A stretch of DNA of 53,516 bases from Acidiferrobacteraceae bacterium (lineage in GTDB: Bacteria; Pseudomonadota; Gammaproteobacteria; Arenicellales; UBA868), in the NCBI GenBank assembly GCA_002726415.1, contig PBSU01000006.1, positions 1 to 53,516 on the forward strand. Reading direction: 5' to 3'. The notes beneath the pieces were generated by a model. That model was given only the letters and a program-made list of their open reading frames with translations, searched no databases and was not told where the DNA came from. Below are positions 1-53,516 of the stretch, piece after piece. A program made the position numbers and the translations under genes. Position 1 is the first letter of the stretch, and every line of letters starts with the position of its first letter.

Positions 1-12
1 GACTTCATAAAG

Positions 13-89
<77 letters not shown>

Positions 90-170
90 GTGGCGGTTAA
101 TTCAACCACTTAGCGATATAAACTGTCTAGTCATTGCGCGGTCGGCGCCACAAAAAGACTCAAAGCCCGG

Positions 171-473
171 CTAGTCGGCAATTACCGCCTTCTCCCGGGG
201 CGCATCGCCGCAGATCCAGATCGGCTTTTCATTTTTCTCGTCCCATCCACCATAGTGCGCATCGTCCGCGCCTTCGGGGCAGATCTTCGCAAACCACTCT
301 TCCAGAGTTAAACCTTCTGCACACGCAGCGCATTGTGGCACCAACCCCCGACAACATGCCCTGGGAATGTCGCAAGCGCAAGAATTGTTCTTTATACAAC
401 CAGACGTGAGTAGGAGTATCAAACCAAGCCCGATCCATCGATAGACTCTGCTATCCCGGGCGGGCCGGCTCAT
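171..473 (-). CDS. Small cysteine-rich lipoprotein, unknown function
   Basis: The 100-residue product starts with a positively charged stretch, a hydrophobic segment (WIGLGLILLLT) and a lipobox-like LTSGC, so it should be exported and lipid-anchored at that Cys. The mature part is rich in cysteine: NNSCAC, ACC, QCAAC, KIC and WIC give eight Cys after the lipobox Cys. This suggests disulphides or metal binding, but there is no CxxCH heme motif and I recognise no family. The chosen ATG at 473 has GGA about ten bases upstream; a TTG at 479 is an alternative start. It lies alone between the tRNA and another small gene on the same strand. Confidence 0.6.
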   Translation of the reverse strand: MSRPARDSRVYRWIGLGLILLLTSGCIKNNSCACDIPRACCRGLVPQCAACAEGLTLEEWFAKICPEGADDAHYGGWDEKNEKPIWICGDAPREKAVIAD

Positions 474-530
474 ATTCAAAATTCCAAGACAAGGTGCGAA
501 GGGGAAACCGGCACAGCTTTGTTCTTTGAT

Positions 531-749
531 CTACTCATCCAAATTAAACCCCTTTCTGCCCACGTGATGCACCGATGTAATCTTCACATCCCTTAAGGTC
601 ACTGAGGCACGGGCATTCTTCAAACATTCTTCAACCTGCTCCTTTGAATCGCCCTGGACCACAACGGTAATATTCTGATCAATCGTGCTGCCATCGGATG
701 CTATAACGGTCAACCCGAGATGCGCCTTGTATTCCTTTGTCCCAATCAT
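531..749 (-). CDS. Small conserved-looking hypothetical protein (72 aa)
   Basis: This is a short soluble protein with alternating hydrophobic and polar stretches (HLGLTVIASDGS, NITVVVQGDS, VTLRDVKITSVHHV) that suggest a small alpha/beta fold. There is no signal peptide and no Cys pair. The start is well supported: GGGAGG followed by AAGGA lies just before the ATG at 749. I do not recognise the family. It is on the same strand as the Mug-like gene upstream, about 40 bp away, so the two may be co-transcribed. Confidence 0.6.
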   Translation of the reverse strand: MIGTKEYKAHLGLTVIASDGSTIDQNITVVVQGDSKEQVEECLKNARASVTLRDVKITSVHHVGRKGFNLDE

Positions 750-789
750 TCCTTGCCTCCCACCTCAATCCATAGGTCCCAGCCAGAGA

Positions 790-1311
790 TTAGCTCTTGT
801 TTGCTAGCGCTAACGCCCGCGAAAAGTGCTCAACAAGATCATCCAGGCGACAATGCGCATTCAACCCACTGGTGTGAGGCATCAGGTAGACGGGTCTGCG
901 CCCTATTGCCACCTTCTGCACCCCAGCCTGAGCACTACGATCTACCACGTTTCGCCACCCACTAAGCCCGACGAAACAGATAGCCTTGGGCCTGAGCCAT
1001 TGTGCCAAACGAATAATCCGGGCAAAACCGGCGTTGTATTCGGCCACGTCTATCTCGTCGGCCCGCCGGGTTGTTCTGCGGACGATATCGGTCATGCCCA
1101 GGCCATGGTATTGCAAAGCGTGGCGGGGGTCGCGGTCAACACTCACCAGGCCGGCCTTTAATGCGGCGGGCCAGAAGCGATTTCCGGGGCGCGCATAACC
1201 GATGCCCGCATCTGCCGAGGAAGGACTGGGGTTCAGGCCTACGATGAGCAGTTTCATTCCGGCGCACACGGTATCAGGCAGGCTCCGCAAGCGAATTAAA
1301 GTCAGGTGCAC
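790..1311 (-). CDS. mug: Mismatch-specific uracil/thymine-DNA glycosylase (Mug/TDG family)
   Basis: The product belongs to the Mug/TDG branch of uracil-DNA glycosylases, which remove uracil or ethenocytosine from mismatched DNA to start base excision repair. The family signature is visible as GLNPSPSSADAG (the GINPGLSSAGTG motif of E. coli Mug), followed by GYARPGNRFWPAAL. The second motif is LMPHTSGLNAH, equivalent to LPNPSGLSR. The conserved SLPDTVCAGMKLLIVGLNP block puts the start before SLPD. GTG at 1311 with GAGG five bases upstream fits and gives 173 residues, close to the family norm. The frame stays open upstream to a second GTG at 1557, described separately. Confidence 0.85.
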   Translation of the reverse strand: MHLTLIRLRSLPDTVCAGMKLLIVGLNPSPSSADAGIGYARPGNRFWPAALKAGLVSVDRDPRHALQYHGLGMTDIVRRTTRRADEIDVAEYNAGFARIIRLAQWLRPKAICFVGLSGWRNVVDRSAQAGVQKVAIGRRPVYLMPHTSGLNAHCRLDDLVEHFSRALALANKS

Positions 1312-1557
1312 TACACCTCGCCTGAAAAGCGCCGCTCCAGAGGGCAAGAACCCGGCACCTACCGCCAGATCTGCGCCACGTTGAGCACCCCACCCCCTTG
1401 TGTTGCGGGGCTCCATTGCGACCCGGACTGTATGCTGGACCGGTAACTCCTGATGCAAACCCCCAAGCACCAGGGGCAACTGGGCGACGTGGCGACCTGC
1501 ACCCACACGAATCCGGGGCCAGCGCCCATCACCGGCTGCAGTCAGTGCTTGACTCAC
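1312..1557 (-). other. Unexplained in-frame extension upstream of mug
   Basis: The mug frame is open for 82 more codons to a GTG at 1557. That GTG has its own Shine-Dalgarno-like AGGGAG nine bases upstream, better than the one at the conserved Mug start. The predicted extension (beginning MSQALTAAGDGRW) is rich in Gly, Arg and Val and resembles nothing I know in Mug proteins. It may be a real N-terminal extension, part of another decayed gene, or a chance open frame in GC-rich DNA. Confidence 0.3.
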
Positions 1558-1599
1558 TTAGATTGTCTCCCTTTCTTTCAGTCCTTGGGACTTTTTCAG

Positions 1600-1605
1600 T
1601 ATAAT
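1600..1605 (+). promoter_or_regulatory. Candidate -10 box for the cytochrome c gene
   Basis: A consensus TATAAT lies about 75 bp before the ATG of the cytochrome gene, in the only stretch between two divergent genes. No good -35 hexamer sits 17 bp upstream (TTTCAG at 18 bp is the nearest), so the assignment is tentative. Confidence 0.4.
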
Positions 1606-1679
1606 CCAGCGCGTCGAACTGATTGCCCCGGCGGGCAGATCATCCCTTTTTACCGATTCGTGCACGGAGGATCCACTGC

Positions 1680-2186
1680 ATGGCAAGCAACATGAGTGAC
1701 CAGAAGTTGGCCAGAAGTTCCGCAATATTCCTCGTCGTGGGCGTCGTACTGACACTATTTTTGATTTTTCTAGGCAACCTGACTGCCGGTACCATCACCG
1801 AGCGTGTACGCGACGAAAGAAATGCCATGGTACAGACTGGCGCCAGTGAGTTACAGCCGGTAGGGCAGATCACCGTTGGCGATCAGAGTGAAACCTCGAC
1901 CCAGACGACCCAGGTAGCAGCCGCCGCTACCGCAATTGACGGCGCCGGCATTTACCAGGGTGCCTGTATGGCCTGTCACGCAGCAGGGATCGCTGGCGCT
2001 CCCCGGGTTGGCGATGCCGCAGCCTGGACCGATCGGATCGCGCAGGGAGCCGATACCCTCTACAGCCACGCTATTGAGGGCTTTCAGGGAAAGGCGGGCA
2101 TGATGCCTGCCAAGGGTGGCAATATGGGTCTATCTGATGATGAGGTCAAAGCAGCTGTGGATCATATGCTCGCGCAATCCCAATAA
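1680..2186 (+). CDS. Membrane-anchored monoheme cytochrome c5-like protein
   Basis: The 168-residue protein has one N-terminal membrane segment (about residues 15-34, AIFLVVGVVLTLFLIF) acting as an uncleaved anchor. A Ser/Thr/Gln-rich linker (about 55-85) follows, then a C-terminal class I cytochrome c domain. Heme binding is shown by CMACH at 96-100, and MMPAKGG at 141-147 supplies the axial Met. The layout matches c5-type periplasmic electron carriers that feed a terminal oxidase or another reductase. The ATG at 1680 has a strong GGAGG nine bases upstream. An intrinsic terminator follows, so the gene is probably monocistronic. Its redox partner cannot be told from the neighbours. Confidence 0.88.
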   Translation: MASNMSDQKLARSSAIFLVVGVVLTLFLIFLGNLTAGTITERVRDERNAMVQTGASELQPVGQITVGDQSETSTQTTQVAAAATAIDGAGIYQGACMACHAAGIAGAPRVGDAAAWTDRIAQGADTLYSHAIEGFQGKAGMMPAKGGNMGLSDDEVKAAVDHMLAQSQ

Positions 2187-2210
2187 AGGGCGCATGGCAA
2201 ATATAAAAAA

Positions 2211-2234
2211 GGTCGGCTTCGCCGGCCTTTTTTT
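2211..2234 (+). terminator. Rho-independent terminator after the cytochrome c gene
   Basis: A GGTCGGC-TTC-GCCGGCC hairpin is followed directly by seven T. An A-run precedes it, so it could also serve the convergent gene ending at 2246. Confidence 0.88.
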
Positions 2235-2245
2235 GGCTTTCGGTT

Positions 2246-2485
2246 CTAACTAAACGCATTAAATGCAATGATTGTCTGGGTCTCGCGAATCCCTTCGAGG
2301 GTCTGAACCCGTTTATTCACAAAATGACCCGCATCGTCCTGCTCTGACACATAACACTTGGCCAGCAGGTCATAAGGTCCGGAAATTGAATAGACCTCAG
2401 ATACCCCCTCAACGTCGACCAGGGCTTGTGCCACCTGGTATGACTGTCCCAGCTCACACTTCACTTGCACAAAAATAGTCTGCAT
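2246..2485 (-). CDS. Stand-alone Lrp/AsnC ligand-binding (RAM) domain protein
   Basis: The 79 residues match only the C-terminal ligand-binding domain of Lrp/AsnC regulators: a beta strand (TIFVQVKCEL), a helix, then VEGVSEVYSISGPYDLLAKCYV and IRETQTIIAF. There is no helix-turn-helix, so it cannot bind DNA alone. Stand-alone RAM proteins of this kind oligomerise and bind amino acids or modulate a full-length partner. It starts 13 bp after trpD on the same strand and is probably the last gene of that operon, with the shared terminator at about 2211-2234 behind it. An amino-acid-sensing role is inference. Confidence 0.85.
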   Translation of the reverse strand: MQTIFVQVKCELGQSYQVAQALVDVEGVSEVYSISGPYDLLAKCYVSEQDDAGHFVNKRVQTLEGIRETQTIIAFNAFS

Positions 2486-2498
2486 GACCCTCTCCTGA

Positions 2499-3527
2499 TT
2501 ACTGTTGGACAGAGAACTGCTGGGTGTACGCCGCCAGTTCCTCTAGTTTGGTATAGGCGGCTTTACTCTGAAGCACCTCACGGGCTCGCGCCACACCCTG
2601 TTCGAGCGACTCTGCCAGATCTGCTGCGTAGATAGTCGCACCCGCATTCACTGCGACCATATCCGCAGCAGGTCCTGCCTCACCGGTCAGCGCGGATCGA
2701 ATCATTTGCAAACTTTGCTGGGCGTCTTGCACCACCAATCCCTCCAGCGACTGACGGGTGATCCCAAATTGTTCTGGCGAAAGCCGATAATCTTCTATTC
2801 GACCATTGTGCAACTCGGTTACCGCAGTATCGGCAGCGATACTGATCTCATCGAGCCCATCATCGGAACAAACCACCAGGGTGTGCACACTCCCCAGATT
2901 GGCAAATACCTCTGCTAGTGGGTGAACCCACGCTTGATCGAACACACCGACCAATTGCCACTTGGCTGCCGCAGGATTAGTCAGCGGCCCTAGCAGATTA
3001 AATAAAGTCCGGATTCCGATTTCGCGTCGCGGCCCTACAGCATGTCGTGTCGCACCATGATGTGTGGGTGCAAACATAAATCCAATGCCCACTGAATCTA
3101 TTGTCCGGCCCACTTGTTCGGGACTGAGCGCAATGTTAACCCCGGCAGCCTCAAGTACATCCGCGCTGCCCGATTTTCCGGTAGCTGCCCGATTACCGTG
3201 CTTAGCCATGGTCGCCCCGGCAGCGGTGGCCACTAGAGCTGCCGCAGTTGAGACATTAAATAGGCCGGCACCATCTCCTCCCGTTCCTACCGTATCGGCA
3301 ACCTGCGCTGACTGTACTTTTACCCTGGCCGCAAGCTCGCGCATGACCCGCGCGGCGCCGGTCAATTCTTCGACCGTCTCCCCCTTAATATGCAGTGCTG
3401 TAAGGACCGCTCCGATCTGAGCCGGCGTAGCATCACCTTGCATAATAATGCGCATGATGTCGCCCATCTCATCGCCACTGAGGTCCTGCCCTTTTGAAAG
3501 CGCGCGGGTAGCTTCTTGTATATTCAT
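2499..3527 (-). CDS. trpD: Anthranilate phosphoribosyltransferase
   Basis: The enzyme transfers phosphoribose from PRPP to anthranilate, the second committed step of tryptophan synthesis. Hallmarks are the PRPP-binding GTGGDG at residues 81-86, NVST just after, KHGNRAATGKSGSADVLE from 109, and the anthranilate-site region with HHGATRHAVGPRREIG. At 342 residues it is full length. ATG at 3527 has AGGA nine bases upstream; an in-frame start at 3557 is less likely. The usual neighbours trpE, trpG and trpC are absent. The gene lies 35 bp after a quinone reductase and 13 bp before a RAM-domain gene. Confidence 0.95.
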   Translation of the reverse strand: MNIQEATRALSKGQDLSGDEMGDIMRIIMQGDATPAQIGAVLTALHIKGETVEELTGAARVMRELAARVKVQSAQVADTVGTGGDGAGLFNVSTAAALVATAAGATMAKHGNRAATGKSGSADVLEAAGVNIALSPEQVGRTIDSVGIGFMFAPTHHGATRHAVGPRREIGIRTLFNLLGPLTNPAAAKWQLVGVFDQAWVHPLAEVFANLGSVHTLVVCSDDGLDEISIAADTAVTELHNGRIEDYRLSPEQFGITRQSLEGLVVQDAQQSLQMIRSALTGEAGPAADMVAVNAGATIYAADLAESLEQGVARAREVLQSKAAYTKLEELAAYTQQFSVQQ

Positions 3528-3562
3528 CTTTTCATTCCTGCCTGATGCTCCACTCAAGCGTT

Positions 3563-4540
3563 TCAGGGCAAAAGAACACTGGCGCCCGTGGTTCGCCGCC
3601 CCTGCAAATCCGCATGAGCCGTCGCCGCATCTGCGAGCGCATATTCCTGATTGATATCGGCCTTGACGGCACCCTTTTGTATTACCTCAAAGAGTTCTGT
3701 GGCGCAGTGTATGAGGCTCTCCCGATCAGCCGTATAGTGAAAAAGCGTCGGACGGGTCAGATAGAGAGACCCTTTAGCCGAGAGTATTGACGGATCAAAC
3801 GGGGCTACGTTGCCCGAACTCTGTCCAAAAAGTGCCAGGGTCCCCCGTGGTTTCAAACAATCCAGGCTGCCTTCAAAAGTATCCTGCCCGACCGAGTCGT
3901 ATACGGCATCGACCCCTTGACCGTCGGTTAACTCTCGAACCCGATCGACAAAATTTTCCCGGCTGTAAACAATGGTATGAGTGCAACCGTGTGCCTGGGC
4001 CAGTTCCGCCTTTTCATCCGAACCCACGGTGCCTATGATCGTGACACCAAGGTGACACGCCCATTGGCAGGCTATCAAGCCAACCCCGCCTGCTGCCGCA
4101 TGAAAAAGAATCGTGTCTCCCGCCTTAAGCGCGACAGTGCTGCGCATCAGATACTGCGCTGTCATGCCTTTGAGCATCATCGCCGCGGCGACCCGATCAT
4201 CGATCGAGTCCGGCAGCTTTACCAGTTTATCTGCGCTAATCAGCCGAGCTTCTGAGTAGGCACCGATGGGCTGTGCCGCGTACGCGACCCGACTTCCCGG
4301 CGCGAACTGATCTACGCCTTGGCCAACCGCCTCAACCAACCCCGCCCCTTCAAAACCAGGCGTAAATGGTAAATGGGGTGCGGGATAGGTTCCGGTGCGA
4401 AAATACACATCAATGTAATTCAGCCCAATCGCGGTATGACGAAGTCGAACCTCCCCAGGTCCGGGATCCCCGACTTCCTGCGCTTCCCAACTCAAAACGT
4501 CAGGTCCGCCTATCTGGTGCACTTTTATGGCATGGTTCAT
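3563..4540 (-). CDS. qor: NADPH:quinone oxidoreductase (zinc-independent MDR family)
   Basis: This 325-residue medium-chain dehydrogenase/reductase matches Qor-type quinone reductases. The N-terminal catalytic domain has GLNYIDVYFRTGTYP and PFTPGFEGAGLVEAVG. The Rossmann domain follows with the nucleotide-binding HAAAGGVGLIACQWA, then YDSVGQDTFEGSLDCL. Zinc-ligand cysteines of alcohol dehydrogenases are absent, as expected for the quinone reductase branch. It would reduce quinones with NADPH in the cytosol. It starts 38 bp after the decarboxylase-like gene and ends 35 bp before trpD, which suggests one transcript. Exact substrate is unknown. Confidence 0.9.
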   Translation of the reverse strand: MNHAIKVHQIGGPDVLSWEAQEVGDPGPGEVRLRHTAIGLNYIDVYFRTGTYPAPHLPFTPGFEGAGLVEAVGQGVDQFAPGSRVAYAAQPIGAYSEARLISADKLVKLPDSIDDRVAAAMMLKGMTAQYLMRSTVALKAGDTILFHAAAGGVGLIACQWACHLGVTIIGTVGSDEKAELAQAHGCTHTIVYSRENFVDRVRELTDGQGVDAVYDSVGQDTFEGSLDCLKPRGTLALFGQSSGNVAPFDPSILSAKGSLYLTRPTLFHYTADRESLIHCATELFEVIQKGAVKADINQEYALADAATAHADLQGRRTTGASVLLP

Positions 4541-4578
4541 TTATTTGTTACCGTTTTTATATCCAGGGTGCATTAGTT

Positions 4579-5739
4579 TCAATCACCAAAATTATTTTCA
4601 ACAGCGACAAAAGTGTCGGCAAAGAATCCATTGAAGTGAGTGCGACAGGCAGCCCCATAAGCCCCGATACTGTCGAACTCTATCCAATCTCCCTCTGCGA
4701 TATCGTCAGGGAGCGAAATGGCACGGGGGAATATATCCAGCGAATCACAGGTAGGTCCGTACAAGGTGAATTCCCGCATTTCGGAGGAGAACGTTCTAGC
4801 CTGCACAGCACGCACCGGCAAATGAAGCTTGTATTTTTCTTCAATAAAACTGCCGTACATGCCATCGTTGAGATACAGCGCCCTGTCTTTACGCAGATGC
4901 ACCTGAGTAATCAAAGACTCCCCGTCGACACAAAGCGCCCGACCGGGCTCACATAAAACCCGGCAATCCTCGGGAAGCGTCAAAGCGGCTAACCCGGCGC
5001 GGGTAGCGGTAAAGTAACTATCCAGTTCTGCACCCTGGGAATTGAGATACCAACCCGGAAACCCGCCGCCCACGTCAACACAACTGGGGCCTGCCCCAAT
5101 CCCGGCGATCGCCTCACCGACCAGATCCAACCCCACGCGAAAGCCTCCGGCATCAAGGCATTGGGAGCCCACATGAAAACAAAGACCATACCGATAACCT
5201 CGCGACAACGCATCCTTGGCAAGCGCGATGGCCTCGGGCACCGGGGCGCCGAACTTGCTCGAAAGCTCATAGACGGCACCCTCGTAATGAATTGCCAGGC
5301 GTACCACGATAACGGTATCGGGTCCAGGCGGAATGATCTGGGCGATCTTCTCAAGTTCCGATGCGTGATCGACAACATAGTGGCTGAGCCCATATACCTG
5401 ATAAGCCGAGCGGATTGCAGCACGGCTTTTTACCGGGTGCATGAAGTAACTGGTCCCCTCAGGCAGTTGCTCTGAGACCTGCGCCACCTCGGCCAACGAG
5501 GCGGTATCAAAATGTCGAATCCCGGCTGCAAATAGCGCATCCAGCATATGCGGGTTAGGGTTACACTTCACCGCATACAAGACATCGCCAGGAAAGCCTT
5601 CGATAAACCGGCGAGCCACAGCGGTGATTTCGTGCTGGCGCACACAAAAAACCGGGTAACTCGGCTCAAGCTTGGCAACCACGGCCTCGGGTGACGCATA
5701 AACCGGCAAATCAACTGCCTGGCGCCGAGATGCATCCAT
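4579..5739 (-). CDS. PLP-dependent ornithine/lysine decarboxylase (Orn/DAP/Arg decarboxylase 2 family)
   Basis: The 386-residue protein is an alanine-racemase-fold decarboxylase. The PLP lysine is Lys58 in YAVKCNPNP. Further motifs are FHVGSQ, the phosphate-binding VGGGFPG, CEPGRAL, and YGPTCDSLD, which carries the catalytic Cys typical of ornithine decarboxylases. The likely reaction is ornithine (perhaps lysine) to putrescine (cadaverine) in polyamine synthesis. ATG at 5739 is preceded by GGAG at good spacing; an open frame continues upstream to 5853 without homology. It heads the minus-strand cluster with qor and trpD and is divergent from an MFS transporter. Diaminopimelate decarboxylase is less likely because of the length and the Cys motif. 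Confidence 0.87.
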   Translation of the reverse strand: MDASRRQAVDLPVYASPEAVVAKLEPSYPVFCVRQHEITAVARRFIEGFPGDVLYAVKCNPNPHMLDALFAAGIRHFDTASLAEVAQVSEQLPEGTSYFMHPVKSRAAIRSAYQVYGLSHYVVDHASELEKIAQIIPPGPDTVIVVRLAIHYEGAVYELSSKFGAPVPEAIALAKDALSRGYRYGLCFHVGSQCLDAGGFRVGLDLVGEAIAGIGAGPSCVDVGGGFPGWYLNSQGAELDSYFTATRAGLAALTLPEDCRVLCEPGRALCVDGESLITQVHLRKDRALYLNDGMYGSFIEEKYKLHLPVRAVQARTFSSEMREFTLYGPTCDSLDIFPRAISLPDDIAEGDWIEFDSIGAYGAACRTHFNGFFADTFVAVENNFGD

Positions 5740-5809
5740 TTTGGGCTCCAGAATCTGGGGTTCTTCTTTCCGGGGTGCGATTCTGACACAACCACTAGGT
5801 GTAAATCTG

Positions 5810-6991
5810 TTGGCAACAATCGAACACCCACCGACCAAGGTTCTTGGCCCCACTGCCCTCCAGGGGGTTTGTGTGCTCGGTCATCTGGCCAACGACTGGC
5901 TCCCCGGTGCCATATGGCTGTTAGCACCGGCAATCGGCCTGGCATTTGATCTTAAGCCCTCGCAAGTCGGCCTGCTGCTGGCGATCCACTCGATCGGCGC
6001 ATCGCTGGCCTATTTTCCTGCGGGCATTCTCGCAGACCGGGTTCAGGCACAAGGACGACTGCTTCTGGCGACTTTCTGGTGGGTGACGCTCGGCTATCTA
6101 CTCGCCTCCACCGCCCCGGGATTCTGGTCGCTCGCCCTGCTCCTCGCTCTGGGCGGTATGGGCGATGCCGCGTGGCATCCGATTGCGACCGGAATGCTGG
6201 TCCGACAGATGCCTGGACAACGCGGGCAGGTGCTGGGTATTCACGCTGTCGGCGGCACGCTGGCCGAGGTGCTATCACCCCTGCTGGTGGGTTTTCTCCT
6301 TGCGGTGCTGGATTGGCGCCAGGTTCTCCAGGTCTCAATTGTGCCAACGGCTATGATGGGCGTGGCATTCTTCTTTCTTGCCCGGCGCATCCCAATGCGC
6401 CACGCGAGCACCGCCCTATCGCGCGCTGACCTGAGCGCCTTCATCACCCAGTGGCGCAGCCGAACCGGAGTCCTGTTGATTGCCGGAATCGCGACTTACA
6501 ACATGGCATTAATTGCGCTGATGACGATGACCCCATTTTTCGCCCAGCGAACGTTAGGGTTCAGTCCAGCCCAGGCTGGGATAGCGTTTGCCATCGCGAT
6601 GCTGGCGGGCTCTATCGGTCAGCCACTGGTAGGACGACTGTCAGACCGACAGGGGCGTTTTGGTATTTTTTTAGTCAGCTCCATCGTAGCGGCCACACTC
6701 GCTATCGCAGTCGTCTTGTTTGACTCGCCACCGCTGGTTATCAGCCTGCTGACCCTAGCTATGGCTGTATTGGTCGCGATCCGTTCTGGTGTGCTCGCCA
6801 TGGCGGTGGATCACGCAAGCAAACACGAGGCCACAGCGCTGGGGTTCATCTTCGTAGTCCTCGATGGGGTAGGTGCGCTGGGTGCCGTACTCGCGGGGCT
6901 CGTGGGAGATTTCCACCTGGTCGCCAGTTTCGCCCTTGCGGGGGGCTTTTCTATCATCGCTGTGATCTTTATTGCCGCGAGCCGGCGCTGA
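5810..6991 (+). CDS. Major facilitator superfamily transporter
   Basis: About 393 residues form roughly twelve hydrophobic segments with the MFS loop after TM2 (GILADRVQAQGR) and its repeat in the second half (LVGRLSDRQGRFG). This places it in the inner membrane as a proton-coupled carrier, but the substrate cannot be read from sequence. No ATG sits near the expected start. TTG at 5810 with AGGTG eight bases before it gives the normal MFS length; an upstream TTG at 5741 has no ribosome site. It is divergent from the decarboxylase, so polyamine or amino acid efflux is possible, but this is inference. Confidence 0.85.
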   Translation: MATIEHPPTKVLGPTALQGVCVLGHLANDWLPGAIWLLAPAIGLAFDLKPSQVGLLLAIHSIGASLAYFPAGILADRVQAQGRLLLATFWWVTLGYLLASTAPGFWSLALLLALGGMGDAAWHPIATGMLVRQMPGQRGQVLGIHAVGGTLAEVLSPLLVGFLLAVLDWRQVLQVSIVPTAMMGVAFFFLARRIPMRHASTALSRADLSAFITQWRSRTGVLLIAGIATYNMALIALMTMTPFFAQRTLGFSPAQAGIAFAIAMLAGSIGQPLVGRLSDRQGRFGIFLVSSIVAATLAIAVVLFDSPPLVISLLTLAMAVLVAIRSGVLAMAVDHASKHEATALGFIFVVLDGVGALGAVLAGLVGDFHLVASFALAGGFSIIAVIFIAASRR

Positions 6992-7038
6992 ACAGCCTTA
7001 GGTGACTGCAGTCCGGAGTTGCTGATCGAATTCCGTTA

Positions 7039-7058
7039 TACTGTATATTTATACAGTA
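7039..7058. promoter_or_regulatory. LexA (SOS) box upstream of dnaE2
   Basis: The palindrome reads TACTGTATATTTATACAGTA, which differs from the gammaproteobacterial consensus CTGT-(AT)4-ACAG only in its AT centre. A -10-like TATACT (7037-7042) overlaps its left edge, so bound LexA would block the promoter. The first in-frame codon of dnaE2 follows within 16 bp. Confidence 0.93.
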
Positions 7059-7073
7059 TTGTCGGAAAACAAT

Positions 7074-10000
7074 ATGTCTGGCTATGCCGAATTGCACTGC
7101 ATATCAAATTTTACCTTCCTGCGAGGCGCTTCCCATCCCGCCGAACTGGTTCGCCGGGCTTCTGAACTTGGCTACCGGGCACTGGCGCTGACCGATGAAT
7201 GCAGTGTTTCTGGGGTAGTACGAGCTCATGTTGTCGCCCGGGAAGTTGGCCTGCATTTGGTGATTGGCAGTGAGTTCACCCTGGAAAACGGCAATGGCCT
7301 GGTTCTGTTGGCAACCAGCCGACAAGGATATCGCCACCTGGTCCGACTGATCACACACTCCCGCCGGGCCGCTGGCAAGGGCCGCTACATCTTGAAGACT
7401 GACCACCTTTGCTCAGAACGCCTGCAGGACTGCCTTGCCTTATTACCCTGTGACCCAGCACCAAAATCAAAAAACGTGTTGGCTGATCGCTACCAGACGC
7501 TCTCCCACCACGCCAAACGTATGCAGTCGATGATGCCTGGGCGGGCCTGGCTGGCAGTCGAGCAACCTGGTTATGGTGGCGATCGGAACCATCGTAAACA
7601 GTTGCAGATCTTGTCCCGCGAGGTCGGCATACCGATGGTGGCTGTTGGCAACGTACATATGCATGCACGTACCCGACAGCCTTTGCAGGACACCTTAACT
7701 GCGACACGACACAAAAAGTCAGTGGCTGAAATAAAACACGCCCTGGCGCCCAATGCCGAACGTCACCTGCGCACCCAAGCTGTTCTCGAGCGTATCTACC
7801 CACGCGGCCTGCTCGATGAAAGCGTAAAAATCGCCCAACGCTGTCGATTTTCCCTGGATGAATTGCGTTATCACTATCCCTGTGAGTTTGTCCCGGCGGA
7901 CCTCAGTCCAGCACAGTACCTGCGCCAATTGACTGAAACAGGCATGGCAAAACGATGGCCTGATGGGCCGACGGAAAAAGTAATGCACCAGATTGAGCAT
8001 GAGTTGGCTCTGATCTCAGAACTCAATTATGAAGGTTACTTTTTGACGGTATGCGACATCGTACGCTTTGCCCGCTCACGTAGCATCCTCTGCCAGGGTC
8101 GTGGCTCAGCGGCAAACTCGGCGGTATGTTTTGCCCTTGGCATTACTGAGGTTGACCCAGCACGCATGGAGATTCTGTTCGAGCGCTTTATCTCTCGTGA
8201 GCGTAACGAACCGCCGGATATTGATGTGGACTTCGAACATGAGCGCCGTGAAGAGGTGATGCAGTACGTATACCAGCGCTACGGGCGCGAGCGGGCCGCA
8301 CTGACCGGCGCTATCACCACCTATCGACCCCGCAGTGCGGTACGGGATATCGGCCGGGCGCTAGATCTCTCCCAGGATCAGATTGATTGCCTCGCTGGCA
8401 ATCTCGCCTGGTGGCGCGCCGGCCAGGTTGCACCTCAACAGGTACGAGAGATCGGTCTGGATCCAGAAGGACCCGTGCTACGGCGGCTACTGGCTCTGGT
8501 ACCCGAACTGGTCGGTTTTCCCCGTCATCTGTCACAGCACTCCGGGGGTTTTGTTATCTCCCACGAACCTTTGTGCGATCTGGTACCAATCGAGAATGCC
8601 GCCATGGCAGACCGAACCGTAATCCAGTGGGATAAAAACGACATCGACACTCTGGGCCTGCTTAAGGTGGACTGTCTGGCGCTGGGAATGTTGAGTGCAA
8701 TCCACCGGGCATTTGACCTTATCCGGCAATATCGCGACAGAACCCTGACTATGGCTACCGTGCCCGCCGAAGATTCCCTGGTGTACCAGATGATCAGCCG
8801 TGCTGATACCGTAGGTGTTTTCCAGATTGAGTCACGCGCTCAGATGGCCATGCTGCCAAGGCTGCAGCCGCGTTGCTTTTATGATCTGGTTATCGAGGTG
8901 GCGATCGTTCGGCCCGGGCCTATACAAGGAGACATGGTGCATCCCTACCTGCGCCGACGTGCTGGTACCGAGGAGATCACCTACCCCAGCGAAGCAGTTC
9001 GCGAAGTGCTTGAGCGGACACTCGGTGTACCGATATTCCAGGAGCAGGTGATTAAGCTGGCAATGGTAGCTGCAGGCTTTACTCCGGGAGAGGCAGATGG
9101 GCTGCGTCGGGCTATGGCTGCCTGGAAGCGACACGGCGGTCTGGACCATTACGAAACACGACTGATCGAAGGTATGCGTGAGCGTGGTTACAGCGAGACT
9201 TTTGCACGGCGTATCTACCAACAGATTCTCGGGTTTGGTGAATACGGCTTCCCCGAATCACATGCCGCGAGTTTCGCACTACTGGTGTATGTATCAGCCT
9301 GGCTCAAGTGCCACGAACCGGCCATATTCACCTGCGCCCTGCTCAACAGTCAGCCGATGGGTTTTTATGCGCCAACCCAACTGGTACAGGATGCGCGCCG
9401 ACATGGTGTAAACGTACTCCCTGTTGATGTTGCCGCAAGCTACTGGGACTGCACACTGGAACCTGGCGACTCAGACTTGGCATTGCGCCTGGGGCTAAGA
9501 ATGGTCAGATACCTCAGTTTGGCAGGTGCTGAGCGGCTGATCGACGCACGTCAGCAACAACCCTTTACCAGTGTCGAGGACCTCGCCCACCGCGCCACCC
9601 TGGACCAGGGCGACCTACGCGCACTGGCCAATGCAGATGCCCTATCGACTCTGGCACGCAGCCACCGGCGCCAGGCTGGGTGGGCAGCAAGCGGTATCGA
9701 AAAACCCTCCCCAGTATTCCCCAGACCCCATATCCGTGAAGCCGTACCCCTGTTGCGTGCACCACACGTTGGTGAGGCCGTCTGCGCAGATTACGCCAGC
9801 ACCGGGCTGACCCTGGGTCCACATCCACTAGCCCTGCTACGCGACGAGCTACAGTCACTAGGTACCATCACCAGCCGCGATATTGCCCGCAAGCACAACG
9901 GATGCCTCATACACACTGCGGGAATCGTAACAGCCCGCCAACGACCAGCCAGCGCCAACAGCGTCACCTTTGTCACGCTCGAAGATGAAACGGGTAGTAT

Positions 10001-10184
10001 CAACCTGGTGGTCTGGCAGCACCTGGCCAAACGCCAGCACCTGATACTGGTGGGCTCGCAGTTACTTGGTGTACATGGCCAGATTCAGCGTGCAGGCGAT
10101 ACCATACATATCATCGCCGGCAGGCTTGATGACTATACCGCCCTGCTGGGCAATCTCACGACGCGCAGCCGGGACTTTCACTAG
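7074..10184 (+). CDS. dnaE2: Error-prone DNA polymerase III alpha subunit (DnaE2/ImuC)
   Basis: The 1036-residue protein is a C-family polymerase of the translesion DnaE2 type. An N-terminal PHP domain opens with YAELHCISNFTFLRGASHP. The palm carries the catalytic acidic motif PDIDVDFEHERREEV and the later KVDCLALGMLSAI. The C-terminus has an OB-fold (TAGIVTARQRPASANS). It would copy damaged DNA with mutations after SOS induction. ATG at 7074 has GGAA six bases upstream; TTG at 7059 is an alternative. A LexA box directly precedes it. The usual partners imuA and imuB are not adjacent, which is unusual for this family. Confidence 0.95.
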   Translation: MSGYAELHCISNFTFLRGASHPAELVRRASELGYRALALTDECSVSGVVRAHVVAREVGLHLVIGSEFTLENGNGLVLLATSRQGYRHLVRLITHSRRAAGKGRYILKTDHLCSERLQDCLALLPCDPAPKSKNVLADRYQTLSHHAKRMQSMMPGRAWLAVEQPGYGGDRNHRKQLQILSREVGIPMVAVGNVHMHARTRQPLQDTLTATRHKKSVAEIKHALAPNAERHLRTQAVLERIYPRGLLDESVKIAQRCRFSLDELRYHYPCEFVPADLSPAQYLRQLTETGMAKRWPDGPTEKVMHQIEHELALISELNYEGYFLTVCDIVRFARSRSILCQGRGSAANSAVCFALGITEVDPARMEILFERFISRERNEPPDIDVDFEHERREEVMQYVYQRYGRERAALTGAITTYRPRSAVRDIGRALDLSQDQIDCLAGNLAWWRAGQVAPQQVREIGLDPEGPVLRRLLALVPELVGFPRHLSQHSGGFVISHEPLCDLVPIENAAMADRTVIQWDKNDIDTLGLLKVDCLALGMLSAIHRAFDLIRQYRDRTLTMATVPAEDSLVYQMISRADTVGVFQIESRAQMAMLPRLQPRCFYDLVIEVAIVRPGPIQGDMVHPYLRRRAGTEEITYPSEAVREVLERTLGVPIFQEQVIKLAMVAAGFTPGEADGLRRAMAAWKRHGGLDHYETRLIEGMRERGYSETFARRIYQQILGFGEYGFPESHAASFALLVYVSAWLKCHEPAIFTCALLNSQPMGFYAPTQLVQDARRHGVNVLPVDVAASYWDCTLEPGDSDLALRLGLRMVRYLSLAGAERLIDARQQQPFTSVEDLAHRATLDQGDLRALANADALSTLARSHRRQAGWAASGIEKPSPVFPRPHIREAVPLLRAPHVGEAVCADYASTGLTLGPHPLALLRDELQSLGTITSRDIARKHNGCLIHTAGIVTARQRPASANSVTFVTLEDETGSINLVVWQHLAKRQHLILVGSQLLGVHGQIQRAGDTIHIIAGRLDDYTALLGNLTTRSRDFH

Positions 10185-10225
10185 GCCTGATCCCAGCGGC
10201 GATCCCGCAAACAAGGGTGTGGGTC

Positions 10226-11107
10226 TTAGTCCAGATCGAAAGCGATAGCATTGGCTGCGCACGCTGCCTGAACAGTATTACGCAAAAGACAGGCGATCGT
10301 CATAGGGCCTACTCCACCCGGCACCGGCGTAATCGCTCCGGCCACAGCCTGTGCAGATGGATAATCGACGTCTCCCACCAATCGGGTTTTGCCTGCATCA
10401 CCGGCAACCCGGTTGATGCCGACATCAATCACCACCGCGCCAGGTTTAACCCAGTCGCCGGGTATCATTTCTGCCCGGCCTACCGCCGCAACGAGAATAT
10501 CCGCATCCCGACAGACACCGGGCAAGTCGGCCGTTCGTGAATGCGCAGTGGTAACGGTGCAGTTTTCGGCCAGCAACAGGGCGCCCATCGGTTTACCTAC
10601 AATATTGGAACGCCCCACCACGACGGCACTCTTTCCTGAAAGATCCCCGATCTGGTCTTTGAGTAACATCATGCATCCCAACGGGGTGCAGGGCACCAGG
10701 CCAGGTGCGCCGGTTGCCAGGCGACCCACATTGACAAGGTGAAATCCATCTACGTCCTTGTTAGGATCGATCGCGTTGATCACAGCGTGTGAATCGATTT
10801 GATTCGGCAACGGCAACTGCACCAGGATCCCATGGACCTTGGCGTCGTGATTAAGCTGATTGATCAGTTCCAGCAACTCCGCCTGCCCCGTGGTATCCGC
10901 AAGTTTGTGCTCGTAGGAGTTCATCCCCACTTCCAGCGTCTGCTTGCCCTTGTTGCGCACATAGACCTGGCTTGCCGGATCTTCCCCTACCAGCACCACC
11001 GCCAACCCCGGCACCAGGCCGTGCGCCTCTTTGAGTCGGTTTACCGATTCAGCGACTTTTTCTCTTAACTGCGCGGCAAATGCTTTGCCATCAATCCGTG
11101 TTGCCAT
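10226..11107 (-). CDS. folD: Methylenetetrahydrofolate dehydrogenase/cyclohydrolase
   Basis: The 293-residue bifunctional enzyme interconverts 5,10-methylene-, 5,10-methenyl- and 10-formyl-tetrahydrofolate with NADP+. Visible signatures are YVRNKGK with the catalytic Lys, GILVQLPLP, the D-K-DVDGFH segment, the Rossmann motif [13 protein letters not shown], and [10 protein letters not shown] near the end. ATG at 11107 has GAGGAG four bases upstream. It starts only 15 bp after fdsA, so it is very likely co-transcribed with formate dehydrogenase, tying formate oxidation to the folate C1 pool. Confidence 0.96.
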
Positions 11108-11122
11108 TGGCTCCTCTTTAAT

Positions 11123-13864
11123 TCAGGTTGCGCTGACCTGGACCGCGCAATATTTAACCTCGGCGATCTTGCCAAAGGGATCCAAGGCGGCATTGGTCAG
11201 CAGATTAGCTGCCGCCTCGTGATAACAAAAGGGTATGAAAACCTCACCTGGGCGCAAGCCCCGATCTGCCCGGGCGAGCGCTACCAGTTCTCCGCGACGC
11301 GAAGCCACCCGCAGTGCCTGGCCCGCACCTACTCCGAGATTTTCCAGGTCGTGCGGATGCATGCTTACCACGGGATCGGGTTCAATCGCGTTCAGCACCC
11401 GGGCCCGACGAGTCATGGACCCGGTGTGCCAGTGCTCGAGTTGACGCCCGGTGATAAGCACAAATGGATAGTCCGCATCAGGCTTTTCATCAGCGCTTAC
11501 CAGCGATGTGGGCACGAATCGTCCACGGCCATCGCTGGTGGGAAATTGCTCTTGGAAAACTACCCCCTGCCCTGGGTCTTCATCGCCCGAGCAGGGATAA
11601 GTAATACTGTGATCACGCTCCAGCCTTTGCCAGGTCATGCCCGCAAGGCTCGGCATAGCGCCCCGCATCTCCTCAAAAACATCATTAACAGCCTCGTACT
11701 CCCAATCAAGATCAAGCCGTTTCGCAAGGGCCTGGATGATCCAGATATCCTGACGCGCTTCTCCCGGCAACGCCAGTGCCTGGCGGCCCATCTGGACGCG
11801 TCGGTCCGTATTGGAGAATGTCCCTGTCTTTTCTGGAAAAGCCGATGCCGGTAGCACAACATCAGCGTAAGCTGCGGTTTCGGTTAAAAAGATATCCTGC
11901 ACCACAAGATGATCAAGTGACGCAAGGCCGGCCCGCGCATGATTGAGGTCCGGATCAGACATCGCTGGGTTCTCCCCCATCACATACATCCCCCGAATTC
12001 TGCCCTCGCAGGCGCCGTCCATAATCTCCACAACAGTGAGCCCGGGAGATTTATCGAGTGATGCACCCCAGTACTCAGAAAAAAAGTTGGCAGCATCCTC
12101 ATTATCCACACGCCGATAATCGGGGAACATCATCGGAATCAGGCCTGCATCGGAAGCTCCCTGTACATTGTTCTGACCCCGCAGGGGATGCAACCCGGTG
12201 CCGGGTCTGCCGATATTTCCGGTCATTAAGGACAATGCTATAAGGCAGCGCGCATTATCGGTCCCATGGACATGCTGTGATATCCCCATACCCCAGAAAA
12301 TGATCGACTGCTTGGATCGCGCGTAGGCCCGGGCCACTTTTCGAATCACCGCCGCATCGATGCCACAGACTGACGACATCTCCTCGGGGCTGAAATTCCC
12401 AACGCTCTCACGCAGGGCTTCAAAATTGCTGGTTCGGGATGCTACGAAATCTGCATCTACAAGATCCTCATCAATAATGGTATGAATCATGGCATTCAGC
12501 AGTGCCACATCCGTATCGGTGCGGAACTGAATAAAATAGTCCGCATGGCGCGCGAGGTCGATACGTCGCGGGTCCATCACAATCAACGTCGCACCCTGTC
12601 GCGCCGCATTCTTGATAAACGTTGCAGCAACAGGGTGGTTTCCGGTGGCATTTGAGCCGATCACCACGATGACATCGGCAAGCGCTGCATCTTCTACCTG
12701 GTTTGAAACTGCACCAGAACCGATACCCTCCAGCAGAGCGGCTACCGATGAGGCGTGACAAAGCCGGGTGCAGTGATCCACATTGTTGGTACCAAAGCCA
12801 GTGCGAACCAATTTCTGGAAGAGATAGGCTTCTTCGTTACTCCCTTTAGCCGAGCCAAAGCCCGCCAATGCACCCGGGCCCTGATTGTTGCGAATCTGCT
12901 TCAGGCCGGTGGCAGCCAGGCCCAATGCCTCATCCCATGAAGCAGGGCGAAACATTTTCGACGGGTCCGCCGGATCGAAGTGTTCATTCAGGCCTTTGGC
13001 AATCCCTTCTTTTCGAACCAACGGCACTGTCAGGCGCTCCGGATGGCTGACATAATCGAAGCCATACCGCCCCTTAACGCACAGTCGCCCCTTGTTTGCC
13101 GGGCCATCGCGCCCGGTGACATAACGGATCTGGTTTTTCCCGATATGGTAGGTCAAAAGGCAGCCGACGCCACAATACGGACACACCGAATCTACGGTCT
13201 TATCAATTTGCTCTTGCCCGGCCCCCTGTGAGGGCATCAGCGCGCCAGTAGGGCACGCCTGCACACACTCGCCGCACCCAACACAGGAACTCTCGCCCAT
13301 CTCATCACCGATATCGAACACGATCTGTGCTTGCGCCCCACGAAACGCCAGACCAATCACATCGTTCATCTGTTCCTCGCGACAGGCACGCACACACCGG
13401 GTGCACTGAATGCAGCTCTCAAGGTTGACAGCTATAGCAGGATGCGACACATCAGTGGGTGGCTGGCTGCGCCCGGTAAATCGACTCGCAGTCACATCGA
13501 ACTTGGCACACCAGGAATCGAGCTCGGAATCAGGGTGATGGCTGACCTCGCCAACCTCTGCGCGCAGCAGTTCGAGCACCAGCGACTGGGATTGTCGGGC
13601 GCGCTTACTGTCGCTTGATACCTGCATTCCTTCAGACGGTGCGCGACAACAAGATGGCGCAAGGGTTCTTTCCCCTTCGATCTCCACCACGCACGCCCGG
13701 CAATTGCCTGCCATGGCCAGGCCATCTGAGTAACACAGGTGCGGTATCTCGACTCCCTCCCGGCGTGCTACCTGCAAAATTGTCTCATCAGAATCTGCGC
13801 TCAGGGTCCGGCCATTAAGAGAGAATTTCACACGACCGGCTGGAGTGATATCAGGTGTATTCAC
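11123..13864 (-). CDS. fdsA: NAD-dependent formate dehydrogenase, molybdopterin alpha subunit
   Basis: The 913-residue catalytic subunit oxidises formate to CO2 at a bis-MGD Mo or W centre. Order of domains: [2Fe-2S] ferredoxin (CYSDGLAMAGNCRACVVEI), a NuoG-like Cys/His cluster region, two 4Fe-4S motifs (CIQCTRCVRAC and CVGCGECVQACP), the CPYCGVGC cluster, then the molybdopterin oxidoreductase domain. The metal ligand is Cys in DHCTRLCHASS, where selenoenzymes have Sec. GTG at 13864 forms a GTGA overlap with the stop of fdsGB and has GAGGTGG upstream; TTG at 13870 is less likely. The cytosolic complex passes electrons through FdsGB to NAD+. Confidence 0.94.
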   Translation of the reverse strand: MNTPDITPAGRVKFSLNGRTLSADSDETILQVARREGVEIPHLCYSDGLAMAGNCRACVVEIEGERTLAPSCCRAPSEGMQVSSDSKRARQSQSLVLELLRAEVGEVSHHPDSELDSWCAKFDVTASRFTGRSQPPTDVSHPAIAVNLESCIQCTRCVRACREEQMNDVIGLAFRGAQAQIVFDIGDEMGESSCVGCGECVQACPTGALMPSQGAGQEQIDKTVDSVCPYCGVGCLLTYHIGKNQIRYVTGRDGPANKGRLCVKGRYGFDYVSHPERLTVPLVRKEGIAKGLNEHFDPADPSKMFRPASWDEALGLAATGLKQIRNNQGPGALAGFGSAKGSNEEAYLFQKLVRTGFGTNNVDHCTRLCHASSVAALLEGIGSGAVSNQVEDAALADVIVVIGSNATGNHPVAATFIKNAARQGATLIVMDPRRIDLARHADYFIQFRTDTDVALLNAMIHTIIDEDLVDADFVASRTSNFEALRESVGNFSPEEMSSVCGIDAAVIRKVARAYARSKQSIIFWGMGISQHVHGTDNARCLIALSLMTGNIGRPGTGLHPLRGQNNVQGASDAGLIPMMFPDYRRVDNEDAANFFSEYWGASLDKSPGLTVVEIMDGACEGRIRGMYVMGENPAMSDPDLNHARAGLASLDHLVVQDIFLTETAAYADVVLPASAFPEKTGTFSNTDRRVQMGRQALALPGEARQDIWIIQALAKRLDLDWEYEAVNDVFEEMRGAMPSLAGMTWQRLERDHSITYPCSGDEDPGQGVVFQEQFPTSDGRGRFVPTSLVSADEKPDADYPFVLITGRQLEHWHTGSMTRRARVLNAIEPDPVVSMHPHDLENLGVGAGQALRVASRRGELVALARADRGLRPGEVFIPFCYHEAAANLLTNAALDPFGKIAEVKYCAVQVSAT

Positions 13865-15543
13865 TGGCAACCCACCTCTTCGGGAAAGTAGCGGAGCGTA
13901 CAGCGAATGGGGTTTGGTGCTGCCTGTCCGAGTCCACAGATCGATGCATCCTCCATCACAGTAGCAAGCTCTTCAAGCAGTCCACTATCCCAGACAGCGC
14001 TTTTCATCAGCTTGGCTGCTCGATCACAACCCACTCGACAGGGTGTGCACTGACCACAGGACTCGTGGGCGAAAAAATGCACCGCATTCAATGCCGCATC
14101 ACGAACACGATCCCGGTCAGAAAGGATAATCACCGCAGCAGAGCCGATGAAGCAACCGTGGGGCTGCAGGGTATCAAAGTCCAGTGGTTCATCGGCCAGG
14201 GCGGCCGGCAGGATTCCCCCGGAAGCCCCGCCCGGAAAATAAGCATATAGGTCGTGCCCTTCGAGCATGCCCCCACAGAACTCATCGATCAGTTCACGGA
14301 CGCTGATGCCTGCGGGTGCCAGATGGACCCCAGGATTTCTTACCCGGCCGCTGACCGAGAACGACCTTAGCCCATGGCGACCACGCCGGCCCTGACCAGC
14401 GAACCACGCGGCTCCCCGCTGCACCACATCCCGAACCCAGAAAAGCGTTTCGCAGTTATGCTCAAGTGTCGGTCGGCCAAACAGTCCAACCTGTGCCACA
14501 TAGGGCGGGCGCAAGCGGGGCATGCCCCGCTTGCCTTCGATCGACTCAATCATTGCCGACTCTTCACCGCAGATATAAGCGCCAGCACCCCGGCGCACGA
14601 GCAACGTCGGTAACGGCCGGTCAAAGTTATCCTGTAGCTCCTGAATCGCACTACGAAGAATCTCGAGTACCCCGGGATACTCATCCCGTATATAAAAATA
14701 GCAGCGGTCAATACCGATGACTTGCGCCGCGACCAGGACACCCTCAAGAAAGCGGTGCGGGTCTGTCTCCAAATAGTGGCGGTCCTTAAAGGTGCCCGGC
14801 TCACCCTCGTCGATATTGATCGCCATCAAACGGGGCGCGGGCTGGTCTTTGAGGATTCGCCATTTTCTGCCAGCTGGAAAACCGGCACCCCCCAGCCCTC
14901 TTAAGCCGGAAGATTCCAGCTCCAGGATAATCGCTTCTGCACGAAACGGATCATCGTAACTCTCACGTGCCAGTACGTAACCGCCGTCGTTACAGTAGTC
15001 CTCGAACCGGATCCAATCATCAGGAGTCGCCGGCCCCAGCCTGCCGGCATCGATACAGTCAGTGACTTTCCCCAAATCGGCACGATCGACAGCATGCTGG
15101 CCCACCACAGCAACCGGTGCCTGATCACAACGGCCCACACAAGGCACACGCTGGATTCGGACCCCGTCTCCCAGCCCCACCTCCAGCGCCTGTACCAGGG
15201 CCTGAGCCCCAAACATCTCGCAGGTCACTGAGTCACAGACCCGCACGGTTAATGGCGGCGGCGGTATTCCTCCTTCATGCACCACATCGAAGTGATGATA
15301 AAAGGTGGCGACCTCGTAGACCTCGGCCGGTGCTAGCCGCAATAGATCTGCCAACGCGACCAGGTGTTTCGCCGCTAAATGTCCAAAACGATCTTGAATC
15401 CGGTGCAGGCACTCGATAAGTTGCTCAGGAGTATGGGGCAGCCCTTCGATAGACCCGAGCACCTCATCGCGTGCAGCCACGTCGAGGGCATGACCCTTAC
15501 CTCGGCCCGGTACCCGGTTGCGTTTACGATTTGAGATCTTCAT
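13861..15543 (-). CDS. Formate dehydrogenase FdsG-FdsB fusion (NuoE/NuoF-like)
   Basis: The 560-residue protein fuses two complex I-type modules normally split as FdsG and FdsB. Residues about 20-155 are NuoE-like, with the [2Fe-2S] ligands in CDSVTC and CVGRCDQAP. From about 180 on it is NuoF-like: GLRGLGGAGFPAGRKW binds FMN/NADH, INIDEGEPGTFKDR follows, and ESCGQCTPCRVG with a later Cys binds the 4Fe-4S cluster. It would accept electrons from FdsA and reduce NAD+. It is the first gene of the fdsGB-fdsA-folD operon. The first residues are unusually basic (MKISNRKRNR). No separate fdsC or fdsD follows. Confidence 0.93.
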   Translation of the reverse strand: MKISNRKRNRVPGRGKGHALDVAARDEVLGSIEGLPHTPEQLIECLHRIQDRFGHLAAKHLVALADLLRLAPAEVYEVATFYHHFDVVHEGGIPPPPLTVRVCDSVTCEMFGAQALVQALEVGLGDGVRIQRVPCVGRCDQAPVAVVGQHAVDRADLGKVTDCIDAGRLGPATPDDWIRFEDYCNDGGYVLARESYDDPFRAEAIILELESSGLRGLGGAGFPAGRKWRILKDQPAPRLMAINIDEGEPGTFKDRHYLETDPHRFLEGVLVAAQVIGIDRCYFYIRDEYPGVLEILRSAIQELQDNFDRPLPTLLVRRGAGAYICGEESAMIESIEGKRGMPRLRPPYVAQVGLFGRPTLEHNCETLFWVRDVVQRGAAWFAGQGRRGRHGLRSFSVSGRVRNPGVHLAPAGISVRELIDEFCGGMLEGHDLYAYFPGGASGGILPAALADEPLDFDTLQPHGCFIGSAAVIILSDRDRVRDAALNAVHFFAHESCGQCTPCRVGCDRAAKLMKSAVWDSGLLEELATVMEDASICGLGQAAPNPIRCTLRYFPEEVGCQ

Positions 15544-15909
15544 AACGTCCTGCGCCCTCGTGCTGCAGACCGCGACATTCTAGCGGGATGTTCACCGGGC
15601 GTTGATAGTCTGTTCTAATGGAATGATCACCCTGTTCAAGGCGAAGGGGTAGCCGAAATACGTCACCGAAATAACCTGCCAGCGCGATCAATCCGAACCC
15701 ACAGCGTTAGCCGACTCCTCCTACGGCACAGCGGCGACCCGAAATGATGCCCGAGCTCAACGACCAGTATAGGGGAGGGACCAACACCAATTCTGATCCG
15801 GGTCGGAGCGTTTTTCCTCGATTGGCCCCATAATCCACCTGGTGAAAGAACGCCCATACTGATATCAATCGAGAACCCCTCTCTCTCGCCAGACCCGTGA
15901 CCTACATGA
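15544..15909. other. 366-bp divergent intergenic region (fdsGB / ccmA)
   Basis: No credible coding frame is visible here. It must hold the promoters for the minus-strand fds operon and the plus-strand ccmAB pair. I could not recognise a known riboswitch, a clear sigma70 pair or an operator. Part of it carries GC-rich stretches that could be a decayed gene, but no protein similarity was apparent. Confidence 0.5.
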
Positions 15910-15918
15910 TTGCCGCCC

Positions 15919-16533
15919 ATGCTTGAAGCCCGATCCCTGAGTTGTGTGCGCGGCACCCGCCTGCTCTTTGAAAATATCAATTTGCGCGTGGCGCCCGGTG
16001 AGGTTTTCCAGGTGTGCGGCGCCAATGGCGCCGGCAAAACCAGCCTGCTCAGACTTCTGTGCGGCCTCACACTCCCCGAGCGTGGCGAAATACTGTGGGG
16101 TGGTTTGCCGATCAGTGCTGACCTTGCTCGATATCATGGACAACTGGCCTACGTGGGTCACACACCCGGCCTGAAGTTTGATCTCACTGCGCGCGAAAAC
16201 CTGGAGGTGACGCTTGCAATGCAACCGGCCCGGGACCAGGCCGATCTCGACCAGGTATTAGAGCGCGTTGGCCTGTCATCGTCCGCGCACATCATCTGCC
16301 GACACCTGTCGGCCGGGCAGCGTCGGCGCGTGGCAATTGCGCGTTTACACCTGACGAGCGCTTCATTGTGGATTCTGGATGAGCCGCTGTCCGCCATCGA
16401 CGCCGAAGGCGTCAGCGATATCGAATCGATCCTGATCGCGCACCTCGAAGCCGGAGGCATGGTGATTTTTACCAGCCACCAGGCCATTGAACTTGCCCGT
16501 TACTCTATCGACACCGTTAACCTCGCAGGATGA
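15919..16533 (+). CDS. ccmA: Heme exporter ATP-binding protein CcmA
   Basis: This 204-residue ABC ATPase drives the CcmABCD step that releases heme-loaded CcmE for cytochrome c maturation. Walker A is GANGAGKT at 34-41, the signature is LSAGQRRR, Walker B is LWILDEP, and the switch His is in TSHQA. Length and the opening MLEARSLSCVRG fit CcmA. The ATG at 15919 lacks a clear ribosome site; TTG at 15910 is an in-frame alternative. It overlaps ccmB by 4 bp (ATGA). No ccmC-H follows in the window, so the remaining maturation genes must be elsewhere. Confidence 0.9.
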   Translation: MLEARSLSCVRGTRLLFENINLRVAPGEVFQVCGANGAGKTSLLRLLCGLTLPERGEILWGGLPISADLARYHGQLAYVGHTPGLKFDLTARENLEVTLAMQPARDQADLDQVLERVGLSSSAHIICRHLSAGQRRRVAIARLHLTSASLWILDEPLSAIDAEGVSDIESILIAHLEAGGMVIFTSHQAIELARYSIDTVNLAG

Positions 16534-17213
16534 GTACGCCAAACCTGGTTGATGCCCTGGGTGCACTGATCCGCCGAGATACCCGGCTGGTGGTTCGTCA
16601 TCGCGGCGAACTTGCAAACCCGGTTATGTTCTTTGTCATCGTCGTATCTCTTTTCCCTTTTGGTGTCGGATCAGATCCCGAGCAACTGGCCCGTATCGGC
16701 CCCGGCATCATCTGGGTCGGCGCCCTACTGGCTACCCTGCTGGCGCTTGAAGGGCTCTTTCGATCCGATTTCGAGGATGGCACCCTCGAACAACTGGTGC
16801 TGGGCATCCACCCTCTGTCCGTTTTGGTGCTGGCCAAAGTCTTCGTCCACTGGTGCGCCACCGGTCTGCCACTGCTGGTAGCCACCCCGCTGTTGGCGAT
16901 GCTGCTGAATATGGATCCTGATGTTCAGGTTGTCCTGCTGGCTTCACTGGCACTGGGTACACCGACACTGAGTCTGATCGGTGCAGTGGGCATGGCCCTG
17001 ACGGTAGGCATCAGGCGCGGCGGATTACTGCTGACCCTGTTAGTACTTCCGCTCTACATACCGGTTCTGATTTTCGGCGCCAGCGTGGTGCTCGCGGCTC
17101 AGGCAGGGCTCCCCACCGCCGGCCACTTCTACGCGCTGGGTGCCATGGCTGTACTGGCACTGGCTTTGGCGCCGGTTGCTGCCGGCGCCGCCTTGCGCAT
17201 CAGTTTGAACTGA
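16530..17213 (+). CDS. ccmB: Heme exporter membrane subunit CcmB
   Basis: The 227-residue protein has six hydrophobic segments and the CcmB pattern: an N-terminal LIRRDTRLVVRHRGE, then NPVMFFVIVVSLFPFGVG, GIIWVGALLATLLALEGLFRSD-type TM2, EQLVLG, and PLYIPVLIFG near TM5. It forms the inner-membrane part of the CcmAB ABC complex. The start overlaps the ccmA stop by ATGA, so translation is coupled. The next gene is on the opposite strand and unrelated, so the ccm cluster ends here. Confidence 0.92.
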   Translation: MSTPNLVDALGALIRRDTRLVVRHRGELANPVMFFVIVVSLFPFGVGSDPEQLARIGPGIIWVGALLATLLALEGLFRSDFEDGTLEQLVLGIHPLSVLVLAKVFVHWCATGLPLLVATPLLAMLLNMDPDVQVVLLASLALGTPTLSLIGAVGMALTVGIRRGGLLLTLLVLPLYIPVLIFGASVVLAAQAGLPTAGHFYALGAMAVLALALAPVAAGAALRISLN

Positions 17214-17271
17214 CTCACGCTAATGCTGTCCGGGCCCAGTACCCAGCGGCCCATGTATAAGAACGGCGCCC

Positions 17272-18951
17272 TCATTCGTCAGTGACGCAGCCCTCGCTGG
17301 CGTTCTTCACATTCTTAATGTATTTGTACAACGTGCCCCGAGTCGTTTTATACGCCGGCATGACCCAGTCTGCTTTTCGCTGCGCAAGTTCTTCATCGGT
17401 TAGCGCTACGTTGATTGTATTGGCATCTGCATCAAGATCGATCATGTCGCCATCGGAAACCAGGCCAATCGGTCCCCCTTCCTGCGCTTCGGGAACAACA
17501 TGCCCAATCAGAAAACCGTGTGACCCGCCGGAGAACCGGCCATCCGTAATAAGCGCCACATCGGCACCCAGGCCAGCACCCATGATTGCCGAAGTCGGGG
17601 TCAACATCTCGGGCATGCCCGGCCCCCCTTTAGGACCCTCGTAACGGATAACGATTACATCCCCTTTGTGAATCCCCCCTTCTTCCAGTGCCCGAAGCAT
17701 GGCCTCTTCGCCCTCGAAAACACGAGCCGGCCCGCTGAACTGCCGACCCTCTTTACCGGTGATCTTAGCGACAGCGCCTCCTGGGGCGAGATTGCCCTTG
17801 AGAATGCGGATATGGCCTGTCTCTTTGATCGGCTCTGCCAAAGAATGAAAGACCTGCTGGCCTTGTTTCAGATCATCCAATTGCTCAAGATTCTCCGTGA
17901 TGGTCTGCCCCGTTACCGTTATACACCCACCATCAAGCAGACCCTCCTCAAGCAGATAACGCATTACGCCAGGAATACCACCGACGTTGTGTAGATCCTC
18001 CATAACATAACGGCCGCTAGGCTTAAGATCAGCCAGAAACGGTACGCGATCGCTGACAGCCTGAAAATCGTCAATACCCAGGGGTACGTCCACTGCCCGC
18101 GCCATAGCGATCAGATGCAGGACTGCATTGGTGGACCCGCCGAGGGCGGAAACGATCACCATCGCATTCTCGAAGGACTGGCGTGTCATGATGTCACGGG
18201 GGCGCAGATCCAACTCCAGAAGCTTTCGTACGGCAGCACCGGCGCCAAAGCACTCTTCCATCTTTTCTGGTAACACAGCTGGTGTTGAAGAACTATAAGG
18301 CAGTGCCATGCCCATAGCCTCAATTGCGCTCGCCATCGTGTTGGCCGTGTACATGCCGCCACAGGCACCAGCTCCGGGACAGGCCTGGGTTACGATTTCC
18401 TGGCGCTCTTCATCGCTGATGGCTTTGGCCAGGTACTGGCCATAACTCTGGAAAGCCGAGACAATATCAACAACCTGGCTACCGGCGTGGCCCGGTTTAA
18501 TCGTTCCGCCGTAGACCATCAATGCCGGTCGGTTGACCCGGCCCATTGCGATCAAACAGCCTGGCATATTCTTGTCACAACCAGGGACGGTTACCAGGGC
18601 GTCATACCATTGACCTCCCATAACCGTCTCGATCGAATCTGCAATCAGGTCTCGCGATTGCAGCGAATAACTCATCCCCTCCGTGCCCATCGAAATACCG
18701 TCGCTGACACCGATGGTATTAAAGCGCATGCCAATCATCCCCTCGTTCCGGACTCCTTCACCAATTCGACGGGCGAGGTCATTCAGATGCATGTTGCAGG
18801 TATTGCCTTCCCACCACATGCTGGCAATACCGACCTGCGGCTTGTCCATGTCGGCCTCATCCATGCCGGTGCCGTAAAGCATTGCCTGCGAGGCACCTTG
18901 GGACCGGGGCTGGGTAATCCGGGAACTAACCTTGTTCAATTTGTTAGTCAT
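17272..18951 (-). CDS. ilvD: Dihydroxy-acid dehydratase
   Basis: The 559-residue Fe-S enzyme makes 2-oxo acids in valine, isoleucine and pantothenate synthesis. The cluster cysteines lie in [18 protein letters not shown] and [16 protein letters not shown], and the C-terminal [19 protein letters not shown] motif is complete. The spacing and [10 protein letters not shown] resemble the branch close to mitochondrial Ilv3, whose members carry a [2Fe-2S] cluster; this is family knowledge. ATG at 18951 has GGAG six bases upstream. It lies alone from ilvBC and about 94 bp after the FAH-family gene, with a hairpin in between. Confidence 0.96.
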
Positions 18952-18985
18952 CACTTTCTCCGTCTCTCCTTACTTTTTATAGTGG

Positions 18986-19004
18986 CGCGTTAAAAAACAA
19001 CGCG
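18986..19004 (-). other. Hairpin in the ilvD leader
   Basis: CGCGTT and AACGCG pair perfectly around a loop of GTTTTTT, 35-53 bp before the ilvD ATG. It could be a weak terminator for the upstream operon or part of a leader structure. No T-run follows the stem, so it is not a classical terminator. Confidence 0.35.
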
Positions 19005-19045
19005 AGTTAGCACTCCTTTGTTCTCACGCGCCGTTATCGGCTGAT

Positions 19046-19885
19046 TCAGCTATATACGTGGTAACACTGCTCGCCGAGTCCCGCAACACCCAGGCGCAGC
19101 CTGTCACCGTCGCGAAGAAAACGTGGGGGCTGCCTACCCATACCTACGCCCGGGGGTGTACCGGTGGCAATGATATCGCCAACATCCAGGCTCATGCACT
19201 GACTGAGGTAGGCAATGATCTCGAATACCGGAAAAATCATGTTAGCCGTACTGCCCTGCTGGACCCGTTCCCCGTTAAGCTCGAGCCACAGTTCCAGTGC
19301 CTGTGGGTCACCCACCTCGTCAGGCGTGACCAGCCAAGGGCCAATGGGGCCATACCCGTCAGCTGATTTGCCTTTGGACCAGTTACCGCCCCGCTCAATC
19401 TGCCATTCCCGCTCGGAAAGATCATTCACGACACAGTAACCGGCAATATACTCCGAGGCCTCCTTCGGCGTAATGTATTTGGCCTGCCGACTGATCACCA
19501 CGCCCAGCTCTACCTCCCAGTCACTTTTCTGGGAGCCCCGAAGCAATTCAATATCATCGTAGGGCCCCGTGATCGCACTGACCGCCTTCATGAACACCAC
19601 TGGCTCCTTAGGCAACGCCATACCCGTTTCGATGGCATGATCACGATAGTTAAGCCCAATACAGACAAACTTTCCCGGTCGACCCGTGCAGGGCCCGATT
19701 CGTTGCCCGGCCGTCACTCGCGGTAATTCCAACGGGTCAAGGGCTGCCAAGCGCGACAATGTCTGCGGACCCAGCGTATCGGGACCCAGGTCATCAATAA
19801 TGCAGGACAGATCCCTTAATTCACCCTGCCGGTCGAGCACTGCCGGCTTTTCCTCCCCCGCGGGGCCGTAACGTATCAACTTCAT
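19046..19885 (-). CDS. Fumarylacetoacetate hydrolase family protein
   Basis: The 279-residue protein has the FAH C-terminal fold: FVCIGLNYRDHAIETG, EPVVFMKAVSAI, the metal-binding glutamates in SDWEVELGVVI, VNDLSEREWQ, and TGTPPGVGMG. Members hydrolyse acylpyruvates, decarboxylate oxaloacetate, or isomerise and hydrate 2-oxo acids. Substrate cannot be chosen from sequence; the general shape resembles 2-hydroxyhepta-2,4-diene-1,7-dioate isomerase and ureidoglycolate lyase-like members. The ATG overlaps the stop of the AsmA-like gene by 4 bp, so it is translated from the same message as dusA and asmA. Confidence 0.88.
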   Translation of the reverse strand: MKLIRYGPAGEEKPAVLDRQGELRDLSCIIDDLGPDTLGPQTLSRLAALDPLELPRVTAGQRIGPCTGRPGKFVCIGLNYRDHAIETGMALPKEPVVFMKAVSAITGPYDDIELLRGSQKSDWEVELGVVISRQAKYITPKEASEYIAGYCVVNDLSEREWQIERGGNWSKGKSADGYGPIGPWLVTPDEVGDPQALELWLELNGERVQQGSTANMIFPVFEIIAYLSQCMSLDVGDIIATGTPPGVGMGRQPPRFLRDGDRLRLGVAGLGEQCYHVYS

Positions 19886-21453
19886 TGCGTAGCCGGCTCC
19901 GAAGCAAAGTCTTGCAGTGCTTGTGATAATTCCCCCTGCAGATCGCGCTCCAAACTGTTGGCATACTCATCTACCGGAACCTCAGCCAATTCGGAGCTGC
20001 CCCCCACCGCAGCCTGCAACTGGAACTGCAGCATTTGGGGTATATCAATCATCAGGCTGGGCATGTCCCAGCGACCACTGATCCGCAACGGCAATACCAT
20101 CACGCCGGAGTTAAAAGGCGGGGGCAGCATAGCTGCGATCTCCGGCTTATCCAGGGTTAACGATATCCGGTAATCAATTGCTCCACTCTCCAACACTAAT
20201 CCCCCATGCCCACGAACATCCAGGCCACCGGCCTGGAAAGCAAGATCCTCGTTAATCACAAGCCCCTGTTCCACCCGCAACGTTGCATTGATATCTCCCA
20301 GGGAGGTAAAAGTGCTCTCCCCAACCCACTCACTGCCATCGCCGAGAGTATTACGGCCAAGGCGCTCTATCCATGTGCCAAGATTAACGCCTTTAACACG
20401 TCCTTCCTGGGCAGCAACCCTGATGACACCACGAGCAGAGGCCATCCGGCTGACGGCGTCGACACCCGAGAATGCCAGAGTTGCAGAAAAGTTACCCTGG
20501 GCCTCAATCATCTCGGTAAGGCCAAGATCTCCCAGTAAGTTGCCGATTTGGCACTGGCGAACTTCCTGTCGGGTTTGAAAGCTCAGATCAGCCCCATTAA
20601 CCTGCAGCAGCGTGTCGACGCGCGCCGTGCCTCCATAAAATCCGGCGGTGATGGGTGAGGCGCTAACCCGCCCACTATGGGCATGGAGCGGCATGACGAC
20701 ATCACTTAACACGACGCCGGCGGAGTGGAGTGAGCCGATCCGCAGCGTACCGCTGGCCTGGCTCTGCGCAGCCAGGACAGCGGGAAGATTCAACACCACC
20801 AGAGTATCAAAAGGCTGTTGATTTTCCCGTTGCACAAAGTCCCCCAGATCTAACGAGGGAATGGTTAGGTCGAAGTCAAAAACCGGACTCCCAGACCACT
20901 GTTCCACTTCCAGTTCACCCCGAATCTGGGTGGCATTCAGGCTTAGCTGTAGCCCAGTGAGTGATAATGCCTCGCTATCCAGCTCAAATGAACCTGAAGC
21001 GCTCGCCGCACGAAATGCCGATGGCGTGAACGCGTCCCAGTTTATCTCCCTGGCGCCTAGCATTCCCCGCAGATCAGCGTCTGCCATTTTAAAGTGGCCG
21101 CGCCCAGCAAAGGAGGTCCCGCGAACGGCTCCCAGCAGATCGCCCAGTTCTACCGACCATTCCAACGTCTTCAGATGCAGCCGCTGAGCTCCCGGAACCC
21201 CTGCGATCTCACGCAAATGCGCATCCTGTACCGTAATATCGGCGAACAACCGGCCCGGGGACTCGTAACGGGGATCAAAAGAGATGGGCCCTTCCAGAGC
21301 GAAACGATAACCTGTCCGAGTCTCTATCTCCCGGGCAATAGGGCCTCGAAAATCCGTGGGGTCAAATAGAGTCAATACCCAGATAAGGACTACCAGCAGA
21401 ACGAACACCAGGGCGCCAGCACTCCAGAGAAGCGCCCGCATGGCTGACTTCAT
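19882..21453 (-). CDS. AsmA family protein (AsmA-like, inner-membrane anchored)
   Basis: The 523-residue protein has one N-terminal membrane segment (ALLWSAGALVFVLLVVLIWVL) followed by FDPTDFRGPIAREIETRTGY, the start typical of AsmA proteins. A long beta-rich periplasmic domain follows, and near residue 350 lies the AsmA C-terminal-type GVIRVAAQEGRVKGVNLG. AsmA-like proteins are thought to bridge the envelope and carry phospholipids to the outer membrane. It overlaps dusA upstream and the FAH gene downstream by 4 bp each. No function specific to this operon can be inferred. Confidence 0.87.
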   Translation of the reverse strand: MKSAMRALLWSAGALVFVLLVVLIWVLTLFDPTDFRGPIAREIETRTGYRFALEGPISFDPRYESPGRLFADITVQDAHLREIAGVPGAQRLHLKTLEWSVELGDLLGAVRGTSFAGRGHFKMADADLRGMLGAREINWDAFTPSAFRAASASGSFELDSEALSLTGLQLSLNATQIRGELEVEQWSGSPVFDFDLTIPSLDLGDFVQRENQQPFDTLVVLNLPAVLAAQSQASGTLRIGSLHSAGVVLSDVVMPLHAHSGRVSASPITAGFYGGTARVDTLLQVNGADLSFQTRQEVRQCQIGNLLGDLGLTEMIEAQGNFSATLAFSGVDAVSRMASARGVIRVAAQEGRVKGVNLGTWIERLGRNTLGDGSEWVGESTFTSLGDINATLRVEQGLVINEDLAFQAGGLDVRGHGGLVLESGAIDYRISLTLDKPEIAAMLPPPFNSGVMVLPLRISGRWDMPSLMIDIPQMLQFQLQAAVGGSSELAEVPVDEYANSLERDLQGELSQALQDFASEPATQ

Positions 21454-22493
21454 GCTGCGAAGTTCGCCAATGCGTGCGAGTCTGTCAGGGGGTCAGTTTG
21501 CTGCGCTATGACCTGTCGCACCTTTGCCTGCGCAGCCTCGATCGCCTCCATACCGGCATCCGCCCTAAATGCCTGCTCGCTCAAAGTACGCCGCCAGGCC
21601 CGGGCACCCGGTTGCCCATGGAATAAGCCCAGCAGATGGCGGGAGAGGCCTTTTAACGGCACGCCTTGAGCAAGCTGGCGGGCCATATAGGGTTTGTAGT
21701 CCTCAAGAATCTGCCAGCGAGATTGCGCTCCCCCAGTTCGACCGAACAGCTCCCGGTCGACCGCCGCCAGGGTCCAGGGGTTCTGATAAGCCTCACGACC
21801 CATCATCACGCCGTCAACGTAGTCCAACTGGGTATGCGCCTGGGCCAGATCTCTGATACCGCCATTCATTACCACGGTAAGCTCCGGAAAAGTCCGTTTG
21901 AGGGCGTGGACCCGGGCATACTGGAGCGGTGGTATCTCGCGGTTCTGACGGGGACTTAAGCCCGACAGCCAGGCCTTGCGGGCATGCACGATGAACACCT
22001 GGCAACCTGCATCTGCGATCACTCCAACAAAGTTCGTCAGATACTCAAACTGGTCGTCGTGATCGACGCCAATCCGGCATTTGACGGTGACCGGAATCGA
22101 TACCACCGCACGCATAGCTGCAACGCACTGTGCCACACGGTGTGGCTCGTGCATCAGACACGCACCAAAACGGCCAGCCTGCACCCGATCTGACGGACAG
22201 CCGGCATTAATATTGATCTCTTCGAACCCGGCAGCTTCGCCCAGTTGGGCACACTGCGCCATGGCATCCGGCTCACTACCGCCCAGCTGCAAGGCAAGCG
22301 GGTACTCCCCCACATCATGCGCGAGGAACCGCGCCTGATCACCATGCAACAACGCCCCCGTTGACACCATCTCGGTATACAGGCGCGCGTGCCGGGAGAG
22401 AAGTCTTAGCAGATATCGTTCGTGCCGGTCCGTCCAACCCATCATGGGTGCGACACAAAAACGATGGCCCGATACAAGCATTGGGTTTAGCAC
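21450..22493 (-). CDS. dusA: tRNA-dihydrouridine(20/20a) synthase
   Basis: The FMN enzyme reduces U20/U20a in the tRNA D loop. DusA hallmarks are FCVAPMMGWTDRHERYLLR, LQLGGSEP, ININAGCPSDRVQAGRFGA with the catalytic Cys, VKCRIGVD, FIVHARKAWL, VVMNGGI and VDGVMMGREAYQNPW. GTG at 22493 overlaps the yjbQ stop and gives the family's normal short lead into RFCVAPMM; ATG at 22481 is a second choice. It ends by ATGA overlap with the AsmA-like gene. Confidence 0.94.
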   Translation of the reverse strand: MLNPMLVSGHRFCVAPMMGWTDRHERYLLRLLSRHARLYTEMVSTGALLHGDQARFLAHDVGEYPLALQLGGSEPDAMAQCAQLGEAAGFEEININAGCPSDRVQAGRFGACLMHEPHRVAQCVAAMRAVVSIPVTVKCRIGVDHDDQFEYLTNFVGVIADAGCQVFIVHARKAWLSGLSPRQNREIPPLQYARVHALKRTFPELTVVMNGGIRDLAQAHTQLDYVDGVMMGREAYQNPWTLAAVDRELFGRTGGAQSRWQILEDYKPYMARQLAQGVPLKGLSRHLLGLFHGQPGARAWRRTLSEQAFRADAGMEAIEAAQAKVRQVIAQQTDPLTDSHALANFAA

Positions 22494-22918
22494 GTTGGGG
22501 TTCCACAGACGGTGACAATCAGGCGCCGATGATGAGAACGGGCACGGTGTTCCCACAGGTATACACTCTGCCAGGTACCCAGCACCAGCCGACGGTCTGC
22601 GACCGGCACGGTCAGTGTCGTATCGGTGAGAACGCTTCGAATGTGGCCCGACATATCATCCGGTCCTTCGCTGGTATGGGTATAACGCGAACTACCATCG
22701 GGTACCACATGCTGCATGAACTGCTCCAGATCAAAATGGACCGCGGGGTCCGCATTCTCGGTTACCGTCAAGGAGGCACTGGTGTGTGTGCTGAAAATAT
22801 GGCATAACCCGATTCCGATTCCGGATCGATCTACCAGCTCGGCTACCAATGGCGTGATATCGCGGATTTCCCGTCCCTGGCTGTGGACCCACAGGTCCTC
22901 CTGGAACCACTTTGTCAT
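22487..22918 (-). CDS. yjbQ: YjbQ/UPF0047 family protein
   Basis: The 143-residue protein fits the YjbQ family, small beta-rich trimers with metal-binding His residues and weak thiamine phosphate synthase activity in E. coli. Family motifs are CHIFSTHTSASLTVTENADP, QHVVPD, HTSEGPDDMSGHI and LGTWQSVYLWEHR. ATG at 22918 gives the family length; the longer open frame to 23119 overlaps gshA and has no homology. It overlaps dusA by 7 bp and is divergent from gshA, with start regions about 40 bp apart. Its physiological role is unclear. Confidence 0.88.
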   Translation of the reverse strand: MTKWFQEDLWVHSQGREIRDITPLVAELVDRSGIGIGLCHIFSTHTSASLTVTENADPAVHFDLEQFMQHVVPDGSSRYTHTSEGPDDMSGHIRSVLTDTTLTVPVADRRLVLGTWQSVYLWEHRARSHHRRLIVTVCGTPTC

Positions 22919-22959
22919 TTCATGGACTAACTGCGAAAAAAGACTGTCGGAAAATCTAC

Positions 22960-24522
22960 GTGAGCGATAACCTAACACGAATACTGGAAAAGATCGAACA
23001 AGCCGGGATCGCGCCGATTCCAGCGACCATGCAGCGCGGGCTTGAAAAAGAAAGTTTGCGCATCGACGCAGATGGTGTCCTCTCGCAACGACCCCACCCA
23101 GAATCCCTGGGTGCAGCACTGACGCATCGCTACATCACAACGGATTACTCTGAAGCTCTTCTTGAGTTTGTCACGCCGGTAACAGCTACGGTACCCGCCC
23201 TACTGGATTTCCTGTCGGGACTGCATCAGTTTGCTTATCGTAATATTGGGGATGAGAAACTCTGGGTTAACAGCATGCCCTGCATCCTGCACGGCGAGGA
23301 CAGCATCCCGATCGCCGATTATGGCAACTCCAACGCCGGGCGAATGAAGTCGGTTTATCGGACGGGCCTTGCCTACCGCTATGGCAAATTGATGCAGACC
23401 ATCTCTGGGATTCATTTCAATTTTTCCTTGAATGATGCCTTCTGGCAGCCCTACCGCGACTTTCTAGGATCAACGGAACCATTACGAGATTTTAAGTCGG
23501 AGCAGTATCTAGGCCTGATGCGCAACTTTTACCGCCATGACTGGGTGATACCTTATCTCTTTGGTGCTTCACCTTCTGTTTGCCGCACTTTTCTCGAGGG
23601 CCGCCCGCATCACCTGCAACAACTCGGCCAGACCAGTTACTACCTGCCCCACGCCACCAGTTTGCGACTTTCCGATCTGGGCTACCAGAGTGAAGCCCAG
23701 GCAACCGTACATCTCAGCCTGAACAGTCTGGCTGAATACACGGAATCGTTAGTTCGGGCCACCACCGAACCCTACCCTCCTTACCAGAAGATTGGTATCA
23801 AAGTAGACGGCGCCTATCGCCAACTCAACAGTTCGCTGCTCCAGATTGAGAACGAATACTATGCCTCGATACGGCCTAAACGGATCGCCCACTCTGGCGA
23901 GAGGCCCAGCCATGCTCTGCAGGCACGCGGGGTTGAATATATTGAGTTACGCTCACTTGACCTCGACCCTTTCCTGCCCGTGGGCATCGACGAGGATGGA
24001 ATCCGCTTCCTGGAACTGATGATGCTCGCTTCCCTGCTACAACCCAGCGCACCCATGGATTGGGAGGAGTTCGTGCAGTTGCGCAACACGCGAACCCGTG
24101 TCGCAGAATACGGTCGGGATCCCGACCTGGTGATCACCGACGGTACTGGCCGGGCGTGCCCATTGCGCAATTGCGGTCTTGACCTGATCGCCAGCCTCGA
24201 ACCATTGGCAGCCTATCTGGATCAATCTTCACAGGGCTATCAGCAGGCCCTCACGCGCCAACGGGCCGCGTTCGAAGATTCTCAAAATACCCCGTCGGCG
24301 CGCGTACTTGCAGGTGTGCACGAGCATAATAATGTCTTCTTTGCCTTTGCAATGACACAGGCAGAGCGCCACGAAAATAACTTCAAAAACGCTCCGGTAA
24401 AAGAAACTGAGAACGACCTGCTGTACCGCGAAGCACAAGAATCACTGCGTCAGGCACAACAGATGGAGCAGGATGACACACTGGATTTTGAGACCTTCCT
24501 GGATCACTACTTCAATCAATGA
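22960..24522 (+). CDS. gshA: Glutamate-cysteine ligase (GshA, gammaproteobacterial type)
   Basis: The 520-residue enzyme joins glutamate and cysteine with ATP, the first step of glutathione synthesis; E. coli GshA has 518 residues. Visible motifs are MQRGLEKESLRID, TTDYSEALLEFVTP, SGIHFNFSL, KVDGAYRQLN and the metal-site IENEYYASIRPKR. The start is taken at GTG 22960, before SDNLTRILEKIE, as homologs begin a few residues before this helix; ribosome site is weak. gshB is not nearby. It is divergent from yjbQ and followed 48 bp later by a glycosyltransferase. Confidence 0.94.
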   Translation: MSDNLTRILEKIEQAGIAPIPATMQRGLEKESLRIDADGVLSQRPHPESLGAALTHRYITTDYSEALLEFVTPVTATVPALLDFLSGLHQFAYRNIGDEKLWVNSMPCILHGEDSIPIADYGNSNAGRMKSVYRTGLAYRYGKLMQTISGIHFNFSLNDAFWQPYRDFLGSTEPLRDFKSEQYLGLMRNFYRHDWVIPYLFGASPSVCRTFLEGRPHHLQQLGQTSYYLPHATSLRLSDLGYQSEAQATVHLSLNSLAEYTESLVRATTEPYPPYQKIGIKVDGAYRQLNSSLLQIENEYYASIRPKRIAHSGERPSHALQARGVEYIELRSLDLDPFLPVGIDEDGIRFLELMMLASLLQPSAPMDWEEFVQLRNTRTRVAEYGRDPDLVITDGTGRACPLRNCGLDLIASLEPLAAYLDQSSQGYQQALTRQRAAFEDSQNTPSARVLAGVHEHNNVFFAFAMTQAERHENNFKNAPVKETENDLLYREAQESLRQAQQMEQDDTLDFETFLDHYFNQ

Positions 24523-24570
24523 CTGTAATTTCGGGCGCCCCTCTCGCCACCCCTTAAGTACCACTCATGC

Positions 24571-25668
24571 ATGCCAGATTCGTGTAAACCACAGAAAGTG
24601 GTCGCCTGTTTTGTCTCGCCGCATGGCTTTGGCCATGCCTCGCGTACCAGTGCCATTCTTGAAGCCCTGCACGAACAAGAAGAAAATCTGAGGATTGAAC
24701 TGTTTACTCAGGTTCCGCCCTGGTTCTTCTCCCGGGTACCGGGCCAGATCGGCTACCACGAGCTTGACTGTGATCTGGGTCTGATACAAACCGATGCGCT
24801 ACATCCGGATCTGAATGCAACGGTCGCTGAACTGGGTCGCCGGCTTCCGCTGGATTCCCAGCAGATCAAGAACCTGGGTGACACACTCCGGACCCTGGGC
24901 TGCTGTGCCGTCATCTGCGATATCGCCCCACTGGGCCTGGCAGCCGCCGCGGCAGCCAAAATCCCCTCGGTGCTGGTGGAGAATTTCACCTGGGATTGGA
25001 TCTATTCGGGTCTGGCCGAATCCACACCAGCATTGACTCCCTTCAGTGAGTTGGTGGCGCCGCTTTTCAATAGTGCCGATCTGCACATCCAAACAGAACC
25101 TGTATGCGATCCGGTAACGCACGCACATCGCACCGGCCCTGTCAGCCGCCGTCCCCACCAGGATGCGATCACGACACGATGCCAGTTGGGCCTTAATCCG
25201 GATCGACCGCTGGTGTTTGTCAGCATGGGTGGCAACCCCTTGGATTTCCCATTTGCTGGGCGTCTGCGTTTCGAATTTACACCGTTTGATTTTGTGGTCG
25301 CCGGAATCGGCAATAGGATAAACACTCAGGAGAATGTCACCTTTTTGCCCGCCAAAAGTTCGTTCTATCACCCAGACCTTGTCCATGCCGCAGACGTTGT
25401 GGTCGGTAAAGTAGGCTACAGCACCACTGCGGAGGTTTATGAAGCGGGTGTTCCCTTTGGCTACGTGACCCGTGAGGGTTATCCGGAAATGGAGCCACTG
25501 GTTAGATTCCTGCAGCAAGAGGTGCCCGGGGTACCCCTGGGCACGAACGCCTACCTCGATGGGTCCTGGCTGAATCAACTGCCCCTGTTGCTTTCGTTAA
25601 AGCGGCGCAGTCGTAGCGGTCTTCGTGGCGCAACCCAGTGCGCCACACTGATCCGAGACCTGCTATAG
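24571..25668 (+). CDS. MurG-like glycosyltransferase family protein
   Basis: The 365-residue protein has the two-Rossmann GT-B layout. The N-terminus VVACFVSPHGFGHASRT resembles the N-terminal domain of plant-type arabinokinases and UDP-glycosyltransferases. The C-terminal half has PLVFVSMGGNPLDF and the nucleotide-sugar region ADVVVGKVGYSTTAEVYEAG with YVTREGYPEME. Substrate is unknown and no sugar-kinase domain is attached. It lies 48 bp downstream of gshA, perhaps co-transcribed, and faces argE at 18 bp. No clear ribosome site precedes the ATG. Confidence 0.75.
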   Translation: MPDSCKPQKVVACFVSPHGFGHASRTSAILEALHEQEENLRIELFTQVPPWFFSRVPGQIGYHELDCDLGLIQTDALHPDLNATVAELGRRLPLDSQQIKNLGDTLRTLGCCAVICDIAPLGLAAAAAAKIPSVLVENFTWDWIYSGLAESTPALTPFSELVAPLFNSADLHIQTEPVCDPVTHAHRTGPVSRRPHQDAITTRCQLGLNPDRPLVFVSMGGNPLDFPFAGRLRFEFTPFDFVVAGIGNRINTQENVTFLPAKSSFYHPDLVHAADVVVGKVGYSTTAEVYEAGVPFGYVTREGYPEMEPLVRFLQQEVPGVPLGTNAYLDGSWLNQLPLLLSLKRRSRSGLRGATQCATLIRDLL

Positions 25669-25685
25669 CCCCTGCGATACAACGC

Positions 25686-26825
25686 TCAATGAGACAGTTC
25701 TGAAATAAGGGCCCGCAGAAACTGCTCCCCCGAGTTAATCTCCGATAGGTCGATATATTCATCAGGCTGATGTGCCTGGTCGATTGACCCAGGGCCGCAT
25801 AACACTGACGGGAACCCAGCACCCTGGTAGTGCCCCGCTTCCGCACCGTAAGCGACCCGGGTGGTATCCAGCCTACCCGTCAACGCCTGCACCAAATTCA
25901 GTACCGATGACTCGGATTCATCAAAAGCGGGGGAGCGTGCAAAAACCTGAGTATCAATACCGCACGCAGCGTGACGGGCATGCATACCGGGTAACACCTC
26001 TTCGCGACAGAAACGTTCGAAACCATCAATCAGCACCTGAGGATCCTCCCCGGGAATATTTCTGATGTCCCAGGTGAACTCGCATTCGCCGGAAATAATA
26101 TTCAACGCAGTGCCGCCACGGATTACGCCCACGTGGACGGTAGTGAAGTGAGGCTCAAAGCCATTTCCCATTGGCGTTGTGGCTGCGAGGCCATCAGCCA
26201 CCGACTCCAGGTGACTGACCAGTCGTGCGGCGGTCATCACAGCACTGACACCACGGTGGGTCTGGCTGGAATGCGCCTGGTAACCTCGAACGGTCGTGCG
26301 CAATGCCACGATGCCCTTGTGGCCAGTTACCGCACCCATGGTCGTCGGTTCACCCACAATCACCCCCTGCGGTTGAGGAAGTTCACGCCGAATCACCTCG
26401 ATCATATCCGGCGCCCCCAGGCACCCGACTTCCTCGTCATATGACAGCGCCAGATGCACAGGTCGTCGCAGTTGCTTCATTTGTGGGATCAGGGCGAGCG
26501 CAATACCAATAAATCCCTTCATGTCGCAACTGCCCCGTCCGTACAGGCGATCAGCCCGACGTTGCAGGACAAAGGGATCACTACTCCAGTCTTGCCCGTC
26601 GACCGGAACGACATCGGTATGACCAGAGAGCACGATCCCGCCTTCTATCATGGGTCCGACGGTAGCAATCAGATTCGATTTTTTTCCATCAGCGCTGGGT
26701 ACCCGCCGCGAATCGATGCCCTGATCGTAAAGCAGATTCTGGACGAAATCGATCAGCGGCAGGTTGCTGTCTCGAGAGACCGTGTTAAACCCGACCAGTT
26801 TTTCGATCATCGTGATACTGTCCAT
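25686..26825 (-). CDS. argE: Acetylornithine deacetylase
   Basis: The 379-residue M20-family zinc amidohydrolase removes acetyl from N-acetylornithine in arginine synthesis. Motifs in order: VLSGHTDVVPVDGQDW (first zinc His), GRGSCDMKGFIGIAL (bridging Asp), SYDEEVGCLGA (catalytic Glu), GEPTTM, and SIDQAHQPDEYIDLSE with the last zinc His. The opening MDSITMIEKLVGFNTVSRDSN is ArgE-like. Other arg genes are absent. ODC-like and ArgE both concern ornithine but are 20 kb apart. Confidence 0.92.
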   Translation of the reverse strand: MDSITMIEKLVGFNTVSRDSNLPLIDFVQNLLYDQGIDSRRVPSADGKKSNLIATVGPMIEGGIVLSGHTDVVPVDGQDWSSDPFVLQRRADRLYGRGSCDMKGFIGIALALIPQMKQLRRPVHLALSYDEEVGCLGAPDMIEVIRRELPQPQGVIVGEPTTMGAVTGHKGIVALRTTVRGYQAHSSQTHRGVSAVMTAARLVSHLESVADGLAATTPMGNGFEPHFTTVHVGVIRGGTALNIISGECEFTWDIRNIPGEDPQVLIDGFERFCREEVLPGMHARHAACGIDTQVFARSPAFDESESSVLNLVQALTGRLDTTRVAYGAEAGHYQGAGFPSVLCGPGSIDQAHQPDEYIDLSEINSGEQFLRALISELSH

Positions 26826-26968
26826 AAGGCATTAGTCTATTCCGAACGCGCCAGATTATGAAATTGGGGCGACCCGCAGGGCACGCAGATTTGGCGGAAA
26901 CCCTTGATTGCGGTAGCCTTGGCGCCCCTCCAGTTCAATCCACGGGCCCGGGAGCCCTGTATACCAAA

Positions 26969-27823
26969 ATGAAGCTACAGAATATCGGCGTGATCGGCGC
27001 TGGCACTATGGGTAATGGGATTGCACAAACGTGTGCAATCCGAGGCTATAAAGTCATCATGCATGATGTATCCGAAAGCCGCGTGAATAAAGGCTCGGAT
27101 ATGCTGGAAAACAGTCTCGGCCGACTGGTGAAAAAAGAAAAAATCTCCCAGGACGATTGCGACCAGGCGCTCGCTCGAATTGAGACTACGACCGATATCG
27201 GCGCCATGGTCGACTCTGATCTGGTGGTTGAGGCCGCGAGTGAGAATATGGAGGTCAAACTGCAGATTTTTTCCCAATTGCATGAGACCTGTGGCGAACA
27301 CGCGATTCTCGCCTCCAACACCTCTTCCCTCTCGCTAACGCGTATCGCCGCCGCCAGTGGCCGGCCCGACCGGGTTATTGGTATGCATTTCTTTAACCCA
27401 GTCCCCCTCATGGCCTTGGTCGAAGTTATTCGGGCTCTGCAGACCTCAGACAAGACCTACGACGCTGTAGAAACTTTGGCTCGGGATTTAGGTAAGACAC
27501 CGGTCAGTGTCAAGGATAGTCCCGGGTTTGTCGTTAACCGGATGCTGGTACCGATGATCAACGAAGCCGCGTTTATCTTGTATGAGGGTCTCGCCCAAGC
27601 CGAGGATATCGATGCTGCCATGAAGCTCGGCGCGGCACACCCTATGGGGCCGCTGACCCTGGCCGATATGATCGGCCTGGATGTTTGTCTGTGGGTGATG
27701 GATGTTTTGCATCAGGAGTTTGGTGACTCCAAATTCCGCCCGTGCCCCCTGCTGAAACAAATGGTCGACGCGGGTTATCTGGGACGCAAGAGTGGCCGGG
27801 GCTTTTATGATTACAGCGGATAA
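26969..27823 (+). CDS. 3-hydroxybutyryl-CoA / 3-hydroxyacyl-CoA dehydrogenase
   Basis: The 284-residue protein oxidises (S)-3-hydroxyacyl-CoA with NAD+. Its N-terminal Rossmann motif [17 protein letters not shown] is followed by [21 protein letters not shown], the catalytic H-x(n)-E segment [15 protein letters not shown], and a C-terminal helical domain with [15 protein letters not shown] and [12 protein letters not shown]. The open frame starts at 26858, but homology begins at KLQNIGVIG, so ATG 26969 is chosen. It lies just before a HyuA-like gene on the same strand. It could serve butanoate, PHB or beta-oxidation. Confidence 0.9.
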
Positions 27824-27883
27824 AACCCGGATCAATTGATAGACTGGTGCAGGGCCGTTATCGATAACAAGATGGACGGGATA

Positions 27884-29968
27884 ATGCACCCCCTGCGACT
27901 AGGTATTGATACCGGCGGCACCTACACCGACGCGGTTCTGCTTGATGACCACGGTGCGGTTGTCAGTACCGCCAAGGCTTTAACCACACATCATCAACTC
28001 ACTGCCGGCATCCACGAAGCGTTAGGGCAACTTCCCAAAGAGCAGTTAGGCCAGAGCGCACTGGTCTCATTATCCACCACACTCGCCACCAATGCGGTTG
28101 TTGAGGGCCGCGGTACTCCGGTCTGTCTGCTGCTGGCAGGCTATACCCCTAAGCAGGTGGATCAAGCTCAACTCGAGCAGATTGTCCGGGGCGGAGGTTG
28201 CACGTTAATAACCGGCGGCCATGACGCGGGCGGTGCTGAGCGTGAAGTACTTGACCTGGCCAGAGCGCGCCAGGCCATCCTCGAACAACGCGACGAGGTC
28301 GCAGCATTTGGGGTCTCGAGCCTGTTCGGGGTGCGTAATCCAGAGCACGAACGCCGTCTGCGCAAACTGGTTAATTCGCTGACTGACAAACCTGTTACCT
28401 GTGGCCACGAATTAGCATCTCAATTGGACGCGCCGCGCCGCGCACTGACGGTGGCGTTAAACGCTTCCCTGATTCCCTACATAGATGAGTTGATCCGTGC
28501 GATTCAGACTATTCTGGGTGAGTATCGGATCAGCGCACCCTTGATGATGGTCAAGGGAGACGGTTCTCTGATTAGCGCAGAACTGGCGTTGTCCCGACCG
28601 GTCGAAACAATTCTCTCGGGGCCGGCAGCCAGTGTCATGGGTGCGACCCTGATGCATCGTCAGGACAACGCCATCATCGCCGACATGGGAGGCACCACCA
28701 CCGATATCGCGATCGTTACCCAGGGCCAGCCTGTCGTGAGCGCCAAGGCAACCGTGATCGGTGAATGGCGGCCCATGATTGAGGCAGTACGGGTTTTTTC
28801 CGTAGGACTGGGCGGGGATAGCGAAGCACGTTTCCAAGGGGGGGTTGGGCTAGCGATCGGACCCCGGCGTGTGATTCCGATGAGCCTGCTAGCACATCGG
28901 AATCCGGAAATACTGGCTATTTTGGAACAGCGCGTGACGGCACCCGCCAGCGCCCGCAGTAACCGTTTTGCTGTCCCGATCTTCGCCGAAGCCAGTCAAC
29001 GCAGAAAATTCTCCCAGATTGAGGAAAAAGCCTGGCAGCGCCTGAACGAGGGGCCCCTAGATCTCGAGGAGATTGCCGAGACCGACAGGGAACTGACCCG
29101 GGCGGTCGCGAGACTGGTTCGAGGCGGCGTCGCAATCTATAGCGGTTTTACCCCCACTGATGCCGCCCACGTGCTCGGCAAGGTTGATCATTGGTCGGTG
29201 CGCGCCGCTGAGCTCGCTGCCGTTATCTGGGCCCGACAGATGCGCCAAATCTATGGCTGGGGGCAATTCGACCTGGCCGATCCGGCGGCACCCAGTCAGG
29301 TCGTGCATGACTACGTGATCAAAGCCATCTGCCAGACCCTGGTATCGGCCTGCCTGGCAACCGATCCGCAGCAGCACAACCATGCAGAACGTGAGCGGAC
29401 AGCGCGATTATTCAGTGAATGGATAACCGGCTTCACCCCGATGGATGCTGGTCTGTTCTCGGTACAACTGGACCCAGAACGCACCCTGGTCGCGGTGGGT
29501 GCACCGGCTACCGTATATTATCCCGCTGTCGCTGAGCAGTTCAGAATCCCCCTTGCCCTGCCGGAACACGCCGCCGTTGCCAACGCCATTGGTGCCGTCG
29601 CCGGCAGCATCGTCCAACGCGTACAGATAACCGTGACCCAACCCATCCAGGGAATTTTTCGGGTGTTCCGGCCAGACGGCCCGGCCGACCATGCAAACCT
29701 GGAGCAGGCATTGTCAGATGCTGAATTCCAGGCCACGGCGCTCGCGCGAGTCCACGCGGCCAATGCTGGGGCGCAGGAGATCCGGACAAGCGTCGCGCGT
29801 GATCTCGATTCAGTAGATGACCCCGATTCTCCTGCGGTTGTCTTTTTTGAGGGGCGGATCACGGCCACTGCAACGGGTCGACCCGCTGTGGGGTCCGGAC
29901 CCGCTGCTTTGCCTGAAACCGCGACAAGCGTACAATCGCGCGCGGACCCGTCGAACCAGCAGAACTAA
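27884..29968 (+). CDS. Hydantoinase/oxoprolinase A-family protein (HyuA-like)
   Basis: About 694 residues contain the hydantoinase/oxoprolinase N-terminal domain (LGIDTGGTYTDAVLL, then SLSTTLATNAVVEGRG) and the hydantoinase A domain (SGPAASVMGA, IADMGGTTTDIAIV). These are the phosphate-binding motifs of the ASKHA fold, so the enzyme probably uses ATP to open a cyclic amide or activate a carbonyl. Such subunits normally work with a HyuB partner; none is encoded next to it. Start could be ATG 27872 or 27884, both without a strong ribosome site. The C-terminus is Ala/Ser-rich with no recognised domain. Confidence 0.85.
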   Translation: MHPLRLGIDTGGTYTDAVLLDDHGAVVSTAKALTTHHQLTAGIHEALGQLPKEQLGQSALVSLSTTLATNAVVEGRGTPVCLLLAGYTPKQVDQAQLEQIVRGGGCTLITGGHDAGGAEREVLDLARARQAILEQRDEVAAFGVSSLFGVRNPEHERRLRKLVNSLTDKPVTCGHELASQLDAPRRALTVALNASLIPYIDELIRAIQTILGEYRISAPLMMVKGDGSLISAELALSRPVETILSGPAASVMGATLMHRQDNAIIADMGGTTTDIAIVTQGQPVVSAKATVIGEWRPMIEAVRVFSVGLGGDSEARFQGGVGLAIGPRRVIPMSLLAHRNPEILAILEQRVTAPASARSNRFAVPIFAEASQRRKFSQIEEKAWQRLNEGPLDLEEIAETDRELTRAVARLVRGGVAIYSGFTPTDAAHVLGKVDHWSVRAAELAAVIWARQMRQIYGWGQFDLADPAAPSQVVHDYVIKAICQTLVSACLATDPQQHNHAERERTARLFSEWITGFTPMDAGLFSVQLDPERTLVAVGAPATVYYPAVAEQFRIPLALPEHAAVANAIGAVAGSIVQRVQITVTQPIQGIFRVFRPDGPADHANLEQALSDAEFQATALARVHAANAGAQEIRTSVARDLDSVDDPDSPAVVFFEGRITATATGRPAVGSGPAALPETATSVQSRADPSNQQN

Positions 29969-29981
29969 GCCGACAACGCCC

Positions 29982-30908
29982 ATGAATGCCAGTATCAAGA
30001 ACGGCTCGCGAAAAGACATAAACGACCGACCGCATATTTACTATGACGGGTACTGGATCCGTTACTATGCCCCACCCGCAGAAACGCTTTCCGCCAAGCG
30101 TGATTTGCTGCTGATGCTGACACGCCGGACTTTCCACCATACCGAATCTGGGATCAATACACCGGGAAACAAGGTGGAAAGCGCCCGCTCCTGTTACCAA
30201 GCTGAGCTGGACCCCGCACGCAAGCGTGTTAATGCCGCTATGCTCGCCGGTGCCTTATTCAATCGTGCTACAGATATTTTCACCAGCATCGTCAGTCTCG
30301 AAAGCAAAGGCATCGGGGTGAGTCCTGATAACGAGCTGATGCGCGAGTGTAGCGCGTGTTTTGAAGAGGCACTTGAGCTGGGCAAACAGGTGCGCCATCC
30401 GAGTGGGCATGAAGGTATCGACGAGCTCTGGGGTGAACCGTTTAAAGTGTTTACGCACTCGATCGCAGGTTACTACGCAAGCCGTTACGTCAAGATTTCT
30501 CAGACCATGAGGGCCATTGACGGAATTGCCAGTCGGATTGTGAAAGTCTTTGGACAGATGCCCAGTTTCCACGGGATCGGGAACACGGTACGCGAATTTG
30601 CTAAGGCTGGGCGGGTTGAGTGTGAGATGATGAAGAGTGACCCGGATTTTTTCAACAACTGGCCGGAATTTGTGACGCTGAAAGAGCAGATCAAGGCTTT
30701 CCGGCCGACTCCTCCGGCTGGCCTCAGCGCACTGGCCCGAATTCAACTGCAGCGTGGGTGCCGCCTACTCAGTGATGGTACTGATCTGATCTCCTATATG
30801 GCAGGGGTGCGCGTGCCCATGCCTAAAAGCAAGCAACAGTATCTTGAGACCCTGGATGACTTTGAGGTGGATTGCCGGGGAGTTGGGCTCAAGTCAGAGT
30901 CCGCTTAG
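29982..30908 (+). CDS. Hypothetical protein, 308 aa, unrecognised
   Basis: I do not recognise this protein. It is predicted to be soluble and mostly alpha-helical, with no signal peptide or membrane segment. Notable patches are IYYDGYWIRYYAPP near the N-terminus, ANAAMLAG-like AALLAGALF segments, SYRYVKISQTMRAIDG-like helices, and a C-terminal LSDGTDLISYMAGVRVP. The ATG at 29982 follows hyuA by 13 bp without an evident ribosome site. Its 3' end overlaps the convergent carboxylate-amine ligase gene by 20 bp. Codon use resembles its neighbours, so it is likely a real gene. Confidence 0.7.
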   Translation: MNASIKNGSRKDINDRPHIYYDGYWIRYYAPPAETLSAKRDLLLMLTRRTFHHTESGINTPGNKVESARSCYQAELDPARKRVNAAMLAGALFNRATDIFTSIVSLESKGIGVSPDNELMRECSACFEEALELGKQVRHPSGHEGIDELWGEPFKVFTHSIAGYYASRYVKISQTMRAIDGIASRIVKVFGQMPSFHGIGNTVREFAKAGRVECEMMKSDPDFFNNWPEFVTLKEQIKAFRPTPPAGLSALARIQLQRGCRLLSDGTDLISYMAGVRVPMPKSKQQYLETLDDFEVDCRGVGLKSESA

Positions 30909-32022
30909 TCTCGCTGATCAGCCAGTCTACAACTGTCACCAGCGCTGCTTCCCGACTAGCTCCGGCCTCGCGTTCACGGTAGAAGATCTCCAGTTGCCGC
31001 TGTGAACTACTGCCGCGAGAAAGAATCACCCGCGCGTGCGCTACTTCGTCCTGGCAATTGAAATACTCGGCATCCTCGGCAACCAGTTCCAACATTTCCT
31101 CAAGCAACTCGGCATAGGGAATTAAGGTGCCTCGGCCAAAATCCAGCAGTTCCGCGACACAGCCATAACGTTGCGCACGCCAGCGGTTTTCCGCGATCAA
31201 CATACGGGCATAGCGACGCCACCGCTGATTCTGAGCTCGCAATCGGTACAGCATCCGTAGCCAGCAACGATACAGTGCCGCCAGACAAACCGCGTCCTCC
31301 AATGATGTGCAGACATCCGTAACGCGAAGCTCAAGAGTCGGAAAACGGGCACTCGGGCGCAGGTCCCACCAGATCTTGGTGGCATCCTGAATAATACCTG
31401 CCCGCGACAAGATCTCCACATGGCGGTTGTACTCGGCAAAACTTTCAAACGCCTCAGGCAGGCCGGTGCGAGGCATCTCATCCCACACGGCAATCCGGTA
31501 GGACTGCAGACCCGTGTCCTGACCCTCCCAGAAAGGAGACGAACCGCTCAATGCCAGAAGATGCGGAATAACATATGCCATCTGATCGAGCAGATCCATC
31601 CGCAGTTCATCGTGCTCGATTCCCACATGGACGTGCATGCCGCAGATCATCAGTCGCCGGGCAACCTGCTGTAGATCCCTCTCAAGATCGTCGTAACGGC
31701 TCTTTGGTGTGTGTTCCAGGTCTTCTGGCCGCGCCCAGGGGTGAGTTGACGCCGCCACAAGCTCAAGACCGTAACCGGAAATCAATCTTGAGACCGACTG
31801 GCGCAGTGATGCCAGCTCTGCACGAACTTCGGCAATATCCTGACAAACCTTCGTCCCCACCTCCACCTGGCATTGCAGAAATTCCGGGCTGACCTGCTGT
31901 CCTAATTCAGCCGAGAGGTCGGACATCAGTCCCTGTGGGGCTTTTCGAATCAGGTCACGCGTTTGCCGATCCACCATGAGGTATTCCTCCTCCACCCCGA
32001 TCGAAAAACTGGGCGAGCGCAT
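30889..32022 (-). CDS. Carboxylate-amine ligase, GCS2/YbdK family
   Basis: The 377-residue protein matches the glutamate-cysteine ligase 2 family. Motifs are FSIGVEEEYLMVD, ECQVEV-like LQCQVEVGT, MHVHVGIE, and IWWDLRPSARFPTLELRVTD, which form the ATP/metal site. YbdK has weak gamma-glutamylcysteine ligase activity in E. coli, but its true substrates are uncertain. Because a standard gshA is present in this window, this gene is unlikely to be the glutathione enzyme. It starts one base inside the stop of the preceding N-formylglutamate amidohydrolase-like gene (TGATG), so the two are translationally coupled. Confidence 0.87.
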   Translation of the reverse strand: MRSPSFSIGVEEEYLMVDRQTRDLIRKAPQGLMSDLSAELGQQVSPEFLQCQVEVGTKVCQDIAEVRAELASLRQSVSRLISGYGLELVAASTHPWARPEDLEHTPKSRYDDLERDLQQVARRLMICGMHVHVGIEHDELRMDLLDQMAYVIPHLLALSGSSPFWEGQDTGLQSYRIAVWDEMPRTGLPEAFESFAEYNRHVEILSRAGIIQDATKIWWDLRPSARFPTLELRVTDVCTSLEDAVCLAALYRCWLRMLYRLRAQNQRWRRYARMLIAENRWRAQRYGCVAELLDFGRGTLIPYAELLEEMLELVAEDAEYFNCQDEVAHARVILSRGSSSQRQLEIFYREREAGASREAALVTVVDWLISETKRTLT

Positions 32023-32837
32023 CAGCCAGGCACCCGACGGTGGTAGAGGTCTGGTTGAGCAAGAATGGGGGCCAGATGCCCGGCGAGACATTCTGCCCAG
32101 GCTAATGCCCCGGATTCTGTCTGGATGAGATCCTGGCGAACCTCAATCAGGACATGCGGGAGACCAACAGCACCACCGTGGGTTTCAATCGTATAACCCA
32201 CTTGCTCTCGGGCATCGTAGGGTTGGTTATCGCCAACGCAAAGGTCGGAATCACGGCGCATACTATGCAATAGCGGTTGACTTATCCGTTGGTCATCCAC
32301 CCACAGGATCCCAACTTCCCACGGTCGGTTCTCACAACCCAACTGCGGAGTAAAGCTATGCACTGCGATGAGTGCCGGGGTTCCCTGAGTTGTGCGAATA
32401 TGTTCAACCTGGGCCGACACGGCGTTATGGTAAGGCACAAAAACCTCCTCGGTGCGGCAGGACCTTTGCGCCGTCGTCAGGTTTAAGTTCCCCGGTACCA
32501 AAGTGCCGTCAGCACTCGAGACGATCGAGGTGGAATCGCTGAGATGTCGGTTAAGATCAATCACCAGTCGCGAAAATCGTCCCAGTATCAGTGATCCTTG
32601 TAACAACCGCGCCAAGCGCCGAGCAAGCGTCTCACAGCCGATATCCAGCGCGATATGTTCGCCCAGAACTATCGGGTCGAGCCCCAGATCATTCAGCACC
32701 CGGGGTATAGTGTTTCGAGCATGGTCACATACCAGAAGCAACGGTGCCTGTGGATCAGGGTTATCGATCTCGTACGGTGGAGTCTCATCGATCGAAAGTA
32801 AAGTGGGTCTATCAGTATGGCCGCTTCTGGTATCCAA
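32022..32837 (-). CDS. N-formylglutamate amidohydrolase family protein
   Basis: The 271-residue product carries the FGase pattern: LLLVCDHARNTIP (zinc site), LGEHIALDIGCETLA, LILGRFSRLVIDLNR, VPYHN, ALIAVHSFTPQ, and the last block YTIETHGGAVGLPHVLIEVRQD. FGases hydrolyse N-formylglutamate in histidine breakdown, but the hut genes are absent here, so a related amide may be the substrate. The start is a TTG with AAGGA six bases upstream. It overlaps the YbdK-like ligase by one base, suggesting joint function in a gamma-glutamyl or formyl-amide pathway. Confidence 0.86.
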   Translation of the reverse strand: MDTRSGHTDRPTLLSIDETPPYEIDNPDPQAPLLLVCDHARNTIPRVLNDLGLDPIVLGEHIALDIGCETLARRLARLLQGSLILGRFSRLVIDLNRHLSDSTSIVSSADGTLVPGNLNLTTAQRSCRTEEVFVPYHNAVSAQVEHIRTTQGTPALIAVHSFTPQLGCENRPWEVGILWVDDQRISQPLLHSMRRDSDLCVGDNQPYDAREQVGYTIETHGGAVGLPHVLIEVRQDLIQTESGALAWAECLAGHLAPILAQPDLYHRRVPG

Positions 32838-32910
32838 GTTGCTTCCTTTTTCTTCTTAAACCCCGGTTCTGGGTTATGCTTATGCCAGGCACCGAGCTGA
32901 CTGACTCCGA

Positions 32911-33846
32911 GTGCATCATCAACCGGAATCCGTGAGCTTGCCCCGACCTGCCAAAGACTACGCGCTTTTGCTCCTGCTTGCCATCATGTGGAGCGGTTCT
33001 TTCGCCTTTATCAAGATCGGGGTTGCCACTATTGGACCGCTGGCGCTGACCAGCGCACGGCTGGGGATCGCTGCCGTCATTCTTTACGTCTGGCTCCGTA
33101 TTAATGGGCAACATCTACCTCGCGATCCCACCTCGGTGATGATTTTCGCATTCCTCGGCTTATTTGGGAACGCATTACCTTTCAGCCTGATCAGCTGGGG
33201 AGAAATACATATCGACAGTGGCCTGACTGCAGTCTTAATGGGTGTCATGCCAGTGACTACCGCCATATTAGCCCATCTTTTTATCCGGGATGAGCCTTTC
33301 ACCCGACGCACCGCTGCGGGCATTTTCGTCGGCTTTTGCGGCCTCGCGATACTGGTGGGGTCAGACGTGCTGGCCGGTCTGACGGCACCGGTACTGGCGC
33401 AATTGGCCGTGATCACCAGTGCGGTTTGCTACGGTGCCTCGGCAACCTTCACACGTTATTTCGGGGGGCACGCCAGTGGGATAGCCATGGCAGCCGGCGC
33501 CGTGCTGGCTGGCTTTTTATGGATGGTACCAGTGACCCTGCTGGTCGAACCACCCTGGGAGGCGCAGCCGGGATTAGGGGCCCTAGTCGCCATTGGCTAC
33601 CTGGGACTTGGGCCTACCGCGCTCGCGGCTCTGCTTTTTTTCTATCTGATTCCCCGCTTGGGCGCGAACACCTTCGCTCAGGTGAACTATGTGGTTCCAG
33701 TACTCGGTGCGCTATGGGGAGTGATCTTTCTGAGCGAATACGCCTCCTGGCGGCTGCTCAGCGCATTGGCCCTGGTATTGACCGCGGTTGCTATTGTCCG
33801 GGGCCCCTCGTCACAACGGCAACGCCAAGAACCCGGCCCAGATTAA
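32911..33846 (+). CDS. DMT-superfamily (EamA) permease
   Basis: The 311-residue inner-membrane protein shows ten hydrophobic segments in two EamA repeats. The first repeat starts [18 protein letters not shown] and the second [20 protein letters not shown]. Such permeases export amino acids, drugs or nucleotides, but the substrate is unknown. Start codon could be GTG at 32911 or GTG at 32932. Its 3' end overlaps the acnA stop by 4 bp on the other strand. It is divergent from the FGase-like gene. Confidence 0.85.
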
Positions 33847-36503
33847 TCCAGTAGCTGGCGCACCATATAAGGCAAGATACCACCGTGACTGTAGTATTCC
33901 CATTCCTTGGGGGTATCGATACGTACCTGTGCGCTAAAGGCCTTCTCGCTGCCATCGGGGCGAGTCATGCACACTTTAACCTCACGATCGCCCACAACTG
34001 GTTGAGACAGGTCAAAGACTTCATCACCGTTAATACCCAGATCCATCGCATTCTCGCCGCTGGCAAACTGTAACGGCAACACCCCCATACCCACCAGGTT
34101 AGACCGATGAATACGTTCGAAGCTCTCGACCAGCACCGCTTTGACTCCGAGTAAAGCCGCACCTTTCGCTGCCCAGTCACGCGACGAGCCGGTGCCATAC
34201 TCCTTGCCGCCGATAACGAGCAGCGCACTTCCCTGGTCCGCGTAGCGCATAGCCGCGTCGTAGATCGTCATCTGCTCACCATCCGGATGAAATGTAGTCC
34301 AACCCCCCTCCGTACCGGGCGCCATAGCATTGCGAAGACGGATATTCGCGAATGTACCTCGCATCATCACCTCGTGATTACCTCGACGCGAGCCGTAGGA
34401 ATTGAAGTCGGACGGCGCAACGCCATGCTCACGAAGATAATGTCCCGCTGGGCTGTCAGCCTGGATTGCACCCGCCGGTGAGATATGATCAGTGGTAATG
34501 CTGTCACCCAGCAGTGCCAATACCCGTGCACCCTGAATCTGTGGGATACCACTTGGATCTCGACCCATCTGATCGAAATAGGGTGGCCGCCGGACATAGG
34601 TAGATTCTGTCTCCCACGCAAACCGGTTACCGGCACTGACCGGCACGGCACCCCAGCGATTGTCGCCACGAAATACATCCGCATAGCGTGAACGGAACAT
34701 ATCGCGGGTTACATGCGTAGCAACGGCCTGATTGATCTCCTCCTGCAAAGGCCAGAGTTCTTGCAAGGTGACCGGCTGGCCCTGTGAGTCCACACCCAGG
34801 GGGTCTGTTGCAAAGTCAATATCCACGGTACCGGTCAAGGCATAAGCCACGACCAACGGTGGCGAGGCGAGAAAATTCATGCGGACATCCGCATGCACCC
34901 GACCCTCAAAGTTGCGGTTACCAGACAGTACCGAGCACACGACGAGTTCCTCGCCCCGGACCGCTTCACTGACCGGCGTTGGCAAAGGCCCGGAATTGCC
35001 AATGCAGGTAGTGCAGCCGTAACCCACTACCGCAAACCCAATACTCTCAAGGTCATCGAGCAAACCCGCGGCCTGGAGATAGTCCGTGACCACCTGCGAG
35101 CCTGGCGCCAGTGACGTTTTGACCCAAGGCTTAACCGAAAGACCCCGCTTGCGCGCGTTTCGTGCCAGCAGGCCCGCCGCCATGATCACACCAGGATTCG
35201 AGGTATTGGTACAACTGGTAATCGCGGCGATAACTACCGCCAGATCATGCAATTCTGTGACTTCCCCTTCCAGGGTCAAACTACAGGAACGCGATTCCCC
35301 ACTGGGACGCAGACCCGGGAGCGCGCTCCGGATCGCGGGCTTTGCATCCGTTAATGCGATTCGGTCCTGGGGTCGTTTTGGTCCTGCGATACTCGCTGCC
35401 ACCTCACTGAGATCGAGACTCGCTGTCTCGCTGTACTGCGCTGGAACCGTACTGCTGTCACGAAACAACCCCTGGCGCCGACTGTAGGCCTCAACCAACG
35501 CGATCTCTTCGTCGGAACGACCGGTAAGACGCAGATATTCCAGCGTTTCCTGATCAACCGGAAAAAACCCGCAAGTCGCGCCATACTCGGGCGCCATATT
35601 GGCAATGGTGGCCTTGTCAGCCAAGGACAGATGATCCAGGCCATCTCCATAGAACTCGACGAACTTACCTACCACTCCCTGGCGGCGCAGCATCTCAACG
35701 ACATTAAGGACAAGATCGGTCGCGGTCGCACCCTCCGGTAGCGTGCCAGTCAGTTCAAATCCAACTACATCCGGTATCAGCATCGTGACAGCCTGCCCAA
35801 GCATTGCTGCCTCGGCCTCGATGCCTCCTACCCCCCAACCAAGGACACCCAAGCCATTAACCATCGTGGTATGCGAATCTGTTCCCACCACGGTGTCTGG
35901 GTAGGCCACTTGTTCGACACCTGCCTCGCGGCTGAACACAACGCTGGCGAGATATTCGATATTGACCTGATGCACGATCCCGGTCGCGGGCGGCACAACA
36001 CGGAAATTACTGAAGGCATTCTGACCCCAGCGCAGAAAAGCATAGCGTTCACCGTTTCGCGCGTACTCCAACTCAGCATTATCCTGGAGCGCACGGGTCG
36101 TGCCGAAATGATCCACCATGACAGAGTGGTCGATCACCAGATCTGCCGGCGATAGAGGATTAACCCGCTCAGGATCCCCGCCGAGCGCCGCTACCGCTTC
36201 CCGCATGGCCGCCAGATCGACAACCGCTGGCACACCGGTGAAGTCCTGCATGAGTACCCGGGCCGGGGTAAAAGCGATTTCGGTTGCTCCGGGGCGGCCC
36301 GGGTGCCAGGTTGCCAAAGCTTCGATATCTGCCGAGTTCACGTTGATGCCGTCTTCGGTACGCAACAAGTTTTCCAGCAGGACCTTAAGTGTCACCGGCA
36401 ACTTCGAAAGATCAAACCGGTCGTTCAGGGCATCCAGGGCGAAAATCTGGTAACGCCTGCCGTTGACATCCAGCGAGGCCTTGGAATTAAACGAATTTTT
36501 CAT
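33843..36503 (-). CDS. acnA: Aconitate hydratase A
   Basis: The 886-residue TCA enzyme interconverts citrate and isocitrate through a 4Fe-4S cluster. Ligand and active-site motifs are visible: [26 protein letters not shown], and [14 protein letters not shown], with a C-terminal swivel domain [16 protein letters not shown] and [10 protein letters not shown]. It belongs to the IRP/AcnA class. ATG at 36503 is preceded by AAGGAG at good spacing. It is monocistronic by context: DMT permease converges on one side and ligA lies 126 bp before it. Confidence 0.96.
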
Positions 36504-36629
36504 CTGTACTCCTTGCCCATCCCTGGCGCTCGAACACTGCCGATACAACCGTTCCTGGCTTCAATTGGTAAACGCAACGGGTCGCGATTCTAACGCATGC
36601 CTCTGGTTGTGCTCTCCGACATTTTCGCG

Positions 36630-38666
<2,037 letters not shown>

Positions 38667-38707
38667 TCATTCACCATACTTTAGGGTTCCACCGGTTCTC
38701 AATCGAC

Positions 38708-39892
38708 TCAAAAAAGACGCCGGGCTTCATCAGACCCAGGCTCAATTCCATACCCCTTCATCGATGACTCAATCGACTGAATCTGTCGACGGATAGCCTC
38801 GAACTGGGCTGAGGAAAGCGCTGCTCCGTCCGGATCTACCAGGGAACCATTGAGCTCAGCAGATACATACTGCGCAACCGATCCCAGTTCGGCGAAAGTC
38901 CGTGCGGGTTGGGCGACGCGAGGCACGTTCATGAAAAGCGCCAGACCGCGCAATGTCCCCGATTCGAGGTCCTCATAACTGAAGCCACCGGGCTCAGAAC
39001 GGTTACCCAGGCTGAAGCGGCTGACCCCAGTTCGTGAGTCGAAGAAGTGGAAGATATCTCGCTCACCCAAACGCATCCCGGCACGCTCCATCACCCGGAC
39101 CACCTCAGGCCCGGAAAAGCCCGCCCCGGGTGGGGGTTCAATATTGATCACCGCCAGCAAATCGAACTCCCGACACAGATGTTCCAGCCGCACGGCCTGC
39201 GGTAGCGCCTCTTCAATGCTGGAATCAAATTGAAGGGATCGATCCAAGGCTTCTGCCAGGCTATAGGCTAGGTTATTAAATCGGGTCAGCTCTGATTCAT
39301 CCACAGCGCTGTCGCGATCGGCCATTTGCAGACTCACAATAAGGTCAGAAAATCTCTCATCAGCCTGTGCCGTGGCCAAATCCAGCCATGCGTTTCCCGG
39401 CTCGGTTCGACCATGGATCGAGCGCGGATGAGATAAATCTATTTCATGCTCACGGAAAATCGCCAAAGCAACGTCGCGCATGACCGGAGTCTTGCCTGCA
39501 ACACGGATCCAGTAATCGATCTTGACCGGCGCCCCCCCTATCTCAGTGCCCAATAACCGAACGGGCTCTTCAGAGCGCCGCGCCGAACCGGCCGTTGAGG
39601 TCTGACTCGCGGTGTCCGGGGGATCCATCTGTGGGGCGGACTCACCCACTGAAGCAAAATCCTGTGTTGCCACCAGCGACGGTTCGCGCTGACGCACTCG
39701 ATCAACCAGTCGGCCAGGGCGAAAAACTGCCCATGCTCGCGCTCCGCTGATGCGCCGCACCCAGGTCAAGGCGGCGCTGCGCAGCCGGGCAAACCAGGTT
39801 CGCACACCCTCGCGACCCTGCAGAAAAGAGATTCCTATTATCAAGGCCAGCGCCGCCAGGCCCAGCAGAACTAACGCCCACTGCAAAGTCAT
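38708..39892 (-). CDS. zipA: Cell division protein ZipA
   Basis: The 394-residue protein has an N-terminal membrane anchor (WALVLLGLAALALIIGIS), a charged and Pro/Ser-rich linker, and the C-terminal FtsZ-binding ZipA domain, recognisable in FSDLIVSLQMADRDSAV and GLALFMNVPRVAQP-type segments. ZipA tethers FtsZ to the inner membrane and is typical of gammaproteobacteria. Some homologs have a shorter linker; the N-terminal topology here is type Ib-like. Only 2 bp separate it from the smc stop, so the two are co-transcribed. Confidence 0.88.
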   Translation of the reverse strand: MTLQWALVLLGLAALALIIGISFLQGREGVRTWFARLRSAALTWVRRISGARAWAVFRPGRLVDRVRQREPSLVATQDFASVGESAPQMDPPDTASQTSTAGSARRSEEPVRLLGTEIGGAPVKIDYWIRVAGKTPVMRDVALAIFREHEIDLSHPRSIHGRTEPGNAWLDLATAQADERFSDLIVSLQMADRDSAVDESELTRFNNLAYSLAEALDRSLQFDSSIEEALPQAVRLEHLCREFDLLAVINIEPPPGAGFSGPEVVRVMERAGMRLGERDIFHFFDSRTGVSRFSLGNRSEPGGFSYEDLESGTLRGLALFMNVPRVAQPARTFAELGSVAQYVSAELNGSLVDPDGAALSSAQFEAIRRQIQSIESSMKGYGIEPGSDEARRLF

Positions 39893-39894
39893 GC

Positions 39895-42800
39895 CTACTG
39901 CGCCGCCATTCGCACTGCCTCATCGATATCAACCGAGACGATGGAACTCACGCCCGGCTCCCCCATAGTCACGCCAAGCAAAATATCAGTCGACTCCATG
40001 GTGATTTTGTTATGAGTGATCACCACCAACTGGGAAACCTCGGACAAGGTACGGAGTGTCTCGCAATAACGCTCCACATTGCGATCATCCAAAGGGGCAT
40101 CGACTTCGTCGAGAATGCAAAAAGGCGCCGGGTTCAAGCGGAATAGCGCAAACAGCAGTGCGACGGCGGTTAAGGCCTTTTCCCCCCCGGAAAGCAGATG
40201 GATCGTGCTGTTTCGCTTACCCGGCGGTCGGGCCATCACGGTGACCCCTGCTGCCAGAAGGTCATCCTCCGTCAGTTTCAACACCGCGTTCCCACCGCCA
40301 AACATTCGGGGGAAAAACTCGGCAAAACCCTCGTTCAGGGCATCAAAGGTCGCCCTGAAACGCTCTCGGGTCTCCCGGTCTATCTTCCGAATCACCCCGG
40401 CCAGCGTGTCAAGCGCTTCGATCAGGTCTGCGTGCTGTGCATCCAGGTATTCCTTGCGCTGGGCCTGCTCCTCATATTCTTCTATCGCAACCAGATTGAC
40501 CGGCCCAATATTGACAATTTTCTGTGCCAGTTGCTCAGATTGCGTGCGCCACGCATCCTCGGTCGCCTCCTCTGGCAGGTCGAGCAGAATTTCCTCCAAC
40601 ACATGATTTTCCGCATCAATCTGCTCTAACAAAGTCTCTGATCGCACCGACAACTCCTGTGCTTTGAGTCGCTCGGCTTCAAGCGCATCACGCGCAGTAG
40701 CTACCTCCTGTTCGCATTCCGACAGCCCGCCATGCAGTTCCCGGATTTGCTCTTCTAACGCTGCGTGCGCGTTACGGGTCTCGGCCAACTTGCTTTCCGC
40801 CTCCGCGCGTTGCTCAAGCAGAATCTGTAGTCGGCTGTTTAGGGCCAGACCCGGGTCATCGCCCTTCTCCAACTGCACCTTGAGTTCCTGGTGACGGGCA
40901 TGCATGCGCTCGCTCTGCACCTGCAAGCGGTTGAGACTGGATTTAATAGATTCCAGTGATGCCTGGCTATGTTGTAACGCCAACTCGGTGTCGTGACGAG
41001 TCTCCTGGGCTGCTTGCGCTCCACTGCGTGACTGGGTGAGCGCATTGCTTAGCGCCTCTTTTTCACCGAGTAACGCGGTACGTCTTTGTTCCAGCACTCC
41101 CGTTTCATCCTCGGCAATGGCAAAGTGGCGGCGCGCTTCGTCCAACGCCATGCCGGTGCCGGTCAGTTCTGTCATGATCTCACCGGTTTCGACGGCCATC
41201 TGCTGACGACGGGCCTCGATCTGGGCGAACCGTGCTTGCCGATCCGACAAAGTCTGTCGCACCGTGGCCAGATATTCCAGTGCATCGTTGAGCACCCTCT
41301 GGCCGGATTCTTGCTCCTCTTCAAAACCACGTAGCGCGGCCCGCAAGCTTTCCAGTTCCCGTTCGTGCTCTTCGACATCTGCCACCAGCGCCTGAACATC
41401 TCTTTGCAGGCGGGTGATCTCCTCCTCTCGCTCCAGTAAACCGTCGCGGCCCCCGTGGCCTCGCGGAGCACGGGCCCAGTTTCTTCCCACGACTACCCCG
41501 CTTCGAGTGACCACACATTCACCGGCCGCCAGCGCCGGGCGCCGCGCCATTGCCTCTTGAAGATCCTCGGCCAGATACACACCTGCAAGCAAGGACCCCA
41601 GATCATAACGCCCACATTGCAGCTGTGAGAGCAAAGTCTCCCCTTCAGCAGCATCGCTGGGTGCGCCGGATTCCACCAGAAAAATGTCCTGTCGAGGCAA
41701 TTCCGCTTCATCAGCTAGAGCGCCAGCAAGATCACCTACGCCCAGCCCAGCCAGTCGGGTCCCCAGGACAGCGTCCGCGGCTCGTTCCCAGCCATGTGCC
41801 ACCCGGATTTCGCCAGCAAGCACAGGCGCGTGCGCCAAACCACGGTGCTCAAGCCAGTCGGCGTAATCCTGATCACGACCCAACGACGCTTCCTGAAGCT
41901 CCTGAAGGGACTCCAAGCGGCTGCGCGCCGCATGCATATGCTGGCGTTTTTCATCTACTGCATTAACTTGGAATTCGATCTTTTCGCGTAACTGACCAAT
42001 CTGCGTCGCCACACGTTCGCTTCGGGCTTCCGCTTCCCGAGTCTCCTGTTCGCCACGCTGTGCAGTGCTTCGCGCAGTATCGATCTCTAATGCTTCTTCT
42101 TCCGCCAGCAGTGCCGCCAGCTCCTCGTCCAGCCTCGCCAGGCGTTGTTGCGCTTTGAGATCGCTCGCCTCTAGCTGCTCAATTCGTGAGCGCTGTACTT
42201 CCTGGTCCTTGATCGGAGTGGTCACTGCATGGGAAAACTCATTCCAACGCTCCTGCCAGTCTTCAAAATGCTGCTCACACTGTACTTGGTGGGCAACGGC
42301 GGCCGCCTGCACGGTTGTGTTGTCCTCGCGCACTGCTTGAGATTGTGCGACCTCCGCTTCGAGCTCCCTGATACGCAGGTGGTCCTGTTGGTGTTGAGTC
42401 CCAAGTTCAGCCAGGGTCACTTCGAGGCGCTCAAACTCTGCGCGCTGTTGCTCGCCAGTCTCGCGTGCATGCTCTATCGCCTGCTCAACCGATGCAACAT
42501 CGGCACCGACTGCATAAAATGCGGCCTGCAGGTCACTGAGTTTCTGCTGCGAGGCAAGCTCGTTCGCTCGGACCCCCTCGATTCGGCTTTCAAGCCCTCG
42601 CTGTTGCACCAGATGAGACTCGACCTCAGTCTGCGCCCTGGCGGTCTGCGTTGCCTGCGCCTTAACCTGTACTTGCAACGCCAGGTGACGTAAACCCAGC
42701 AGCTGCCCATTGATCGTACGCTCTTCATTTTTGAGTTTCTGATAGCGCCGAGCAGCCTGTGACTGGCGTTGCAGTCGGCGCAACTGCGAATCCAACTCCT

Positions 42801-43395
42801 TGCGGATATCTTCTACCCGGCTGAGATTGTCTCGGGTATGGCGAATTCGAGTTTCGGTTTCGCGACGACGATCTTTGTAATGCGAAATGCCGGCTGCTTC
42901 CTCGACAAACGCGCGCAGATCCTCGGGGCGCGCTTCGACAATGCGACTGACCATGCCCTGTTCAATGATTGAGTAGGAGCGGTGTCCTAATCCGGTTCCA
43001 CGGAACAAGTCCGTAATATCCCGCCGACGACACCGGGACTTGTTCAGTAGGTATTCCGAGGCGCCATCACGCGACAACGTACGCTTTACCGATATCTCAC
43101 TGAATCGGGCATAAACCTGCGCACTCTTACCATCCGTATTGTCAAAGACCAACTCAACCGATGCCTTGCCAACAGGCTTGCGAGCCTCGGATCCGTTGAA
43201 AATCACATCGGTCATACTGTCCCCGCGCAACTTACGAGCCGAACTTTCTCCCATTACCCAGCGGACTGCGTCGATCACATTGGATTTTCCGCAACCATTG
43301 GGTCCGATAATCCCGGTGAGATCAGCAGGAATAGTGATGACGGTAGGATCCACAAAGGATTTGAAACCGGAAACATGTATTTTTTTCAGGCGCAT
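39895..43395 (-). CDS. smc: Chromosome segregation protein SMC
   Basis: The 1166-residue ATPase organises and segregates the chromosome. Walker A (GPNGCGKS) lies at residues 31-38, long coiled-coil arms flank a hinge, and the C-terminal head carries the signature LLSGGEKALTAVALLFALFR and Walker B FCILDEVDAPLDD. ATG at 43395 gives the conserved MRLKKIHVSGFKSF start; the open frame upstream to 43443 has no homology. The gene begins the smc-zipA-ligA cluster. A terminator-like stem lies just upstream at 43450-43480. Confidence 0.97.
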   Translation of the reverse strand: MRLKKIHVSGFKSFVDPTVITIPADLTGIIGPNGCGKSNVIDAVRWVMGESSARKLRGDSMTDVIFNGSEARKPVGKASVELVFDNTDGKSAQVYARFSEISVKRTLSRDGASEYLLNKSRCRRRDITDLFRGTGLGHRSYSIIEQGMVSRIVEARPEDLRAFVEEAAGISHYKDRRRETETRIRHTRDNLSRVEDIRKELDSQLRRLQRQSQAARRYQKLKNEERTINGQLLGLRHLALQVQVKAQATQTARAQTEVESHLVQQRGLESRIEGVRANELASQQKLSDLQAAFYAVGADVASVEQAIEHARETGEQQRAEFERLEVTLAELGTQHQQDHLRIRELEAEVAQSQAVREDNTTVQAAAVAHQVQCEQHFEDWQERWNEFSHAVTTPIKDQEVQRSRIEQLEASDLKAQQRLARLDEELAALLAEEEALEIDTARSTAQRGEQETREAEARSERVATQIGQLREKIEFQVNAVDEKRQHMHAARSRLESLQELQEASLGRDQDYADWLEHRGLAHAPVLAGEIRVAHGWERAADAVLGTRLAGLGVGDLAGALADEAELPRQDIFLVESGAPSDAAEGETLLSQLQCGRYDLGSLLAGVYLAEDLQEAMARRPALAAGECVVTRSGVVVGRNWARAPRGHGGRDGLLEREEEITRLQRDVQALVADVEEHERELESLRAALRGFEEEQESGQRVLNDALEYLATVRQTLSDRQARFAQIEARRQQMAVETGEIMTELTGTGMALDEARRHFAIAEDETGVLEQRRTALLGEKEALSNALTQSRSGAQAAQETRHDTELALQHSQASLESIKSSLNRLQVQSERMHARHQELKVQLEKGDDPGLALNSRLQILLEQRAEAESKLAETRNAHAALEEQIRELHGGLSECEQEVATARDALEAERLKAQELSVRSETLLEQIDAENHVLEEILLDLPEEATEDAWRTQSEQLAQKIVNIGPVNLVAIEEYEEQAQRKEYLDAQHADLIEALDTLAGVIRKIDRETRERFRATFDALNEGFAEFFPRMFGGGNAVLKLTEDDLLAAGVTVMARPPGKRNSTIHLLSGGEKALTAVALLFALFRLNPAPFCILDEVDAPLDDRNVERYCETLRTLSEVSQLVVITHNKITMESTDILLGVTMGEPGVSSIVSVDIDEAVRMAAQ

Positions 43396-43449
43396 CAGGT
43401 CGTTCTGGCAAATGACCCAGGCCAAGTGAAGACAGGCAGGCAATGGCCG

Positions 43450-43480
43450 AAAAAAGGCCTGCCATGCAGATCAATAGGCC
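43450..43480 (-). terminator. Possible terminator between the GST relic and smc
   Basis: On the minus strand GGCCT and AGGCC pair around a 15-nt loop, followed by six T. The stem is short (5 bp), so the call is weak. It lies just where the relic's reading frame would end. Confidence 0.35.
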
Positions 43481-44032
43481 GCGTGCGGGGTCGTGGGAAA
43501 TGAATAATTGAACGCATCAAACTGAGCACCAATTATATCGAAACTCAACCCCAACCGGACCTTAAATCACTCCGATGGCCAAACCCTTGTCGAGCACGAA
43601 GCCATGGCATTCCAGCCAGTCCGGGCCCCGGCGTATTGACGTGGCCTGCCGACCGCACCATTGGGACCAGCAGTACTCGGTGGGCCAGCGCCACTCCTCG
43701 AGTAGCCACAGCATGGCCGCATCCCTGATTAAATCCGCCAGCGACCCCCGCCTGAGCGCATCTCAGCACACGGCCTTACCCAAAGGCAAGATCTGCTCGG
43801 TATCTTGCAAGTGATTCAGATACTCACAAATCAGCGGAGAATCAAAGATTTCCAGCCCATTCTCAGCGATCAGTGCCAGCACTTTGCCCAGGGGACTGAC
43901 CACCCCGAGACCACTCTGGGAATCTCAGGGATCGGTCATGATTCGCTCAACTCGGCTCAAAAGGCCGGTTTCAATCGACATTACGCTCACTTTAGGGGTA
44001 TAGGGGGAAAGCGGTGCATATCGAAGTTTCAT
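43471..44032 (-). pseudogene. Decayed glutathione S-transferase gene
   Basis: Reading minus from ATG 44032 gives a single frame of 156 codons that matches soluble bacterial GSTs: MKLRYAPLSPYTPKV, SIETGLLSRVERI, SPLGKVLALIAENGL, FDSPLICEYLN, DALRRGSLADLIRDAA and a partial RRGPDWLE. Two in-frame TGA codons interrupt it at codons 36 (43927-43925) and 90 (43765-43763). Both sit where homologs usually have Trp (the NPW and RW positions), so TGG to TGA changes are the simple explanation. TAA follows at codon 157, then a deletion or frameshift leads to a C-terminal-like FDAFN...TTPHA end. The gene is therefore dead. Confidence 0.78.
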
Positions 44033-44158
44033 GATCTGCAACTATTCTTTAACTTAGATGGGCCCATAGTATTGCGGGAAACACGCGAACCTGTTAGATT
44101 GCCGCGCTTTTCCGGAATCTGGGCCTGGGCATTCCAGGCTGTGGTCAAGTGAAAACCA
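44033..44158. other. Intergenic region upstream of dksA
   Basis: About 126 bp with no open frame of note. It must hold the dksA promoter, but I see no confident -35/-10 pair. The sequence before the dksA ATG lacks a strong Shine-Dalgarno. Confidence 0.4.
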
Positions 44159-44599
44159 ATGGCGGCGACCAAGAAAAAAGCTAGCGAAGAACTGATCCAC
44201 GGGATCAAACCTCACCACCCCAAACGGGGGGAACCCTATATGGGCGACGTTCAGGAAGCGCATTTTCGCGAGATCCTCAACGCCTGGAAGAACGAACTGA
44301 TCGACGACACGGAACGCACCGTGATGGTCATGCAGGATGAAACCATAAACCTGCCCGACCCCAATGATCGTGCGACACAGGAGACGGACCGCTCACTGGA
44401 ACTGCGAACCCGCGATCGCGAGCGCAAGCTTGTTAAGAAAATTAACGAATCTCTGGCGAATCTGGACACGGAAGATTATGGATTCTGTGAAGAATGCGGG
44501 GTTGAAATTGGCATCAAACGCCTCGAAGCCCGCCCGACCGCAACCCTGTGTATCGACTGCAAGTCCCTCAGTGAGATTCGGGAGAAGCAAAACGCCTGA
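44159..44599 (+). CDS. dksA: RNA polymerase-binding transcription factor DksA
   Basis: The 146-residue protein potentiates ppGpp control of rRNA, tRNA and amino acid promoters by entering the RNA polymerase secondary channel. A coiled coil carries the acidic tip DPNDRATQETDR, and the zinc finger has Cys110, Cys113, Cys131 and Cys134 (CEECG and CIDC). Length and the helix after the finger fit DksA rather than the shorter TraR. A clear intrinsic terminator follows. Confidence 0.96.
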   Translation: MAATKKKASEELIHGIKPHHPKRGEPYMGDVQEAHFREILNAWKNELIDDTERTVMVMQDETINLPDPNDRATQETDRSLELRTRDRERKLVKKINESLANLDTEDYGFCEECGVEIGIKRLEARPTATLCIDCKSLSEIREKQNA

Positions 44600-44625
44600 T
44601 CCCCCATCGCCGATACCCACCGAAG

Positions 44626-44649
44626 ACCGCGCTTTGGCGCGGTTTTTTG
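44626..44649 (+). terminator. Rho-independent terminator after dksA
   Basis: ACCGCGC and GCGCGGT pair over a TTTG loop, followed by a T-run ending near 44649. It ends dksA before the dihydroorotase gene. Confidence 0.88.
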
Positions 44650-44718
44650 TTGCCGGCACTGACCCGGAGCCCATCCGAAGGTACACTACAACTGATACGC
44701 TTGGACTCACTCAACCTC

Positions 44719-46041
44719 ATGTACGATCTCGTCATCTGTAATGCCGCCATTGCCCACCCTGACGGTACCACCCATACCGGCGATATCGCCTGTCAGAATG
44801 GGCGGATAGCAAAGATCGATAACCTGATCAGCGCGCCAAGCCACGAGCACATTGACGCGGCAGGCCAATTACTGATCCCCGGCGTGATTGATCCTCAAGT
44901 TCATTTTCGTGAGCCCGGGGCCACAGATAAGGAAGATCTCGAATCGGGATCACGGGCCGCAGTGCGCGGGGGCGTGACCAGTTTTCTGGAAATGCCCAAC
45001 TGCAACCCCCCTACTACTGATCAACAACAACTGGACTGGAAATTGGCCCGCGCTGCCGCGACCAGCACAGCTAATTTCGGGTTTTTCATTGGCGCCACAA
45101 GCGACAACCTAGAAGCCCTTAACAGCGTCAATCCCGCCTGTGGTATCAAAATTTTTATGGGCTCCAGTACGGGTAACCTGCTGGTAGATGAGCAAGAAGC
45201 GCTCGATCGTATTTTTGGCGATGGCCAGCGCCTGATTGCCGTACACGCAGAGGATGAGACGCGCATCCAGGCGCGGACACGGGCCATGTTGGCCCAGGAA
45301 GAAACCACAGATTACGGTTTGCATTCGCAGATACGGGACCCACAAACAGCGCTCATTGCGACAGAACGGGCGCTGGCCTTATCCGAAAAGTATGGTCGCC
45401 GACTGCATATTCTGCACCTTTCCACTTCTGAGGAGGTCGCGCGGCTACGTCGACACAAGCCCGAGCAGGTAACCTGCGAAGTGATTCCTAACCACCTATT
45501 TCTCGATACGGATGATTACGGGAAACTTGGCTCTCGCGCCCAGATGAATCCACCCATCCGCAGCCCGGATAACGCCACAGATCTATGGCGTGGCCTGCAT
45601 CAGGGTGTGATCGACATCATTGCAACGGATCATGCCCCGCATACGCTGGAAGAAAAGACCCAACCCTATCCCAAGTCACCCTCTGGTATGCCGGGGGTTG
45701 AGACCTCATTACCCTTGATGCTGACAGCCATGCAGGCAGGACAATGCACGCTGGCCGAGGTACAGCAGTGGATGTGCTCCGGACCGGCGCGCGTATATGG
45801 GATCAAAAATAAGGGGCACCTTGCTGAAGATTTCGATGCAGATCTGACACTAGTGGATATCAAAACGACCCGGCCGGTTCGCGATGAAGAAGTATTCAGC
45901 CGTGCAGGCTGGAGCCCCTACGCCGGTCGTGAACTCACTGGCTGGCCCAGTTACACGATCGTCGGTGGTCAGGTGGTTTTTGACAACGGTCGTATCCGGC
46001 CAGGCGTGTTTGGCAAAGCCCTGGAGTTCCAGGCACCCTAG
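44719..46041 (+). CDS. pyrC: Class I dihydroorotase (pyrC-like)
   Basis: The 440-residue amidohydrolase would cyclise carbamoyl aspartate to dihydroorotate in pyrimidine synthesis. Visible: LIPGVIDPQVHFREPGATDK, EMPNCNPPTT, VHAEDE, LHILHLST, IPNHLFLD, and DHAPHTLEEK with the catalytic Asp. The first metal His of the usual HVHFRE is Gln here (PQVHFRE), a change I associate with one class I subfamily rather than decay. ATG at 44719 is chosen because homology starts at YDLVICNA; the frame is open to 44647. Allantoinase or hydantoinase activity is less likely. Confidence 0.85.
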   Translation: MYDLVICNAAIAHPDGTTHTGDIACQNGRIAKIDNLISAPSHEHIDAAGQLLIPGVIDPQVHFREPGATDKEDLESGSRAAVRGGVTSFLEMPNCNPPTTDQQQLDWKLARAAATSTANFGFFIGATSDNLEALNSVNPACGIKIFMGSSTGNLLVDEQEALDRIFGDGQRLIAVHAEDETRIQARTRAMLAQEETTDYGLHSQIRDPQTALIATERALALSEKYGRRLHILHLSTSEEVARLRRHKPEQVTCEVIPNHLFLDTDDYGKLGSRAQMNPPIRSPDNATDLWRGLHQGVIDIIATDHAPHTLEEKTQPYPKSPSGMPGVETSLPLMLTAMQAGQCTLAEVQQWMCSGPARVYGIKNKGHLAEDFDADLTLVDIKTTRPVRDEEVFSRAGWSPYAGRELTGWPSYTIVGGQVVFDNGRIRPGVFGKALEFQAP

Positions 46042-46097
46042 GCAATCTGGCAAAACCGCGGATACAGCGGGAGACCGCCCTCCGATTACCCGGGGGC

Positions 46098-46718
46098 TCA
46101 GAGGTTTTCTGTCGGATTTTGATGCAGGGTGCGTCGATCACTGAAAGCCTGGGCAAGCGTATTGGCATCCATGTACTCGAGCTCACCCCCTGCGGGGACC
46201 CCGCGTGCAAGCCGGCTAACGGTCAGGGGTTGGGTTTCCAGCAGGTCGCACAGATAATCCGCCGTGGCTTGCCCTTCTACTGTGAGATTAGTGCCGAGAA
46301 TCACCTCGCGAACCGACTGCTGTGACACCACCTGAAGAAGGCGTTCGACCCCAAGCTGATCCGGGCCAATGCCATCGAGCGGCGAGAGGTGCCCCATCAG
46401 CACAAAATAGTAACCCGTGTAGGCTCCTGCCTGTTCGATGGTATCCAGATCTGCAGGAGTTTCCACCACGCATAGTAAAGCTTCGTCACGTTTTCCCGAC
46501 TCGCAGATACCACACAACGCCTGCTCACTAAAATTGTTGCAGCGCTGGCAATGATTCACACCCGCAACGGCTGCTTTGAGCGCATCTGCCAAAAGCTGGC
46601 CCCCCTCCCGGTCGCGTTCGAGGAGATGAAAGGCCATTCGCTGCGCGGTTCTCGGCCCGACCCCGGGCAGCCTTCGAAGCGCCTGCTTAAGCTGATCTAT
46701 TGCGTGACCGTCAGCCAT
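46098..46718 (-). CDS. recR: Recombination protein RecR
   Basis: The 206-residue protein works with RecF and RecO to load RecA at gaps. It has an N-terminal helix-hairpin-helix ([20 protein letters not shown]), a Cys zinc finger (CQRCNNFSE with CGICE), and a Toprim domain ([32 protein letters not shown]). Start overlaps the ybaB stop by 8 bp, in the conserved dnaX-ybaB-recR operon. Confidence 0.96.
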
Positions 46719-47040
46719 TGAGGCCCGGTATATTCAAGCCCGGGATGTTCATCCCCGCAGCCAAACCACCCATTTTTTCCTGGGTCGCCTTCTCGACCCG
46801 GCGAACCGCGTCATTCACCGCAGCTGCAATAAGGTCCTCCAATACTTCTTTATCATCCGCCAATAAACCCTCATCGATCTGCACCCGACGTACGTCATGC
46901 CGACATGTCATCACTACCTCCACCATGCCGCCTCCCGCCGCACCAGTCACTTCCATGCCGGCCAGTGTCTCCTGGGCGTCTTTGAGTTTATCCTGCATCT
47001 CCTGAGCCTGCTTCATGATATTGCCCAAGGGTCCTTTCAT
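46711..47040 (-). CDS. ybaB: Nucleoid-associated protein YbaB/EbfC
   Basis: The 109-residue DNA-binding dimer has the family features [19 protein letters not shown], a short beta section with [19 protein letters not shown], and [18 protein letters not shown] Met/Gly-rich tail follows. The start overlaps dnaX by ATGA, so expression is coupled. The usual role is nucleoid structure and gene regulation. Confidence 0.95.
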
Positions 47041-48740
47041 TCGCTATTCCTCTGTTGCTTGCCGGGGCGTACTGATTCTGGGACTGCCGTCGCATCAAAA
47101 CGTGCCATGATGTCCTTGACCATAGGATCATCCATTAAGGTCTTGTAGGCACGCTCTTTCTCTTCTTCCTCACGCCGCGACTGGTTCTGCGCTGGGGTTT
47201 CTGGGGCTTGTTCACCGGCTTCGATCATCCGCAGGCTGACCGAGATACCACTGAATTGTGTTAAGGCTTTTTCTAATGCATTCTGGCGAGACTTGCTGTG
47301 CAATCGGGCCAGGCTCGGGGTAAGCGAAACAGTCAATATTCCCCGGGCGCTGTCGTAAGTCTGGGGGGCCAGATTCATCGCAAATTCACGACTCACCCCC
47401 TTGAGCCCGGCATCTTGGACAAACTGAGCCCAGGTATCGGGATCGGCCAGGTCATGAACGGGTTCTTTCGCCCCTTCGTTGGCCGGTGTCGAGGGTGCCT
47501 CGACTCGCGTGGCGGGTTCCGTTGAATCAGGAGGCGCAACCGCTCGGTCCAACCCAGCCGGCGCAGCCGTTTTCGACTCCGCTTTCTTGCGTGTGGGGGC
47601 ATCCGCCGCCGCCTTTGTCTTTGGTTTGGCACTGCCCGATACCGGTGCGGCATTTTCGGCCGGTCGAAACGTTAACATGCGTAGCAAGGTCATTTCGAAT
47701 CCCGATGCCGGGTCCGGTGCCAGGGGAAGATCACGTTTTCCGTGCAAGCCAATCTGATAGTACAACTGGACGTCTTCTTTACTCATGTCCTGGGCCAGTT
47801 GCTTCACCAGATCAGAATCCCCCTGCTTTGCCGCTACCGCCTTCGGCAACACCTGATAGAGAGATACATCATGCAAAACCAACAACAGATCATCAAGCGC
47901 GCCCATGTAGTCAATCGACCGCATCGCCATCTGCGCTACCGTATCAAGCAGCGTAGCGCCCTCTCCTGAGGCCAAGGCGCGCAGTAGTGTGTCGACATGC
48001 TGATGCTCAATCATGCCAAGCATATCCCGAACATCACTGCCAGTAACAGCTCCATTGCCAAAGGCGATGCCTTGGTCCAGCAGGCTTAAACCATCCCGCA
48101 TGCTGCCAGCAGCCGCTCGGGCCAGGGTCGATAATCCAGACTCGTCGAACGTCAACCCCTCCGCCGAGATAATTTTTTCCAGTTGCCCCGCTATTTCTTC
48201 GGGCCGAAGCACCCGCAGATTGAACTGCAGGCAACGTGACAGGATCGTCGCTGGCAGTTTCTGTGGATCGGTGGTGGCCAACAGAAATTTGACGTGAGGC
48301 GGGGGCTCTTCGAGTGTCTTAAGTAATGCGTTAAAGCTATGTCCCGAGAGCATATGCACCTCATCGATCAGGTAGACCTTGCAACGGCCCTGGGTGGGTG
48401 CATATTGAACGTTATCCAGAATCTCACGGGTATCATCTACACGGGTACGTGAGGCGGCATCAATTTCAATTAAGTCGATAAACCGGCCTTCATCTACACC
48501 TACACAGGTAACGCACGAACCACAGGGCTCGGCGCACGGTCCCTGGTCGCAATTGAGCGCCTTCGCCAACAATCTTGCCAGGGTCGTCTTGCCAACGCCC
48601 CGCGTACCGGTGAAAAGAAAGGCGTGGTGTACTCGGTTTTGCTCCAAGGCCGTTGTCAATGCGCTCACGACGTGCGATTGACCTACTACATCGGCAAAAT
48701 ACCGTGGTCGCCACTTGCGCGCGAGTGCCTGGTAGCTCAT
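47037..48740 (-). CDS. dnaX: DNA polymerase III subunits gamma and tau
   Basis: The 567-residue clamp-loader ATPase has Walker A GTRGVGKT at 45-52, a four-Cys zinc module ([16 protein letters not shown]), the DEVHML Walker B and SRC motif in ILSRCLQF. A Pro/Ala/Lys-rich linker (about 370-430) precedes a C-terminal tau domain. No classical A AAA AAG slip site is evident, so the shorter gamma form may not be made by that mechanism. It heads the dnaX-ybaB-recR operon and lies just after ffs. Confidence 0.96.
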
Positions 48741-48811
48741 GGATTCCTGACTGAAGATAAGTAAACCATCGCGGTCCTCAGCATAGACTGCCGACTACGT
48801 GTGGTACTGGA

Positions 48812-48924
48812 GACGGCGCCAGCCAGCCTGACCCCGGCACCCGATTCGGATGCTGCGGCTGCTTCCTTCCGGACCTGACCGGGTTCACAACCTTTCGCCA
48901 CCGGGGAGACCAACCGCCGCCGCC
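48812..48924 (-). ncRNA. ffs: Signal recognition particle 4.5S RNA
   Basis: About 113 nt fold as a long hairpin: the 5' GGCGGCGG and 3' CGCCGTC ends pair. The SRP core is present, with AGGTCCGGAAGGAAGCAGCC as the conserved tetraloop region, and the distal end matches E. coli 4.5S RNA in layout. The RNA binds Ffh for co-translational targeting of membrane proteins. It precedes dnaX on the same strand, a common gammaproteobacterial arrangement. Confidence 0.94.
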
Positions 48925-49010
48925 ATATCAGTTTGAACGGGGGTCGCCCCCCGAACATGGGATATTTTAGCATCGAGAAGCTGCGAAACTGCAGGGCACC
49001 GGCCACGATC

Positions 49011-49667
49011 TCAAACCTTGCGAAACAGGCAGAACTTGCCATCGGCATCCGCACCGTCGAAATAGGGTTGGTCGGTCATTTTCTCGGTACTGATCACCCC
49101 GCCCTCTTCGAGCGCTTCAATCCGATGACAGAACCCCTGATCAACCCACAAGTCCCGATGAATGGTGCAGGCAAAAACGCCACCGGGCCGCAGAAGTTGG
49201 AAAATTCTATCTAAGGCCTGGGCGCCTACGTGACCATGAGTGAAAGTGCCACAGGATATCGCTGCATCGTAACTGGCATCAGTCAACTTCAGCGGCTTCT
49301 CCAGATCTGCTTCCAACAAATTGCGATAGGCCGATTTTTGGCTTGCAACCGCCAGCATCTCGGGCGAGAAATCGAGTCCATCTATGGTGTTAAATCCGTG
49401 GGCCGCAAGACACGCGCCAACCAATCCCGTGCCACAACCCACGTCCAGTATCATGGCCGTGTGATCGTCAAGCACTTCGACCAGCATAGCGGCAATTTGA
49501 GCAGGAGCGCGATAACCCAATCCCTGTTCTAGATGCGTATCATAACTACTGGCCCAGTCACGATACAGCACGCGAGCTTCATCAGCACTTTCGAGCCCAT
49601 AGGCCCTTCTGAGCAGCGCCGCCGAGGGTTGTGATTCGATATCTGTCTTTCCAGCTTCTTTCATCAT
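49011..49667 (-). CDS. SAM-dependent class I methyltransferase
   Basis: The 218-residue protein has the Rossmann methyltransferase fold: motif I ILDVGCGTGLVGACLA, then DGLDFSPEMLAVA, and motif IV-like YDAAISCGTFTHG. The N-terminal LYRDWASSYDTHLEQG resembles Williams-Beuren/UbiE-like small-molecule methyltransferases. Substrate is unknown. ATG 49667 is preceded by GGGA; ATG 49679 is four codons earlier. Confidence 0.8.
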   Translation of the reverse strand: MMKEAGKTDIESQPSAALLRRAYGLESADEARVLYRDWASSYDTHLEQGLGYRAPAQIAAMLVEVLDDHTAMILDVGCGTGLVGACLAAHGFNTIDGLDFSPEMLAVASQKSAYRNLLEADLEKPLKLTDASYDAAISCGTFTHGHVGAQALDRIFQLLRPGGVFACTIHRDLWVDQGFCHRIEALEEGGVISTEKMTDQPYFDGADADGKFCLFRKV

Positions 49668-49700
49668 TGTGCTTCCCATCGCTTGCCCACCCCGTGATGC

Positions 49701-50342
49701 TCAAGCAAAAGCGATGGCGGGTAAGAGTTTTTCGCTCAAACGGATTATCGTCGAAAAAATCGGGACGCCGGCGATAGCCAGCGCAACCAGCGCCAGCAGG
49801 GCAAAGTTACCATACCGCGCGTTGTAATACCGATACGCTCGCGATAGCGTACGCGGCAATAGGTAGGGCAAGATGTAGTGGCCATCCAACGCGCCGACAG
49901 GGAGCAGGTTAAAGATCATCAACAACAGGTTGATCTGCGCCAGGTAGATAAAAAAGAGTCGGGGACCCGTGTCGGAGAAGTCAGTCCACCCCCATTTCAG
50001 TGACAAAAGGTATGCGTTGACACTGATGATCGCCAACAGCAGGTTCATGATCGGCCCGGCAGCCGCCACCAGCAACTCCGCATAGCGCGAGGTAAATCGG
50101 CGGGGATCAGTCGGGACAGGCTTTGCATAACCAAAGCCGACAAATACCACCATCAGCAGACCCATGAGATCAATATGCGCCAACGGGTTCAGCGTAAGCC
50201 GGCCGGTCCGTCGGGCCGTATCGTCACCAAATCGCAACGCCACGAAGGCATGGCCAAACTCGTGGCATGATAAAGAAACGACCAACGCCGCAAGAATGAC
50301 TGCGAACAAAAGCCATTGCCCCTGACCCAGCAGATAAATCAA
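49701..50342 (-). CDS. Membrane metalloprotease, M50 (site-2 protease) family
   Basis: The 213-residue protein has several membrane segments and the zinc motif HEFGHAF at 27-33, with the conserved NLLPVGALDGHYIL carrying the third ligand Asp. Such proteases cut transmembrane segments of regulators such as anti-sigma factors. This short form resembles the YwhC/Rv-type M50 proteins without PDZ. The start is a TTG at 50342 with GGGA close by. Its substrate is unknown. Confidence 0.85.
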   Translation of the reverse strand: MIYLLGQGQWLLFAVILAALVVSLSCHEFGHAFVALRFGDDTARRTGRLTLNPLAHIDLMGLLMVVFVGFGYAKPVPTDPRRFTSRYAELLVAAAGPIMNLLLAIISVNAYLLSLKWGWTDFSDTGPRLFFIYLAQINLLLMIFNLLPVGALDGHYILPYLLPRTLSRAYRYYNARYGNFALLALVALAIAGVPIFSTIIRLSEKLLPAIAFA

Positions 50343-50543
50343 TCCCGCAGTCTCTTTCTTAACATCGCGCCAGCAGGCGCGGGCCCATCGGGGTCAAGTT
50401 GCATCGTTACCTGCGGATCAGTATGGGTTGCGGTCAAGGTTCCGGATTCGGGCGATGCCCCCGGGCGCAGCGAATCGTTGTTCCGGCTAGCCATGAAGCA
50501 AAGGCTTGGAGAACTCTCCAGCGAAACCAAACTAGGAGGATAC

Positions 50544-50650
50544 ATGAAAACTGAAACTCAAGCGGCTCATATCGGCTATTCGCCTGATCCGATTCCCCAT
50601 GCAAAAGCTGCCCTCGCTATCAGGCCACATCATAGGCATCCGGGGATCGG
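50544..50650 (+). pseudogene. Remnant of an O-acetylhomoserine sulfhydrylase-like gene
   Basis: An AGGAGG and ATG at 50544 open a frame whose first residues MKTETQAAHIGYSPDP match the N-terminus of MetY/cystathionine-lyase-type PLP enzymes. A one-base shift then gives YQATS, like the YQTTSYAF block that follows in the family, but stops appear at once. The rest of the domain, including the PLP lysine, is missing. Only the first 35 or so codons are recognisable. Confidence 0.55.
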
Positions 50651-50857
50651 TAACCCGGTGGTGACCCCATTAACCCGGCACAACTGGAGAATATCGACGT
50701 CAGGCCTTGAATCTGACCAACCACGCGCCCGAAAAGCCGGTGGTGGCCCAGTATGACGGCATCAAGGCTATCTTTTGCCGGGCCCAGCGGGCCAGGCTTT
50801 GCTGATCAGGCGTCCGGATGTTAAGTTCCTCCCTTAACAAACCTGCGACCTACCGAT
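50651..50857 (+). other. Degenerate, possibly formerly coding DNA before the BKACE gene
   Basis: Between the MetY-like remnant and the BKACE gene one frame reads like protein (ALNLTNHAPEKPVVAQYDG) after an apparent frameshift from DPINPAQLENIDV. Stops flank it. I cannot name the family. It may be another remnant, or belong to the same dead gene. Confidence 0.35.
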
Positions 50858-51685
50858 ATGACCCAGCCCTGTATTATCACGGTTGCCATTACTGGCTCCG
50901 TTCCCCGCAAAAGCGATAACCCGGCGGTTCCAACCACTGTCGAAGAACAAGTGGAATCGACACACGCAGCTTTTGAAGCCGGTGCCAGTCTGGTGCATAT
51001 CCACGTTCGCGATGAACAGGAAAATTCATCTTCGGATCCGGAGCGGTTTGCCGCGGTCCGCGAAGGGATCGAAAAACACTGCCCGGGAATCATCGTGCAA
51101 TTTTCCACGGGTGGTCGTGGCCGCGAGCCAGAACAACGTGGGTCAATGCTGCACCTGGCGCCCGACATGGCTTCACTGGCAACCGGGTCGGTCAACTTCC
51201 CCGGCATGATCTATGAAAACCATCCTGAACTCATCGAACAGCTTGCCCAAAGGATGATTCAATACGCGATTAAGCCTGAAGTAGAGGTCTTTGACCTGGC
51301 TATGCTCTACTCGGCAGCAGCGCTTGCAGACCGGGGGCTACTCAAAAGACCCGTCCACGTCCAGTTTGTGATGGGAGTCCCCAATGCCTTGCCTCCGCGA
51401 CGTGAAATACTCGAATTCGAACTCGACCAGCTCACAACCTTGATGCCCGATGCCACCTGGACAGCGGCGGGGGTCGGCCGAGGTCAACTCGACGTCAATC
51501 ACTGGGCACTGGAACTGGGCGGCCATTGCCGCACGGGTTTGGAAGACAACTTACGCTTCGATAAATCCCGTCTTGCCACCAGCAACGCAGAACTGGTCAC
51601 AAGAGTAGCAACGCTGTGTCGTGATTATGGGCGTCATCCCGCTAGTCCTGATGAAGCACGGCAGATCCTCGGCCTCACCGACTGA
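50858..51685 (+). CDS. Beta-keto acid cleavage enzyme (BKACE, DUF849)
   Basis: The 275-residue TIM-barrel enzyme has the BKACE signature: the zinc ligands His47 and His49 in LVHIHVRDE, the phosphate-binding-like STGGRG, and VFDLAMLY. BKACEs condense acetyl-CoA with a beta-keto acid to release an acetoacetyl product; the first known member cleaves 3-keto-5-aminohexanoate in lysine fermentation. No other lysine-fermentation gene is near, so the substrate is open. ATG at 50858 has a poor ribosome site. It ends 2 bp before the convergent EEP-family gene. Confidence 0.87.
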   Translation: MTQPCIITVAITGSVPRKSDNPAVPTTVEEQVESTHAAFEAGASLVHIHVRDEQENSSSDPERFAAVREGIEKHCPGIIVQFSTGGRGREPEQRGSMLHLAPDMASLATGSVNFPGMIYENHPELIEQLAQRMIQYAIKPEVEVFDLAMLYSAAALADRGLLKRPVHVQFVMGVPNALPPRREILEFELDQLTTLMPDATWTAAGVGRGQLDVNHWALELGGHCRTGLEDNLRFDKSRLATSNAELVTRVATLCRDYGRHPASPDEARQILGLTD

Positions 51686-51687
51686 CC

Positions 51688-52440
51688 TCAGGGTAGATGA
51701 AGATCGCAAATCAAAGGTAAGTGATCTGAAGCTTGACGCGCAAGCGCAAGGCGAGATGGGACCAGGCTATCGATCTGAAGCGTTCCCCGCACATAGAGAC
51801 TGTCCAGCGGCCGTACCGGGGCATACGCCGGGAAAGTCCGCGGCAGCCTCTGTGTCCCCCGAAAGCCCGCCGGACGCATGACCTGCCGACCCAGGCTCCC
51901 CCAAACGTCATTAAGGTCTCCCGCGACAACGACGGGCGTTGGGCTGGCGATTCGCGAAAAATCCGGATGAGAAAGAAGTTTCTTTAACTGTAATCGCCGC
52001 TCAATCGCGGACAGGCCCAGGTGAAGATTAAACAGATGCAAACTCCGACTATGCCGCTCCCCCGGGCTCAGTTCGTCGAGCGCGAGCGGGATGCGCACCC
52101 TTGCGTGCAGGGCGCTACGACGCTTTTTTGGGCCCACCGTTAAATTAATATTTCCCCCATCGTGCAATGGCCACCGACTCAGAATCGCGTTACCGTACTC
52201 CCGGCCACCGCGAACACGGACATTGGGAACCCACAGACGATGGGCAAGCCCCACGGCTTCGCCCAATATATCGGCCTGGAGAACACGGGACGAAACCCTG
52301 CTTCGTTGAGTGACTTCCTGCAAAAGGGCAATATCCGGGCGGTAATGGTTAATCACCTCAACAATGCGGGGCAGATCGTAGCGTCGATCTATGCCCCCCA
52401 CGCACTTGTGAACATTGTAGATAATGATGCGGATATTCAC
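51688..52440 (-). CDS. Endonuclease/exonuclease/phosphatase (EEP) family protein
   Basis: The 250-residue protein has the EEP metal and catalytic motifs: IIYNVHKCVGG, ALLQEV with the conserved Glu, GNAILSRWP, LFNLHLGLS, VVAGDLNDVW and SDHLPLICDL with the terminal His. Members cut nucleic acids, phosphoinositides or sphingolipids. No signal peptide. GTG at 52440 (IRIIIYNV) is preferred over starts up to 52518, because the family domain begins there and AGGCG lies upstream. It converges on the BKACE gene. Confidence 0.83.
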   Translation of the reverse strand: MNIRIIIYNVHKCVGGIDRRYDLPRIVEVINHYRPDIALLQEVTQRSRVSSRVLQADILGEAVGLAHRLWVPNVRVRGGREYGNAILSRWPLHDGGNINLTVGPKKRRSALHARVRIPLALDELSPGERHSRSLHLFNLHLGLSAIERRLQLKKLLSHPDFSRIASPTPVVVAGDLNDVWGSLGRQVMRPAGFRGTQRLPRTFPAYAPVRPLDSLYVRGTLQIDSLVPSRLALARQASDHLPLICDLHLP

Positions 52441-52523
52441 GATAAAATCGCCTTTCCAAGCCAACCTACAAGGGCCCGAACGCTCGACGTCCCGACTTTG
52501 AAGTTGGCACTGATGCAACCCCC

Positions 52524-53279
52524 ATGACGCTTATCTTCTTCAAACCCCGCATGTTACCGCGCTTTGCCTGCCAACTCCGCGCCACCGTGTGCAGCATCAC
52601 TCTGATGGTAACGGGCGGCCTGGCGATCGCAAGCGAGGCCGTGCTATCCCCGTTTGAATCCCACTACGATGTGAACTATTCAGGCTTTGCCGCCGGGCGG
52701 GAAATATCCCTGGCACGCGATGGGCCCGACTATATCCTTCGATCAACTACCACGCTTCGGGGTTTTGCTCGATTATCGGGGATGGGGCCAGTCTACGAGG
52801 TTTCCCGATTTGAGTTTCGCGACGGCGTTATCCGTCCCCGCCTCTATACGGTGGGAGACGGAGAAGACAACCCCAAGCGTGATATCCGCATTGAGTTTGA
52901 CTGGGATCTAGGGGTCAGCCACGGCTTTGCAAAAGGTAAAGATCAAAGCTTTCCACTCGAGCCGGGTATGCAGGACCCACTCACTTTTGAACTGATGGCA
53001 CGTCTCGAACTGACGCGCGGAGCAAGTAACCTGCAGTTTCGCGTCCACGAAGGGCACCGAGTTCGTGGTTATACCTTTAACAAGCAGGGGGTCGAAACGT
53101 TAGAAGTTCGTGGGCAACCTGTTCAGGTCACACGCTATTTCATTGATCGCAACAGTTCTCGCGAGCTTTACTACTGGTTCGATCCGGACACGCTTTACCT
53201 AGCGATGCAGTTACGGCAACGTCATAAAGGACGGACCAAGGGAACGGTAACCCTCACACACAGCACGCTGCTTGACTAA
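52524..53279 (+). CDS. Exported DUF3108 domain protein
   Basis: The 251-residue product has an N-terminal signal peptide (ATVCSITLMVTGGLAIASEA) and the DUF3108 pattern: ESHYDVNYSGFAAGREISLA, LRGFARLSGMGPVYEVSRF, and YYWFDPDTLYLAMQLRQ near the end. This is a periplasmic beta-sheet-rich family often next to DNA-modifying or purine genes, function unknown. Start could also be ATG 52551. It is divergent from the EEP-family gene, starting about 80 bp away. Confidence 0.8.
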   Translation: MTLIFFKPRMLPRFACQLRATVCSITLMVTGGLAIASEAVLSPFESHYDVNYSGFAAGREISLARDGPDYILRSTTTLRGFARLSGMGPVYEVSRFEFRDGVIRPRLYTVGDGEDNPKRDIRIEFDWDLGVSHGFAKGKDQSFPLEPGMQDPLTFELMARLELTRGASNLQFRVHEGHRVRGYTFNKQGVETLEVRGQPVQVTRYFIDRNSSRELYYWFDPDTLYLAMQLRQRHKGRTKGTVTLTHSTLLD

Positions 53280-53297
53280 CGAGCCGGCCCTGGTCAC

Positions 53298-53516
53298 TCA
53301 AGCAGCGGCATCCTCTTTACCAACAGTACCGGCCTCCCGTAGTGCCGTGATCTCCTCCGGGGCGCAGCCCAGCACCTCACGCAAGATCTCACCCGTATGC
53401 TCGCCCAGCAAGGGCGAGCGTTGAACATCACTGGGCGAATCTGAAAGTTTCACAGGATTACCGATCGTCAGGTACTTGCCGCGGGTTGGGTGATCCACCT
53501 CAACGATGGTACCCGT
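53298..53516 (-). CDS. Class III CoA-transferase (CaiB/BaiF family), partial C-terminus
   Basis: The frame runs off the window end at 53516 and ends at TGA 53298. It contains [20 protein letters not shown] and a [16 protein letters not shown] block, both typical of the C-terminal part of formyl-CoA transferase/CaiB family members. Only about 72 residues are visible, so substrate and full length are unknown. It shares the strand with the EEP gene but not its position. Confidence 0.82.

Follow-up and report, generated by a model that had tools for sequence, protein, structure and literature searches.

The window, by which we mean the whole 53,516-nt stretch of DNA analysed, carries dnaE2 (imuC), coding for an error-prone C-family DNA polymerase, between an MFS transporter gene upstream and folD on the opposite strand (Table 1); on this arrangement the profile matches agree with the earlier note. 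The dnaE2 ORF scores 1480.8 bits against NF004225, 'error-prone DNA polymerase' (cut-off 939). Its product matches the PHP, alpha NTPase/palm, finger, HhH and OB domains in Pfam, and PDIDVDF and LLKVD, its aspartate motifs, line up with those in solved Pol III alpha, so that the gene encodes what a mutasome calls for, a DnaE2-type C-family polymerase with its catalytic aspartates. Translation likely starts at ATG 7074 and not at TTG 7059, since all 19 relatives listed have ATG, GTG or TTG at the position matching query residue 1, a position that was extrapolated from the alignment in some of them. This ATG lies 82 bp beyond the stop codon of the MFS gene, whose own true start is probably later than the listed TTG. 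None of the window ORFs adjoining dnaE2 is imuA, imuB or lexA, and dnaE2 thus lacks adjacent imuA and imuB, as had been claimed.

Table 1. Features of the dnaE2 locus, in window coordinates
Feature	Position	Strand	Remarks
MFS transporter gene	5741..6991	+	PF07690, 132.2 bits; same-strand upstream neighbour of dnaE2
Imperfect inverted repeat / RNA hairpin	7031..7067	+	7031-7035 pairs with 7063-7067; 7038-7046 pairs with 7051-7059
-10-like TATACT	7037-7042	+	Overlaps LexA box; read from sequence
LexA box, 20 bp, TACTGTATATTTATACAGTA	7039-7058	+	
16-base core of LexA box, CTGTATATTTATACAG	7041-7056	+	
Shine-Dalgarno-like CGGAAA	7063..7068	+	5 bases before ATG; in 3' arm of hairpin
dnaE2 (imuC), error-prone C-family DNA polymerase	7074..10184	+	1036 aa
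folD	10226..11107	-	NF010785, 490.4 bits; downstream neighbour, context only

The LexA box described in the earlier note as lying directly 5' of dnaE2 and overlapping a -10-like hexamer is indeed found there. Allowing up to three mismatches, the 20-bp sequence occurs at a single place in the window (where, being palindromic, it is matched on both strands), and none of 100 shuffles contained any match. A scan of positions 6900-7200 recognised no full sigma-70 -35/-10 promoter. Two features are taken to indicate LexA/SOS control, and both are present: the promoter carries a CTGT-N8-ACAG palindrome and the genome has a lexA gene, by virtue of which the SOS reading stands.

The lexA gene is found on another contig of the same genome, C48, where lexA, imuA and imuB overlap as a single gene set preceded by a perfect LexA box. 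The contigs of the genome contain just two perfect CTGTATATNNATACAG sites, and this box, 47 bp before lexA, is one of them. LexA scores 239 bits against TIGR00498 (cut-off 110.95), and its residues 3-198 align with the solved LexA repressor 7b5g, including the AAG, GTSM and VTVK motifs. ImuA, encoded together with ImuB as expected of a mutasome, scores 189.9 bits against NF033429 (cut-off 150), and the two genes overlap by 4 bases. ImuB has the features of its class, that is, a Y-family protein deprived of catalytic residues with a conserved C-terminal region: the DMD aspartates and the DE-motif Glu, all of which DinB has, are replaced in it, one Asp of the DE motif is kept, and its C-terminal block is conserved with those of cassette ImuBs. 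The candidate for its clamp-binding motif is EDLF, at the place of QLPLF in DinB; only LF is shared, which counts against the mutasome reading, and a similar xLF is seen in many, though not all, relatives; RPLWLL was dropped as a candidate clamp motif, being part of the conserved C-terminal block. A comparison of ImuB with solved structures gave no match. The PF00817 search of the genome returned two proteins, one DinB and one ImuB, with no UmuC seen, and none of 16 genus genomes had more than two matches to this family.

The genome search for imuA, imuB, lexA and umuDC proposed in the earlier note thus located the first three genes on C48 and revealed no UmuC. Of the two alternatives it had put forward, the presence of the partners elsewhere in the genome is borne out, whereas no support was found for a DnaE2 that works differently; since lexA-imuA-imuB is present in the genome, a partner-free DnaE2 was dropped. 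By the same note's reasoning, imuA-imuB forming a separate SOS operon makes this a simple cassette split. In our view it is highly probable that the dnaE2 locus supplies the polymerase of a split, LexA-repressed ImuA-ImuB-DnaE2 mutasome, in which DnaE2 and ImuA-ImuB most likely cooperate in trans. LexA would repress two unlinked units, lexA-imuA-imuB and the solitary dnaE2, via near-identical boxes, and both would be released by RecA-stimulated self-cleavage of LexA. ImuB, a Y-family protein without catalytic residues, would then, together with ImuA, recruit DnaE2 to the clamp in trans, resulting in mutagenic lesion bypass. What the sequence itself shows is the genes, their boxes, and a split that is conserved; binding by LexA, induction and formation of the complex are inferred from known relatives.

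Conservation of the split was examined in a set of 25 genus and family genomes (G000-G024). Among these, dnaE2 was found in 24, imuB in 23 and both in 22, and in all 22 the two genes reside on different contigs. The order lexA-imuA-imuB was observed at 21 of the 23 imuB loci, the remaining two being cut by contig ends. In 80 named relatives, dnaE2 genes without an upstream imuB all have their own LexA box (23/23), and those beside imuB never do (0/43); many of the named loci are on the same contigs as the G genomes, and the two sets are therefore not independent. This pattern suggests that, as a mutagenic cassette breaks up, selection preserves its SOS control. The nearest named relatives bear mixed MAG labels.

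Two other explanations were considered. DnaE2 could act alone or with another partner, such as DinB or RecA, the distant imuA-imuB being separate or dispensable; indeed, imuB was not found in two family genomes with dnaE2, G021 (93% complete) and G022 (85%). However, both assemblies are incomplete, 22 of the 25 family genomes keep both loci, this genome encodes both, and DnaE2A is reported to go with ImuA-ImuB, all of which makes this explanation improbable. That the split is an artefact of a fragmented metagenome-assembled genome is hardly credible: every family genome seen is fragmented (30 to 510 contigs), but dnaE2 lies inside its contig with the MFS gene and folD beside it, unrelated genes flank lexA-imuA-imuB on both sides in C48, and other assemblies agree on the split.

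The split itself is ordinary, since previous reports already describe split mutagenesis cassettes (PMC3901139, PMC6511836). The mycobacterial system (PMC6511836, PMC10421592, PMC3901139) likewise has an imuA-type gene (imuA') and imuB at one locus and dnaE2 at another, both LexA-controlled, with a catalytically dead ImuB and a DnaE2 polymerase. Four things set the present system apart from the mycobacterial one: lexA comes first in the imuA-imuB operon, the box belongs to the CTGT-N8-ACAG type, the model that ImuA matches is that of proteobacterial ImuA, and the operator of dnaE2 lies in a predicted hairpin. The same four genes exist as contiguous lexA-imuA-imuB-dnaE2 operons in Gammaproteobacteria and Betaproteobacteria (for example, L049, L056, L074 and L087), whose LexA and DnaE2 are respectively 54-71% and 60-63% identical to those studied here. 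One LexA box before lexA is common to both arrangements, but in the contiguous operons dnaE2 follows imuB with no box of its own (the 0/43 above), whereas the dnaE2 of this genome is solitary and has one.

The predicted hairpin corresponds to an imperfect inverted repeat around the operator, which begins 39 bases past the MFS stop codon. The fold of 7020-7076 has an energy of -14.7 kcal/mol (z -3.23), equalled by one of 200 shuffles. Across 22 family dnaE2 loci, covariation in the operator hairpin was 0.265, compared to 0.110 when shuffled (0/500), and in the outer arms the letters change while complementarity stays. Operators of lexA in the same clade have the same palindromic core and no excess covariation (0.068 versus 0.056, 62/500, for 19 operators, leaving out L159, which holds N, and L163, which has two overlapping boxes). 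Exact arm extension was 7.55 bp at dnaE2 operators and 0.95 at 21 lexA operators. The computed openness of the Shine-Dalgarno (SD) sequence was 0.29 in read-through RNA versus 0.63 in RNA from the operator centre, an SOS start that is assumed from the -10-like hexamer only; in the minimum-energy fold of an SOS-type RNA (7049-7100) the SD is partly paired, although the centroid leaves it open. Openness of the SD was lower in read-through RNA than in SOS RNA at 20 of the 22 dnaE2 loci, and at 8 of 20 lexA control operators (L159 left out). By computation, therefore, a conserved hairpin covers the ribosome-binding site, with L128 and L132 as exceptions. A search of 6900-7300 for an Rfam family gave one chance-level match on the minus strand (21.1 bits, gathering 43), which was rejected.

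We consider it an even call whether the operator was extended into an RNA hairpin that hides the ribosome-binding site in read-through mRNA. With dnaE2 close behind a co-directional MFS gene, mRNA running on from that gene would form the hairpin and conceal the site, whereas SOS mRNA, starting inside the operator, would be without the 5' arm and hence translated. A mutator gene placed behind its neighbour's transcript would thereby be locked a second time, at the RNA level. A comparable device is described for Bacillus subtilis sigG (PMC5942855): a long hairpin has been proposed to prevent translation of mRNA that reads in from the operon upstream, and transcripts begun at sigG's own promoter are unable to form it. 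A read-through-blocking hairpin is thus proposed in both cases, but sigG is a sporulation sigma-factor gene, and the hairpin predicted here from sequence has a LexA operator at its centre and precedes the gene of an SOS polymerase. What looks new is that an SOS switch site could double as an RNA hairpin against accidental synthesis of the polymerase; among the matches listed in the open-licence literature, we found no report of an SD-hiding LexA-operator hairpin, and none of LexA in Arenicellales.

The opposing explanation, to which we give slightly less than half of our confidence, is that the extended repeat does not control translation and is either a DNA feature or an RNA structure acting on the MFS mRNA or on re-initiation. 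It could be a palindrome perfected by template switching, a process that perfects quasi-palindromes, or a wider protein site; it could also protect or end the MFS mRNA, or limit re-initiation behind the MFS stop codon. Of these, the wider protein site should have a conserved sequence, yet the outer arms change and stay complementary, and no terminator-like site was found after the hairpin. The lexA operators, without excess covariation despite the same core and clade, also speak against a non-translational repeat, as does G023, where the upstream gene is divergent and the arms are absent. On the other side, L128 lies behind the MFS gene, yet there it is the read-through RNA that has the more open SD, and several co-directional loci also misfit the translation model: long arms are missing at L067, L080, L098, L106, L107 and L108 despite a co-directional upstream gene (6 of 16 non-MFS dnaE2 loci, where orientation is a rough ORF call that, at L034 and L038, picked a shorter ORF than the MFS gene; the arm-extension value of L107 does not refer to its LexA box, which is outside the stretch given). 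At L116 and L117, exact arms are only 2 bp long. Moreover, conserved structures just past stop codons are reported to affect re-initiation (PMC7518266), and the hairpin is so placed.

Finally, LexA may be nearly dedicated to mutagenesis in this family. In 17 family genomes, all 25 AT-cored LexA sites are situated at lexA or dnaE2, and no LexA box was found at recA in any of 14 genus genomes; as 7 of 8 recA loci outside the family likewise have none, this absence cannot be taken as peculiar to it. With recA outside the LexA regulon, one could ask whether SOS can serve as a mutagenesis switch instead of a repair programme. It is conceivable, though we hold it tentatively, that the regulon was narrowed almost to mutagenesis only (lexA, imuA-imuB and dnaE2) and that the operator was also selected into a hairpin, such that only SOS-initiated dnaE2 mRNA would be well translated and leak-through from the MFS gene would be silent. 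With at most one mismatch, the pattern CTGTATN4ATACAG, which misses boxes with G/C-rich cores, had 46 sites in eight genomes, compared to 9 for the control read backward. By coordinates, 13 of the 46 sites are at lexA or dnaE2. The remaining 33 were dropped as candidate SOS targets: 28 reside inside ORFs of at least 150 aa, and the last five comprise L279, with no ORF of 60 aa over it, one site in a BamE-like ORF, one beside rplP and two near contig ends.

The LexA box and -10-like hexamer that the earlier note had placed directly before dnaE2 were both recovered, as were the neighbours it described, an MFS transporter gene before and folD after (see table). No full sigma-70 promoter was recognised near the operator by a promoter scan, and the rest of the window holds no second copy of TACTGTATATTTATACAGTA with up to three mismatches.

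Features of the dnaE2 locus and of the partner locus on contig C48 of the same genome
Feature	Position	Remarks
dnaE2, complete	7074-10184	NF004225, 1480.8 bits
LexA box TACTGTATATTTATACAGTA	7039-7058	precedes dnaE2
-10-like TATACT	7037-7042	
Inverted repeat	7031-7067	centred on the dnaE2 LexA operator
MFS transporter gene		upstream of dnaE2, same strand; stop 82 bp before dnaE2 ATG
folD		downstream of dnaE2, opposite strand
LexA box CTGTATATNNATACAG	C48:31967-31982	47 bp before lexA

The genome carrying the window (1.99 Mb in 75 contigs, 79.94% complete; the window lies on contig C6) has perfect matches to CTGTATATNNATACAG in two places, before dnaE2 and on C48. Behind the C48 box follow lexA, imuA and imuB, each with a 4-base overlap with the next. 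The LexA scores 239 bits (cut-off 110.95) and can be aligned over residues 3-198 of 201 with the solved repressor 7b5g, while ImuA scores 189.9 bits (cut-off 150). Of the two Y-family genes in this genome, one encodes DinB (C4) and the other, on C48, is degenerate: its product, ImuB, lacks the DMD aspartates and the DE-motif Glu that are present in DinB, and retains the conserved ImuB C-terminal region. The missing partners are therefore elsewhere in the genome, as the earlier note had supposed they might be, and form the separate unit with its own LexA box that it had equated with a simple cassette split. As read from these genes and boxes, the dnaE2 puzzle has an ordinary answer, namely a split, putatively LexA-controlled ImuA-ImuB-DnaE2 system. 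A split cassette is already known from mycobacteria, with ImuB as the hub and carrying a clamp-binding motif (available text of PMC6511836 and PMC10421592), and the family described here adds another member.

In 24 of the 25 genus or family genomes (G000-G024), all but G009, dnaE2 was found; imuB was found in 23 and both genes in 22, invariably on different contigs (22/22). The order lexA-imuA-imuB holds at 21 of 23 imuB loci, L147 and L171 being cut by contig ends. MFS and folD genes both flank dnaE2 at 17 of 23 family loci; flanks are cut by contig ends at L133, L139, L140 and L141, and no MFS match lies upstream of dnaE2 at L127 and L132. The two genomes in which imuB went unmatched at E 1e-15, G021 (93% complete) and G022, both have dnaE2 (C29, L128, and C67, L131, respectively). 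Of the 16 genus genomes searched, 15 gave one LexA each and G004 gave none. On contig C29 of G012 (L165), imuB is matched as two separate stretches, residues 19-317 and 333-513; a frameshift, a gap or faulty assembly may explain the break. G010, listed with 7% contamination, has a second dnaE2-like gene (C2:2981-6034), 51% identical to that of the window.

The named relatives (the best 80 of 585) were classed by the sequence upstream of dnaE2. Within these 80, a LexA box occurs within 250 bp at none of the 43 dnaE2 genes lying at most 400 bp from imuB, and at all 23 of those with at least 1.2 kb of upstream sequence and no imuB in it; it is present in 5 of 8 cases at 0.6-3.7 kb from imuB, and in 4 of 6 with too little upstream sequence. 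Because a quick 81-row tree requires at least five changes of the split/adjacent label, the arrangement of dnaE2 has changed several times; independent contrasts on well-supported branches number only three, all in the same direction (p 0.25). Possible in-between states of the split are G036:C6 (L137, L169), where a perfect LexA box stands between imuB and dnaE2, about 1 kb apart, and G035:C16, where a perfect box precedes dnaE2 with imuB a few kb upstream. Four records titled Bordetella parapertussis or Klebsiella pneumoniae MAGs (L059, L077, L097, L112) are probably mislabelled; on the quick tree their dnaE2 falls among environmental Proteobacteria.

In 17 family genomes, AT-cored CTGTWWWWWWWWACAG matches 25 sites (at least one in 16 genomes; 3 for the backward-read control), and each of the 25 maps by its coordinates to dnaE2 or lexA. 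A looser pattern gave 46 sites in 8 genomes (control 9), 13 of which map to dnaE2 or lexA; among the other 33, 28 fall within ORFs of at least 150 aa. In all 14 genus genomes where recA was matched, the 450 bp before it gave no LexA box with a scorer that does detect those of recA in E. coli and G033; since the other seven recA loci outside the family are boxless too, this trait may not set the family apart. Both recA and uvrA belong to the alpha/beta-proteobacterial core LexA regulon according to the available text of PMC3323433; recA was not found in the window's own, 79.94% complete, assembly. These scans suggest that the family's LexA regulon may be narrow, as judged by AT-cored boxes; degenerate boxes could escape the pattern. 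A one-mismatch LexA-like site in G017 (C59:4951-4966, L279) has no 60-aa ORF over it, nor does any 80-aa ORF begin nearby. In G000, an ORF of about 102 aa (C25:14606-14848, L033), adjoining a PTS enzyme I-like ORF, matches the LexA profile weakly (19 bits, below cut-off) and in the C-terminal peptidase part only.

The narrow regulon and the hairpin at the dnaE2 operator are the parts that deserve specialist attention. The aligned upstream regions show a longer inverted repeat centred on this operator; the outer arms of the repeat contain an SD-like sequence and covary from one lineage to another. Exact complementarity beyond the 16-mer averages 7.55 bp at 20 family dnaE2 loci, 0.95 bp at lexA operators of the clade (n=21) and 1.73 bp at other split or loosely linked dnaE2 (n=15, the mislocated L107 among them). 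Arm extension reaches at least 7 bp in 17 of 22 aligned loci, with a mean of 0.27 for random flanks of the same loci. Over the 22 loci (19 distinct), the 17 pairs are 91.3% paired, seven show two-sided changes (equalled in 10/500 shuffles), and the covariation score is 0.265 vs 0.110 shuffled (0/500) and at most 0.092 when slid; the lexA operator control gives 0.068 vs 0.056 (62/500). One outer pair (alignment columns 9/36) appears as AU, UA, GC, GU and CG, paired in 19/19 rows. Template-switch mutation at palindromes is a real alternative source of perfect arms; however, lexA operators, with a similar core, bear no trace of it.

The window hairpin folds at -14.7 kcal/mol with internal loops (z -3.23, 1/200 shuffles as good) and has the SD-like CGGAAA within its 3' arm. 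At dnaE2 loci, the best SD-like word has a computed openness of 0.19 in read-through RNA vs 0.55 in RNA starting at the operator centre, the former value being lower at 20/22 loci; for lexA controls the figures are 0.46 vs 0.53, lower in 8/20. The genes, boxes, split and covarying repeat are displayed by the sequence itself; we infer that the hairpin would gate translation by transcript origin. MFS run-on transcripts would carry the whole hairpin and yield little DnaE2, while SOS transcripts, assumed to begin inside it, would be translated. By analogy with the LexA family, LexA would repress dnaE2 and lexA-imuA-imuB until RecA-stimulated release, and ImuB would recruit DnaE2 in trans, as mutasome families suggest. 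The closest parallel is at B. subtilis sigG, for which a large read-through hairpin has been proposed (available text of PMC5942855).

Several findings were counted against translation gating. The window arms do not match perfectly, and the minimum-energy fold of the SOS-type RNA (7049-7100) also pairs part of the SD, the centroid being open. L128 (G021) lies behind an MFS gene, yet its SD is open in read-through RNA (0.95 vs 0.42). By a rough ORF call, the gene before dnaE2 is co-directional at six of the 16 non-MFS loci, and long arms are lacking at all six.

Among the hairpin loci examined (21 of 22, all but L242), an MFS gene is upstream at 20 and missing at L127. Arms are absent at L132 (G023), where the upstream gene is divergent, and at the more distant L048. 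At L127 (G002:C38, the contig of L042), no MFS gene lies within 1.49 kb upstream; the 3' side of the operator is like that of close relatives such as L122 and the left side differs, so that the left flank would stem from a rearrangement or from sequences joined at the palindrome during assembly.
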